DNA of 64,000 bases from Neovahlkampfia damariscottae (lineage: Eukaryota; Heterolobosea; Selenaionea; Neovahlkampfiida; Neovahlkampfiidae). Shown here in pieces: positions 1 through 64,000 of this stretch; the stretch's first letter is position 1, and the number at the start of each line of letters is the position of its first letter. Location: the NCBI GenBank assembly GCA_016618085.1, contig JABLTG010000070.1, positions 31,794-95,793 of the forward strand, read 5' to 3'. The translations under genes and the position numbers were made by a program. The notes under the pieces are model-generated. The model saw only the letters and a program-made list of their open reading frames with translations. It was not told the origin of the DNA and did no database searches.

Positions 1-1389
1 ATTGTTTTTTTAATAATTCTCCGTATTGTTCAGCATATTCTGTTGATCCGATTAAACCATGTTCTTCTCCATCCCATGAAGCAAAAACTAATGTTCTTCT
101 TGGTTTCCAGTTGTTTTGTAATAATTTAGAAACTGATCTTACAACTTCCATCATAGCAATTGTACCTGAATGTGGATCAACACTACCGTAAATCCAAGCA
201 TCTCTGTGGTTTCCAATCATAACCATACGATCTTCTTCAACTGATCCTTTGATGATACCAAAAACGTTTTCAATCATTTTAAGACTTTCAGTATTTTGAA
301 CGTTCATTTCAAATTTAAGAGCATTAGCGTTTGAACCAAATTTATATGTAACACCTGGAAGAGCACCTTTCCATGATTCTGGAACATCAGCACCATTTAA
401 TTCTTTCATGAATTCACCAGCATCTTTTGCGTTGATTGGTTGAACTAATGTTGATTGTGGAAGATTTTTAGCGTCTTTTCTTGCAATTCTTTCACGTGTA
501 CCTGGAGTTGATGGTCCATTTGGTGTTGTTGGATCACCTGGTTGAATATTTAAATATTCAACACTTCCTCTTTGGATACTTGTGTCTGGTCTATAAACAC
601 CATTTGGATAAACTTCTCCTTTTGTAAAACCATCATCAGCAGGATCTGAATAAAGAATAACACCTGCTACTCCTTCAGCTTCAGCATTTTGAACTTTAAG
701 TCCACGGAAGATTTTTCCGTAACGAATAACAACGATAGCACCATTTAAGTTGATTCCTGTTTGAGCTTTTAAGAGAGTAAAATCTTCTTTTCTTCCATAG
801 TTGACATAGTATAAAGCGTTTGAACTTGCAGTACCTGATGGACTATAAGCGTTGAAAGCATTAGCCATAACATCTTTAATTGAAGTTTGACCATCTTCTG
901 GAACTTCAGGTTCAAGAACAACAGCTGTATATTTTGTTGTTGCTCCATCAACAATTTTCAATGATGTAGCAGCAGTTGGATGTGAAACTAAAACTTCATA
1001 TCTGTCTTTGAAGATATGAACATTATCACCTAATAATTTTTTCATTTCATCACCAATTTGTGTTCCAAGGTTAAGAGATCCATTTGTTCCAGCCCTTTTT
1101 AATTTTTAACACAAAAAAAAACTTACATGTGTGGAACTGAAGTATAGGATTTTAAATTTGCTCTTGCTTTATCTTTTGAGATACTGTTTACGAAAATTGA
1201 TTTCAATCTTGAATCTAAACCGACACCTTGTCCACCACCAAAAAAGTATGTGACACCAAAAATTAAAGCACATAAAACTAAAACTGACAATACAAAAATT
1301 GAAGTTTGTTTAATTTCGGAAAACCATGTGATTTGGTTTTCTTGCTCAAACTTTTCTAAATCATCTTTGTTTGTATCTTCTCCACTCAT
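1..1389 (-). CDS. Glutamate carboxypeptidase II / NAALADase-like metallopeptidase (partial, C-terminus beyond window)
   Basis: Type II membrane peptidase of the M28 family, related to FOLH1/NAALADase, which removes C-terminal glutamate from extracellular peptides or folate polyglutamates. Exon 1 (1389-1127) encodes a short cytoplasmic tail and a hydrophobic anchor near residues 29-52. A 32-nt intron (1126-1095) is removed in frame and gives the family-typical PHMAGT junction. Exon 2 stays open to base 1. A PA-type domain comes first, then the zinc site: GNHRDAWIYGSVDP supplies the His and Asp ligands, and SWDGEEHGLIGSTEY carries the catalytic Glu pair and matches the human SWDAEEFGLLGSTEW closely. 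The rest of the catalytic domain and the dimerisation domain lie outside the window. The start has an ATTGG box about 12 bp upstream. Transferrin-receptor-like inactive homologues lack these ligands, so this is probably an active enzyme. Confidence 0.9.
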
Positions 1390-1616
1390 GTTGGCTTATA
1401 CTGATTGGTCGTTTTATTTTTTCTACTCCAATCAGATTTAAAAATTTCTTCTAGTTTGTTTTAACCAATCAACTCATTGAAAACTTCAAAATAAAATGCA
1501 ATTCGAATGTTGAAAAAACATTTTTGTTCATTTCCTTCAAAATATCTGTTTCCTTTTTTTTGTAATTTTTTTTAACACAGTCATTGGTCCAATGAAATAA
1601 TTCAAAAACAAAAAGC

Positions 1617-1987
1617 ATGAAAATACCAAAAGAAACTGATGAAGAAGAAAGCACAGAAATCAATAAAAAAATACCAGAAAAAAGAGAATCAAAAAGATTG
1701 AAACATGAAACCAAAAATAAAAAAGAATCAACTAAAACAAGAATTGTAAAAAGAAAAAAACCAAATAAAAAAGAAGAAAAATATGTAATCAATCCTGACC
1801 ATGAATCAACTCAACAACTGTTTTTTGATCGTGATATTTCAAGTAATTTTTTGTCAAAAAATCTAAAAACTTTTTCCAAGTCAATGAAACGTTTGTAATT
1901 TTCACAAAAAGAAGTTTTATTGATTTTGCTAAAAATATGATTGAAAAAAGAAAAGAAGAAAAGAGAAGAAGAAAATTATTCAAATAA
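1617..1987 (+). CDS. Small lysine/glutamate-rich basic protein, unknown
   Basis: Two exons (1617-1842 and 1881-1987) around a 38-nt GT-AG intron encode 110 residues. Before splicing, the frame stops within exon-like sequence. After splicing it continues through a coherent C-terminus rich in Phe, Lys and Arg that ends in TAA at 1985-1987. About the first 60 residues are charged, low-complexity and likely disordered, with several basic clusters that would serve as nuclear import signals. No domain is recognisable. A CCAAT pair lies about 25-35 bp upstream of the ATG, in the divergent promoter shared with the peptidase gene on the other strand. The longer antisense frame across this region has no promoter signature and is treated as a shadow. 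Confidence 0.6.
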
Positions 1988-2154
1988 ATCCAAAAAAAAT
2001 AACAGGTTTGATGAACTGATCTCAGAATTTTGGTTTAAAAGTTGTTTTCAGGACTCAATAACATTAAATAAAAAATCTAAACCAGAAATAGATTTTACTC
2101 TTCCAACAGTTTTTTTAACCAATCGGTTTGAGTGTTTAAAACGTTAGAAAAAAA

Positions 2155-3312
2155 ATGATGAAGTTCACAGTCTGCGTTGTATTGTTCAGTTTATTTTCTC
2201 TAATTGCTTCAGACTCTATGCCAGTTGGAGGATCTTGGTCTTTTTCAGGACCTATTCTTGACTTATATAAAGGAAAACAAAGAGTTGTTGTATTAACTCC
2301 AGGAGCTGGTAACTCAAGAGCAGCAGCTGAAGCACAAGGACGCTCAATTGTTACAAGATTTAAACAACATGGAATTCAAGCTGAATGGTTAGATTTGGCT
2401 CCACCAAATTGTAGAAAAAACGCAAATGATCCAGTTATTGTTCAAAAAATTTTAAACAGTGATGCCGTATTCATTGGTGGTGGATATTCTGATGTATACC
2501 AACAATGCTTTTTTGGAGGTGCAATGTCAGGAACAAGTAAAGTTTTAGAAGCTCTTAGAGAAGTTAGAAAAACAAGATTAATCGGTGGTTCATCAGCAGG
2601 TGCAATGGTACAACCAAAGAAACATATTTTAAAAACACGTCAACCTGTCAGTTCATACCAAGCTGTTAGAGGTGCTACAATCCCAAAAATGGATGGTTCA
2701 AAATTATTCTCCAACAAAGATGTTGGATTAGTTGATTCACATTTCTCAGAACGTGGTAGACAAGGAAGATTGTTTGTCCACGCATTTCAACAAAAATCAA
2801 GATTCAGTTATGGTGTTGATGAAGATTCAGCAGTAATGGAACTTCACAAAACAAAAGAAAAATTATTTTTAGGTGGTAGAGGTGTTGTTGTTTTTGATCA
2901 TAAAAACATGGATTTAAAAAATGGAAGAACTCATTATTTGACACAAGGTGATAAAATGTTAAAAGATGGAACTGTTGTTTTTGCGTCATGGAAAAAACCA
3001 TGTTCATTAAACGCAAGAAAACCAGATGCTAGTAGAAGAATCTTCTCTGATTTCAAATCAAGATCATTTCAAGTTGCTTTATTCAATGAAAATACTGCTT
3101 ATAGTGGTCTTGAAGGTTCAAATCCAACTGTTGAAGTCATTTTACAAAAATTAAAGGAAACTAAAGTTATGTGTGGCGAATATCAAGGTAAAGGTTATGT
3201 TTCATTTTCAAACATGTTTGTTTCAATGGCAACAAAAACTACTGAAGAATTAAAAGGTAGAACTGGATTACCACATATTAATATGGAACCATACTACATT
3301 GATGATTTATAA
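2155..3312 (+). CDS. Secreted cyanophycinase-like serine peptidase (S51 family)
   Basis: Intronless gene of 385 residues. It starts with a signal peptide (a hydrophobic stretch at about residues 3-18) and is probably secreted or lysosomal. The peptidase core shows GGGYSDVYQQ, the nucleophile elbow GGSSAGAM, DSHFSERGRQGRL and YGVDEDSAVM, all in the order found in bacterial cyanophycinases (S51), which cleave the beta-Asp-Arg storage polymer. The last ~90 residues are an extension that I do not recognise. Cyanophycinase is mainly bacterial. A plausible reading is an acquired digestive enzyme for bacterial prey, but substrate specificity cannot be read from these motifs: isoaspartyl dipeptidases share the fold. 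A CCAAT box lies about 35 bp upstream of the ATG. Confidence 0.88.
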   Translation: MMKFTVCVVLFSLFSLIASDSMPVGGSWSFSGPILDLYKGKQRVVVLTPGAGNSRAAAEAQGRSIVTRFKQHGIQAEWLDLAPPNCRKNANDPVIVQKILNSDAVFIGGGYSDVYQQCFFGGAMSGTSKVLEALREVRKTRLIGGSSAGAMVQPKKHILKTRQPVSSYQAVRGATIPKMDGSKLFSNKDVGLVDSHFSERGRQGRLFVHAFQQKSRFSYGVDEDSAVMELHKTKEKLFLGGRGVVVFDHKNMDLKNGRTHYLTQGDKMLKDGTVVFASWKKPCSLNARKPDASRRIFSDFKSRSFQVALFNENTAYSGLEGSNPTVEVILQKLKETKVMCGEYQGKGYVSFSNMFVSMATKTTEELKGRTGLPHINMEPYYIDDL

Positions 3313-3419
3313 ACTATTTGAAAATAAAATAATTCATTTTTTGTCATCAAATTTGAATCTTCATTTTTTTTATCCAATAAAACAACACACAAAATAAAAA
3401 GTCAACTTCAAAACTGAAG

Positions 3420-3908
3420 ATGGGAGAAGATAGTCAAAAAACACTTGTTATTGTAAGAGGAATCTCTGGTTCTGGAAAATCAACACTTTGCAAAAAAATC
3501 TTAGAAGAGAACAAAGACGGAAAAGTATTTTCAACAGATGAGTTTTTTATGAAAGACGGAAAATATATTTTCAATGGTAAATTGATTGGAAAAGCACATG
3601 AATGGAATCAAAAAAGAGCGTTTGAGGCTATGGAAAAATCATGTCCACTTATTTTAATTGACAATACTAATACATGTAGATGGGAAGCAAAACCATATGT
3701 AGAATTTGGTTTAAAGAATGATTATGAAATTAAAGTTGTTGAAACATCAACACCTTGGTGCAAAAACGCAGAAGAATTGGCAAAAAAAAATCAACATGGA
3801 GTTCCAATTGAAGCCATTCAAGCAATGTTAAAAAGATGGGAGAAAGATTTTTCAGTTGAAAGTATTTTAAAATCAGAACCACCAAAAAGAACTTTCAAAA
3901 AGAAGTAA
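3420..3908 (+). CDS. P-loop ATP-binding kinase-like protein (N4BP2L1 / AAA_33 type)
   Basis: A 162-residue single-exon protein. The Walker A motif GISGSGKST is at residues 14-22. It is followed by FSTDEFF and LIDNTNT, the arrangement of the polynucleotide-kinase-like AAA_33 family that includes NEDD4-binding protein 2-like 1. The conserved W near the end (MLKRWEKDF) also fits that family. The protein covers the kinase-like domain only. Substrate is unknown; relatives act on nucleic acid 5' ends or small metabolites. It is tandem with the cyanophycinase gene and convergent with eIF2B-delta, with 7 bp between stop codons. A TCCAAT box is about 45 bp upstream. Confidence 0.82.
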   Translation: MGEDSQKTLVIVRGISGSGKSTLCKKILEENKDGKVFSTDEFFMKDGKYIFNGKLIGKAHEWNQKRAFEAMEKSCPLILIDNTNTCRWEAKPYVEFGLKNDYEIKVVETSTPWCKNAEELAKKNQHGVPIEAIQAMLKRWEKDFSVESILKSEPPKRTFKKK

Positions 3909-3915
3909 ACTTTTT

Positions 3916-5366
3916 TTATTGTGAAATTTTATACTCTCTAATGACAACTGGAATTGATGTTGTTGGAATTAATCCAACTTCTGTAATAACAACGTGTATG
4001 AATTCTTTTGGTGTTACATCATAAATCAGATTTAAAATATGAATATTCTTTTCATTTCCTTTCAAAATTTCCTCTTCTTTTCCAATTGATAAAATGTCAT
4101 CTTCATTTCCTAATTCATTATTTGTGCTTGAGTCTAAATAAATTTTTTCACTGAATTTATAAGTTTCACAACAGATAATAAATGGTATATTGAAGTTATT
4201 TGCGATTAAAGCCAAAGAAGCAGTTCCAATTCTACCAACAGCAAAACCGTTACTAAGCATCGAAGCAGCACCAACTAAAACTTTTGTTGTTTCTTTCATC
4301 ATATAAGAAGCAGCTGATATTGAAACAAAACTACATTTTATACCAGCAGTTGATAAATTGGATAAAGTTTTTCTACCTTCATGGTTAGGTCTTGAATCAA
4401 CAACAATAACTTTAAATTTTTTTCCTTTGTTTGTGGCAGAAATCAAAATTTGTTCAACTGCTTCAGAACTAAAAAAGAAATTAAAAAAGTAAATATTTAC
4501 CATGAAAAAACCATAATGGAATCTCCATCTTTGATTACACCAACTCCATGGTTGACAATTTCTCTCACTGATAATTCAATTCTTTCACGTTTGAAATTAT
4601 CCATTGCATAACAAATTTCTTCTTTTGCTTCTACTAAAGATAAGTTTTTATCTGTTTGTGATAATAAATTTTTAAAAAATGTAATTGTATTTCCTAAACT
4701 TGTTGTTAAAGGTCTTTGTTCAACAATAAAGCCAATCATTGCATTAACACTTTCATAAAGATTTTTATAAGCTTGGAAATATGTAACTTTTTCATCATCT
4801 CCGGAGTCTTTTGCATCAAACTCCATAATGACTTGTTTAAAAGCTGTTAAAAATTCAACAGCCATTGAATTTCCAATATAAGATCGATCATCTGCATATT
4901 TATAAGCAAATTTAATAATTACAGGATGAACTGTGTCATTATTAATTGATAGTTTTTTTTTGTTTTTTTCAGGCTTGAAATCGTCAATGTGAGTGAAGAA
5001 TCTTTCAGTTTTTTTCAAAGGTGAAGAAGGATGTTTTCCTGAGGATGATGATTTTTTTTTCTCTTGTTTTTGTTTGGCTTGATTTTCATATTGTGCTTGT
5101 CTTTGTTCTTTTGTAAAACCTCCTTCTTTTTTTTTTTCTGGTTTTTGTTTTTTTTCTTTTTTTGATGGTTTTTTATTTGGGTCAACTACTACAGTTCTTG
5201 TAACTTGTTCAAAAGTTACAGGTGATTTTGGTATTATGTTTGGTGACTTGATTGAAACGCCTCTTGGTCTTAAATTGAACGTTGGTTTCTCTTTTCCTGC
5301 TTTTTCTTGTTGTGCATCAATTTGTTTTGTGAGCTGGCTTAAGTAATCGTTTTGGTCGTAAGACAT
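3916..5366 (-). CDS. EIF2B4: Translation initiation factor eIF2B subunit delta
   Basis: Regulatory subunit of the eIF2 guanine nucleotide exchange factor. Two exons (5366-4501 and 4468-3916) flank a 32-nt intron. The junction restores the motif DSIMVFSCSEAVEQIL, where the unspliced frame would stop. The N-terminal ~130 residues are Lys-rich and disordered, as is usual for the delta subunit. The C-terminal Rossmann-like eIF2B alpha/beta/delta domain shows VVDSRPNHEG, VLVGAASMLSNGFAVGRIGT and IPFIICCETYKFSE. I chose the ATG at 5366 because an ATTGG box sits about 45 bp upstream. A TTG-started extension to 5414 has no support. Confidence 0.93.
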
Positions 5367-5571
5367 GAGGAAGAAGTTTACAATTTTAAAGAAATACCTA
5401 AAACTCTCAATCATTGGACAAATTTTTTTTGTTCAAATACAAAAATGCATCTTTATTTTTTTGAAATTTTGAAGAAAATAAGAAAGAACTATTTTTTTGG
5501 TTTCGGTCATGAGATAAATGATTGGTGGATCTCATCCAATCATGTATTTTCAATTTTCGTTTCGTGTTGTC

Positions 5572-8500
5572 ATGAGCAAAAGCGTGGAAGAATTTTGTTG
5601 TAATTTTAATTAAATTTTAAATATTTTAGTTATAATTCAAGAATTTGAAAAGCAAACTACCTTTCAAAACGACGAAATCTTCGTTTCTGACCAAGTAATT
5701 GCGAACTTAAAAAATTGTTGTAGCGCAATTTCTAGACATCAAATCAACGTTTATCAAGCAAAAGAATTAAAGAAGGCTTCAAGTAACCTCTGGAACATTT
5801 GCGTCAACTTTGGAAAGAAGGAAAATCTCAAAAAAGGAGATTGGTTGGCAAAATGTAATTAATCAAATTCTAATAAAAAGTACGTTCAATTTCGAGTGAT
5901 ATGATGAAAATCTCATTCACAGAGGACACAATTAAAAGAAATTTAGAAATTTTAAGACTTTTTTCAAAAACTGGAAAAGAATGGAGTGGTAATAATTCAA
6001 TTCGTTTAATATTTTAAAAAGATTGTAATAACTATGAAATGGCACAAAATTATTATGAAGAAGCCAAAAAAGTAAAAATTCCATTTTTTTACCGAGAAGT
6101 GCATTGATCCGGTGATGAATGAATGTCATAAAATGTCAAGTGAAACAGAAATTTACAAAGCAAGAGGAACAATTTTCAATCTTTTCTTAAATGAAGGAGA
6201 AACAGTAAACGACTTACATTTATTAACTCACTTTCCTTAGTTATGGAAAAATGGTGATTTTGAAAAATCTTTTAAAGTTTTTGAAAATTCCAAAACACTT
6301 CTCCAATTTTTACCAACAGAAATTAAAAAATTAGCTTTTACTCAGTACAATTTTGGATTAACTCTTTTTGAAAAGAGAGAATTCGTTGAAGCCATAAAAT
6401 GGTTAAAAGAATCTTTTGAAATTTATGAAAAAGTTGAAGTCAAAGAACCTTTAAAGCAATGTACAACACTCAAGTTATTATCAAATTGTTATTTTGAAGT
6501 TCAAAATTTTGAAAGTGCTTTATCTTGTATTCAAATGGCAAATAAAATCCAACAAACACCTGAAGGATTATATTTACAATATAAACTCTTCTTAAAAAGA
6601 GGATTTGAAGAAGAATCAAGATTAATCTTAATCTCATTGTTGAATGAATCTAATGCTCCTATTGAGATGTAACAATCGTCTTATTTAAATCATTCAATAG
6701 TAAAATTTTGGCTTGCAAAAGTGCAAGTGAATTTAACAATTCAATTTTATCACAAGAAGGATTTCAAATTTTGTTAGAAAAATCAAAAGGAGATGAATTA
6801 TCAATGGTCAGATTAAGGTTTTTTGAATTATTAATTTCAAATGAATCACAAAATTTATCAAGAGCAAAAGAACTTTTAACACTTGTGATTTCAGAACACA
6901 TGAATGGTGTCAATAAGTTGTCATCAGAAATTTTACAACAATTTCATTTTCAAACATGGAATATGGGTATGTCAAAATTCAGAGAAAAAGAATTTTCAAA
7001 TAGTTTAGAATGGCTCCAAAACTCTCTAAAACCATTACCTTTAGATGATAAGTTCAATAGATCAAAAACACTTCGATTTTTATCAAGATGTCATTTAGAA
7101 ATGGGTCAAATTGAAGAATCACTTGTTTCTGCCAAAGAAGCTGAATCTTTAGATTCAAAATCATTTCAAACTCACTTCTTATTGTACAAAATTTTCATAA
7201 AACAAAAAAATGTTGAACTTGCATCTCAATATTTAGAAAAAATGAGCATGGATGAAGAATTCAAAGCAGAGTATTATTATTTGACTTCACAACAAGCATA
7301 TGAAAATGGATCAAATTTAATTGCCATCAAATCATTGAAATTACTTTTAGATAAAACAACACCTGAAAATTCAGGACCAATTTTAAGAAGTTTAATTCAA
7401 ATTTCATTAGAAGAAGAAAAAAAAGAGTTTTTTTGAAATCAAAATTTAATTGACTTCTTAGAGTTGATGTTTGTGATGATATTATTAAATATTCTTCAAT
7501 TTTAATTTCAAGACTAAAAGAATTTGGTGCTCAAAAAATTTATCAAGAAAATCTTTCAGTTGAACTTGTTTGGAATCATTCAGTTTGTTGGAATCAAGGT
7601 TTAAATTGTTCAAAGTCTTCCAAATTTCTTAAATCAGCTGAATTGTATAAAATAGCAATGGAAATTTACAATTTTCTTCCATCATCAGTTGATACTTTGT
7701 AAATAACCAAAATTTAACTTTTTAAAGAGATTCACAGAAGAATTGTCTTTTGAACAGAATTTCTTGCTTATTTGATTCATTAAGAGATTCAAAAGAAAAA
7801 GAAGCAGAAATACTCAAACAAATTTTGATAGATATTGAAACAACAAAAAAAGTGATTCATAAACTCAATGAATTCAAAACACCAATATCATCTTTTGATC
7901 AAATTGGTATTAATCCATTCAAACAAATCAAAAATGATTCAGAAGACAAAATTATCTCATTTTTATATTATTCAGAATTCAAAGCAAAAGTGATGCTAAA
8001 ATGTGGTGATGATGATTTGATCAATGTCTTGGAAGTATTTTAAGTTCTTTGAATTAAAATTTTACATAGAATGCTTCCAAAGAACAAATTTCACCAAATA
8101 CATATTTTTCAATGGCAAAAACAGCATCTGATATTTCAAATGAATATTCAAAAGTATGTCAAGAAGCATTAAAGAAATCATTAAGAATTTATTTGAATGA
8201 AAATTCACAAGATATTTTTCAAATTCGTAATAATTGGCAATCTCATTTTTTTTAGTTGCAATTTATAAAAAACTCATTCAATTATCACCAAAAAGAGATA
8301 TTTCACTTGGTTATTTCAATGATGTAAAATATGTATTAAATGAATTAAAATTGACATCAACCGACTCAAACGTTAATTCACTTTTAAGATGGTTAATGTC
8401 TGATTCATGGAACAATGGTGTGTATTATTACAAGTAAAAAGAAACAATCATTTATTTTTTAGATTATCAAACTATCAAAAAGCTGAACAATGGATGAGTT

Positions 8501-8601
8501 CATGTCTTCAAGTTGCAAAATTTGTTTCAAATGAAGATTCTGATAAAAACTATATCACTCACATTTATCCAAGCATTTTAGAAAAACTTTCATCAAAATA
8601 A
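5572..8601 (+). CDS. Meiosis protein SPO22/ZIP4/TEX11-like TPR protein
   Basis: Twelve exons with eleven introns of 25-36 nt. Exons: 5572-5599, 5630-5854, 5881-5988, 6022-6071, 6097-6204, 6241-6668, 6701-7426, 7462-7698, 7728-8034, 8070-8226, 8256-8433, 8463-8601. They sum to 2691 nt (896 residues), close to the ~940 residues of TEX11/ZIP4. Unspliced, the region looks like a string of broken frames. The product is a long array of degenerate TPR helices with the family hallmarks: LVWNHSVCWNQGLNC, QTWNMGMSKFREKEFSNSLE, KTLRFLSRCHLEMG and SDSWNNGVYYYKLSNYQKAE. In yeast and plants SPO22/ZIP4 is a ZMM scaffold that promotes crossovers on the synaptonemal complex. Its presence argues for meiosis in this organism. 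The start follows paired ATTGG/CCAAT boxes about 30-50 bp upstream. Confidence 0.85.
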
Positions 8602-8633
8602 AAATTGAAAGTTGAACTGAAAATTAACTTTAT

Positions 8634-9686
8634 TTACATTTTAAAATCTGCTAAACCAGAATAGTCAACTGATTTTTCTGATGTTTCAGTGCCCACACTA
8701 CTACCACTTCCTCCTCTTTTTCTTTCTCTTTTTTTTGATCTGGTTGATCCAGTACTTCCAATGGATGAAGTTGAATCTCTTCTGACAAATAAATTCTTCA
8801 ATACATCTGAAACAGATTTTCTTGGTATATTATTTGAATCAGTCATTGTTGGACTTGTGAGTATGTTATCATAAAAATTTGTTCGATATTCATCATATTC
8901 TTGTGATTCCCTAAATCTTGATAAAGTATCTTTCATCAAAGAAGTTACTTCATCTGATATAGATTTGAATATTGAATCATCTTCCAAAGCATCAAAATCT
9001 TGTGTTTGTATTATTTTTTCAATTCTTAATACTGGTTCTTTTTCAACGTTAATTTGCATTAAAGCATCATCTGAAAGAAATTTGTCATACATTTCACTCA
9101 AATTTATCATTTTATCTTCCTTTTTTTCGATTTTACCAAATCTTTTTAACTCTTCTGCGAAATATAAATTTTCTGAAGAACTAATCAAAAAATGTAAGAC
9201 AAAAGTTAAAGTTTACAATTCTGATAAACAAAATTTCAAGAATAAATCTCTTATATCTGTATCATTTAAGACTTCAGATAGTTTTATATTCTTCGGAGGT
9301 AATGGTTTTTCTTCTTCTTTGGTTCTTCTTGAAATGATAATTTTATCAGAGATGGAACTCTTTGTTTCCTCTAAAGAAAACTTCCTTGAATCTCTTATAG
9401 GTTCAAGTTGTTGAAAATTTGTAAAACTTTGGTTTTTATAACTTGAAAAATTAAAAACTTGATTTGTTTCATCCTTCTTGAGCTCTGGTGATTTTGTGCT
9501 ATTGGTGTCTTCTGAGAAGTCTCCGAATGAAAACTGTTTCAATGAACTTTGAACTTCTTGTTGAGGATACATCACAGTATTGGTGTGTAAAGAAGCTTTT
9601 CTATGTTCTCTGATTGGAATTCTTTTAGATCTACTGATATTCTCTGGTTTTGGAGGTTTTTCAATGTCGTATTGTTTTTCCTCCAT
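8634..9686 (-). CDS. RGS-domain protein (regulator of G-protein signalling)
   Basis: Two exons (9686-9217 and 9180-8634) around a 36-nt intron, 338 residues. The N-terminal ~130 residues are disordered and basic. The RGS domain spans roughly residues 130-255: LSEVLNDTDIRDLFLKF, then (across the splice junction) FSSENLYFAEEL, MYDKFLSDDALMQINV and FDALEDDSIFKSISDEV, matching the helix order and FxxF/SEENL-type motifs of the fold. The C-terminal tail is Ser/Arg/Gly-rich and could be phosphorylated. RGS proteins accelerate GTP hydrolysis by G-alpha; a G-alpha gene lies at 52-54 kb in this window, but pairing is speculative. The ATG at 9686 is used; the upstream TTG is not. Confidence 0.85.
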
Positions 9687-10312
9687 CAACGCAGTTAATC
9701 AGCTAAATTAGAGCAATTTTTGTTGGCCAATTACATCCACCAAAAAAGTTTTTTGACAAATGGAAAAAAATGGTTTTTTAAGAATATTTGAGGTTTTGCA
9801 AGATCTTTCTTGAAAAATGTTAGAAGAAGTTTTGGAATTATTTTGGCCAATTTGGAATGCAATTTTCCGCCCATTGCTATATTGGGACATTTCCTTTGTC
9901 AAAACTGGTCCAGGTTAATTTGGACAATTTCCCCATTCCTCGATTTTCACCATTACAGGAGTGAGAAGAAAAGTTATGTGATTATCATAAATAAAGTTAA
10001 GAAACAAGTGGATCAGTGAAGCTGCTTAAATATTCTAAATACTCTTTCAATAATGGATTTTCACAGAAATACAGCCACCTATTTCAAATATTAAATGAAA
10101 GTTTTATTTATCCACCCATACTTTGATTGTTTATTTGGTGCCTCCAAGTTTCTGCATTTGGATAATTACCATACAGTTCACTTGTTTAACTGTGAAATCT
10201 TTTATTATTCCTGTTTCATAGATGGTGTACATTAAAGGTGAAATTTATCTGCTAGAGCTTGAAGTCAAACCACATCGTGCATAAATGAATTAATTATTGT
10301 CCAATCAGAGAA
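9687..10312. other. Intergenic stretch with no convincing gene; one weak spliced ORF
   Basis: About 625 bp between the RGS and LYR genes. Reading both strands, the best candidate is on the + strand: ATG at 9817, a frame to 9913, a 45-nt GTTAAT...ACAG intron and a stop at 9981, giving 39 residues with a Trp/Leu-rich start (MLEEVLELFWPIWNAIF). CCAAT-like boxes are at about 9730 and 9847, but the second is inside the frame. The rest (9985-10290) has no open frame and no tRNA-like fold. A TCCAATC box at about 10300 belongs to the LYR gene. Confidence 0.35.
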
Positions 10313-10572
10313 ATGAGAAATTTTCCGATACCACACATACCTTCACTCAATCTGTGGAGAAGAATAATTCGATTATCAAGACAACTACCAAAAGCAGAGA
10401 GAAATTACTACTTGGATTATTCACATTCCGTAAAAAAAAAAAAAATTAAAAACCAAAATAGCATTTTAAAGGACATCAAGATGAAACTGAAATTGAAGAT
10501 GTAACTTTCATAATAGAAAAAACAAATAGTCATATAGAATATATTAAAGAAAAATACGATTTAAAAGAATAA
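10313..10572 (+). CDS. Complex 1 LYR-motif protein (LYRM9-like)
   Basis: A 75-residue mitochondrial-type LYR protein encoded by two exons (10313-10429 and 10462-10572) with a 32-nt intron. The sequence LWRRIIRLSRQLPKAERNYY occupies the LYR-helix position; the tripeptide itself is relaxed to LWR. It is followed by HFKGHQDETEIEDV and a C-terminal helix ending EKYDLKE. This layout, with its RDET-like motif, is typical of LYRM9 and related fungal and plant LYR proteins, which bind acyl carrier protein or assembly factors for respiratory complexes and Fe-S clusters. A TCCAATC box is about 10 bp upstream of the ATG. The gene converges on PEX22 with only 7 bp between stops. Confidence 0.72.
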
Positions 10573-10579
10573 ATTTCAT

Positions 10580-11203
10580 TCAAAATTTTAAATTTTCAAG
10601 GTTCAAGACATTTTTAATTTTCACAAATTCTTCTTTTTCATTTTTAATTTGAACTACATAAACAACATAAGGATGAACATTTTTAATGATTTCAATATTA
10701 TTTTCAATTAACATTGTAGGTTCTAATTGTCTTATCATTGCTTCTTTTCCTTTGATTGTTTGACAAAATAGATTTTTAAAAAAAAGTTCGTCAATGATAT
10801 CGTGCTTGATGAATAAATTTGAAATTTCATCTTGTTGTTTGTCTGTTTCTATAACATTAATAAAATATAAATCAAGATTTTTTCTTTTTTTTATTTTTTG
10901 AAGGAAATCAAGTCCAATTTGATTGAACTGAATTTTCTCTTTTTTGATGGAAAAAATAACCTCGACAAAAAATTAATCTTTTTTTTTTAATACTTCATTT
11001 GTTGAGATTATTAATTTTAAAGGTTGTGAGTTGGAAAATAATAGACGGTCCAAATTATTTTCGTTTGGAATTTCTAATTTTTTTTTTTTTTTTTTCAAAA
11101 TTTTTATGATACAATAAATAGAAACAATAGTAGTTGTTGAGAACAAAATATAAACACGATTTTTTTTTGTCCAGTTTAAAACTTTTGACGACAAATTACC
11201 CAT
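10580..11203 (-). CDS. PEX22: Peroxisome biogenesis protein 22 (PEX22-like)
   Basis: Two exons (11203-10994 and 10960-10580) with a 33-nt intron give 196 residues. An N-terminal membrane anchor (about residues 18-36, flanked by Lys runs) precedes a soluble domain. The most telling stretch is LFCQTIKGKEAMIRQLEP followed by NIEIIKNVHPYVVYVVQI, which matches the plant/animal PEX22 signature (LFCETEIGRTSFVRQLEP, then NPEI...). PEX22 anchors the E2 ubiquitin-conjugating enzyme PEX4 on the peroxisome so that the import receptor PEX5 is monoubiquitinated and recycled. Sequence conservation in this family is low, but the combination of membrane anchor, length and this motif is specific. It implies peroxisomes in the host. 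Confidence 0.75.
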
Positions 11204-11299
11204 TTGACCGTTTATTGAATAATGAACTAATTTTACTGGTCAAAATAAATAAGCATTTAAAATTCATTTTAAAAATAAAAAATAACAAAAAATTTGAAT

Positions 11300-13669
11300 T
11301 TATTTAATTAAAACAATCAATTCATTCAAAGAAACAGGTTCATAATTATTTTGATTTTTTTTTGCGTAAATAATTTCATTATCAATATACAAAGGAACCC
11401 CACCAAATAAGTACAATTGTTTTCCTAAATATTTTTGAGTTCCCTTTGGTTCAAATAATATATTCTCCTCTGCGGCAAATTGTTCCAGTAATTCTCTGAA
11501 GGATAAATCTTGTGTTTTTGGTTTCAATTTTTCAAATTTCTTTTCATATTTTTCCTTCTTTTCTTCAAGTATAATTTCTTGATTGGATAGCGCTTGATTA
11601 ATCATATCTAGACCTTTATTAAAAAGTGATTGAATTCTTTCATTTTCTAAAAAACTCTCTGGGAAGATTTGTTTCCAACCATTATACCAATTCAAGATTT
11701 CATTAAAATTTGGTTCATTATTTAACCATTTATATAAAACTAAAGTCCATTTTGTAAAAAATTCTTGTTCAAAAATTGAAATGAATAATGAATTTGGTAT
11801 TAATGTATTCCATTTTAAAACATTCAAAAATGGTTCGATCTTTTGATTTGCTGGATTAATTTCAAATTCTTTTGATAAGAAATTGATTAATTTTGGTAAA
11901 ATTGAAATATTTAAAATTTTCAAAAAATAATCGTCTCCACTAATAGCTGGAATTCCATCAATATTTTGTTGATATGATTGGCTAGGAAATATTTCTTTCC
12001 AAATTTTCATATATTTATAAATTGATAAATCATCACCTGGACTCCATGCTTCTTCATTCAAAAATCTTATAATTTTATTCTTGATCAATTCAAAATGACC
12101 AAAAACTTGAAATTTTAAACCTAATAATGGCATCCAATCTAAAATCAAAGAATGTATAATATCCTTCTTTGGATTCCATTCTTCAATCAACGTTTTTATC
12201 TTTGGAATTACAATTTTATCAAAAATTGAATTCAATAAATTCTCCGTCAGTAAATTCTTCCAAACTTTAAAATATTTCAAAATTTTTGTTGTTTCTTCTT
12301 TTAAATTAGATTCAAATAGACTCCTCCTCAAAATTGGTAAAATGACTTCATTCAATAAAATTTCATAATCTGTTTCGGAACTAAATAATTTTTTAAAAAA
12401 TTTGATTTTTTCAATTCTTTTAGGTTCTTCAAATGGCTTCCAAGTTTCATATTCTTTCTTTAAATTTGGTTGAATTATCGATAAAAGGCATTTTGAAATT
12501 TTAAACTTTTCATAAGTTTGTGGGTAATTCATTTGAAAAAATTCAAAATTTTCTTTTAATTCTTCTAAATCAATTTCATCTTTATCTTCTTCTTTCATTT
12601 TTATGTAATAATCATTAATTACTTTCAAAATGTTGGATAATTCCTTTTTATCTTTTCTTTGTTTTTCAATTCTATTCGCCAATTTTAATTTTTCTGATTC
12701 CAAAAAAATCATTCTTTCTTTTGCTAATTTAATGTTTTTATCAGTTTCTTGAATTGAATTTTCTGATAAATTAACCAATTGATTAATATTGTATTGCAAT
12801 TCAGGGAGTATTCTTGATAATGAATTTTTTTGATTAAATGAAATATCTTTTGAACTTGTTAACACTTTTGTTTGAGGTCCTGTCATATCGATGATTTCAC
12901 TAACTATAGGTTGTAATATAGTTTTCTGATCAACCAATTCATCCGCTGTAATATATTTCACCTTTGTTTTTTTTCGATTTTTTTTCCAATTGTCCTCACG
13001 TGAAGGCAATTCCAATTTGGCTTTTCTTTCTGCTTCCAATTTTTCCTTTTCTAATTTTGAATCATCACTGATAATTTCACCTCTTCCTTTATCAGTCACC
13101 ACCATTTGAATTGGATTTACAATACCATCTTCAGCTTTACCGAGACCTTTATCATAATTGAAACCCATATTCAACATCATGTTTAAAACATTTTTACCAA
13201 CTTTTTCATCTAAAAAACCAGCATATTCTTTGTCTCTTTTTGGTTGGTTCTTGATAGACTCTTCTTCTTTTTTTTCTTCTAATTTTCTTTTTTTTCTTTC
13301 AGATTCTTTTCGTTGATTTTTTGGTTCAATTACTGAAAAGTTAGATGTTTTTTCTTCTTGTGGTTTGGTTTCTTCTTTTTTTTTGCTTCCAAAAAGTGAA
13401 CTAAAATCTGCATTGGATAGAGGTTTCTTTTTGGCATGTTTCAAAGCTAAATCTTCTTCTTCTATTATATATTCTTCAGTTTCATTAAAATTTTCTTCTT
13501 CTTCTTCCATTGCATCTTCAGTTTTTTTTTCATCTTCATCTGAGGTTTGGTTTTTTTCTTCATTGATTGAACTTGCCATGAAGGAAATTCCTTTTGTGTA
13601 ATCTTTTTCTTCTGACTTTTTTTGTTGAGAAAAACCTCTGAACGGAACAAACTCATCGTCATCCCACAT
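11300..13669 (-). CDS. TFIP11: TFIP11/STIP1-like G-patch spliceosome disassembly factor
   Basis: Single exon, 789 residues. The N-terminal acidic/basic region contains FVPFRGF near the start and FSSLFG further in. The G-patch lies at about residues 163-205 (VLNMMLNMGFNYDKGLGK, then a KGRG motif). YITADELV and IIDMTGPQTKVLTSS follow, and then the long helical GCFC/TFIP11 region with several repeated units containing WNPKKD, EAWSPGDDLSIYKYMKIWK and ILNWYNGWKQIFPESF. TFIP11 (yeast Ntr1) uses its G-patch to activate the helicase DHX15/Prp43 and dismantle the post-splicing intron-lariat spliceosome. That fits a genome with dense tiny introns. The ATG at 13669 is preferred over the upstream frame because ATTGG lies about 40 bp before it. 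Confidence 0.93.
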   Translation of the reverse strand: MWDDDEFVPFRGFSQQKKSEEKDYTKGISFMASSINEEKNQTSDEDEKKTEDAMEEEEENFNETEEYIIEEEDLALKHAKKKPLSNADFSSLFGSKKKEETKPQEEKTSNFSVIEPKNQRKESERKKRKLEEKKEEESIKNQPKRDKEYAGFLDEKVGKNVLNMMLNMGFNYDKGLGKAEDGIVNPIQMVVTDKGRGEIISDDSKLEKEKLEAERKAKLELPSREDNWKKNRKKTKVKYITADELVDQKTILQPIVSEIIDMTGPQTKVLTSSKDISFNQKNSLSRILPELQYNINQLVNLSENSIQETDKNIKLAKERMIFLESEKLKLANRIEKQRKDKKELSNILKVINDYYIKMKEEDKDEIDLEELKENFEFFQMNYPQTYEKFKISKCLLSIIQPNLKKEYETWKPFEEPKRIEKIKFFKKLFSSETDYEILLNEVILPILRRSLFESNLKEETTKILKYFKVWKNLLTENLLNSIFDKIVIPKIKTLIEEWNPKKDIIHSLILDWMPLLGLKFQVFGHFELIKNKIIRFLNEEAWSPGDDLSIYKYMKIWKEIFPSQSYQQNIDGIPAISGDDYFLKILNISILPKLINFLSKEFEINPANQKIEPFLNVLKWNTLIPNSLFISIFEQEFFTKWTLVLYKWLNNEPNFNEILNWYNGWKQIFPESFLENERIQSLFNKGLDMINQALSNQEIILEEKKEKYEKKFEKLKPKTQDLSFRELLEQFAAEENILFEPKGTQKYLGKQLYLFGGVPLYIDNEIIYAKKNQNNYEPVSLNELIVLIK

Positions 13670-13923
13670 TTGTTGGAATTTGTTGTGATTGAAGGAATAA
13701 GTGAAATGATTGGATAAAATATACAAAAACAAAAGAATAAATTTTCAGAATTTTTTGAATAAAAAATCCATACTGTAAAAACCATCAAAAAAATCCAGAT
13801 TTGATTGGTCAAAAAGGACCATTCAAAAATCAGCACGTTAAAAATGAAATAATTCAATTGGACATTTAAAAAATAAACAAAAGTTCTTATAAAAAAAAAT
13901 TTTTAAATTACATTACAAACAAA

Positions 13924-15764
13924 TTATTTCTTTTCTTTAGGTGATTTTTTTTCTCCTAACTGAATCAAAGCAAGAGCATCTTTATAAATTTCGTCTCTAA
14001 TTTCATTTGTAACATTTGTGTCATTTTTCTTTTCAGATGAATTAACAGCTTTTGGAGTTACGACATGTGTATTGAACTCTTTAAAGTTCCTTTTTTCAAA
14101 TGGCTTCAAAGTAATTCCCTTAAAAAAAAAATGTCAAAAAAAATTTTAAAAACGAACATTTGAAGTCATTTTGTTTGTATCTTGTAATTGTGTATCAAAC
14201 AGTCTTCTTTGACGTTCAATTGTTTTTCCACGTGAATCTAAATTTTCTTTATCAGGTTTTATTTGAAATTTTGAAGTTGAAACTTGAGGTAAAGGTGAAT
14301 AGTTCAAGAGTTTTCTGGCATTTGGACTTGGACGTGAAAGTTCTTGAACTTTTCTATTACTTCTCATAATACCTGGTGGTGATTTTATTCTACTTGGAGT
14401 AATTGGACTAAATAAACTGCCTCTTGGTGAACTTGAAAGTGAAATTCCGTTTCTCATCGGACTCATTCCATAAAATTCCTTAATAGGTGTGTTAGATCCA
14501 TTTTGTAAAGACTGTCCAACTCCATGAGTATCAAATGAATCACTTGAAAATCCATAATAAAAATCATTGATATGAAAGGAATCATTTGAAAAACCAGAAT
14601 GGTCATCATGAGATGGACTAAGTGCTGTAGATCCTAAGTTTTGAAATTGAGCAATATTTTGAAATCTGTCAATGGATTCTAAAGAGTCTAAACTGTTGTG
14701 TGAATCTTGTGAAAAACTCATGAATGAAGTTGGTTTACGGAATTCTTCTTCTTCCTTTTTAATTGCTACTGCTGAAAAAATGTTAAAAATATGATTCCAT
14801 GACGTACCTTTTTTCTTTGGTTTTTTTGTTTTTTCTTTTTCTGTTTTATTTTGTTTTTGTATTGGTTTTGGTGATGATTCTTTTGCTTTTCCTTTTCTTC
14901 TCATTGTAGAATTCCAGTGGTTTTTAATTGCATTGTCAGTTCTTCCTGGTAAAAGTTTGGCAATTTGAGCCCATTTATTTCCAAGTCTAGCATGAGCTTC
15001 AGTTATAATTTGATCTTCTTCATCAGTCCATGGTGATTTTTTAATGTTTGGATTCAAATGATTATGCCATCTCTCTCTACATTGCTTTCCAATTCTTCCA
15101 GGTAAATATGAAGCTATCAATGACCATTTTTTAGCACCATGTTCTGTGACGAGCTGTACAACTTTATCATCTTCTTCTTGAGTCCATGGTCCTTTAACTA
15201 AATCAGGATTTAATACTTTTTGCCACCTGTGAAGACATTGAACATCTGTTGAAAAAAAAATTAATTTTTGTTTTTGTTTACCTGTTCTGTCTGGAAAGTT
15301 CTCAGCAATTGTTTTCCAATTCTTTCCTTGATGAAGCATAACTGCTGCCCTAAGTGTATTATCCTCTTCTTGTGTCCATTTTCCTCCTTTATATTTTTCG
15401 TCATCTTCATCATAGTCTGAACAACAACTGAAAAAAAAAAATCAATGATGAAAATGCACCTCTTACCCTTCATCCATATTTTCCATAAAATCTTGTCGTT
15501 CTGGAGATTCGCTATTTTTTTTGAAAGTGTCTCTCTGAACTGAACCAAAGTAATTTGGAACTGAACTTTGAATGAGATTTGATTCTGGTGTTTTTTCTGT
15601 CTTGAAAGATGTTTGTTGTATAAAGCTGTGAAAAAAAATTAGTTCAGTTGGAAGAGACGGTCTTACTTGTTTTTAAGTTGTTGTTGTAGTTGTGTTGGTA
15701 TTGTTGACGTTGATCCACCTTGGAACTTTGGCATGGGTGAAGGACTTTTGTTGTGGTGAGTCAT
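13924..15764 (-). CDS. Three-repeat (R1R2R3) MYB transcription factor
   Basis: Five exons (15764-15667, 15625-15467, 15427-15282, 15245-14158, 14118-13924) with introns of 36-41 nt give 561 residues. R1 ([31 protein letters not shown]) is split by an intron and is only visible after splicing. R2 ([36 protein letters not shown]) and R3 ([36 protein letters not shown]) are complete, with the regular Trp spacing of c-MYB/MYB3R. The downstream region is Ser-rich with several SP sites (for example [18 protein letters not shown]), suggesting CDK phosphorylation as in plant MYB3R cell-cycle regulators. The last exon adds a Lys-rich tail. An inverted CCAAT is about 60 bp upstream. Confidence 0.92.
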
Positions 15765-16600
15765 TGTATGAGGTTTGTAACGTTCAACTTTCAAAGTTAC
15801 TTTGGATTGATTGAGAAAAAGCCAATGAAATCGAGGGATTAAGGAAAAAAAATTATTGGCGGGAAATTAAAAAACGGCTAATTTTATGACAGCCAATCAA
15901 AAATAATACAAAAAAAAAAAACGTTAAAAGAACAATTTTTTTTTTTGTATTTCTAGCATTTAAAAGTAAAAATATCCATAATGATTCAAAATAAGCTGAA
16001 AAAATTAAATTTTTTAAAAAACTTACCGTTTAATTTTTTTTTTTTCAAAAAAAAAAACTGACCATCCTAAGCAGAACAAAGTGATACTAGCAACCTCCAG
16101 CAACTAAGAACCGTTTAAAATGCATTTTTTTATTTCAGGTTTTTGAGCCTCGTATCCTGTTTCTTCTTTCCATGTTGGTTGTAAGCATTGAATGTTGATT
16201 ATCCATTGATTTTGAGTTGTTTCCTCCACTACTGAATTTTATTTGTCTAAATCCATTTTCACTTGAACGTTGTAAATCTTTTTCGTTAAAGAAACGAGTT
16301 AACGATTGGTTATTGTTGACCAATAATATTATTTAACCAATAAAACTTGAAAACCAATCAAAAATTACTCAATTTTTCACAATAAAAAGATGGAACAAAC
16401 ATTCAATTTCACAATTTTTGATGGTGATTCTTCTAAAGATGATTTGTACCATACTGGTTTATTTTGAACCGTTCTGATCACCAAAACAAGTGGAATATTT
16501 TTGACTTTGTTTTAAATATTCTTTTCCTTGTTCAAACAAATTTATGAATAAAAAATATTGGATGAAAAAAATCAAAAAAGAAAATAAAATGTTTAACAAA
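15765..16600. other. Intergenic region with two weak small ORFs and three CCAAT boxes
   Basis: About 835 bp. CCAAT boxes at about 16317, 16337 and 16356 look like a bidirectional promoter. On the + side an ATG at 16390 opens 25 codons ending at 16467 (MEQTFNFTIFDGDSSKDDLY...). On the - side a 62-codon frame (16323-16135) has no upstream ATG; its first internal Met is near residue 40. Neither has a recognisable domain. Between 16060 and 16110 lies a comparatively GC-rich segment with CTAGCAACCTCCAGCAAC, flanked by a T-run on the - strand. It could belong to a small RNA, but I could not fold it into a known class. Confidence 0.3.
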
Positions 16601-19600
16601 TTATTTTGGCTTATCCACTTTCTTTTTATCATCTTTAATTTCTTTCACTGAACCATCTTTTCCAATCGAAAAATGATATATTTTTTGATTTTTATTCTTT
16701 GGTTTTTCTTCACTTTTTTTTGAGGAATCTTTAGGCAATGAATCAATTAAAAGTGGTTTTTTTTCTGATTTTGGGGAGACGGATGTTTTTGAATTTCTTT
16801 TTTCTTTTGGGTCTGGTTTTAATTGATCTTTTGGAATCCTAATAGGTTCACGTGAATAATCTTTAGGGATTCTTTTAGAATTTGTTTCAGACACATTTCC
16901 TTTAGAATCAACAGGTATCAACCTTTTATCAATTTTTGGTAAATTATCTTCAGAATTCTTTTTTGATGGAGTTTTCGTTTCCGAATACTTTTGTCTTTTG
17001 ACTTCTTTTTTAATTTCAATCTCAGTTCTTGAATCTATTTTCTTGGTTGGTTTAGGTTCTGGAGTTGATTTTTTTGGAAATTTATCAATTAACTTTTTTT
17101 TTGATTCATTTTCAGTTTTTGGTGTCTTCACAATTTCATCAATTTCTTCTTGAGATTCTCCTTTGATGATGAAATCAACTTTTGGAAATTTCATTTTTAC
17201 TAATTCTTTTGCAGATCGTAAATCAACAATATAATGTGAAATTGTTTGATATTTCAAAGAAACAGGTCTTTGGAAGATATAACCAGATGGATTTCCGTCA
17301 ATAACATTCCCAATGAAATACAAATAAAATAAGTCTTTTAAAATTTCTGCAGATTTCCATTCCAATGCTGAAATTTCAACTGATGACTTCATAATTTTTG
17401 ATGATTTCAATTCAATAACTCTATCAACTTTATTTGTATTTGGATTCAATGTTAAAATATCAAATCCAACACTTTGAACTGATACACCTTTTGCGAATAA
17501 TAATTTCAAAAAGGAATCAATAAATGTATTTTTTCTTGCTTGTGAAATTTTATCAGGTGTTGAAACATCAAAGATTACATCTGTACTTTTTACCTTATTT
17601 TCAAAAATGGTTGCTTTTGAATTTATTTTTTTCATTCTGTTTAATTCAAACGACAACGCCAATTTCATTCCAATTTGATCAATTTTAATTGATGTTTTTT
17701 CGTCTGGTCTGAATATGGAATCTTCATTTGTTGGAATATTTCTAAAAGGATTGATTTGTTGACGTTCTCCTCCTGATTTTTCTTTTGAATTTTTCGAATC
17801 TTTTTTTTTTGGTTTGATCTCAATTTCTTCCAATACTGATTCATCAAATTTATACTTAAATTCATTTTCTCCAACCTTTAATATTGTTTGAGGTTTTGGG
17901 GGTGATTGTGTTTCAGGTTTTGGTTTTGGTTTTGATTCTTCAATAATTGGAGTTGGTTGAATGAATTGAATACCAATTTGTTCAAGTTTCTTTGCATTTG
18001 TTGGTAGTTCAATTGATTTTTCTTTTGGTTGAACTTCTTTAGTTTGTTTCATTTTTTCTTTTTTTTCTTTATTCCATCTTTCTAATAAATTTTGATCACC
18101 ATGACTTTCAACTTTAAAAGCATCATAAAGAGAAGGATCATGAATATCAACCGACTCTTCATCAGATTCTTCATCAAATAATCCATAATTCTTTGATTGT
18201 TTTGGAATTGGATCGATTCCAATGAACTTCATATATTCTTCTTCATCCAAAAAGAAAATTGCAAATAAAAAACTTTTGAATTCTTTTTGTTTTGAAGTAT
18301 CAAACAAATAGGAAAATTCTGATAAAATAGCATTATCTGATTTTGATTTTTCATGAATGAAAAGAATTTTTGAATTTGAGTCATATTTTACAGACGAATT
18401 TTTTTCAATTTTAAAGTCATTAATTTGATAAGTTGTTTTAATCTTTTCATTTGTGAATTTACATTCAAAAGATTTGTTCAATTCTCTAAAATAATTATCT
18501 GATTTAAATTTTTCGTATGAGTAATAATCTGTGTGATAAAAATATCTTTCGATATATTGTAACAAAGATTTCAATCTTAAAGTAGTTGTTTTATCACTTT
18601 TTGCATTTTTATCTTTTTGAATTTGAATTTCAGTTGATGTTGAAATCTTTGGTATTTTCGAAATTCTTATGAGATTTTGAAGTTTATTTTGTTCATTTGT
18701 AATATCAAAGAATGGAACTAAATCTTTAAATTTTGTGAATAAATCATTATCATCATTTAAATATACTTTTTTAGTGGTGCAGTTCATCATTCCCTTGGTT
18801 GTCATAATAAAAGGTTCTTCCTTTATTGCTTTTGATAACCAAGAAGTATTGATCGCATCAATTTCTCTTTTGCTTTCTAAACATTCATCAATTTTATAAT
18901 AAATTTGCAAGACATTATCCCTTGCGTTCTGTGTTAATTCTTTGTCTTTGAATTCAATTGCTATATCTTTCAAAACATTCACAACATCTTTTAACGGTCT
19001 TTCCTTCATAACTCCAATTGAAATTAAAAATCCTTTGATATTGCTTTCATGTTGATTGAATAATGATTCTAATGCCGGAATATCTGATCTTTCAAACAAA
19101 GTTTTATCTTGAGTCCAAAATAATTCATTTGAATAAAACCAGTGGTTATTAATGAAGAGCAACTTATCTTTTGTGAATGCATCTTTTAAATTTTCTTTTT
19201 TCTTTTTTTTTGATCTGAAGATGACATCTTTGTTGTTATGAGTGCAATGATCAACAAATTCAATGGTTTCAAATTCTAAAGTATTGAAATTTGAAATCAA
19301 TTTTATGATGACGAAACATTGTGAATAAATTTGTTCTTTTGTTAATTTTGATTTTTTTAAATTTTTTAATCTTTTCAATAATGAAGGAATTGAAAATGTT
19401 TTTTGGATTTCTAAATATTGTAGAAAATCATCATTTTCAATTTTCTTTTGGTAAAATGGCCAAATTTGTCCATAAGATAAACTTTCACTTCCATAATACA
19501 TTTCATGTGCTTCAACAATTTCTTTATTTGTTGCTTCTAATTTTCTTGTTTTGAGAAAATGGAGAAATGAAGAATCCTCTATTAACTTTGAAATTCCGAA

Positions 19601-22066
19601 ATTTTTCACTCTCCCATCTTCTGGATAAATTTTCTTTTCCATTTTTTCCTTGTAATAACTCCAATAATAATCAACAAATTCAAAGCCTAAATAACCTGAA
19701 GTTTCAAAAATTGTTTTTAAATCATTGGAAATGTTAAAATCTTCAACCTTTGCGCCATAGTGTCCAAATTTTTGTTTTTTTGATTCTGTTGCAGATAATG
19801 TCGATGTTGTCATTTCAATCTTTGGGTACATCAAAATTTCGATTTTAAAAAAGAATTCTCTCCATTTTTCAATTTCCCTTTCTTTGGTAATTGAACTAAT
19901 GGTTTGTTGTCTTAATTTCCATGAATAATCAAGATATAATTCAGATACAAAAGATCCATTTGGCAATAATTTCATTAAATCTGGTTCTTTGAAATAATAA
20001 TCTTTTGAAATATACATTGATGAAGGAGTTTTGAATAATTTCTCTTTGGAGAGTAGTCTAATAACTTCTTTGATTTCACCAATTTCCGATTCAAAGTCAT
20101 CGATATATTCACGAATAAATAGCAAATGATCTAAATTTGCTGTAATACCGATATTTTCATTTCTTCTATACAAAGGTAATATTGAATTTTTTAATATTTT
20201 TTCAGGTGAAGCTTCTTGGATTTCTAGTTTTTTAAAAAAATCTGTGATATCTTGATTTGAAACTCCTTGGTATTTTATACATGAATTTTTAATTATTTCT
20301 TATTTGAATGAGTTAATAATTATCTTACTCATGGACTTATCAACGTATTCGTATCCTTTCAATGGTAAAAAGATATCTTGAGATTGTGACACTATTTCAT
20401 CATTTTCTAAACATATAATTTTTAATTTTTGAAGTTCTTTTAAATTTGTGTCAGTAACTTCACTCAAATGAGCACCGAAAAAACTATAAATGAAATTAAA
20501 AAATTAAAAATCATTCATACGAATATAGCTTATAAAACCATTCATCATCATGTGATTTTACCCATTCTTCATTTTTCAAGCATTTAATTAAATCAAGAAT
20601 TGAAAATGAACTGATTGACAAATGAGCAAGTATTTCTGATGATATCTTTAAATTCGGATGAATATATTCCTTTCCTGCATATTTTAATAATTCTTCATTT
20701 TCAACTAAATCTGTTTCCCCAAATTTTGCATGAATAACTTCATAAGGTTTTTTCCATTTTTCTGATTTTGTCAAAATACATTTAGTAGAACTATGAAATA
20801 TTAGTTGTGAACTGGATTACATTAATTTCTTTTGAATTTCAATTTCTTGAGATCTGAAAAATTTATGAAGTGTTCCAATTAATGGAATATAAGAATACCA
20901 AGAAAATTTCAAAACTTCATCTAATTTAAAGTAATCAACACTTTGAATGAACCCATCAACAATTGAATCTCTAATCCATTTATTCCACTTCTTATCATGA
21001 ATATCTTCTCTATTTGAAGTTAAAACAAAATCAGCTTGAATTAAAAATTTGAATCCATATTCTCTGATTGGAAGATAAGCGAAAACTAATTGATCTTTTG
21101 AATGTGATTCATGATATTCGTTCATTGGAAATGCTAACAATAATTTTGTTTCAAATTGATCAACACGACTTTCTTCTTCTAATCCTTTTGGTTTATGTAA
21201 AACAGTCGAAACAACTTTATAATAACTTTCATGAGCATCTTCATTATCAACTTTTGAAGTCAAAATTATATCAGTTTCATTCATTTTTTTGTATGAATAG
21301 GTGACATTTTTATTTAAAATTTCATTTTTAATTTGAATGACTTTTAGTTTTCTCAAGAACATTAATGTCTCCATATTGACATCATTTAATAAATTAGATA
21401 TTTGATTAATATCTACATTGTCATTAAAAGGCAAATATATGTTTGTTTTGTCAAATTTTTCAATTGGAAAAATTTTTGTTGGATCATCAATCCAATGAGG
21501 AACAACATATCTAATCAAAATAATTAAAATGAAAAACTGCTACATTACCCAAGGAGATTATTTTTATCTGAGATATCAAATTTAAATTGAAATCCGTTTG
21601 ATACAATCATCGGTTCATTTGTTACTCTAAAACATGATTTAAAACCAATTCCTTTTTCTCCAATATATCCTTCTATCTTTGATTTTGTTGAATTCCCAAC
21701 GTCACAAATAGATATAACGTCTTTTTCTTGAAAACCATTTTCGTTATTGCAAAGAACGATTCCTGATTTTTTGAGCAAAAGCAATAAAGAAGGATTTTCA
21801 CAAGAATAGGAATTATCGTCAGTATTTTGAATTAGTTCAAAAATAAAATGACCTTCTTTTGAATATAAATCGTCTATTTTTGAATTTAGTTTTTTTTTTT
21901 TTGAAATACTTGATAAGAGCTTTAGAGCTTTATGAAAAGAAACTTTGAATCCTTGAATGATCTTTGATACTTTTTGGTCAAGTATTTCGATATTTGTGGC
22001 CCATTTATCGTTTTTTATTTCATTGATCAACTGTTTGGGAGTTTTCGTGCAAACAACTTCCGACAT
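16601..22066 (-). CDS. NO VEIN-like protein: GHKL ATPase domain plus DUF3883-type C-terminus
   Basis: Five exons (22066-21549, 21510-20821, 20790-20521, 20483-20329, 20298-16601; introns 30-38 nt) give 1776 residues. The N-terminus is an HSP90/sacsin-type ATP-binding fold: FELIQNTDDNSY (catalytic-site Glu and Asn), VGNSTKS and YIGEKGIGFKSCFRVT (glycine-rich lid). The junction into exon 2 gives YVVPHWIDDP, as in plant NO VEIN. The C-terminal part has a low-complexity Lys/Pro/Glu linker and a DUF3883-like nuclease-fold domain (VGFDILTLNPN, RVIELKSSKI, WKSAEILKDLFYLYFIGN) with the D-(x)-E-x-K pattern of restriction-endonuclease-like proteins. A disordered Lys/Ser-rich tail of ~200 residues ends it. 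Plant NOV acts in cell fate; biochemical role is unknown. ATTGG lies 5 bp before the ATG. Confidence 0.87.
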
Positions 22067-22216
22067 TTTTGATTGGTGGTTTCAAAATGTACCTCAGATC
22101 AAAATAAATCTGTAATTGATGTATTTAATTTAAGATTATTTTCAATTTTATTTGTATCTTTGAACTTTGAGTTCTCACTGTCCAATCAATTTTTTTGTTG
22201 AAGTTTTTTTGAAGAA

Positions 22217-22843
22217 ATGAGCAAAAAAGCAGAAACAATAAAAGAAATTTTGAAAGTTGGATCAAATAGATTATTAAAAAAATCATCTATTGTGGATATA
22301 AAAAAACTAAAAAATGTCAAATCTAAAGAATTTGAGTTGATACAAAATTTGAAGACAATTGTCAAACATCATGATGCATATGGAGTTTCATCAATTCAAA
22401 TAAACTCGCCAAAAAGAATATTTATTGCTTTAAACCAAGAAAAATATGTAGATTCAAGTGAATACGAAACAGAAGTTTATATAAATCCAAAAATTTTGGA
22501 ACAGAGCTCAGAGCTGGAAAGAAATGTCGAAGGATGTCTTAGTGTTCCATAGTATGAAATTAAATATTTTTAAAAAAATATGAATAGTTACTTTGGTATT
22601 GTTACAAGACCAAAAGAAATTTTAGTTGAATACACAAGTGAGTTTGGTGAAAGAATAAAAAAAGAAATGAGCGGATATCCTGCACGTTGTTTTTTGCATG
22701 AGTACGACCATCTGGAAGGAATTTTGTATTTGGAAAAAATTAAAGATTTTACAAAAGATTTTTTTGCTGAGAATTTGTTGGAGCAATATCTCGATGAAAC
22801 AGGAGATTTGAAGGAAGAACTGAGAGAAATAAAGCAACATTGA
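22217..22843 (+). CDS. Peptide deformylase
   Basis: Two exons (22217-22551 and 22588-22843, intron 36 nt), 196 residues. Peptide deformylase removes the formyl group from organelle-made proteins. Motif 2 (EGCLSVP, carrying the metal-binding Cys) sits at the end of exon 1, and motif 3 (HEYDH, two metal-binding His and the catalytic Glu) is in exon 2. Motif 1 is degenerate: GVSSIQI where GxGLAAxQ is usual. No clear presequence is visible, but the first ~20 residues are Lys-rich and could serve. The enzyme normally works in mitochondria or plastids; with no plastid gene in view, mitochondrial is the default inference. A CCAAT box is about 35 bp upstream. Confidence 0.9.
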
Positions 22844-22962
22844 TTTATTACTCAAAAACATTTATTCACATAAGGTTCAATTCCAGTAACTTTTTAGAAA
22901 CTCATTTTTGAAAATGAAGATAAAATGATTGGTCAAACCCATCTAAAATTAACCTCCAATTG

Positions 22963-23178
22963 ATGTCCACAACTGAAACACAATTACCACAAGAACCGGT
23001 TCAACAAACTCTGAAGAATACAGAAGTCCATGTGAACATGAGAAAAAATAACATGAATCCAGGACCAAAAAACTTTGATGCAAAAAAAAAAACACCTACA
23101 AGTTGGATTTCAAACCTTGCTGGATTCAATCCAAACATGGGTGTGTCATTAGTTGATACCAAAACAAAAAAATTCTAA
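22963..23178 (+). CDS. Small hypothetical protein (71 aa)
   Basis: Single-exon ORF of 71 codons. It starts at the ATG at 22963, which follows ATTGGTC at about 22929 and CCAATTG immediately upstream, so it has the same promoter signature as the confident genes around it. Composition is polar (Gln, Asn, Lys, Thr) with a C-terminal segment WISNLAGFNPNMGVSLVD that looks folded or binding-prone. No signal peptide or membrane segment. I recognise no family. The length and promoter position argue for a real gene; there is no independent support. Confidence 0.5.
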   Translation: MSTTETQLPQEPVQQTLKNTEVHVNMRKNNMNPGPKNFDAKKKTPTSWISNLAGFNPNMGVSLVDTKTKKF

Positions 23179-23363
23179 ACGTGTAATACTAATAAACTAT
23201 TTTTATGTTCAATTTTTTTTCGAAGTGTTTTTTTTTGTTGGCTGTGTTAAGAAAAACTATTGTCTTTATTCTTAGAAAATTCCAGTTGTTTGAGAATTGT
23301 AGATACCAGAATGTTTTAAAAACGATTTACATTTTTCCAGAGTTTTCCGAACCAATCACAACA

Positions 23364-24369
23364 ATGTTGAAACCTTTTTCTTCAATAAAACTCTTAAACA
23401 CTCAGCTCCGAAATTATTCATCAAAAACAGCAGGTGCAATAATAATAGCAGATGAAATCCTCACAGGAAAAACAAAAGATATCAATGCCAATTTCCTTTC
23501 AAAACGTAATTTTTTAAAAAAAGTTTAACGGAAAAATAGTTTTGTTTGAAAGAGGAATTAAATTAAAACAAATTAGAGTGATTGGAGATGATGTAGATAC
23601 TATAGTTAAAACAGCGTCAGAATTCTCAAAAGATTTTGATTACGTTTTTACCTCAGGTTCAAACTTTGAAAAATTAAAGTTAAAATAGGCGGTATTGGAC
23701 ATACTCATGATGACTTAACTTATTTCTCTTTGGCCAAAGCATTCAATAGAAAATTAGAATATCATGAAGAAACTATTAAAAAAATGAAAGAAATCATGTC
23801 AAAAAGAGGAACAAAGTTAAATGAAGAAAGAAAATTGATGGCTCTTTTGCCAGAAGTAAAGAAAAAATTTAACTTTAAACATTCAAGGACACAAAAAAAT
23901 ATTACACTCCAGTAACTTTATTTCTTTAATATTCAAATTTTAAAGGAACTTTGGGTAATTTACATTTATGAATTTTAATTTTCTTCTTTAAAAGGTTCCT
24001 TTAGTTCAATTGGAAAATATATTTATTTTACCAGGGATTCCACAACTATTTGAGAAAATGTTGGTGGCAAATATTGATAAATTTGTTGAAAGAACAGAGA
24101 TTGATAGGAAATTAGTTTATACAGATCAATATGAAGGAGAATTTTCATTAGTTTTGAAAGAAATTGTAAAAAAATATCAAAATGTATCAATTGGATCCTA
24201 TCCAACTATCGAAAAAGAAAGAGGGTAATTCATCCAAATTGTTCTTACTCTTTGAAGTTACGCTTGTTGCATATCTATTGAAGGAAAACCGAATGAAGTT
24301 GAAGAACCAGCTAAAGAAATTACAGAAAAAATAAATGGAAGATCAAAGCCTTTCAAATCAGTAGAATAA
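23364..24369 (+). CDS. MoCF/CinA-like domain protein, FLAD1 N-terminal type, probably mitochondrial
   Basis: Seven exons (23364-23505, ~23540-23656, 23689-23855, 23888-23911, 23946-23954, 23995-24224, 24258-24369) give about 266 residues. The molybdopterin-binding-like fold shows AIIIADEILTGKTKDIN, VIGDDVDTI, FTSGGIGHTHDD, ELWVPLVQLENIFILPGIPQ, and a C-terminal SIGSYPTIEKERG. This matches the N-terminal hydrolase-like half of FAD synthase FLAD1. The C-terminal PAPS-reductase-like FAD synthase half is absent. The N-terminus (MLKPFSSIKLLNTQLRNYSS) is a good mitochondrial presequence. Exon 5 is only 9 nt (Glu-Leu-Trp). The start follows CCAATCAC by about 10 bp; an in-frame upstream ATG at 23205 is less likely. 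Exon 2's left boundary is uncertain by one base. Confidence 0.8.
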
Positions 24370-24577
24370 ATTTTTTCAGAAATGGCATACAACTTTCCTA
24401 AATTAGCTATTATCTCAATGATTGGTGTATTCTGTTTCGTTGATATTATTGAGTTATTTGCATTTAAAAATATTTTTTTATTTAAACAGATGAATCTCCG
24501 AATCTTTTTTATTACTTTTACCAAACTCTTCATTCATTGGCTAACAATTTTTCTAACGACTCAACAGAACTAATACA

Positions 24578-26764
24578 ATGACGACAGTTCCAGGCACAGA
24601 TTGGATTGAATATTTTGACGAACAGCATCAAAGAAAATATTATTACCATCCAATAACGAAGGAAACTATTTGGAATTTACCAAAAGCTGCGAAAAAAGCG
24701 GCGAAAAAAGCAACAATAAAAATGGAAAACGGAGAAAAGATTGACTTATCACCAAAATATAAGGATAATGTTCGACCACCAAAAGATCCACTTGAACAGT
24801 TCAGTCCACAAAAATTGGGAAAATTAAAAGAAATACTAAGCCCAAGAGATAAACCAAAAGAGTTAGTCGAACAAAACCCAACTTTAGAAATTGAAGATGT
24901 AGATAAACCAAACGGAACATCAACAAAAGATGAAAACAAGAACAAAAAACTTGAAAACCGTAAATCAAGAAAAGAAAGATTATACGACGGAGAAGACATA
25001 AGTTTAGACACACCTGAGTCTGAAAAAGATGGTTGGATTGAATGTACACAAGAAGGAACTCAAAAAAAATATTACTATAACATAAAATCAAAAAGAACAA
25101 CTTGGATAAAACCACTTATTGCTTTAGAAAAAATGACCGACGAAGATAAATTAAAAGCAAAACCTGAATTATTATTAGGTTCATATGATTCTATGAGTGA
25201 TCCAAATCTCTCTCATTTAAAAAAAAAGAGGTCAAGAAGTGCTCTTGTTGGTGTACGTGATGGTGATTTGATAAGTCCAAGAGAAGGTATGCAATTAAAA
25301 CCAGATGAAAATGGTGATTTTGTTACACTTGAAGGAGAAACTCAACCAAGAAGAAATTCAGAATCTGTTTATACCCAAGCAAAAACAATCAAATTTTATA
25401 ATGAACAAGGAAACTCAATCTATTATGATTCTAGTTTATCTGAAATTTTAGATAAAGCTGATTTATCTTTTCTTGATGGTATTAATATTTCAGGTAATCA
25501 TTCACTTACTTCATACGCAAAAAATAATTTTCAAAAACAAAAAACAAAAGTTTTCATTTTTAAACGTGAATTATCACCTGAAGCTGTTGTTACATGGCAA
25601 AAGAATATTCTTAAATCAACATTACATTCATTTAATGTTGAAAAAGATGAAAAAGCTGCTTTGAAACTTTATCAATGTTTTTTTTTTTTTTTTTTAACAA
25701 ATTTACAAAGATGTTATTCAATTTACAGGAAGAAAACCAACAACTCAAAAAGATGATGAATTATTCAGAACTATTTTAGAGTTATGTGTTTTGAATGTTC
25801 AAATTAGAAATGAAGGTATTTTATATGCAGTAAAAGAATGTAACGGAAATCCAAATGAGTAAAACAACAACATGTTTTTATTAACTTCTTCTTTTCAGAG
25901 ATAATCAACTTAAAGCTCTTCAATTATTATCAGCAATGGTATATCTTTGTCCACCAACAAAACCTGGTTTACAAGAGGCAGTGGCTTCATTTTTACTTGA
26001 GCTTGAAAAAAAGTAGCTATTTTATTTTTTTTAACTTTTAATGTAGATCAAAAGATAAAAAAATTTATCCTTACATTTTACCTGCACAAAAAAGACTTCA
26101 AAGAGGAATAATTATTGGACCCAGAAAAACAACACCAAGATTAAAACATTGTTCACCTTATATGACTTCAAATATACCTTTACCAATTTTCGGAGTTCCA
26201 ATTGAAGAATATTTTGCATGGCAATACAAAACATTTCCAGGAGAAGAAGCACCATTTATTTTAAGATTAATCTCTAAAAGACTTTTTGAAGTTGATGCAT
26301 TTGAAGAAACAGGTATATTTCGTTTACCAGGTGATTTTGAACAAATTGAAACTATTAAAGATAGATTCTCAGAAGGTGATTTTGATCTTGACGCTAAAGA
26401 TCCACATGTTTTAGCTTCTTTATTTAAGTTATGGTTACGTGAACTTGCTGCTCCTTTAGTTCCAAAATCAATGTATTTTGAATGTATTAAAATTGCAGAT
26501 GATAGAGATAAATGTATTGAAATGATGATGAAATTACCACAATTGAATTTATGTGTTGTTATTTTTGTTATTCAATTTTTATCTTCAATTTTAACAGATG
26601 AGTTTTATCAAAAGACTAAAATGGATACTGAAAATATTAGTGTTGTGTTCACTCCAAATTTTATTAGAAATGATGAAATTACTAATCCAAAAGATATTAT
26701 GCAAAATGCTCCAAGAGAAAAATTGTTTGTAAAAAATTTAATTCTTTCTGCAAAACCTCAATAA
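24578..26764 (+). CDS. WW-WW-MyTH4-RhoGAP protein (ARHGAP39/Vilse-like)
   Basis: Four exons (24578-25676, 25711-25858, 25899-26012, 26047-26764; introns 34-40 nt) give 692 residues. Two WW domains: DWIEYFDEQHQRKYYYHPIT near residue 8 and DGWIECTQEGTQKKYYYNIK near 150. A MyTH4 domain is assembled across three exons (ALKLYQYVIQFTG, then ELFRTILELCVLN and LLSAMVYLCPPTK). The C-terminal RhoGAP domain (about residues 505-690) has the catalytic arginine in EETGIFRLPGDFEQI and the helix HVLASLFKLWLRELAAPLVP. This exact domain order is that of ARHGAP39/Vilse, which links microtubules or receptors to Rac/Cdc42 inactivation. Note that the first intron starts with GT followed by a run of T. Confidence 0.92.
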
Positions 26765-27018
26765 AATATTTCTATTCAAAAAAGTTTTTGTTAGAGTGAT
26801 ATTATTTAATGGTTCGTTCAGGAAAACGAACGGGATCTGCTGAGAAAAAATGGAAAAAAATAAAGAAACTGGGGATCGAAACCCAAAAATTAGTTTCGAA
26901 CTGAAAATGATGAGTACCAAACTGAAATCACCTATCAGATTATGAAATATATTCAATGGTGGAATGTTGTTTCTGCTTTATCTTTGCATGGATAATTCAA
27001 AGAAATCTAAGCTAATAT
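26765..27018. other. Intergenic spacer with two small hairpins
   Basis: About 250 bp between convergent genes. A hairpin at 26815-26832 (CGTTC / GAACG) and a perfect 7-bp stem at 26876-26899 (TCGAAAC, 10-nt loop, GTTTCGA) stand out from the AT-rich background. The second contains a T-loop-like GGATCGAAACC string, but no acceptor stem or anticodon arm could be built, so I do not call a tRNA. A short inverted copy of the neighbouring channel gene follows (separate entry). Confidence 0.4.
26944..26979 (+). repeat. 36-bp inverted copy of part of the mucolipin-like gene
   Basis: Bases 26944-26979 are identical, on the opposite strand, to 27809-27844 inside exon 3 of the adjacent channel gene; the shared stretch includes CAATGGTGGAATGTTG. 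On the + strand the copy still encodes the local peptide YIQWWNVVSA. The surrounding ~10 bp on the left is also partly similar; the right side diverges at once. It is best explained as the remnant of an inverted duplication or a filler insertion at a repaired break. Confidence 0.8.
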
Positions 27019-28944
27019 TTATTTTCTCAAAAATTGTGAAGCATAGAATCCAATTAAAGAAATTGATTTTTCTTGATCTCTTGTCAATTCATCATTTTGA
27101 ACATTTTTAATTTTATCAATCATCTCCTGTAAAATTGTATTCACTTCTTGAATATTTTTATCATTTGAACCATCCAATGTAATTTCTTCATTCCCAGCAC
27201 TATTTTCTGATGAATCTTCACCTTCTTCATCCTCATTTAAATTAGAACGAAAAGCAGCGAATGCATTTTGAGTTTCAGAAATATTAAATCCTAAACCAAG
27301 ATAACTTTCTTCTAGAGTGACTAAAAATTGATTCAAAATGACACAAATAATCATAACAACGAATGAAAACATGTAAACTCTACTCAACAATCTGATAAAA
27401 AAATTGAGTCCAAATGCTTCATTAAAAACATCTCTGATAACATCACCGTGCATAATACAAAACAATGTTACACAAGAGGTTAAAACTGTTTCAAAAACTC
27501 TTGAAAAATGACCGAACCAAATAGTACCACCAAGAGCATATGCAAAGAAAAATGGAAATGTACCGATTCCAATTCTCATAATTCCTGGAAGACCTGTTTG
27601 AAGTGCTTGAACAAGGAACTAAAAATAGATTTTGTCAAAAATATTAATTGTTACATATAATCTTGGAAAATGGAAATAATTTCTTAAAGATGATACCATT
27701 GTAAAATAAGCACCTGAACCAGCGAAAAATAAACCAGCCAAAACAATAGTTTCTGTTTCAATGTTCACTATTAAAATTGAACTACCCAAAATATTCAAGA
27801 TATTTGCAAAAGCAGAAACAACATTCCACCATTGAATATATTTCCAAATACGTTTTAATTTTTCAGTTCCATTTTTAAATTTCTTTGAAAAAATGAAAAT
27901 ATAATAACCAAATTGAGTAAAATTAAAAAATAACGAAAGGACAGAAATTATAATAACAAAAGCTTGAAGGTATGTCGTAATTTTTTTGAAAGCACTATCA
28001 ACCATATGATTACAATATGAATAGGTATATGTAAATTTTAAAGGAATACTTCCATGTCTAATTGAAAAATCATAATCCTTTTTTACATGCCACCGAACAC
28101 AACCAAGTTCATATGTAATAGCATGAATATATATACTTTCAAATGAAAACTCTTGAGTTACACTTTTAATCCTATCTGATAAAACTCTTTGTTCTTCTTC
28201 TGTAACATTCAAAATACTTCCAAATGGATTTTCAGTGGTAACAAATTCAACTGTTGGTTTTTCAGGATTATAAAAGAAAAATGGTTCAACTGAATCTTTT
28301 GAATGATGTGGATTTGTTTTATTGCTTATAAAATCACGAATACTATTACTATAAAGTTGAACTGTTAATTTAACTGGTCTGATATCTCCATTTTTTTTTT
28401 TGATATATCTGAAACCACCTGTGGAAGCATCAACAAAATCATAATACTATAAGAAATTTCTTGTGTTAAAATTTTTTTTTTTTACATGATCAACTGTATG
28501 TTTAATGTCTTCAAAAATTTCATGAGTTTCAAAAAAATTGACATGCATATGTTGTTTAAAACTATCTTCTGAATGTTGAAAATCTTCAGGTAAAAAATTT
28601 TCACTGATAGCTGTGCCTACATGACGATAATAAGAATTTCTTGGAACTGTGTAAAAAATGACCTGAAATGGATAAATTTTTAACAATTATTTTTTTACCA
28701 GAACAATGACACTAAGTATCAATAAAATATCCAATATTTGAAGACATGGAAGTGTTTTATATTTTGTGAATTTTTCAAATGGATTCAGTTTTAACACTTC
28801 ATCGTCAGGAATTGAAGTTCCAAAAATACCACTAACAGTGCCTTTGGCTTTTTTTAGCAGTGTACTTGTTTCTGAAGGTGTTTCTTGGAGTGATGAATTC
28901 ATGGTCAGCAGTTCATCCTCTGTTTCATGTTCTGGTTCATTCAT
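27019..28944 (-). CDS. Mucolipin/TRPML-like cation channel
   Basis: Four exons (28944-28699, 28662-28486, 28446-27655, 27618-27019; introns 36-39 nt) give 604 residues, close to the ~580 of TRPMLs. A cytosolic N-terminus with acidic and dileucine-like residues (ETSTLLKK) precedes TM1 (LQILDILLILSVIVLVIFYT). A luminal loop of ~250 residues follows, then TM2-TM6: LQAFVIIISVLSLFFNF, WWNVVSAFANILNILGSSIL, TIVLAGLFFAGSGAYFTMVS, FPFFFAYALGGTIWFG and YMFSFVVMIICVILNQFL. The pore loop reads TLFCIMHGDVIRDVF, corresponding to the NGDD filter of TRPML1 with one acid kept. TRPMLs release Ca2+ from lysosomes. The acidic C-terminus is disordered. ATTGG is about 20 bp upstream. Confidence 0.85.
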
Positions 28945-29069
28945 TTGTTGAAGATACTGTTGACCAATTAGAAAGGAGTGTGAACAAATATAATTTTTCG
29001 TTTTAAAATAATTGTTGAAATATCAAATATTGTATTTCTATCGTTTTGACCTTTGAATTTTTGATTTCT

Positions 29070-29777
29070 TTATCTAGATGGAATCAAATGTTGATTTTCT
29101 GGATACAAGGTTTTGTTGTCAAATACTGTCATATTTCGAAAGAATGTTAATTTTGGCAGTTGAATTTTCATTAAACCAAACTCTCTAATGAATCTCTGGT
29201 TCAATATTTTTTCAAATCTTTCTGCTTTTAATTTGGTTGCATGATCAAATTCCAAATATTGGTATGCCAAAGTAATATGCCATTTATATCCAGGATTATC
29301 AACAATATTAGTGTATTGAGAAATAAGACTCCTAATATTTCTTAATTTAATTTCCATTTCTCTACTCTTTGGTTGAACATACATTGTAATGTATGAGTGA
29401 GTGCATCTGAAAGAATTTGGAACAATTTCAAATGTTAGTGGTTCTTTGAAATCTTTAAAAAATTTTTGGACTTGTAAAATAACTTCTCTTTCTTGTTTTA
29501 AAGTTGGAAAAGTTGTTAAATCAAATAATGTCATGTGAAAAGATGACTTAGGAAGCATTGAAAAATATTCAAATTTTCCGTGAAGTTCTTTTTGAATAAT
29601 TTCTTGAAATTCAGTCATCATAGGTAATTTAGGAGTAAAATATATTATAGTATTACCAGGAAAATATTTGAAAGTTCCATCTTGGTGTTAATTTGTAATT
29701 TGATTTTTACCTGTATTTAGTTTGGACCCTACATGTCTTGTAAAATTATATCTTTGAGAAGTCGCAAAACAAAACAT
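29070..29777 (-). CDS. 2H phosphoesterase superfamily protein (DUF1868 type)
   Basis: Two exons (29777-29711 and 29680-29070; intron 30 nt) give 225 residues. After splicing the N-terminus reads HVGSKLNTDGTFKYFPGNTI, the characteristic opening of the DUF1868 family. The two catalytic HxT motifs of 2H phosphoesterases are present: SFHMTLFDLTT and YKWHITLAYQY. Members of the superfamily hydrolyse or ligate 2',3'-cyclic phosphate ends of RNA; the substrate here is unknown. It is divergent from the acyltransferase gene; the palindromic CCAAT element at 29852 lies about 75 bp upstream. Confidence 0.85.
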
Positions 29778-29851
29778 TAAAATTACGATGATCAAACAAT
29801 ATTTCATTGATAACCAAACAGTTCGGAGTTTTATTGAACAATCAAATTACT

Positions 29852-29861
29852 ATTGGCCAAT
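29852..29861. promoter_or_regulatory. Palindromic ATTGGCCAAT element between divergent genes
   Basis: A perfect 10-bp palindrome that contains the CCAAT box in both orientations. It lies 5 bp before the ATG at 29866 of the acyltransferase and about 75 bp before the ATG of the 2H phosphoesterase. It is why I prefer 29866 to the further upstream in-frame ATG at 29788, which would leave only 10 bp between divergent start codons. Confidence 0.5.
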
Positions 29862-29865
29862 TTAC

Positions 29866-31073
29866 ATGTTTGTTGATGAAGAGGAAAAACTGAAGTCTGA
29901 GTTACTTCGATATGAACCATTCATGAGGTTTGATTATCCACCATCAACATGTGAATACTTCAAAGTTCCAAAAAAAAATTTTTTAACATTTGATTTTAGA
30001 CCATTTTAGTTGCTCTTGTGATATTGCCCTGTCGTTTGATATCCATGTTATTTTTCATGTTTTTATCAACTATAGTATTATGTTGTATAAAATGTACACA
30101 AAAAGATTTAAGTAAGACAACACATGTAAATAAACAAAAAAAAATAGTTTATTCTGAACTCCGAGGATGTTCCAAACAATTTTATGATTTAATTATTTTA
30201 TTTTCAAGATGTGGGTTATTTTGCGGAGGTTATTTATGCATTCAAAGAAAAACCATTGAAAAATTTGAACAAGAAAAAGAGGCTAAACCATTATTGGAAG
30301 ACAGAAATAATGAAGAAATTATCATAAATATAGAGAGTTCAGAAAGTGAAATAGACATCAAAGAAGATGAAAAAACAGAGGAAAATGAAGAAATCTTTCA
30401 ATTAATGGAGGAAATTAAACAAATTCGTGATGACAAAAATATTCAACAGAAACAGCCTTGCATAATTGTTTCAAATCATTTGTCCATGGCAGATATTTTA
30501 TTTTCAATTGAAGAATTTGGAATGACCAGTTTTGTTGCCAGAGGTAATTTAGTGAACTTTCCATTTTTTGGGTCATTTTTACAACAAATTGAATGTATTT
30601 TAGTTGAAAACGGATCTCAAGTTCAAAAAGAAATTTTGAAAAGACAAATTGAATACTACAAAAATGACTCTTCTCAGAGGTTGGTCATTTATCCTGAAGG
30701 CACAACAACCAATGGAAATTTTATTCTTCCATTCAAAAAAGGAGCATTCTTTGCCGGACTTCCAGTTCAAATAATGATTATAAAACAGCATTGGAATCAT
30801 TTTCAACCTACCTGGGAAACTATTCCCGAGTTCAATTTTTACTTTAGATTGTTCACTCAATTCCAAAATTATGTTGAAATCATTCACTTGCCAGTGTATT
30901 ATCCAAATGAAAATGAAATCAAAGACCCTGAGTTATATGCGGAAAATGTTCGTAAATTAATGGCAAAGATGTCAAATTTGAAGTTATCTTCAAGTACAAG
31001 AGAGGATAAGTTTGAATTTCATAAACGAATCATTTCAGGTGAATTAAAATGGGATAAAAATTATTTTAATTAA
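29866..31073 (+). CDS. Lysophospholipid acyltransferase (LPCAT/PlsC family)
   Basis: Two exons (from 29866 or 29788 to 29964, then 30000-31073; intron 35 nt) give 390 residues from the preferred start. Two or more hydrophobic segments near the N-terminus (TILVALVILPCRLISMLFFM, then FMFLSTIVLCCI) anchor it in the ER membrane. The acyltransferase motifs are IVSNHLSMADILF (NHx4D, catalytic His/Asp) and VIYPEGTTTNGNFILPFKKG (EGTTTNG, acceptor binding). An acidic Glu-rich insert of about 70 residues precedes motif I. It most resembles LPCAT/AGPAT enzymes that reacylate lysophospholipids. Its stop overlaps the convergent dienelactone hydrolase gene by 8 bp. Confidence 0.88.
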
Positions 31074-31900
31074 AATGCGTTTCAAACCATTCAATAATAT
31101 CTTGGAATCCTTTTTTAACTGTTTCAATTTGTTCTTTTGTTGCATTTTGATCATGTGAATTATGAATGAATGCGTGACCACATTTAGAATAAATTTCAAT
31201 TTTTGTTTCAATTTTTGACTCTTTCAAATTGTCTTGTAGTTTCTTTTGAGACAAAGATAATAGTTAAAATTAAAAAAAATAGTTACTTTGACATTTTCAA
31301 GAGGAATCATGTTATCAGTTTCTCCAAATAATGCAAACATTGGAAATGATAGTTTCTTAGAAATTTCAGGATCAAATCTGGATGGATAACATGCAACACC
31401 AAAATTTATAGGTGTAGATGAATCACATAAACATAAATATGAGTAATTGCCTCCCATGCAGACTGTAGAAAGATTGTAAATTTTTGAAAATTAAATTACA
31501 TCCAATGGTAGCCATTTGTTTGTATTTTTGTTTGAAATGATTACAAACAGATACAATATCTACATAAGCTTCTGTTTCAAAAGGATGTTTTTGAAGCCAT
31601 GCTTTGAAACATTGTTATTTGTTAAATTGAGAATTTACCTGGAAATTTAGAGAAATCCATATTGACTGGAGTACCATTATTCCATGGATCACTTCTAAAA
31701 GTATCCATCAATGCGACAGGTACTCCAAGTGATACTGATAATTTTTGTAAAAATACATTTGTTTTTTCAAAATCAACTCCAAATACATCTGGAAAAGCTA
31801 TAATAATAGACGATTCTATTTTGACTTCTGTTGGGACATAGAGATTTACTTTTATTTTTAAACCTTTGTTTTCAATGAACAAAACGGTTTTTTCACTCAT
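31066..31900 (-). CDS. Dienelactone hydrolase family protein
   Basis: Four exons (31900-31639, 31601-31500, 31462-31287, 31242-31066; introns 37, 37, 44 nt) give 238 residues, the normal family length. The alpha/beta-hydrolase catalytic triad is complete only after splicing: nucleophile Cys in the junction motif IGFCMGGNYSY, Asp in FGETDNMIP and His in KCGHAFIHNS. Dienelactone hydrolases open lactone rings in aromatic degradation; the eukaryotic members (CMBL-like) hydrolyse assorted esters. ATTGG is about 15 bp upstream of the ATG. Confidence 0.9.
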
Positions 31901-32154
31901 TTAAAAAGAAAATGATTGGATAAGAAAAAGAACCACATTTTTCTTGTTTACAAAAAAGTTTGCAATAAATTCTTTTCTATTTTGAAAAACTGAAATATGA
32001 TGAACGCACTTATATATGGAATTACCGTCTGATTCAAATGAACGACGAAAATGGGTTTGACTGATCAATATTTTTTTGACAACAACAATAAAAAGAGAAA
32101 ATTTCTAAACCAAATTCATTCTTTTATTTAAATGGTACATTTCTTTTTACAATT

Positions 32155-33858
32155 TTAATCATTAAAATAACTCTCCAAACTGACTTTTTTTGCGTTTTGT
32201 TTTGCTGTTTCTCCATTTTTATTTTTAATATCAAATTTACAACCACTTTGAACCAAAAATTTAACAATTTTTGAATCTTGAACTTTAACGGCATCATGAA
32301 TTGGAGTATTTCCAGAGTTATCTTGTGTATCCATATCAGCACCCATTGTCAATAAAGTTTTAACAATTTGAAACTGTTTATCTCTTACAGCTTGATGTAA
32401 AGGTGTTCTACCCCATAAATCTGTTTCATTCATCATTGCACTACAAGTGACAGGTGACAAACTTGCTATTAAAAAAATAACTTGTTTATGACCTCCTGAA
32501 GCAGCTTTGTGTAATAAATTTTCATTTTGTTCATTTCTAATCCTACAACTTTGTAAATCTTTTTTCATTAAAAATTCAACTAATTTCACATGTCCTTTAT
32601 AACCTGCAAGCATAACAGGCGTGTCACCAGCTTTATCTCTTCTATTTGCAATAATCTTTGGTTTTGACATTAACCATTGTAACGTAGATAAATCACCTTT
32701 ATCACAAGCAACATGTAAAACAGTTGAACCATCTCCTCTTTTGAAATTTATATCAGCACCCATTAAAAGTAAAAAATCAGCACATCTATATGCTTTTTTT
32801 CTTAAACATAAATGAAGAGGTGCATATCCATATTTATCACGAATATTTACTTGTGCATTATATTTACATAACATTTGAGTTGATTCTAAATTACCACCTG
32901 CACATGCCCAATGAAGTGGTGTTGAAGAAACTTTATCAAGAGCATCAACTTGTGCTCCATTATCTAAAAGTAATTTTACAGCTTGAAATTTATTTTTAGA
33001 AGCTGCTTTATGTAAAGCAGTACTTGAGTCTTTATCTGTACTTGAAAGTAATTCAAAAGCATCTCTTCCTTTTAAGAACTTTTTTAATTTTTGTAAATCA
33101 CCAAGTGCAGCTGCTTTATGAAATAACTGTATATGATCATCTCCTTCAGTTTTATATAAATTTCCACTTCCTGTTATAGAGTTTTTTTTTTCTTCCGGTG
33201 TTATATTATTTGTATCTTCTTCTGAGAGTTTATCAAGTTTTTCAGCTGATGATTCTCTTGTTAATGTTATTCTCTTTGAAAGATCCTTTTTTGAAATTGA
33301 TTCTTTTTTTGGTTTTTTAGTGACAATAGTTTCTTGTTTTTCTTCGACACTTGTTGACATTTTTTCATCAATAGGTTTGGTTGTTGTTATTTTTGGTGTT
33401 TTATTTTCTGTATTTTCAGGTTTTACTTCTAAAAATGATTCTTCTTCAATAGTTGGTATTTTGTCAACAGTTGAATTTTTTTTTTCGATTTTATCTTCTT
33501 TTTTAGTACTTCCACGTGGTGTTATAGCACTTAAAACTTTTGAAACTAAACCTTCTGTTTTTTTTTCGCTTTCATCTTTAACTCCAAGTTTTTCACTTTT
33601 TGCATTTCTGACAGTGGCAAGTCCACTTGTACTTGGTTTTCTCGGTGTTTTACGACCAGTTAAGAAACCAGTCAACAGATTATTATTACTTTTTTTTTCA
33701 ACTTTGTCAATTTTGACAACATCATTTTTTGTAGTTTTTTCCATAGTAGTTTGTCTTCTTGAAGTTCTAGCTGTAAATAGATTTCCTAATACAGTTCCAT
33801 TTCTTTTTGGTGTATCTTTATTCTCCTTCGAATTTCGAGGAAATAGTTTTGAAAACAT
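32155..33858 (-). CDS. Ankyrin-repeat protein with long disordered N-terminus
   Basis: Single exon, 567 residues. Residues 1-245 are Lys/Ser/Thr/Glu-rich with recurrent TPR and SP-like sites (for example SAITPRGSTKK), likely phosphorylated and disordered. Residues ~250-560 hold nine to ten ankyrin repeats, such as GSTVLHVACDKGDLSTLQWL and GRTPLHQAVRDKQFQIVKTL; the fifth to seventh are less regular. The end of the array resembles the 26S assembly chaperone gankyrin in style but not specifically. The role is probably a protein-interaction scaffold. The ATG at 33858 is chosen because ATTGG lies about 45 bp upstream; the frame continues 28 codons further without an ATG-box arrangement. Confidence 0.85.
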   Translation of the reverse strand: MFSKLFPRNSKENKDTPKRNGTVLGNLFTARTSRRQTTMEKTTKNDVVKIDKVEKKSNNNLLTGFLTGRKTPRKPSTSGLATVRNAKSEKLGVKDESEKKTEGLVSKVLSAITPRGSTKKEDKIEKKNSTVDKIPTIEEESFLEVKPENTENKTPKITTTKPIDEKMSTSVEEKQETIVTKKPKKESISKKDLSKRITLTRESSAEKLDKLSEEDTNNITPEEKKNSITGSGNLYKTEGDDHIQLFHKAAALGDLQKLKKFLKGRDAFELLSSTDKDSSTALHKAASKNKFQAVKLLLDNGAQVDALDKVSSTPLHWACAGGNLESTQMLCKYNAQVNIRDKYGYAPLHLCLRKKAYRCADFLLLMGADINFKRGDGSTVLHVACDKGDLSTLQWLMSKPKIIANRRDKAGDTPVMLAGYKGHVKLVEFLMKKDLQSCRIRNEQNENLLHKAASGGHKQVIFLIASLSPVTCSAMMNETDLWGRTPLHQAVRDKQFQIVKTLLTMGADMDTQDNSGNTPIHDAVKVQDSKIVKFLVQSGCKFDIKNKNGETAKQNAKKVSLESYFND

Positions 33859-33964
33859 GTTGTTTGACCTTTCTTTGGTAACAGAAACAACAATGGTTTT
33901 GATTGGACAACGGAAAAAAAAAATAACCGTTGAGCGTGTCAATCAAAATGAACATTTGTTTTAT

Positions 33965-34780
33965 TTACAAAGAAAAGGAATATTTTGAAATGGAAATTAA
34001 ATGAATTACTAGACTAAAAACTAGTTCAATAGTCAAATTATCATGACCATCACGTAAATGAAGGTGATTGTTGCAAATATTTTGTAAAAATTTGAATTCT
34101 GGATAAATAACTGATGATTTTTGAAGAATTCCTGACTTTTCTAATTGTTTTATACCTTCACCGACCATATAATTCTTTTTGGTTTTCAAGAGTTTTCTAA
34201 TACAACTTTCCATTATCGTTCTTACTTTTTTTTTTTAAAAAATGAAAAAATAAAAGTTCTGTTTACCTTGAACGAAAATTGATTTTGTGATTAAAAATAC
34301 ATCATCTGATTTTAATATTTCAGATAAATCCATCAATAACTTTCTATGATTTTTTTCAAATAAAGATGATTTTTGATATTCAGAAGGTATGATTGATTTC
34401 AAAAGGGCATTTATATCGTCAAGTGTTTTTCTTTCCATGGTACTGAGGTTTGATGTTATTTTTAAAGGTGAATCTGCAGTCAAATCCACGATACTGGTTT
34501 TTTTGGCTTCGTTTGAAGACTGTTCAAAAAATTTTGGTGGTTTTTCAATCGATGTCTCTTCGTCTTGAGACATATCATCATCTAATATTCTCTTCTGTAC
34601 AATTTGTTCTTTTTTTGGAATTTTTGGTAATTCTTCCTTTTCTGAAGGCAATGAAAGAGGTTTCACCTGTTCAAATTCTAAAATTCTTGACGTTTTTTCT
34701 TCGCATCCTGTTTTTATTTTTTTTTTATTTTTTTGTTTTGGTGTTTGAATTTCATCAACTTTTCTCTTTTGAGTAAACAT
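33965..34780 (-). CDS. Basic nuclear-type protein, unknown
   Basis: Two exons (34780-34267 and 34224-33965; intron 42 nt) give 257 residues. The N-terminal half is charged with nuclear-localisation-like Lys clusters (KQKNKKKIK) and a SUMO-interaction-like IVDLTAD. The C-terminal half is helical (ALLKSIIPSEYQKSSLFEK, MESCIRKLLKTKKNYMVGEG) and ends hydrophobic. The pattern IVDLTAD plus a helical bundle is seen in chromatin-associated proteins, but I recognise no named family. ATTGG is about 7 bp upstream of the ATG. Confidence 0.6.
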
Positions 34781-34810
34781 TTCGATGATTGGACAACTGA
34801 AAACAAATTT

Positions 34811-37694
34811 TTATTTCCAAAATTTCCAGTTAAAATACGAATTTTTTTTAGGTGTGTCAGTAGATTTTCTTTTTTCATTTTTTTTTTCATTTAAATTTGG
34901 TGTTGACCTTGTATTCTTTTGAGGCACACTTGATAATTCTCTTGGTAGATATTGAATATCTGCAGATTTAGGTGATGAAATTGGTGATTCAGGTAATGAC
35001 TTTCTTTTTGATGGAAGACTAATTCTTAATTTTCTTGCTTCAGTTTTTTTATTTTTTGGATGAGTAACTGTAGTAACTACATATCTCCAATCAACTCTAA
35101 AAAGTTAATCTAAAAGAAAAAATACCTTGGCAATACAAAATTCAAAGGAACTTTTAAGTCTTGAAAATGAATTATAATATTCCAAAAAATGATTGGATGG
35201 TATTGAAATAGTGAAACATCTGCAGTCACATCTTTCTTTAACAAATTGGTAATTTCTTTTGTTAAAATTGCATGGGACAAATGATAATAATCAGTTTTTT
35301 CAATAATCTCATTCTCTTCTCCATGAATAATGATTGTAAAACTTGCAACAAATTTTACATCACATCTAGGACAAGTTGTTCGATAATCATTTGCATTTGT
35401 GCTCCATCCATTATGAATGTCATTAATTGTCAACATTAAAGAACAATTTTCACATTTATGATTAGTATCAATGACAATTCTTGAAAATAGATCAACTAAA
35501 TCATCATCCATTGTTTCAATGTATAAAGAAGTTCCTGCAAAACCTTTTGTTCCTCCGGATCCAATTTCAACAATTTGATCATTTATTGATATTGTTCTTT
35601 TGTGAGTCAATCTTTTTTTCTCAATTGATTCTTTAACAACTGATAATAGTTTATTATCAGCTTCTGACACTTTTCTTTTGAATTCCGAGTTTTTATCATC
35701 AGATCCAAGAGCAGATAAAGTTGCTAAAATTGTGGTCCACGAAGAAAGTACTGTATTTCTAACATGTGAAACTTCATCTTTTGAAATTAATGGTTCTGGG
35801 ATATCCAACTTTTGAAGCATTTTTGGATTCAATTTTGGAAAGGATTGATATTGATATTCTGAATAAATTGGTAAATCTGATTTCTTTGGTGGTTTTATCA
35901 CAACTTTTTTTTGAATTTCAAATTCATTTGTTTCTAAATAAGCAACTTTTTCTTTTGTTGTTTGTTGTTTGATAAATTCATCAAATAATAAACTTTCAGT
36001 TGCAGTTGAAGATTCAATTTTATCAATTACAAATCTTTCCCATGATGATGTTTCAAAGAAATTCTTGAAAAATTCTTGATCTTTTTTCGGAAAATTTGAT
36101 AAATATTCATCTCTTTTTGGAAAGACCTCACTGAGATCATCAATAGTAGCACCATGAGCAGCCTTCAAAATATACTTTCTATAATCTTTAAACAGCAAAG
36201 AAAAGTATCTAAAAAATTCATATCGAATTTCTTCCTTTGGAAATTCTTTTGTTTGATCATCTAATGTATCAATCTCTGAAGGAATAGGAACTAACGGAAA
36301 TGCCATATCGATCTCGTTAATTGAATCCACAAATTTATATTTTGATAAAATGTTTGAAAGTTGTTTTTTCAAATTCTTTGTATCAGGCAAAGGTTCCAAT
36401 TTGATTTTTTGAACTTTTTTTAAATTTAAATCAACAACAACTGTATCATCATGTAAAGATGATTCAAAGCCTATTTGTTGAAATAACTCAGTATCAATAC
36501 CCATTATAAACGGAACAGGTGCGTAAATAAAATCTTTGCATTGTTTTGGTAATAAAGGAATATAAACATGTTGCCAATAAAATGGAAATATTAATGATGA
36601 TAATGCTTCAATAATATATCCCAAAATCATATGATTTTTTGAATGAACAACAATTTTTTTTTCCAATAACATTGCATTGATCAAAAATATCATTGAGTCA
36701 ACACTTAAATGTTCAAACAATAAATCAAAAGGAACCTTCAAAACAAGTCAAAAATAAACATTCAACTTACATCACACAGAGGTAATTTGTTAACAGGAGG
36801 TCTTGAAATTTGAATGACGGTTGAGCCAATAGTTGCTTCAACTGTTATTTTTCCTTGTGGTGGTAATGGAATTCCTTCAACAAAATTTTGAATGTGTCTT
36901 TCAATTGGAACTTCTGAAATGGATAATGAAATTCGATAAATTTCTGATAAAAATAATTTAAAAATTGAATACATTGGCCAATGAGATAATATACAAAATG
37001 CCTTTGTGATGTAAAGCGGTTTTTTTTTCTTTGCTATGGAAAAATTAAAAATTGAAAATAACGAACGTGGTATGATTTCAATTTTAATTGAATTTGAATT
37101 TTCAGATAATGAAATTTTGATTCTTTCTGAGTCTTTAATGATAGTTTTTTCATTAGTTAAATCAAAAGTAGGTGAATTTGAAGTTGATTGTGATTTTTTT
37201 TTGAATTTTAAAACATCTTCTTTTTTTGGTATTTTTTGTATTTTGTTTAATGATTCTTCCATTAATTCTCTTTCTATTAAAATTTCCGAAAAAGTAAGAC
37301 AACTCCCATACGTTCTTTGACCATCAGGACCTGTTAATGTAAATATAAAAAATGATGGTAAATCTCCATTTTCTTGAATTTGAACATTATTTGGAAGACA
37401 AAACTGGTTTTTTTTAATTTTCTTTTTTTTCTTACCATATGAAGTTCATTTGCTGGAAGAGGTGATTCTTTATAATCAGTAAATGGGTATCTATCTAATA
37501 GATATGGCTGAAAACAAACTGTTTTATAACTAACACCTTGAAATTTTGTTTAGTTTTTTTTTTAAAACAAAACCTATTATTTTATTTTTTAATTTTTTTT
37601 TTCAAATTGAACCTTTTGAATATAAATTATGAATAGGATTGAAATTATCACCAACTCCTAAAACAGCAAAATAATCAACAAGACGAGTTGTCAT
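34811..37694 (-). CDS. DENN-domain Rab exchange factor, DENND4-like
   Basis: Five exons (37694-37613, 37536-37436, 37403-36771, 36735-35126, 35096-34811) give 903 residues. The uDENN part opens the protein (RLVDYFAVLGVG, FFIFTLTGPDGQRTYGSCL), an insert of ~60 disordered residues follows, then cDENN (IVVHSKNHMILGYIIEALS, FPFYWQHVYIPLLP, APVPFIMGI) and dDENN. Near residue 770 a zinc-binding segment KCENCSLMLTINDIHNGWST followed by TTCPRCDVKFV matches the Cys motif of animal DENND4 proteins, which activate Rab10. Intron 1 (37612-37537) is 76 nt, twice the usual size, with an internal AG|GT at 37574/37573. Upstream ATTGG is about 55 bp before the start. Confidence 0.88.
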
Positions 37695-37812
37695 TTATAT
37701 TTTTTCTTCTTCAAGTTTACAAGAAAATAAAAAAAAACAAAAAACGATTCGGATTGGATGAAGAAATTTAACCGTTAACCGATAAATTTTTAAAAGAAAA
37801 ATATTTATTTTT

Positions 37813-39114
37813 TTAAAACCATTCTTTTTTAAAAGATGTGGTCACAGTTGGATCCTTAAATGGACATTTATGTGGAATATACCTAAAACGAAAAAATTAA
37901 TTTTTTTTTTTTTTTTTTTTTTACTTTTTTTCATCAGGAAGTTTGAAATGTCTCAACCAGAAAGCTCTGTCAAATGATTTCAATAGAAGCCAATGTTCAT
38001 CAAAATTTTCTTCAAACATTGGATCTGCTTCTACAATTTGGTTAACAAAATTATCCAAATCTTCATGTGAGTCAAACTTCATTTTATCTTCATTGATCTT
38101 CAAAGATTCCATTAAATCTTTTGAAATTGGGAAATAAATTTCTGATTGGCCTTTTTCTCTCAGACGTTTTAGGTAATCTTTCAAAGGACCTTGGAAAAGT
38201 TCATCCAAATTGATACCCATTTCAAGTGTCATTTCATCAATAAATTGTTGACAATTTGCGTTACGTTGGTTGTATTCTCGATTAACGTTCCAATCAATTA
38301 TAACTTTTGAAATTTTTTTTATCGTCTCATCTAATTTAAAACTAACATTTCCTTTGAAATCTAAATCAGCTGCTAACATAGCTATAAAATGATGATTTTT
38401 AATTTTTTTTTTTTTATTTACCTGCACTTGAATAACATTTTCTTGGTATACAAAGAGATGAATTGTTCCATTCTAAATACCAAGGACCTACAACTAGGGC
38501 AGAATGAAACATTCCAAATTGTTGTTGATTGTCAATTTTTGTCAATATAGGTGAAAGCATTTTTCTAATTGCTTTTTGAGCATCTGATTTACAAATTTCA
38601 GCAATAACAAGTTTAATTTTAACAACATCACCAGATATCTTCATTTCAGGTTTTTTTGCATCTTGTTCAATTTCTTCACATAAAGTGTAAATATTTTTTT
38701 TTTTTACCATCAAAGTCAAAGTCTATATCATCAAATTTGAAGTCATCATCTTCTTTAACTGTACTTTCTGTTCCACTTGAAAAAGCACTTTCTTTTTTAG
38801 AGCTATTAATTTTTGCATTTAGTTGCTCAATTTTATCCATCTTTGGTTTTTTTTTTTTAGAATAAAAATAAATTTACAGCTGTTTTTGTTTGTGCAAATT
38901 CAGGATTAAGATACCATTCTGTTAACTCAGATGCAACACATAAAGATCTTGCCCATTCTCTGAGTTCGTCTTCTGGCATGTTCACAGCTTGACGATTTCC
39001 TTTTTTTAATTTTCCAATAATTACATCCTCAGAAGCTCTTTCATCAAGAGCTTCTTTCTTTTTTTCTGTTTTATTATTTTTTTGGTTCTTTGGTTTGGAG
39101 TTTTTGTTTCCCAT
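37813..39114 (-). CDS. Probable papain-like-fold protein (LRAT/NlpC-like His...Cys core)
   Basis: Five exons (39114-38878, 38840-38708, 38673-38422, 38381-37925, 37882-37813; introns 34-42 nt) give 382 residues. MGNKNSK at the start is a fair N-myristoylation site. The core has FGMFHSALVVGPWYLEW, SSLCIPRK and, about 80 residues later, YNQRNANCQQFIDEM. A conserved His after a small-residue motif, with a Cys in an N-C-x-x-F motif downstream, is the circularly permuted papain-like arrangement of LRAT, PPPDE and NlpC/P60-like enzymes. The family assignment is inferred from this pattern only; acyltransferase, thioesterase or isopeptidase activity are all possible. The last exon is a Lys/Pro-rich tail. 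Confidence 0.55.
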
Positions 39115-39227
39115 TAATTCAACACAACAAAAAAAAAAACTGTTTTCTTCAACGTCGGAATTTACGACCAATCAAATCAATTAGATTTTCTCATCCAATC
39201 ATATCGTTTTGTACGTTAGGAAAATTT

Positions 39228-40634
39228 TTATTCTTCAAATTCCATCATTTCTTGAGATATTTTCTTATAGACACTCATAAACTTCGCAATGAATGCTTCC
39301 AAATGAAAAATCGCTTTACTTCCACAAATCAAACGACTGTGAAAAAAAAATTAAATCAAATGATTGAAATCAAACTGTTCATAAAATGCTAAGGGAAAAA
39401 TGAGATGATTTTTATCATTACCTGCCCAATGTGATACTTGATGTTGTAATTCAATATCTAAAGACATCAAATGTTCACTTAATTTCTGATAGTATTCAAA
39501 ATTAGAAATTGAATTTTCATTACCTTTAATATCAATTCAGGAGGAATACAATTTGTCATTAATGAATACATTTTAGTTCTAACTTGTAAAATTCTTTTTG
39601 GTGATTGTTCTTCCATCACATCTTTCGCAATATCATGAATATATTTCTCCCAGTAGATTTCTGGTATTTTCGAATTCCTTGAAAAAGTAAAAAAATTTGA
39701 TATAAATACTTTTCAGAATTCATCAATTCCAACATGAAAATTGCTCTTCTTAAATTATTGTCACATTTTTTTGAGATATTTTCTACATCTTTTTCTCCAA
39801 TTTTGACACCTTCTGATTTAACTATTTTCTTAAGAATTTTTTCAATTTCTTTTTCTTTTGGTGCAGATACTTGAATTTGTAAACATCTACTTAAAATTGG
39901 AGAAATGATTTGACTTGTACTTGAAGCAGATAATATTATACGACAACTTTTCATGTATTTTTCCATAGTTCCTTTTTTTATGTTAAATGATTTTTGAATT
40001 ACTTCTAAGAGCTTGTTGTGCTTCTTTTGTTAATTTATCAACTTAATAAATTTTAAAAATCATTTCAAAAACTTACCTTCATGTAAAACAACGATTTTGA
40101 ATTTTTTTTCATCAGTGCTCGAAGTCAAAGGAACACTTTGAGCAATTTCTTTAATCATACTTGAAACAACCCATCTATCATAATAACCAACTTCTGATGG
40201 ATTTAAAACTATATGATAAGGTGAAGAACAAACAGTGATTGTGACCTCTATAAAAAAAAATTTAAAAATGGAATAAAATCACCTTTTGAACCTGAAGCTC
40301 CAACTTTCATTTCTTTTTGTTTTTAATTTTGTGTGTTTTTTTTTTTACCTTTGAAATCAACTTTTACTTTTTCAACTTTGCTTCCGTAGACACTTTTTAA
40401 GAAGGCATTTATTTTCTAAAATTTTTAAAAAACATAAATTTTTGGTACTGTCTTTTTACCAGCTCCTGTAGGCCCAAAAAACAACATGTGAGGAAAATCA
40501 TCGTTCTTTGATACGTTTTCTAACTGAGTGCTCAATTCCTGATGAATATCCATTTTTGAGAGATTATTTGGTCTGTATTTATCTTTTAGTGTATTATTAA
40601 ATCAATAAAATAACTTCTTACCAACCCAAAGCAT
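39228..40634 (-). CDS. RFC3: Replication factor C subunit 3
   Basis: Eleven exons with ten introns of 31-39 nt: 40634-40622, 40582-40449, 40415-40349, 40312-40283, 40247-40077, 40041-40003, 39971-39710, 39677-39524, 39485-39422, 39388-39376, 39336-39228. They sum to 351 residues (human RFC3 has 356). Motifs: MLWVDKYRPNNL at the start, Walker A FFGPTGAGKKT, Walker B region VLHEVDKLTKEAQQALRRTM, the SRC arginine finger (ILSRCLQI) and the C-terminal EHRLICGSKAIFHLEAFIAK. RFC3 is part of the pentameric clamp loader that opens PCNA. Exons 1 and 10 are only 13 nt. Upstream ATTGG is about 25 bp from the ATG. Confidence 0.95.
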
Positions 40635-40742
40635 CTTTTGTTCTTATGGCGCCTAAATAACAATTTTGTCCAATAAAAATGAAACAAAATATTCAATTCA
40701 AATAAAACATTTATTTTGAAAAAAATGGTAAAAATTTCAGTT

Positions 40743-42558
40743 TTATTTTTGATAATTCTTTTTGCCTTTTGTTTTTTTAAAATTCTTTGTGTCACTTTTT
40801 TTTGTTGGTGCACGAGATAATTTTGCTTCAATCTTTTTGCAAAAAGGAGTGTTTTTAATTAAAGGAATTAAAGGTTTCAAAACTTCATTAAATTGTTCGA
40901 ATTGTTTAGAATTACATTCCGCAATCGCAGTTTGAATTACATAATTTCCATAGGAGTCTTGTAAAATATCAGCTAATTTATCTGTAACTAAAACTTCATC
41001 AATCATCAAAGTGCGAATATTCAAAGGAGACAAACGTATACACTAAACAAAAAAAGATTAAATTTTCATTTTCATTTACCTGTTCAATTACATTTGAACT
41101 AAATTTATTCATTGATAAAATATCAACATGACCTAAAAATTTTTTTATAATTTCAACAGTCATCAAGTCTTGACCTAAATCAAGAACGTATTGAACTACA
41201 TAATTTCCAAAAGGATCTTGTACAAGTGGTAGTGCATGAACGATAACTTCATTGACTAATTGAACCTATAGAGATGGATATTAGAATTTAATGATATTTA
41301 CTTTCTGTTTTGGAGAAGCATAATCAATACTTCTTTGTAAAACACAACAACCATGTTTATGAGTAGCAACTTGAACACATTTTCCTGTGATTGCATCATA
41401 AATGAATTGTTTATCATTATTTGATAATTTTTGAAGACAACGTTGAATAACATGATTACCATTTAAATCACGAATCAAAGTTACTACACTTTGTTTCAAT
41501 GATTTAATGACAATATTAACTTGTTCTTGAGTTGAGAGACATTCAATTAATTTTTGAACTGCTCTTGTTCCATGCATATTTGTAGCAATATCAACTAAAT
41601 CATTTGAAACAGCAATGATAATTTCAGTCTTTTGTTTCTCTGTAATGTGTTCAAGTAATTTTTGACACAAATAATTTCCAAATGGATCTGTCATAAGTTC
41701 AACTATATGATCATAAATTTCTTCAAAAATAATTTCAATTTCTGCTTCATTATCCTCTTCTAATCTTTTTTGTAAAAATCTACAACCATATTGATCTTTT
41801 GCTAATGAATAAATCTTTCCACGAACTTCATCAATACTTGAGTATTTTCCTCCTTTTGATCCTCTTGGACTACTTTTTTGTTAAAAAAAATTAATTTTTT
41901 TTTTTTTTTTTGTACCTTTTTGATTGAGGTGGACTCTTATCTCTTTTAGGAGTTCCACTTCCAGTTGAACTAATTACTTCATTGACTTGTAACTTGTTGT
42001 CTTCCGGTAAAATAACTTGATTCAATTTGTCTTCAAAAGAAGTTTGGAAAAAAGCATCTCTGTCAAAAATTTGTTTTCTTTCTTGTCCTATTGTTCCATT
42101 GCTTGGTTTCTTTATGACATTACTTTTTGAGAAAGTTAAAACGTCACTTTGTATTCCTTGTCTTGTTGGAATTGGTGACTCCTCTTCTAATGTCAATGAT
42201 TCAAGAGAACGATGAATATCTTTTGTTTTTTTATCCAAATACTTCTAATTGTGTTAAATTATTTTGTTTTTGTTTTTCTTACTTTATCTGTTCTCTTTGT
42301 TTCAGCACCAAAGTAAATATTTAAATTTAAAGGTGCAGGTAACTTTGAATTATCTTCATAATTGTTATAGAACTGTTCATATTCTTCTTCATACCTAATA
42401 TCTCCAAAGAGTGAAGAGTACTTGGAATTTGTTGCAAATAAAGCTGTAGTACTGAACATTGAGTCTTCCATTAAATCTGGTGGTGCGGAAGTAGGTCTTT
42501 CAATTCCTGATGCTTTCTTAAAAAAGACTCCTTCTTCATCTTTTTGAAGTTTACTCAT
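40743..42558 (-). CDS. Pumilio/PUF-family RNA-binding protein
   Basis: Five exons (42558-42283, 42244-41916, 41872-41302, 41265-41080, 41042-40743; introns 36-43 nt) give 553 residues. The N-terminal ~220 residues are disordered with Ser/Pro sites. The C-terminal PUF domain has the usual eight repeats: YSLAKDQYGCRFLQKRLEE, LMTDPFGNYLCQKLLEH, IATNMHGTRAVQKLIEC, LIRDLNGNHVIQRCLQ, VATHKHGCCVLQRSIDY, LVQDPFGNYVVQYVLD, FSSNVIEQCIR and ILQDSYGNYVIQTAIAE. The base-reading residues (for example GCRFLQ, GNHVIQ) are those of classical Pumilio, so it should bind UGUA-type motifs in mRNA 3' ends and repress translation. Confidence 0.95.
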
Positions 42559-42740
42559 TTTTTTACTTCTTCAAAAACCACTGGACGAGTTAGTCCAATG
42601 AAAATGGTTCCAATTTAACTTCAAAATTTTTTTGAATTTTAAATTCAGAAAATTGAAAACTAATAAAATTAAATAAATTAATAAATCTCTCCAATTGAAG
42701 GTCGTATGTTGATTGGTTCACGTGTCGGAAGTGAAAAAAA

Positions 42741-43478
42741 ATGTTGAAGCTGAGATTTTTGGTGGGAAAAAATTTAAAAAAAAATCATCTCTCTAATGTG
42801 AAGCTGAAATATTCAACAAATGATTCACCTGTGAAAATTAAAAAAAAAGAAGAAAAAACTGACTTGGAAAAATTAAAAGTTCTTTTTTTGAAAAATAAAA
42901 TTAAAAAACTGATAGGGCCTTCCAATTTATGAATTATTAACGAAACCATACATAAAATCAAATGAAATATTGGTGCATTCAAATCCAAGAACTCCATATA
43001 TTCAATTTTATTTAGTTATTAACTTTGTGGTTACTTGTACAGTTCTATTTGTCACATTTTCATTATTCACAAATGAGAGGTACGATTAAATATTGATTGA
43101 AATCAAAGTGTAATGCCTTTTCCAATGAAAGTTTTCATGAGTATTGTTACAAATTTTTTAACATTTTCATTACTTTATGCTGGATATTTTGCTTCAAAAA
43201 AAATTCCAACTTCAGTTACATTATTACATCCAAATTCATCACCCTTAAAACAACAATTCAAATTTCAATTTCAAAATTCTGTTACACGTAAATTTGAAGA
43301 GAAAATTATCAACAGAAAAGATGTTTTAAATGTTGACTTCAATTCAAATTTAATATCACCAAATTATCATATTTGGTTTTCAGTCAAAGAAGAAAATGAA
43401 AAAAAACCAATAAGATTTTTGTTGTACGGAAAAAATAAAGAAGAAGCTAGTGAAATTTTAAAACTATTAAAAATTTGA
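42741..43478 (+). CDS. Mitochondrial-type two-TM protein, TMEM223-like
   Basis: Three exons (42741-42878, 42916-43079, 43109-43478; introns 37 and 29 nt) give 223 residues. The N-terminus (MLKLRFLVGKNLKKNHLSNV) is a strong mitochondrial presequence. Two transmembrane helices (FYLVINFVVTCTVLFVTFSL and FLTFSLLYAGYFA) are separated by a short loop, followed by a beta-rich C-terminal domain (FNSNLISPNYHIWFSV, KKPIRFLLYGKN). The layout presequence-TM-loop-TM-soluble matches the TMEM70/TMEM186/TMEM223 family of inner-membrane assembly factors, with TMEM223 (cytochrome oxidase assembly) closest by eye. Identity is weak. ATTGG and a CACGTG E-box lie 20-35 bp upstream. It converges on ArfGAP with 9 bp between stops. 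Confidence 0.55.
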
Positions 43479-43487
43479 TATAAATTT

Positions 43488-44696
43488 TTATTGTGACATT
43501 AAACCACTGAACCAATTTCCGACTGCTTCTGAAGCTTGTTCAGAATAATCTGAAACTGTTGAGTAAACAGTTGATCCATATTCAACTGTTTTTTCTGAAA
43601 TGGTATTTCCAAGTTCTTTAACATATTCAAGTTTATCATCATTTGACATATCTAAAAAACCTTCTTGTTGTTGTCTCTTTTTTCTTTTAAGTCTTTCTAA
43701 TTGTTCATAATCAATATTGTTTGAATCTCTGCTACCAATTCCAACATATTTTGTTGGATTTTTTTTTTCTTTTTCTTTGTCATTGTTCCATCCATCATTG
43801 TCCCAATCATCCCAGTTTTCATTTTTGTTTTTATTTTTTTTTTTTTCTTCACCCCATGAATTGTTCCAATCATCTTCTTCATCAACATCTTCATTGATAT
43901 CTTCATCTTCTTGTTTTTTTGAAGATTGAATAGTTGGTGTTAAACTTCTTTTTGGTGTTAAATTTGGTGATGGTTCTTTTTGAGAAATTAATTTTTTTTT
44001 TTTTTTTTTTTACTTTTTTTTTGAATGACAATTTTTTCTGATTTTTCTCTCTGAACAATTTTAAATTGTTGTTTTTCTGATTCTTCTTTGACTGATTCCA
44101 TGAAATCAAAATTATCATTTGAAAGTTTTGCCGGTGCTGATTTTGGTTCAAAGTCTTCAGTTTCATCAGTTTCTTTTTTGATATCAAGACTTGAAAAAAA
44201 TTGAATTATTTTTTATAAGTTACTCTTTTTCAACTAAATTTTTCAATTCTTTTTTATACAATTTAGCTGGTGAACCTGAATATTTTTGTGGAATTTTTTT
44301 TTCTGAAATTCCGTTTTTTTGGAAAAAAACTCTTGCTTTATTATTACCTCCTAATTCCATTGATTTATACTGTTCAGGTGTCCATCTATCATCAAGTGTT
44401 GGAGACCTGAATGTTTTTTTTTTAATTTTTTTTTTTAAAAATCTTACCTGACAAAGGTGATATGAGTTCCTAATTTTCTATGAGCACCCGAACATTCAAT
44501 ACAGACCCATACACCAAATGGAACAGAAACCCTTTTTGAATCAATTTTTTTTTTTATTTACCAATCCGGATTTTTAGTGTTACAATCAATACAAGTCTTG
44601 ATTTTTAACTATTATTTTTTTTTTTACTTTATTTTCTGGTCTTTGTCTTAATTTTTGGAGAAGCTTTTTGATTTCATCATTTGTCAATGAGCTCAT
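43488..44696 (-). CDS. ARF GTPase-activating protein (ArfGAP1-like)
   Basis: Six exons (44696-44628, 44596-44562, 44531-44448, 44406-44224, 44189-44014, 43975-43488; introns 30-41 nt) give 344 residues. The ArfGAP zinc finger is assembled from exons 2 and 3: [17 protein letters not shown] and [18 protein letters not shown] (CxxC-x16-CxxC with the arginine finger in HRKLG), then the [18 protein letters not shown] motif. The C-terminal half is acidic and Trp-rich ([17 protein letters not shown]), then has a predicted amphipathic end ([18 protein letters not shown]) resembling the ALPS/AP-binding tails of ArfGAP1. It should inactivate ARF1 at the Golgi. The zinc finger is split by two introns and is invisible in the unspliced frames. 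Confidence 0.92.
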
Positions 44697-45241
44697 TTTG
44701 TTTCAAATTACAAACGTCTACAGAATGTTGACCAATCAAAAATCGACAGGAAATTGAAGTTGGAAGAAAATTGTTTCTACAATTTTTAAAGAAGAAATTC
44801 ATCTCAAATGATGGTTCGATCACTTGAATGTCTATTTATTAAGAAAATGGTGATCAAATGCAGATTGAAATCTAAAATTGTCTTATTTTGAATCGAATGA
44901 AAAAGTCGAATGATCTAAGATTCTCGATCACAGTTAGGCATTTAAATAGATTTTTTTTTATCAGTACTTGTCATCTTTGGATTCATTGGCCAAGGAAAAC
45001 GACCAATGATTCTTCGAATAAATGAACCTTCGAATTTTGTGTCAATAATGACACTTAGGGAACATTATAGACAAAAAAAAATCGGTTGGTAACACATCAA
45101 ACGTCATCCGTATTTGGTCAAAAAAATAACCGTCCAATAGTTTGGAACCACACTTTTCTGTTATAAATTTTTCAACCAATAAGACTAGTTTCGAATTTGA
45201 GCCTCATTAGATTTTTTTATTTTTTGGTCAAAAGTCAGTAA
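44697..45241. other. Divergent intergenic region with several CCAAT boxes
   Basis: About 545 bp between divergent ArfGAP and glycine decarboxylase genes. CCAAT/ATTGG boxes occur at about 44731, 44980, 45003, 45134 and 45176; the last is about 60 bp before the P-protein ATG. A perfect 6-bp hairpin (GTGTCA-ATAA-TGACAC) sits at 45039-45054. One 27-codon ORF (ATG near 44810) has no support. I see no RNA gene. Confidence 0.5.
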
Positions 45242-48200
45242 ATGAAGCGATTGCTCACTCAAATAAAAACAAAATCGACAACTGCAAAATCAAAAAAAGA
45301 AATTGACCAAATTGTAAAACAATTAAAACTCAAAGCTATCACTGGACACAGCATTAAGGAAATTGAAAAAGATAAAATCCTCCTTCAAAACTTTACACTT
45401 GATGATTCATTAAAAGCTTTTGTTCAACAAGATTTTCAAAACGAATCAATTTTCGTTCCAACGGATACTTTTTATTCAAGACACACTCAAACCTTCGAAG
45501 ATGAAGATACCAAAAAAATGCTTGAAACTTTGAATCTCATATCAGTTGATGAACTTATTCTCAAAACAGTACCTCAACAAATTTATAACCCAGATGGTTT
45601 AAAACTTGGAGATACAAGAGCAAGAGGAGAAACTGAACTTTTAGAAGAAACAAAATTAATAGGACAAAAGAATAAGCTTTTAAAAACATTTATTGGAACA
45701 GGTTATTACAACACCTTTTTACCAAATGTTATCTTAAGAAATGTTTTAGAAGACCCTGGTTGGTACACTGCTTATACACCTTATCAAGCAGAAATTTCAC
45801 AAGGAAGATTAGAGGCTTTAATTAATTATCAAACAATGATCACTGATTTAACTGGTTTAGAAGTTTCAAATGCTTCTTTATTAGATGAGGCTACAGCTGC
45901 TGCAGAAGCAATGACGATGTGTTATGATGGAAAAGAAAAAAACTTTTTTGCTTCAAATAAACTTCATCCACAAACTCTTAGTGTTTTAAAAACAAGAGCT
46001 GATGGTATTGGAATGAATTTAATTATTGGTGATCATAAAAATTTCACACAAAAAGTTTGTGGTGGTATTGTTCAATATCCTGATACAGATGGAAACATTA
46101 AAGACTTTACAGATTTTATTCAAAAAATTCATGATCAAAAAGGTGTTGCAATTTGTGCAACTGATTTACTTGCTTTAACAATTTTGAAACCACCAGGTGA
46201 AATTGGATTTGATATTTCAATTGGTACAAATCAAAGATTTGGTATTCCACTTGGATTTGGTGGCCCTCATGCAGGTTTTATTTCTGTTGTAGATAAATTA
46301 AAAAGAAAATTACCTGGTAGAATTATTGGAGTTGCTCAAGATAAACACGGAGATATTGCTTATAGAATGTCCCTTCAAACAAGAGAACAACATATTAGAA
46401 GAGAAAGAGCAACAAGTAATATTTGTACTGCTCAAGCGTTATTAGCCATTGCTTCACAATTTTATGCAATGTATCATGGACCAAAAGGATTAAAAAAAAT
46501 TGCTGAAAATACTCATAAAAAAGCAGTTCTTCTTTCAAAAGTCTTGAATGTAGATAATGAAGTTTTCTTTGATACTCTTCGTGTGAAAGTTGATAATGCA
46601 AATCAAATTCATAAAAAAGCGGTAAAATCTGGATATAACTTTAAACATATCGATAATAAAACAATTGGTATTTCTGTTGATGAAACAACTTCATTGACTG
46701 ACATTAGAAATATTTTTAAAATATTTGGAATCAAAAAATCAGTTGAAGAATTAGGTTTTGGAACTCATAATATCATTGCAAACTCACCATTCAGAAGAAA
46801 CTCAGAATTTTTAACTCATCCAATTTTTAACAAATATCACACAGAACATGAACTTCAAAGATATATTTTCAAATTGAAATCAAAAGATATTGCTTTAAAT
46901 CAATCAATGATACCATTAGGATCATGCACAATGAAACTCAATGCAACAGCTGAATTGATGCCATTCACTTGGAAAGAATTTAACTCTTTACATCCATTCA
47001 TTCCAAAAGATCAATCAAAAGGATATCAACACATTCTCAGAGAATTGACACATGACTTATGTGAAATAACAGGATTTGATGGTATGTCATTTCAACCAAA
47101 TGCTGGATCACAAGGTGAATATGCAGGTTTATTGGCTATCCGTCATTATCAAAAGTCAATTGGAGAAGGCCATCGTGATGTTTGTTTAATTCCATCATCT
47201 GCTCATGGAACAAATCCTGCATCTGCTGCTATGGCTTCATTAAAGATTGTTGTTGTAAAAACAAAAGAAAATGGATTTGTTGATGTTGATGATTTGAAAT
47301 CTCTTGCTGAAAAACACAAAGATAATTTATCATGTTTAATGATTACTTATCCATCAACATTTGGTGTTTATGAAGAATCAATCAAAGATATTTGTCAAAC
47401 CATTCATGATAACGGTGGTCAAGTTTATATGGATGGTGCTAATATGAATGCTCAAGTTGGTCTTACAAGTCCAGGATCCATTGGAGCGGATGTTTGTCAT
47501 TTAAATTTACATAAAACATTCTGTATTCCTCATGGTGGTGGTGGTCCAGGTGTTGGTCCAATAGGTGTTAAAAAACACTTAAAAAAATTTTTACCAAGCC
47601 ATTGCAAACAAAATTTAGGAACACAAGGACCAGCTGTCAGCGCAGCTCCTTTTGGGAGTGCATCGGTTCTTTTAGTGACATATATGTACATCAAACTTAT
47701 GGGATCAACAGGTTTGAGAAAATCAACAAAAATGGCAATCTTAAATGCAAATTACATGGCTAAAAGATTAGAACCATATTTTGATATTGTTTATACAGGT
47801 ATCAATGGAACAGTTGCACATGAATTTATCATTGATACAAGACCATTCAAATCACATGGAATTGAAGCTGCAGATGTCGCTAAACGTTTAATGGATTATG
47901 GTTTTCATGCACCAACAAACTCATTTCCAATTCCAAACACTTTAATGATTGAACCAACTGAATCCGAAACAAAAGAAGAAATGGATCGTTATTGTGATGC
48001 TTTAATTTCTATCAGAAAAGAAATTGATGAAATCATTGAAGGAAAATACACAAAAGAAGATAATGTTCTTGTTAATGCTCCACACACTTGTAAATATATC
48101 ACTTCGACCACATGGGAACATGAATATTCAAGAGAAAAAGCTGCATTCCCTGCAGATTGGTTATACAATTACAAATATTGGCCTTCAGTTGCTAGAATTG

Positions 48201-48265
48201 ATGAAGGAAAGGCTGATAGAAATTTAATCTGTACTTGTCCTCCAATTGAATCATACACTCAATAA
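45242..48265 (+). CDS. GLDC: Glycine dehydrogenase (decarboxylating), P-protein
   Basis: Intronless gene of 1007 residues. It is the PLP-dependent first enzyme of the mitochondrial glycine cleavage system, which decarboxylates glycine and passes aminomethyl to the H-protein. The N-terminus is Lys/Thr-rich and presequence-like but unusually long: about 80 residues before the conserved TFYSRHTQTFEDEDTKKML. Motifs: SLLDEATAAAEAMTM, FGIPLGFGGPHAGFISVV, ATSNICTAQALLAIA, SMIPLGSCTMKLNAT, SAHGTNPASAAMAS and the PLP-lysine loop CHLNLHKTFCIPHGGGGPG (Lys near residue 757). The C-terminus is complete. It implies a mitochondrion with one-carbon metabolism. It is among the longest uninterrupted genes here and lacks the introns typical of its neighbours. 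Confidence 0.97.
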   Translation: MKRLLTQIKTKSTTAKSKKEIDQIVKQLKLKAITGHSIKEIEKDKILLQNFTLDDSLKAFVQQDFQNESIFVPTDTFYSRHTQTFEDEDTKKMLETLNLISVDELILKTVPQQIYNPDGLKLGDTRARGETELLEETKLIGQKNKLLKTFIGTGYYNTFLPNVILRNVLEDPGWYTAYTPYQAEISQGRLEALINYQTMITDLTGLEVSNASLLDEATAAAEAMTMCYDGKEKNFFASNKLHPQTLSVLKTRADGIGMNLIIGDHKNFTQKVCGGIVQYPDTDGNIKDFTDFIQKIHDQKGVAICATDLLALTILKPPGEIGFDISIGTNQRFGIPLGFGGPHAGFISVVDKLKRKLPGRIIGVAQDKHGDIAYRMSLQTREQHIRRERATSNICTAQALLAIASQFYAMYHGPKGLKKIAENTHKKAVLLSKVLNVDNEVFFDTLRVKVDNANQIHKKAVKSGYNFKHIDNKTIGISVDETTSLTDIRNIFKIFGIKKSVEELGFGTHNIIANSPFRRNSEFLTHPIFNKYHTEHELQRYIFKLKSKDIALNQSMIPLGSCTMKLNATAELMPFTWKEFNSLHPFIPKDQSKGYQHILRELTHDLCEITGFDGMSFQPNAGSQGEYAGLLAIRHYQKSIGEGHRDVCLIPSSAHGTNPASAAMASLKIVVVKTKENGFVDVDDLKSLAEKHKDNLSCLMITYPSTFGVYEESIKDICQTIHDNGGQVYMDGANMNAQVGLTSPGSIGADVCHLNLHKTFCIPHGGGGPGVGPIGVKKHLKKFLPSHCKQNLGTQGPAVSAAPFGSASVLLVTYMYIKLMGSTGLRKSTKMAILNANYMAKRLEPYFDIVYTGINGTVAHEFIIDTRPFKSHGIEAADVAKRLMDYGFHAPTNSFPIPNTLMIEPTESETKEEMDRYCDALISIRKEIDEIIEGKYTKEDNVLVNAPHTCKYITSTTWEHEYSREKAAFPADWLYNYKYWPSVARIDEGKADRNLICTCPPIESYTQ

Positions 48266-48330
48266 ATTGATTCAAAACTAAATTATTTATTTTTTTTTAA
48301 ATGTCATCTTTTGTCCTGTCCAATCAAACA

Positions 48331-49442
48331 ATGTCGGAAAATAAAACAACAGAATCTCCGATTGTTGTCACAGGTTCAAAGAAAGAAAAATTAACAACAT
48401 TTTAGGAGCAAATGGTTTCATAGCTTCACATATAATAGAACAACTACTTTCAAATGGATACAAAGTAAAAGGAACAACTCGAACTTTGGAAGAATCAAAA
48501 ATTGAACACCTTAAGAAATTCAAAAATTCTGAAAATTTACAACTTTTAAAGGCTAATTTAACAGAAGAAAATTCATTTGATGAAGTCATAAAAGATTCTG
48601 AGTTTGTTATGCACGTAGCCAGTCCTTTCACTTTTTCTTTCAAAGATGCAAAAAAAGAAATTCTTAATCCAGCTATAAATGGAACTTTATCAATATTAAA
48701 TTCATGTTTAAAATCCAAATCTGTCAAAAGAGTAGTTTTGACTTCATCAACATACGCAATGGTTGATATTGTTGATAAAAAAAAAACTTACACGGAAAAT
48801 GATTGGAATGAAACATCTTCATTAACAGATAACCCATATGCTTATAGTAAAACTATGGCTGAAAAAGAAGCTTGGAAATTCATGGATGAAAAAAAACCAC
48901 ATTTTGATTTGATTGTTATTAATCCATCAATGGTATTAGGACCTGGTCATAAATCATCTTTATCACAATCACAAGAAATTATTTTAGATATTCTTAATGG
49001 AAAACATCCAGTTCTGATTGATTTAATTTTTAATATTGTTGATGTTAGAGATGTAGCAAAAAGTCATATTATTGCAATTAGAAATGAAAATTTGAAAGGA
49101 AGATATCTTTGTATGAATAAAAGTACACATATTAAAGATGTTTGTGGTTGCATATCAAAGAATTTTAATGATGTATCAGTGCCAACGACAGATGTAATTT
49201 TTTTAGTTTTTTTTACTCATCATTTTCAGATGTCTGGAACGTTTGGTTCTTGGACTATGTATATGATGTCTTATACTTTAGGCAGTATGGGATCAGAATT
49301 AAGAAAAAATTTAGGAATCACAACAAAAATGAATAACAAAAAAATCAAGAATGACATGAACATTGAATTTATTGATGTTGAAAAAACTTTAGTTGACACA
49401 GTTCAATATTTGAAAGATTTTGATTTCATTTCGAAAAAATAA
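48331..49442 (+). CDS. Extended SDR oxidoreductase (dihydroflavonol-4-reductase / cinnamoyl-CoA reductase type)
   Basis: Three exons (48331-48373, 48406-49193, 49230-49442; introns 32 and 36 nt) give 347 residues. The nucleotide-binding motif is restored by splicing: IVVTGANGFIASHIIEQLL. The catalytic YxxxK occurs in NPYAYSKTMAEKEAWKF, the Ser in VVLTSSTYAM, and a DVRDVAKSHI motif follows. These NADPH reductases act on aldehydes or ketones of many kinds; the substrate is unknown and a flavonoid role is not implied. Intron 2 is 36 nt with no in-frame stop, so reading through it also leaves an open frame. A TCCAATC box is about 10 bp upstream of the ATG. Confidence 0.88.
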
Positions 49443-49530
49443 CAATCAAAATATGAAATATTTCCTTTGTGTCAATATCTATTTTTTTTTCCAAATCCAA
49501 TAAAATGAAATCAATTTTTTTTGACTTGAT

Positions 49531-50628
49531 TTAAACTTTACCCAAGTTCAGCATACCAAATGAGCTCTTTGGGTAGCTTTTTTCTTGTGATAAATTGTGC
49601 AATACTCTTGTCCAAGCAATCCAACCGGACCATGAAATTCTCTTGTCCCATTGTGTTCCCCATTTGAATAATAAATCTAATGCTTTCAATGATTCATTTT
49701 CTGCATGATCAAAATTTCCTAAAATCAAATGTGCTTGAGCCAATAAAATTTTAGGTTCTGCAATAAATGGATTTAACAAACAAACTTGATTCAATTGTTC
49801 AATAATCTTGTTAGAATGTTGATCTGTTCTTTTGATTACAGTAATATCCCAGTATAAATCTCTTGCTTCTAATTCATCTTTTTCTGATATAACTGAGGAG
49901 CAATCATCAAAAATCGGAGGTAGTGCAGTATTTTCATTTGCCGAATTTTTGACCAAAGCACCCATTTTTGAAATTGATGACATGATCAAAGCAGGCTTTA
50001 ATTCACCTGGAAACAAGAAATTTGGTCTATTTCCTTCGAAATAATTTTTTCCATTTTTGTTTTCGAAAATTTCATCTTGCCAAGAATGCCATTGTTCTGG
50101 AAAATCAGCCATCGTTAAAATCAAAAAATCAACAATTCTGTCTCTTTTGATCTCTAAATATTCATTGGTTTTGATATGTTTCATTGTTATAATATCAGGA
50201 ACTTGTGTTAAATTTTGTTTTAACAATTTTTCAAAGATCAACTCTTGACGATTAATAGTACAACTGAAAAAAAAGTTTTTTTTTTAAAAAAAAACAACTT
50301 ACAATTCATAAACTAAATTTTCTGCTTCTTCACCAATTTCTTTGGTTAATAACTCTCTGTTTGCTGTTTTGAAGATGGAAAGGTTTACGTAACTGTTTGA
50401 GTACGCAGAGTGGAATAAACCACATCTATTTAAAGATTCTCTTTGATTCCATAAAGTCAACATTTTCCAAACAGATATCAAATGTTCTTCAAAAGTACCT
50501 TTCTTATGCCAGCATTCGTTTGCTCCTTGTTTTGCAAGTAGTTTAATCAAAGAAGGCATTTTTTTGTCAATCTTTTTGTAGTCTTCTTTCAGTAGATGAG
50601 AAACTCTCTTTGGTATTTTCAACTTCAT
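49531..50628 (-). CDS. Conserved eukaryotic protein with DUF6817-like domain
   Basis: Two exons (50628-50303 and 50263-49531; intron 39 nt) give 352 residues. The N-terminal domain has GTFEEHLISVWKMLTLWNQ, CGLFHSAYSNSYVNLSIF and GEEAENLVYEFCTINRQEL; this His-rich helical pattern is the DUF6817 domain of plants, algae and protists, reminiscent of HD-domain folds. The C-terminal half has a TPR-like helical end (FIAEPKILLAQAHLILGNF, ENESLKALDLLFKWG). The biochemical function is not known. The ATG at 50628 is used; ATTGGAT lies 16 bp upstream. Confidence 0.7.
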
Positions 50629-50743
50629 CTTCAAATCAAATTTATCCAATCAAATACTATCAAGGTTTGAGGTTGAAACAAGAATTCTTTGACTGTAAAT
50701 TTTTTAATTTAGACTGATTTTTGTTTTGCTTAACTTTTAACAA

Positions 50744-52198
50744 ATGTACTCCATTGAAGAAGAAGAACAAATTTTTGTTCCAACAGAAATTATATTATTG
50801 ATATTTGAATATTTACCTGATGATTTTTTATTGACAGATTTACAGAATACATCATTAATTTTTGAAATTTTAATAAAACTCAAAAAAAAAAGAAAAATAA
50901 TATTTTGTGAATTCTCCGACTCAACCATTTTTAAATTAACAACAAATTATGAAGACATTTCAGATATTTCAATAATAGGAGATTTTGTTGATTCATCTGA
51001 AACTCATTTAACTCACCGTGGTTTGTATCAATTATTGGAAACAAAAAATTTGAACCGTTTAGAGTTTAGAAATATCTCATTTGGTTTTGAAAGTGTAAAT
51101 TGTTTAAGTTATAAATCTTTGAAAGAATTATCTTTGATTGATTGCAAAATTGATTTTGATGATCCTGTATTTGATCAAGGAGATGAAATTGAATTATTTG
51201 AAACATTGGAAATTCTGGTGTCACCAAATGCAGAAATAGTCAAATATTTTAAAAAATTACGGAAATTGACAGTATATACATCTGATAGAATGGCACCAGA
51301 TCTTTCTCATTTGAAGAATTTGGAAGAATTTACAATCATTGGATTTCAAGGAAATTCAACGCTGAACTTTCGATTTCTGTTGAGTTTAATTCATCAATTG
51401 AATAATTTAACATTTATAAATTGTGCTGTTCCTCTCAGAATAGCGAATTTTGTTTCTGCTGCATTTAGTTTGAAGGAGTTGAATTTTGTTGGAGGAACAA
51501 AAATAGTTGGTGAAAAAAATTATGATGGACTAGATCAATTCTACAAACCCAATGAATTATTTGATTTAATAGATGAAAAGAGTTCAATTGAAATCTTAAG
51601 ATTTCATGGGATTTCTTTTATGACCGAATCAACTTTGAGCAATATGGCCATTTGTTTTCCAAAATTGAAGTTCATTTCTTTGATTAATCAAAACATCAAA
51701 GCCATTTCAAATTTAAAATTTTGTGAAAATGTTGTTGTTAAAGATATAAATTCAACCAATTCATTTCTTTCCTCATTTTCAGGCTCACACAATGAACCTC
51801 AGAAAAAATTGAAAAAGAGTTTCATTTTTTGTAAACACTGTAAAATACTTGTAAATAAAAAACAATACATTAAGCACATAAAAAATCATTGGAACGAAGA
51901 TAATCACTATTATTGCCCGAATTTGGAGTGTAAATTCGAAGGGAAGACATTTTCTGATGTTTCAAAGCATTTGATAAATTGTCAACATTATCGGATTATT
52001 TGCCACGGATGCAAAGAAGAAATAGAATACAGCAATTATAAAAATCATATTTGCAAAGGAAATAATAGTTGTTTTCAAATCAAAAAGGTTAAATTGTCCA
52101 AATTCTACAAAGAAAAAAATGGGAAAATGATTGAGGGAATATATAAACTGTTAGACGTGGAAAATGACACAATTTTGAGATGGAGAAGAAGATATTAA
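50744..52198 (+). CDS. F-box-like / leucine-rich repeat / zinc-finger protein
   Basis: Single exon, 484 residues. Residues ~9-45 (FVPTEIILLIFEYLPDDFLL) have the F-box signature of P-x-E-I-x-x-x-I-F-x-x-L-P. Residues ~60-340 form irregular leucine-rich repeats (LNRLEFRNISFGFESVNC, LSLIDCKIDFDDP, LTFINCAVPLRIA), as in FBXL proteins. A C-terminal Cys/His cluster follows (FCKHCKILVNKKQYIKHIKN, CPNLECKFEG, HLINCQHY, CHGCKEEIEYSNYKNH), which forms three or four zinc fingers of C2H2/TRAF-like spacing. The combination suggests an SCF ubiquitin-ligase substrate adaptor in which the LRR or fingers bind the target. It converges with the G-alpha/F-box gene, 19 bp between stops. The LRR assignment is moderate, the F-box and fingers good. 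Confidence 0.72.
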   Translation: MYSIEEEEQIFVPTEIILLIFEYLPDDFLLTDLQNTSLIFEILIKLKKKRKIIFCEFSDSTIFKLTTNYEDISDISIIGDFVDSSETHLTHRGLYQLLETKNLNRLEFRNISFGFESVNCLSYKSLKELSLIDCKIDFDDPVFDQGDEIELFETLEILVSPNAEIVKYFKKLRKLTVYTSDRMAPDLSHLKNLEEFTIIGFQGNSTLNFRFLLSLIHQLNNLTFINCAVPLRIANFVSAAFSLKELNFVGGTKIVGEKNYDGLDQFYKPNELFDLIDEKSSIEILRFHGISFMTESTLSNMAICFPKLKFISLINQNIKAISNLKFCENVVVKDINSTNSFLSSFSGSHNEPQKKLKKSFIFCKHCKILVNKKQYIKHIKNHWNEDNHYYCPNLECKFEGKTFSDVSKHLINCQHYRIICHGCKEEIEYSNYKNHICKGNNSCFQIKKVKLSKFYKEKNGKMIEGIYKLLDVENDTILRWRRRY

Positions 52199-52217
52199 AA
52201 AAAAACAATAATTAAAG

Positions 52218-53701
52218 TCATTTTTGTTTTTCAATTTTCTCTTCCTTTTTTGGAAGCATCATATTCAAATGATATTGTTTGATTTTTTCAATCGACAAAA
52301 TATCTTCAATAGTTGAAAGTATAACTTCACTAAATTCATCTCCAATAGCACATGTTTTGTAAGTCTCTCTAATTTTATTATTTGTCACCTCAGAATATTT
52401 CTGCATTAAATATTTTTCAGAATTTTCTACAATATGTTTACATTGAAGATAGTAGGTTTTCCACATGTTAAATATCCTTTCCGATTCAGAATAAACAGAC
52501 TTTACTTTATCAATTCTCAATTCAGGATCATACTTCAAGCATAAATTCATCCAAACATTATTAGAATTGGAAGAACGATGAAACAAGTTACAAACTCTGG
52601 TAATTCTACATAAATCTCCACCTCCGAGATATGAAAATATTTCATATAATTCATCTTCTGATAAATCTGTGACTTTGATTTTGTTTGTTGGTTTTTTAGT
52701 CAATTCAAATGAAATATTTCTTTTGATTTTGAAAGAGGATAATTTTGGACTGTGCAAAAAGAAATTATCTTCATCTCTTTTTAATTCTTTTGGACAATCT
52801 GGAAAGCAACAACTTATATCTTGTTTTTGAATTTCTTCTGCAAAAACGTCTCGTTTATTGAAATATAGATAGAATGGTATATCTGTTATTTCATCCAAAT
52901 GAGTCATTTGATTCACCACTTCCTTTTGATGAAATAAAGATTTTAGTAAATTTAATTGATCTTGAACTTTATTTTCACCTAAAGTTTCATACATTTCTTC
53001 GTTGTATTGTGATAGGGCAGAAACAAAAATGGCAGCAGCTACTGGAACTTCTTTTTCAAATTCAAAATGCCATTTTTTTCTTTCATTTATTTGACCTCCA
53101 GTGTCTACAACAATGAACTCTTGATTTTTATATTTGAAACTGAATTCTGATAAACCTGTAGTTTTTCTGTAGCATCTTAGAATATCCATTTTGGTCATTT
53201 CTTCAAATTCTTGAATATGATTCACTCTTTTAAGCATATAAGAACAGGAATCTCCAAGTAAATGCTCATGATTAGTTTCTAAAATACTCAGGAACTTTTT
53301 GTCCAACATTAATATATTTATTGCGTCTCGAACATCATTGTTCCAATATTTTTGTCCTCCGTTCACATAAAGAGTAGGTATTTCTATTTCATCAATATAA
53401 GATAATATTTCTTCTGTTTTTAAGTCAAATGTAGGTTTAATATTTTTATAAGCTTCATAAGCTTTTTTGAAATGTATTAAAATTTGACTTTTCAAATCTT
53501 CAGTGAATTTTGGATTCTTATCAAAGAGATATTTGAATTGTTTGAAAGTTGTTGATTTTCCTGTTTTTATTAATTTTCTTTTTTTTTTTTACCGACTTCA
53601 CCAGAACCTAACAGAACAATTTTTATCGGATGGTCAACTTTTGTGTTCAAAATTTCTTTTTTTATTTCTTTTGATGTTTTTTTGACATGTTGTTGACCCA
53701 T
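52218..53701 (-). CDS. Heterotrimeric G-protein alpha subunit with an F-box inserted in the GTPase domain
   Basis: Two exons (53701-53593 and 53560-52218; intron 32 nt inside the P-loop codon) give 483 residues. G-alpha motifs in order: MGQ start (possible myristoylation), P-loop LGSGEVGKSTT (32-41), switch I DILRCYRKTTGL, switch II VVDTGGQINERKKW (Gln193 kept), FYLYFNKRDVF (NKxD at 271-274) and TCAIGD (about 439). Between CCFPDC, the normal FPEY position, and YYLQCKHIVENSEKYLMQKY (helix before TCA) sits an extra ~120 residues with an F-box at about 334-376: VTDLSEDELYEIFSYLGG, RITRVCNLF, NVWMNLCLKY. At the arginine-finger position a Tyr is found with Arg one residue later; switch II has Ile for Arg. 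The C-terminus is a Lys/Glu tail, not the usual receptor-binding end. ATTGG is about 25 bp upstream. Confidence 0.85.
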
Positions 53702-54109
53702 CACAACACAACAAAAATTAGTCTATTGGACAATTTTAACCCGAAGAAAATTAAAGTAAAAACATTGGTATCGAATCATTTTATTCAAAAACAATAAAAG
53801 AACCTTTAAACATATTTGTTACATCTGGCATCAGTTGGTATGGACACAGAGGAGAGTGGAACATGTACAATTTGGTCAGAAAAATGATGAAAAAGTGATC
53901 ACTGTACTGTCTCTTTGTAATTTTTTATCAATGCACTCAGCATCCACCAAATTTTTTGCTTTCTCTTCTTTTTCCTTGAGAAAGTTCATATTTTAATTTT
54001 TCAGATCTTGTGAAACATCTAACTTCTAAAAATCTTTGTTGACGGTGCAAAGATCAAAGTACATTATATCATTCTTGTGATTCTCTTATGTTGGAAAAAA
54101 TATGAATGG
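53702..54109. other. Intergenic stretch with a possible orphan exon on the minus strand
   Basis: About 400 bp between two minus-strand genes. On the minus strand a candidate 29-nt GT-AG intron near 54059-54031, followed by about 90 nt of open frame, would encode EVRCFTRSEKLKYELSQ and end GGC-stop. No upstream ATG in frame and no promoter box support it. A second frame nearby (MNFLKEKEEKAKN..., 37 codons) is equally weak. It may be 3' UTR of the upstream gene plus promoter of the G-alpha gene, or a decayed gene. Confidence 0.3.
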
Positions 54110-56926
54110 TTAGTGATCGTAAATTAATTCCATTGCTTTGTCAAAAATACCCATTGAATCATTATTTTCTTCAAAGGGTCCACCACTGTAGTAATTGGAT
54201 TTGAATTTTTCTTCTAAAACTTTGATATTTTCAAAATCAAAACATTTTGGATATAACAACTCGAATCCTCTTGAAGAATACTTGTTAATTCTCTTTTCTG
54301 TTTTCTCAGTCATACATGAATCATTTAGTAAATGATAATTCATCATTGTTCCTGTATTCAATGATTGAATGAATGAATAAGTGCAAAACACTTTTGTACC
54401 GTTAAAACCTATTTGACAACAATCTTGATCTAATATTTGATAAAATTGATTCAGATCCGTTTCATCAGTATTGTAAAGAATAAATTGAAATGTTAATTTT
54501 TTGGAATCAATGGTCACATGAATAGTTCTAATTCTATCAATATAATCATCATGAAATTCTTCAGTAGCTTCATACTGCTTAAGTTCTTCAAAGAATTTGT
54601 AATAAGCATCATCAAAAGAATAATAATCACCTTTGAAGAAAATATCAATATCTTGTGTTTCTTTTGCCTTGAATGAATTTTTTAACAAACATTTCAAGAT
54701 ACTTCCACCAATGACTTTGAAATATTCCCATTGTAGGAGATCTTTCCAAAATTCGAATTTGAATTCTTGATTGAAAGTATTCAAGAATTCCTTTTGAGAA
54801 ACGATCGATTTTGGCATGATGTTTGTATTTCTTAATTGAAATAGATTCAATTCAAACTTATTTAATTTTCTTGGATTGATCAAATATAAGTTATCATAGA
54901 TTGAAAATGTTTCTCCAATTTTTGTGGTTGTATAAGGAATAATGCGGCAAATTAATTGAAATGTAGGCGTTTCAAAATAAGGAATCAAGTTTTTGAAAAC
55001 CTTTGCACTCAGACTTGTTGTGTTTTTCAATACGATTCTAATCAGATCTGAACTTGAACGAACCCAATAAAATTTTGAAGAAACACAAGTTGAAATGTAT
55101 TTCATTGTTCTACCTGGCAAAAACTGAAAAATTAATTCATGAAGTTCAACAGGTAACTTCTCACTAAACTCAATATTTTTCCAAATGTCCGGGATTTTTT
55201 CTGTTTTTAAGACTTGTTTGAAGTTCAAATATTTCTTAAAAGTAGCTAAATTATTCAAGTAGAAATATTGTTGAACTGTCAAGTTTTCTTTTTTCATTGT
55301 GTTTGTAATTTCATGGAAAAATGGATTTTCACTATCAACAATTTCATCAATCAAATCAAGGTACTTTTTCAATGATAGATCAAATTCTTTCATTGTTGAG
55401 GCAGTTATTCCGAATGCAGAATTCATAAAATCCGACTCTGCATTTTTCAGCTCTTTTCTTGACTTCAAAAACATCAACAACCCATCAGATTCAGAAATTT
55501 GATTTTTGTTAGTTGCTTCAGTAGCCCAACCAATTGGATCAAGAACTTCAATTTGGTTCAGGTTTTCATCTTGTAATATTATACTGGTTCCATAATTTAA
55601 TTTTTTTTCCATAAATGAAAGTTGCAATGCTCGGAAATCAGTCATTGGCTCTTTTTGTAAAACCTGTAAATCAACTATTTTTTGATATTGGAAATGATTT
55701 TCCAATGTCTTTGATTCTCTATCATAAACAGCTATTAGTAAATTGTCTGATTCAATAATGAATGATTTTGAATGATAGTTTTCATTTAATTTATTAAAAG
55801 TGTTCATTTTTAGAGCCCAAGTACTTCCTAAACCTTTCCAGTTTTTGGAAATATCATCATAAAATACTAATGCAAAATCAGGATAAGAATATATTGTACG
55901 CTGCGATTTGTAGATCAAATTTTCTTGGTTCAAGAATTTTTCATATTTTTCAACAGAATTCCATTGAAATTGTTCATAAAATATTTTGAAACCTATTAAT
56001 TCAAAATTCTTGTCAACATAAAGTCCACAGTTACATTCTTTCTCAATTTGATGAGGGTTCATTCTGGAGGTCTTAATTTTGAATTCACCTCCAAAATCCG
56101 TGTTATTGTATTCTAAATTAAAGAATAAAAGTAATTTTTCTATTCCATGCTTTTGAAGAAATAGAATAGTCGATGAAATAGATGAACTATCTTTTGGAAA
56201 TTGATTATAATTTTCAATTTCTTTTTTAACATCTTTGATTTTAGTTTTGAATTCTAATTCAATTGTTACTAAATAATCTTTCATTTCTTCATAATATTCA
56301 TCCCATTTTTCATATTTTAAAGAAAAAATTTTTTTGTAAAATTCATTGGCACAAGTGAAGTCAATAATTTTTCCATTTTCCAAAATTTGAATTCCAAACA
56401 TTAAATAACGAATTGAATGTATAATATTCTTCAATGATATTCTTTTATCTTGTGAGAAATATCTTTCTGACTTATTTATACAAAGTTTCTTTTCCGCTAA
56501 AAATTTATGTTCCAGTTGATCCAAATTCATTACAAATTTATTTTGAAAGTGTAAAATAACCGATTTAGTACCAATTGAATAATTTTTTTTTGTTTGTAAA
56601 TAAATATTTTTTTGGGGTACCCATAAAGAAGTAAGTGTAAAAGGATCATAATTTATGATGTTCGAAATGTAGTTTTCTTCAGTCATCATGTGCAAATTTA
56701 TGTCTCTTATTTGATGTCTTTCTTCAAAGTCTTTAGGTATCATTGAACAAATACAAAGAAAATCAAAATCTGAACCTGGTTCGCTTGATTTGTAGAGTCT
56801 TGAACCAATTTGGATGATGGCATGGATAAATTTGCTTTTCAAGTTTCTTTCATACTCCAAGTATTTTATGATTTCTTCCTTTAAAATAGCTGGAGTTCTT
56901 TTTGTTTTCTGTTTTTCCTCCTTCAT
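54110..56926 (-). CDS. Nucleotidyltransferase-like protein with central F-box and second nucleotidyltransferase-like domain
   Basis: Single exon, 938 residues. N-terminal part: AIIQIGSRLYKSSEPGSDFD followed by FLCI is the GS...SDxD signature of pol-beta-type nucleotidyltransferases, nearest in style to the RlaP family (COG3541); a helical region and a Cys/His-containing segment follow. The middle has an F-box at about 585-630 (EKLPVELHELIFQFLPGRTM, SSKFYWVRS). The C-terminal third has a second nucleotidyltransferase signature, VIGGSILKCLLKNSFK then ETQDIDIFFKGDY, with the typical G-G-S and D-x-D acids, and a third carboxylate candidate later (KKLTFQFILYNTDETD). Whether either domain is active is unknown. 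The protein may ubiquitinate or nucleotidylate targets; that is inference. The start is 47 bp from a divergent F-box gene. Confidence 0.68.
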   Translation of the reverse strand: MKEEKQKTKRTPAILKEEIIKYLEYERNLKSKFIHAIIQIGSRLYKSSEPGSDFDFLCICSMIPKDFEERHQIRDINLHMMTEENYISNIINYDPFTLTSLWVPQKNIYLQTKKNYSIGTKSVILHFQNKFVMNLDQLEHKFLAEKKLCINKSERYFSQDKRISLKNIIHSIRYLMFGIQILENGKIIDFTCANEFYKKIFSLKYEKWDEYYEEMKDYLVTIELEFKTKIKDVKKEIENYNQFPKDSSSISSTILFLQKHGIEKLLLFFNLEYNNTDFGGEFKIKTSRMNPHQIEKECNCGLYVDKNFELIGFKIFYEQFQWNSVEKYEKFLNQENLIYKSQRTIYSYPDFALVFYDDISKNWKGLGSTWALKMNTFNKLNENYHSKSFIIESDNLLIAVYDRESKTLENHFQYQKIVDLQVLQKEPMTDFRALQLSFMEKKLNYGTSIILQDENLNQIEVLDPIGWATEATNKNQISESDGLLMFLKSRKELKNAESDFMNSAFGITASTMKEFDLSLKKYLDLIDEIVDSENPFFHEITNTMKKENLTVQQYFYLNNLATFKKYLNFKQVLKTEKIPDIWKNIEFSEKLPVELHELIFQFLPGRTMKYISTCVSSKFYWVRSSSDLIRIVLKNTTSLSAKVFKNLIPYFETPTFQLICRIIPYTTTKIGETFSIYDNLYLINPRKLNKFELNLFQLRNTNIMPKSIVSQKEFLNTFNQEFKFEFWKDLLQWEYFKVIGGSILKCLLKNSFKAKETQDIDIFFKGDYYSFDDAYYKFFEELKQYEATEEFHDDYIDRIRTIHVTIDSKKLTFQFILYNTDETDLNQFYQILDQDCCQIGFNGTKVFCTYSFIQSLNTGTMMNYHLLNDSCMTEKTEKRINKYSSRGFELLYPKCFDFENIKVLEEKFKSNYYSGGPFEENNDSMGIFDKAMELIYDH

Positions 56927-56973
56927 TTTTACAAAAAGAAATTGAGAATGGTTTGATTGGTTGAGATCTTAAA
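56927..56973. promoter_or_regulatory. 47-bp bidirectional promoter between two F-box genes
   Basis: The whole gap between divergent ATGs of the nucleotidyltransferase/F-box gene (minus) and the stand-alone F-box gene (plus). It contains GGTTTGATTGGTTGAGATC in the centre, a single ATTGG box about 10-15 bp from the + ATG and about 30 bp from the - ATG. Sharing one box would coordinate both genes. Confidence 0.55.
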
Positions 56974-57963
56974 ATGGAAATGTTTGTTGATGATTCACTT
57001 TTAGAAATTTTTTCTTTTTTAGATTTAACAACTGAATATAACATAAGTTTAGTTTGTAAAAATTGGAAATTACTGTCAGAACATGAAATATTTTGGAAAA
57101 AAAGATTACAAAAAATTTTGTTGCCAAATTCAAAACTAGTTCTGAATTGGAAAAAAGAATACTTTCAAAAGAATTATTTATTAAATGATGATATTGTCAA
57201 ATTGAATTCAAAATATCATTCAAAATTAAGTTCACAAGTTGTTATTTTCGGTGAAGAATTTGAAAATATTTCAGATTATGAACAAAGACGATTTTTTAAT
57301 TTTTCGAAATTTTCAGAGTTTTTATATTCATCTATTGTAATTTTTGGAGAGGGTGGATTCAATATTTTGTACATTATTGAGCACTTTGGAGAGATTTATG
57401 CATTAGATGAAAATTTTGAAGGAATTGAGTTAAAAGATGGAAATTGTGAAAAATTTTCAGAAGAATACAAAAAAATCATTAAAATGGTAGTTTCTGAGAA
57501 TTATTTGTTCTCGGACAAACAGATTAAATCATTGATAACAAATGAACGAGTGTTTAATTTTCATTCAACTATTCATTCCATCTTGTATGAATTATTTTCA
57601 AAAGAATTTACGAATACTGATTCTTTAATACAAATATTAGATTTTTTGGGATTTTTAGCTCATGTTCCTTCAAAACCTAATATTATTTTTGAAGACCAGT
57701 CTTTAAGACAATTGAAGGAAGAATTGAAAGAGAATCATTCATTTGGATATGAAGCTGAACAAAAGTTTGATCCAAATAAAGTAATAAAGAAAGAAAATGA
57801 TGTTTATACCATGAAATTCTTCAGTAGATCTGCGTCACTTAATTTTGGAAACTTTAATTGTTATAATGTGTTGTTTGTTGAATATTTATTCGATTTGGAT
57901 TCAAAAAACTTCACATTAGAAAGAAATGTTTTGATAAAAGATGAAATTGATTTGTCGTTGTAA
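56974..57963 (+). CDS. F-box protein, unknown C-terminal domain
   Basis: Single exon, 329 residues. The N-terminus is a clear F-box: FVDDSLLEIFSFLDLTTEYN then SLVCKNWKLL and EIFWKKRL (about residues 3-50). The remaining 280 residues have no domain I know. They contain VVIFGEEFENISDY, a helical middle and a C-terminal beta-like segment NVLFVEYLFDLDSKNF. It is likely an SCF substrate adaptor with a lineage-specific target-binding part. It is divergent from the nucleotidyltransferase/F-box gene and tandem with the surface-protein gene. Confidence 0.75.
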   Translation: MEMFVDDSLLEIFSFLDLTTEYNISLVCKNWKLLSEHEIFWKKRLQKILLPNSKLVLNWKKEYFQKNYLLNDDIVKLNSKYHSKLSSQVVIFGEEFENISDYEQRRFFNFSKFSEFLYSSIVIFGEGGFNILYIIEHFGEIYALDENFEGIELKDGNCEKFSEEYKKIIKMVVSENYLFSDKQIKSLITNERVFNFHSTIHSILYELFSKEFTNTDSLIQILDFLGFLAHVPSKPNIIFEDQSLRQLKEELKENHSFGYEAEQKFDPNKVIKKENDVYTMKFFSRSASLNFGNFNCYNVLFVEYLFDLDSKNFTLERNVLIKDEIDLSL

Positions 57964-58128
57964 ACCAAAAAAATGACAAGAAAGCAAAAAAAAGAAAACA
58001 TTTCCAAAATTCAGATTTCAACAGTCAATACTATTACTCGAAAAGTTTTTGCAAATACTGTTCATTGGACAGTTTCTATTATCGAAGCTTCGATTTTTTT
58101 TTGCCCAATCAAAATTTTTTTTCCTCTG

Positions 58129-59838
58129 ATGAACAAATTTTTGGTATTAGTGCTTATTTTTGGATTCATTTCACAAAGCTACCAAAATATTCCAGCTGTT
58201 AGCTGTTCAAGCGTTGAATCACTTGACATTCAAGGATATGGATATGAACCTGGTCCTCTGGAGCCTTGCCACAACAAAATTGTTTGCAAAATGTCATGTT
58301 CTCATCTGAATTACAACAAATTCAAAAACTCAAATTACAACAGAACCTTTGATTTGACCTCTTACTACAATGCAGATAATATTGGAAGAAGAACATATGA
58401 CTTGGCATGTTTAACAAGAATTTTCTACACCGGAATTGATGATTGGACAGATAAAGCATCAATAATCTTCAGAGAATTTGTTACAAATACAATACATTCA
58501 CCTTCAGATCTTTCCTATTTAAACACAACTTGTCCCGAAATAGTAAAATTAGAACCAAATATTACAAAACTAAGACAAACTCATCCTGAGACATATTTAG
58601 ACAAAGGATTCACATATAATCAAATAATATCATGTTTTGGTGATTTTGATTCGAAATATTTCAATTGGTCTTCAAATTACAATGGATTAAACTTTACAAA
58701 AGAAAGTAATTTTACTGAATGGAACTCTTTAAAAGCTCTTTTATTCTATAAAGATACAATGCCAGGATTTCAAGAAACTTGTGGTAAATTATATGGTGAT
58801 GGATCTGGTTTAACTCCAATTGGACGCTATGGTTTGTTGGACACTGCCTTATCAGATTTCGAAACTTACCAAAAAAATGATGCCGATTTTCAAAATGAAG
58901 AAGAAAAGAAATTCAATTACATTTATCAATACTACAAACTCAGAGATGAAATATTTTATGGAAATGGTGATTTGACATTCATTGATAATAAATATCAAGT
59001 ACTCAAAGATTACTTCATCAATAATGCATTTGAAGTTGATAGAAGATATTGTAGATGTGAAAATATCAAATTACTTTCTGATGTATTTAAATCAGATATG
59101 AATAAGACAGGAAATGGAACATATCCATCAATATCAACATTAAGAAATATGAAAAATGTAACAGCATTTGGGGATTTAATGATAGAACTATGTATGAATA
59201 ATACACCTTCAAATACACCTCAAACATCACCAAATCCATCTTATTCACCAAAAATATCAATTCAAATGTCTCCACATTCATCACCTCAAAATTCACCATT
59301 TACACCTGAAGTTTCTCCAATTCCAACAATTTCAAATTCACCTACTACTTCACCATCTCCCTCTCCAGCTGTTTCAAGGTTACCTAAGATATCACCAATT
59401 GTATCATCAAATTTTCCTTTGGCTTCACCAATAGCTTCAAATTCACCTGTTGCTTCACCATCAACTTCAAATCAACCAAATCCGAAAGATTCACCAATTA
59501 CATCAATTTCACCAAATAATTCACCAAAAATATCACAAATGAAACCAATTGCTTCCAGTTTTCCGACTTCGTCCAAATCACCAAAATTGTCACCAATTAA
59601 TTCACCAAAAGTATCATCACAAATGAATCCATCTGCTTCAAATCACCCTAATTCTTCACCAAAAATTTCTCCAAAGAATTCAATTTCAGCAAGTGATTCA
59701 ATTTCTCCATCAAGATCAAATTTCAGTCCAAAATCACCAATTAATTCACAATTGACTTCAAAAGCTTCAACATTGTCCTTTTTTGAGATTCATATTCTTC
59801 TCTTAATTTGTTCTGTTTTCGTGATATTGATAAATTGA
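58129..59838 (+). CDS. Secreted or GPI-anchored Ser/Pro-rich (mucin-like) surface protein
   Basis: Single exon, 569 residues from the ATG at 58129. The signal peptide is at residues 1-19 (MNKFLVLVLIFGFISQSYQ). Residues ~20-355 form a Cys-containing ectodomain (VSCSSVES, CHNKIVCKMSCSHLNY, CRCENIKLLSDVF). Residues ~360-545 are a Ser/Pro/Thr/Asn repeat region built on SPxxS and NSP units (for example TSPNPSYSPKIS, NSPVASPSTSN), expected to be heavily O-glycosylated. The C-terminus is hydrophobic (FFEIHILLLICSVFVILI), as for a GPI signal or terminal anchor. The frame extends 52 codons upstream, but the signal peptide and the CCAATC box 20 bp upstream fix the start. The function is probably cell-surface coat or adhesion. 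Confidence 0.78.
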   Translation: MNKFLVLVLIFGFISQSYQNIPAVSCSSVESLDIQGYGYEPGPLEPCHNKIVCKMSCSHLNYNKFKNSNYNRTFDLTSYYNADNIGRRTYDLACLTRIFYTGIDDWTDKASIIFREFVTNTIHSPSDLSYLNTTCPEIVKLEPNITKLRQTHPETYLDKGFTYNQIISCFGDFDSKYFNWSSNYNGLNFTKESNFTEWNSLKALLFYKDTMPGFQETCGKLYGDGSGLTPIGRYGLLDTALSDFETYQKNDADFQNEEEKKFNYIYQYYKLRDEIFYGNGDLTFIDNKYQVLKDYFINNAFEVDRRYCRCENIKLLSDVFKSDMNKTGNGTYPSISTLRNMKNVTAFGDLMIELCMNNTPSNTPQTSPNPSYSPKISIQMSPHSSPQNSPFTPEVSPIPTISNSPTTSPSPSPAVSRLPKISPIVSSNFPLASPIASNSPVASPSTSNQPNPKDSPITSISPNNSPKISQMKPIASSFPTSSKSPKLSPINSPKVSSQMNPSASNHPNSSPKISPKNSISASDSISPSRSNFSPKSPINSQLTSKASTLSFFEIHILLLICSVFVILIN

Positions 59839-59970
59839 ACCAATAAAAGTTTGATTGGCTGAACCAGAAAAAACAAAATTTTCACGAACAACTTAACAAC
59901 AACACTGAAAGATAAATAGTTCAGAAAAATTAACAAGAAAGGATATTGAACAACTGTAAAAAAGGTTTAA

Positions 59971-60314
59971 TCACCAAAACACAAGCCCTGTATCTGCTTG
60001 AACAGCTCCATTCCAATAAATATACCTTCTTCCTTGATAGAAAGATGGACCTGGATCATTGGGATATTGTCTTCCATCCTCAGAAGCATACATACAAGTT
60101 TGGGTATAACCTGGATTAAAAGTTCCAGAGCAAAAACCACGAGCATTATATCCATTTAAAACTTGGCTGCCATTCACAATACCTTCTCTGACTCTTCTTT
60201 TCGTAGCTCCATTGTTACATATCCACAATTCAACTTTCTTTGTGCTTGTGTCTGTTGGAACAGCAAACACTTATTTTAAGTTTTCTAAATGGAACTTGGA
60301 AAGTCAATAAGCAT
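59971..60314 (-). CDS. Small Cys-containing protein, unknown
   Basis: Two exons (60314-60296 and 60269-59971; intron 26 nt) give 105 residues. Without splicing the frame has no ATG. After splicing it reads MLIDFPMFAVPTDTSTKKVE. It has three Cys, many Gly and Tyr (GYNARGFCSGTFNPGYTQTC, DPGPSFYQGRRYIYWNG), no signal peptide and no charged low-complexity stretch. It looks unlike its neighbours, with a more balanced composition and fewer Lys/Asn. I recognise no family; a small beta-rich lectin- or inhibitor-like protein is one possibility. Exon 1 is short, so the start is uncertain. Confidence 0.5.
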
Positions 60315-60319
60315 GATTT

Positions 60320-60994
60320 TTAAATGTTTATTCTTTTGTCTTCTAAATAAAGATAATAAAGAGCTGATTTCAAAATATCTTCCATTTCATATTCTGGCAA
60401 AAGTTTCATGACATATTCCTGAACACCTTCAATTCCATCAGTAAACTTCCAAAATCCAACTTAGTCGAACTCTATGTCCTTTTACAACTAAAGTTTTATA
60501 CTCGGTGTCATTTTTTTCAGTAAAATATTGCTTTAATTTTTCTCTAGTTTGTCAATAATGCTTTGACTTACGCTTCTTGACTTTATAATCCAATCATTGA
60601 GGCAACCATATGTATGTGGTAGTATTTTTTCAAAAGGAAAAGGACTTTTTACAGACTGTAGGTTTGATGAATCAATACGAAGAGTATTCAAAAAAGATTT
60701 CTTTCCTGGATTGAAATCTTTTTCTAAATGATTTTTTTTGACATAAAAAATTATTTCTTGAGAAATACTTAAAAAAATCTCTAAATTCTTATTTTCGTCG
60801 CTTTTTTCTAAATTTTTGAACAATATTGAGAGTTTTGGGTGATCTTGAAAAATGTGTTCCAACCATTCTATTAATTCTTCAAGGTAAATGTTATTTTCGT
60901 ATCCATTGATTTTGGTGTGTTCACTAAAAGCACAAAACCAAAAGAAAAATTGTGCTTTTGTTCCTTTTACATCTTCTTCAAACTTTGTTTTCAT
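60320..60994 (-). pseudogene. Decayed gene, unknown (frameshifted)
   Basis: The frame from the ATG at 60994 runs to 60533 (helical, Phe-rich: FFFWFCAFSEHTKINGYENN). It is followed in another frame, without splice signals, by KLKQYFTEKNDTEYKTLVV and then in a third by KFTDGIEGVQEYVMKLLPEY, ending at the stop at 60320-60322. The first shift falls in an A-run (60538 area). Each segment keeps the same coding character, so one gene with two frame disruptions is the simplest reading. The start is divergent from the pseudogene at 61042 with an ATTGG box between. No family recognised. Confidence 0.55.
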
Positions 60995-61041
60995 TGGAGT
61001 TTTGATTGGATAAAAAAATTGACCGATAATTCTCAAATAAC

Positions 61042-62481
61042 ATGGAGAGTAAACCTTTTCTTTGTTACCTAAGGATTGGAGGAGAGTCTTCATACTCTGA
61101 AAGAGTTCGTTTAGAATTAGAAAAAAAAGGTTTGGTAAGGCAAGTCATTGAAAAGGAATTGCTCAAACATAACTTTGGTATAAACGAATTCAAGTATCAA
61201 AATAGTAAATGGCCACAAGTATTATTAGTCAATATTCCAATGATGTATGCTTCAAGTCAAGAAAACTACATACTTTTTCCAGAAGCGTCTTCAAGTCGAG
61301 AAAAATTATGAGAGTTTGTTGATGAGAAATCTTTTCCTTGGAGACTTTATAATCTTAAAAATTCTCAATATCTTAATTACTGTGAAGACATTACTTCAGT
61401 CAAATTAGAACAAATTGAACAAAAAATTTATGGTTTTTTTGAAAATTCAATTGGCCATTTTTGGCTATTGATAAATAACGTGAAGCGCTTTCCACAAAAT
61501 TTAGAAAATTAAGAATTCACTCCTGAAACTACAAATATTGAAGAAGAAGAAACCATTACAAAAGTCTCTTCAAGTAAAGATGGATCAAAATACTCTGGAC
61601 AAAAACTGTTCCAAATTCAAAGTGAGTTAGAAAATAACATAACTTTTCAAACTGCTTTTGGAGTGAGGACGTGATTTTTTCAGATATTGATGACATGATG
61701 ACTAGATCGTCTTTTGATGAAAAATACAACAGAATTAATTATTGTGAAATTCCAGAAAATTACCAAAAAGTGATCGATTCAGTCTTCACAATAAAAAAAG
61801 GCTCGGATATTATTGGAAGAGCCACAGCCATTTCATCAAAACATTTTATTACAACATTCCACACCGTTTTGACAGTTTCTCATGAAATTGATGAGGATTA
61901 TTATTTAGATTACAACAATATTAGCCTAAAAAGTTGTAAAATGTTATATCCACCTCTTGTAAAAGATTGTCTATTTACAGATATTTCTATATTCGAAGTT
62001 ATCAATGGAAATGGTTTTACTGATTATTTAAAATTATTTGGAGACAAAAAAATTGAACTTCTCAGACCTTCAAAATTTATTGCGAAAGATTGTCTTGAAT
62101 TAATGGTTTTATGTCATAAAGATGACTTAGAATACGGTAACAATTCTCAATTTCGCATATCACATTACCAAGATTGGTGGAACACATATGAATCAACAAC
62201 AGATACAAAACCTGGATTTTGTGGCTCTCTTGGTGTCATATTTCACAAAAAAGAGCCATACTTATTTTCTTTGCATAAATTTGGAATAATTCATGACAAT
62301 GACAAAGCAAAAATAGGCGGGAATCAGAATTGATTTATTTCTTCGAAGAGAATTCGGTTTTTTAAATGAAAAACCTAAAAAAAGTCGATTAGAGAAATGG
62401 GAACTTTGTAGGGATCTTGTTGACTATTTAAAAACAATTTATGGTTTAAAAAGCCATTTATGGTTCTTGGAAAAACAATAA
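61042..62481 (+). pseudogene. Decayed gene ending in a trypsin-like serine peptidase domain
   Basis: The frame opens at 61042 (MESKPFLCYLRIGGESSYSE) and continues in one register to 61674, broken by TGA at 61309-61311 and TAA at 61510-61512, with no intron sites near. It then shifts by one into 61671-62333, a chymotrypsin-like fold. His in HFITTFHTVL, Asp in LFTDISIFEV and Ser in KPGFCGSLGVIF give a plausible triad. It shifts again at about 62323 into GIRIDLFLRREFGFLNEKP, ending at 62481. At least two nonsense and two frame breaks argue for loss of function. Alternatives are sequencing errors or unusual splicing, but the four breaks fall outside GT-AG pairs of normal size. Confidence 0.6.
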
Positions 62482-62511
62482 AATTTCATTAAACATATTC
62501 CAAATTCGAAA

Positions 62512-62670
62512 CTTATTCTAAGTAACATGTCTTATTCGGTTGAAACCACCCTCAGTTGGGATAACCGGGCTCTGTTGGAGTAACGTGACTTAGTTGGAAT
62601 AAAGTCCCATTATTTCAGAAAAACACTACTTAGTTGGTTGAAACACCATACTTCAAATTAAAAACTAAGA
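62512..62670. repeat. Degenerate ~19-bp tandem repeat, about seven to eight units
   Basis: Units begin at about 62512, 62531, 62551, 62570, 62589, 62608, 62629 and perhaps 62651, a spacing of 19-21 bp. Typical units are CTTATTCGGTTGAAACCACC, CTCAGTTGGGATAACCGGG, CTCTGTTGGAGTAACGTGA and CTTAGTTGGAATAAAGTCC; a rough consensus is CTTAGTTGGAATAACACCAC. It sits between two pseudogenes. Confidence 0.7.
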
Positions 62671-62696
62671 TTTATTCTGATAACACGACTAATTAC

Positions 62697-63776
62697 CTAG
62701 GAGTCATAATAAACAATATCAATTGTCGTTGTGATGATACCAACAACACCAGCAATCACATTACAAGCGAGAACAAAAATTGATAATTCGGCGGGTCATG
62801 GAATGATTGATGAAATGAAAATGTAAAGTGTGCTTAAAATTAAACTAATACTACAAAATATTGATAATATATTTGAAATCATTGCATTATAATGTCTAAA
62901 TATAATAGTAAGTGTAATTGTAATTAAATGAAGAATCAATGAAAATCCTAATCCAATTCCTGATGAAATAGATCCAAAGGAAAAATAGAACTAGAATTGC
63001 AAGTAAAAATTTTTCAATGAATTTCCAAATTCCCCAATATCTAAACCAAAAATTATAAGCATCAAAAATTCCATTAATTCCTGATGAAGAAGCAACCATT
63101 GCAAGTCTCCATTTCTTTTGTGAATATTTAAATCCAGAAATGAAAATAATGTAATTAAAACATTTCTTCGATGTTGATTCATCTTCAAGTTTAGAAGTAC
63201 TATCATTATCTCCAATTTTCGAACCTAATCCAATCAAATTCATTGTTCTATTTCCCAATGATTTATCAGAAATATTTGTTTCAAATTCAATTTCATCTTT
63301 AGATTCAAAATATATTTCTTTAATTTCAATATTTGTAACTTCATTATTTAATTTATATTCTTTTTTAAATTTTTTCAATTTTTTTGATATTCTTCTGTAT
63401 CCATTAAATGTTGAACTTTTGTCTGTTGTAAATAATACGTGGCATGAGTGATAGCATAACATCCCAGCAATGGAAGTCCAATCACAACAAAAATTGTTAA
63501 TACAATCCCTAAAGGAACGAACAATGCAAAAAATGATGAATCACAAGCAATTACAGGATCATTTTGTATTCTAAATCCAGATGATCCCATGCAAAGTGAA
63601 TTATAAAGTGTTGTTGGACAAGAATAACCTGCATCTGATGTACCACAACTAATACTGGTGCTGTCTTTTGTCACATTGACTCCTGCTTGAAATGATTTTT
63701 GAGTTCTTGTCATGACAAAAGGCAATTCTCTTAAATAATAATTTGCAGGACATGTGTGTTGTTTACATACAAACAT
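62697..63776 (-). pseudogene. Broken multi-TM receptor-like gene (Cys-rich ectodomain)
   Basis: Reading the minus strand from 63776: a Cys-rich extracellular piece (FVCKQHTCPANYYL, SISCGTSDAGYSCPTT, FRIQNDPVIACD), TM helix ALFVPLGIVLTIFVVIGLPL, a cytosolic linker, then a frameshift in a run of seven A (about 63385). The new frame carries SGINGIFDAYNFWFRYWG and TM FIEKFLLAILVLFFLWIYF. A further shift near 62970 leads to TM-rich SLILHLITITLTIIF and ILSIFCSISLILSTLYIFIS, a TGA inside the next segment (about 62795), and TM VLACNVIAGVVGII before the final TAG. It is several-pass membrane protein, type unknown. Its upstream part is missing: the frame begins 10 bp downstream of the transposon nuclease stop. 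Confidence 0.6.
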
Positions 63777-63785
63777 TCCGCTATC

Positions 63786-64000
63786 TTAAAACTGACTTTT
63801 CCGTTCATTCTGATTAATCAGACCAGACATTAAAATCAAGGTTTCTTTCGGGATAGGAACGTTGCCAGCAGTACTGGCAGTTTTTGGATTTCCAATAAAA
63901 TTTTGTATATTCATCAGAAATATATTTCTTGCTCCATTATAATCTCTTGGAAGAGAAAAATTACAATATTTACAATTGAAATAATCTTTTTTTCCAAGTT
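63786..64000 (-). mobile_element. C-terminus of a TnpB/Fanzor-type RNA-guided nuclease (IS605 OrfB-like), partial
   Basis: Open from the right edge of the window to a TAA at 63786-63788. The peptide DYFNCKYCNFSLPRDYNGAR then NIFL is the second half of the TnpB/Fanzor zinc ribbon (CxxC) joined to the RuvC-III motif RDxNGARN, whose Asp is a catalytic acid. About 40 extra residues follow. The N-terminal two-thirds (RuvC-I, RuvC-II, first CxxC) lie outside the window. In eukaryotes these proteins are Fanzors, carried by IS607-like and other transposons. It abuts the broken receptor gene, consistent with insertion. Intron content and ends cannot be judged here. Confidence 0.78.

Follow-up and report, generated by a model that had tools for sequence, protein, structure and literature searches.

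Does the gene at positions 52218-53701 of the window (the whole 64,000-nucleotide stretch of DNA analysed here) encode a heterotrimeric G-alpha subunit with an F-box inserted in its GTPase domain and, if so, what might such a protein do? The usual view is that G-alpha subunits signal by way of separate effectors, such as cyclases, phospholipases, and RhoGEFs. The first-pass annotation of this locus, made from the sequence alone, had claimed a G-alpha with an inserted F-box, and this architecture is now supported by domain profiles, paralogues, database relatives, a tree, and structure prediction; we regard it as near certain.

Gene Structure and Protein Model

The annotated coordinates are correct, and the strand, which had been left unstated, is minus: the gene runs from 53701 to 52218 and yields a product of 483 aa after intron removal (Table 1).

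Table 1. Coordinates of the F-box G-alpha gene and of the features of its product, with the basis of each assignment
Feature	Position in window	Strand	Residues and description	Basis
Exon 1	53593..53701	minus	Residues 1-36 and first base of codon 37; Met-Gly-Gln N-terminus, alphaN, beta1, start of P-loop	Translation and splice; identical EukProt protein P0001
Intron	53561..53592	minus	32 nt, GT-AG, A-rich, within P-loop codon Gly37	Translation; same position and phase as the inferred 42-nt intron of paralogue C252
Exon 2	52218..53560	minus	Rest of codon 37 to residue 483, and stop codon	Translation
G-alpha helical domain	53190..53507	minus	About residues 55-160	Pfam G-alpha match 7-294; AlphaFold2 helices
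Switch I, RCYRKTTG	53154..53177	minus	Residues 165-172; Tyr167 at the site of the catalytic Arg of Gi	Alignments to Go/Gi
Switch II, DTGGQINERKKW	53070..53105	minus	Residues 189-200; catalytic Gln193 kept	Alignments
NKRD guanine-specificity motif	52848..52859	minus	Residues 271-274	Alignments
alphaG-alpha4 loop insert	52446..52787	minus	Residues 295-408: linker with SFELxKKP-type motif, F-box, post-F-box W-K-x-Y stretch	Family alignments
F-box	52533..52676	minus	About residues 332-379	Pfam above curated cut-offs; genome profile match C275:84326-84442
alpha4, beta6 (TCA 439-441), alpha5	52269..52445	minus	Residues 409-467	Profile against 1000 shuffles; structure alignment reaching model residue 463
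Lys/Glu-rich C-terminal tail	52221..52268	minus	Residues 468-483	Translation; absent from P0003

Because an A-rich 32-nt stretch interrupts the P-loop, the predicted model hinges on one splice, as might be expected of an assembly chimera, a mis-spliced model, or unrelated ORFs that have been joined. The chance of such an artefact is nevertheless practically negligible, since the insert and both of its flanks lie in a single uninterrupted exon (residues 38-483), the whole protein is predicted in EukProt (P0001, identical to the 483-aa product), the same fusion occurs in other databases and on three contigs other than the window's, and the intron position is matched in a paralogue, C252. The P-loop of C252 carries, in a position and phase identical to those of the window intron, a GT-AG stretch of 42 nt; as 42 is a multiple of three, we infer its removal from homology. 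In two further paralogues, the tandem proteins described below, the P-loop is uninterrupted at this position. The same four lines of evidence also ruled out a chance ORF or mis-splice, and the reading of the F-box segment as a retained intron was rejected because relatives sharing 36-56% identity preserve both the frame and the residues of the F-box.

The adjoining gene (50744-52195, plus strand) shows two weak matches, both below cut-off: one F-box-like at its start (E 0.19) and one zinc-finger-like towards its end (E 0.17). Another F-box gene lies nearby (56974-57960, plus strand; Pfam 31.2 bits), with a post-F-box W-K-x-x-Y-F stretch resembling that of the insert, and based on this resemblance it is a possible candidate for a local donor of the insert.

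Domain Architecture

The window protein contains the features of G-alpha membership, namely an all-helical domain between alpha1 and switch I, the P-loop, the switch-II Gln, NKxD, and TCA. Pfam matches G-alpha (PF00503) at residues 7-294 with 150.1 bits against a cut-off of 48.8 (E 1.1e-43), and the Ras profile gives only E 0.1, below its cut-off. Because both the fold and the profile are those of G-alpha, we file the protein as a catalytically atypical G-alpha. The motifs reported previously (P-loop, switches, NKxD, and TCA) are present by sequence and alignment, among them GSGEVGKST at residues 32-40, DTGGQ at 189-193, NKRD at 271-274, and TCA at 439-441.

Among the best 60 of 340 matches to solved structures, alpha chains of Go, Gi, and transducin predominate, and the best-aligned stretches stop at residues 282-297, which is where the insert starts. 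The distance from NKxD to TCA is 168 residues, as opposed to 47-75 in those G-alpha matches of the same genome that span both motifs in one frame. The first-pass annotation had placed the extra residues before the last G-domain helix; the residues are there, but they occupy the alphaG-alpha4 loop, so that alpha4, beta6, and alpha5 all lie downstream rather than the last helix alone. The piece following the insert matches alpha4-beta6-alpha5 of G-alpha, with four of five family pieces scoring above all 1000 shuffles; the fifth, from the relative P0006, scores 6.8 bits against 8.9 for its best shuffle and hence is not separated. An F-box appended to a truncated G-alpha was rejected on the basis of this downstream match.

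A failed profile search had been named beforehand as grounds to abandon the F-box at residues 334-376, and Pfam places one there above the curated cut-offs of both families scored (PF12937/PF00646): F-box-like at residues 341-379 (30.2 bits, cut-off 24.3) and F-box at residues 335-373 (24.0 bits, cut-off 20.5). In the family alignment (A3), the two profiles reach E<=0.01 in 7/7 and 6/7 members, F-box-like being the one found in all seven, and the F-box core residues L336, S337, D339, E340, L341, I344, L348, V359, and W373 are invariant. The 10 Pfam families listed for the window protein include no SOCS domain match.

In the AlphaFold2 model of the whole protein, the G-alpha fold closes around the insert, which is itself poorly modelled, with residues 304-368 below pLDDT 50. 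Modelled alone, the F-box piece is helical with a mean pLDDT of 61.6. Foldseek returned 14 matches to it, nine of them titled as SKP1/SCF F-box complexes, with a best E of only 0.16 and, for this low-confidence model, no match at E<=0.001. Structure prediction, which had been proposed as a check on both parts, thus bears out the closure of the G domain and gives the F-box part at low confidence.

A Family of F-box G-alpha Proteins

Protein searches, which score only candidates sharing most 5-residue words and may therefore miss distant fused relatives, found six database relatives besides the window's own protein: P0002 (87% identity), P0003 (50%), P0004 (56% over 59%), P0005 (43%), P0006 (33%; 790 aa), and P0028 (46% over 49%). 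A Pfam F-box is precomputed for all of these except P0006, whose second half matches F-box-like on scanning. A search for the fusion elsewhere had been suggested at the outset, and the F-box is indeed kept in database relatives at 43-87% identity. The Lys/Glu tail noted at the C-terminus holds for the window protein and P0002 but not for P0003, which ends in NHEIKKF. In P0005, switch II (DTGFQYNLTYRF) is broken and the C-terminus ends before beta6; this protein is possibly a pseudogene or a model error. A pattern search of viral and prokaryote collections gave 54 and 56 stretches, respectively, none of them a relative.

Four F-box G-alphas occur in the window's own genome assembly (20,439,759 bases in 307 contigs). 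Besides the window gene, these are C252:168999-170447, one on C48 (the P0006 locus), and one on C113. Those on C48 and C113 are tandem proteins in which a degenerate N-terminal G domain stands ahead of the F-box G-alpha. In the tandem loci as read (L011 49..1552 and L012 2424..3891), this first domain is GTPase/G-alpha-like.

A FastTree phylogeny of 71 G-alpha rows, built on the columns before alpha4 and thus without the insert, groups the seven F-box members as a single clade (support 1.0). A row needed at least 120 of the 283 columns to be included, which excluded P0004; P0028 was also omitted, and the C275 and C48 genes of the window's genome were represented by P0001 and P0006, respectively. 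As the members form one clade on the G domain alone, a single insertion is probable, and judging from the sequences the F-box most likely was inserted once, before these genes and species diverged. The family is a small, conserved group of heterotrimeric-type G-alphas with an F-box in the alphaG-alpha4 loop.

Catalytic Residues and Switching

In the window protein, the P-loop still has its Glu and Lys, and the switch-I Thr170, Gln193, NKRD, and TCA are likewise retained. Alignments to Go/Gi place Tyr167 at the arginine-finger position with Arg168 beside it, in agreement with the annotated Tyr and the Arg shifted by one. The finger Arg occurs in 0/7 family members covering the site, the residue being Tyr in the window protein, P0002, P0003, and C252, Leu in P0005, Gln in C113, and Ser in P0006; both tandem members (C48 and C113) lack both switch-I arginines. 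Among 61 G-alpha-like genes of the same genome, F-box family included (a rough count, from exon matches chained by position), the Arg is kept in 36, with 3 not covered, and the Gln in 45. Loss of the finger Arg is thus frequent among the G-alphas of this genome and does not necessarily abolish switching. In Gi and Gs mutants, losing this Arg strongly slows hydrolysis, and RGS proteins can still act. By analogy, intrinsic hydrolysis would be slow and a long-lived GTP state would be expected in the F-box G-alphas.

The same residues could instead belong to a G-alpha-like protein that is no longer a real switch but is frozen in a single state and places SKP1/SCF at the membrane. Such a scaffold would fit the consistent absence of the finger Arg from the family, the degenerate switch II of P0005, and the degenerate N-terminal G domain of the two tandem members, but we judge it improbable, as the window gene, P0003, and C252 all keep an intact P-loop, switch-I Thr, DTGGQ, and NKxD, and the Arg is dispensed with in many other G-alphas of the genome. 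Given the state of switch II in P0005, switching may not hold for all members, and with the arginine-less switch I of the tandem members it is not certain across the family.

Five complete N-termini (P0001, P0003, P0005, P0006, and C252) all begin with MG, which would allow myristoylation and hence membrane placement; Gly2 of the window protein is a possible myristoylation site.

Partner Genes and F-box/Small-GTPase Loci

The genome contains one SKP1 match (on C288, E 4e-29), at least 96 F-box-like matches (150 of 161 candidates scored), 22 cullin matches counted by exon, RBX1-type RING matches (1.4e-23 for the best of 25), and one G-gamma gene (8.8e-9). Its G-protein set is very large for 20.4 Mb, with at least 123 G-alpha matches by exon (121 of 157 candidates scored) and at least 150 matches to RGS domains, every one of the 150 candidates scored (of 421) being a match. 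The G-alpha gene set leaves out places at C11:142087, C93, C37, and C284 and eleven weaker ones.

Roles outside SCF are known for some F-box proteins, and an F-box modelled at low confidence could likewise serve in SKP1-independent binding or trafficking rather than as part of a substrate receptor. Since the F-box core is invariant across the family alignment and the genome has SKP1, cullin, and RBX1-type genes, we consider a role without SCF highly improbable.

Cross-matching the 96 F-box matches with the best 150 of 154 Ras-type matches gave at least 10 pairs within 1.5 kb, 10/10 on the same strand, and in 8 of these pairs the F-box precedes the GTPase by 229-537 bases; uniform placement would predict about 0.7 pairs on the same strand within 1 kb. 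Each of the eight loci that were read consists of F-box segments followed by Rho/Ras-type GTPase segments, and several end in CaaX-like boxes. At the C298 locus (L041 667..2238, minus strand), F-box and GTPase share one open frame of 523 aa, while in the other seven (L085-L091), read segment by segment, the join between F-box and GTPase is putative. On their sequences, the eight loci are a putative independent kind of F-box-GTPase fusion, separate from the F-box G-alphas.

Proposed Function

We consider it somewhat probable that the F-box G-alpha would act as a nucleotide-gated SCF substrate receptor, in a manner similar to Rab40 with CUL5. The presence of SKP1, cullin, and RBX1-type genes, together with the Rab40 precedent, makes it sound to infer that a nucleotide switch would be coupled to SCF. 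The F-box would dock SKP1-CUL1-RBX1. Substrate recognition would fall to the switch surface, the part of other G-alphas to which effectors bind when GTP is present; by choosing the target, this surface would let the GTP-bound protein bring effectors or regulators to the ligase. The alphaG-alpha4 loop, which can evidently host a whole domain, lies away from the switch regions, so that the F-box and the switch surface could be used at once. Myristoylation of Gly2, if it occurs, would set the protein at the membrane. Without an arginine finger, intrinsic GTP hydrolysis would be slow, and the protein would remain ligase-competent until reset by an RGS protein or by nucleotide exchange.

Alternatively, SCF may ubiquitylate the F-box G-alpha itself, its G-beta-gamma, or its receptor, resulting in a short-lived signal without any substrate receptor. 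However, a degron or ubiquitination site would suffice for turnover, F-box proteins that serve as adaptors also become self-ubiquitylated as a side effect, and the retention of the F-box in paralogues at 36-39% identity suggests an adaptor role. We therefore regard this self-destruction as unlikely, though credible in view of the Lys-rich linker of the insert and of yeast Gpa1, for which one study describes a 109-residue ubiquitination-domain insertion needed for endocytosis (PMC12483322).

If the substrate-receptor reading is correct, a G-alpha with its own ubiquitin-ligase adaptor would provide a one-protein path from receptor to protein destruction. More tentatively, there could be a lineage-wide strategy in which F-box G-alphas, formed once, serve as receptor-controlled, GTP-gated SCF substrate receptors, and separate F-box/Rho-type fusions serve small-GTPase signals, the output in both being degradation without a second messenger.

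Comparison with Known Systems

The window protein shares with heterotrimeric G-alphas (Gi/Go, Gq, and AtGPA1; PF00503) the fold with its helical domain, the P-loop Glu, switch II Gln, NKxD, TCA, and alpha5, and differs from them in the 114-residue F-box insert, the Tyr at the arginine finger, and a non-canonical C-terminus. RhoBTB carries a BTB domain, not an F-box, and its domain is appended rather than inserted; the insertion of yeast Gpa1 is in the helical domain.

Rab40, according to a report on its ubiquitination of effectors with Cullin5, likewise combines a GTPase and a cullin-RING adaptor motif in one protein, but it belongs to the Rabs, has a SOCS box at its C-terminus, and works with CUL5 and Elongin B/C, whereas the window protein is a G-alpha with an inserted F-box (PMC10509765). 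The atypical Rho GTPase Rhobtb3 is named among cullin-3 adaptors in another study, and RhoBTB is thus also a GTPase grouped with cullin adaptors (PMC7672578). Like the window protein, Gpa1 is a G-alpha with a ubiquitin-linked insertion; this insertion is described as a ubiquitination domain and is said not to occur outside fungi, whereas the window insert is an F-box adaptor module in a different place (PMC12483322). Naegleria fowleri, a protist that resembles this one in having many G-alphas and RGS proteins, is credited in a G-protein study with 13 G-alphas, some of them self-activating, 28 7TM-RGS proteins, and 79 other RGS proteins; the main text of that study does not contain the term "F-box" (PMC9283941).

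The first-pass annotation knew of no described family of this kind, and our searches of one open-licence paper collection, several of them narrow combinations of terms, brought up no F-box G-alpha. We regard the F-box G-alpha as a new G-alpha domain architecture that extends the known idea of GTPase-cullin ligase fusions. If its proposed function is correct, then together with Rab40 and RhoBTB it would indicate that GTPases have been joined to cullin-RING ligases several times independently (CUL5, CUL3, and SKP1-CUL1).
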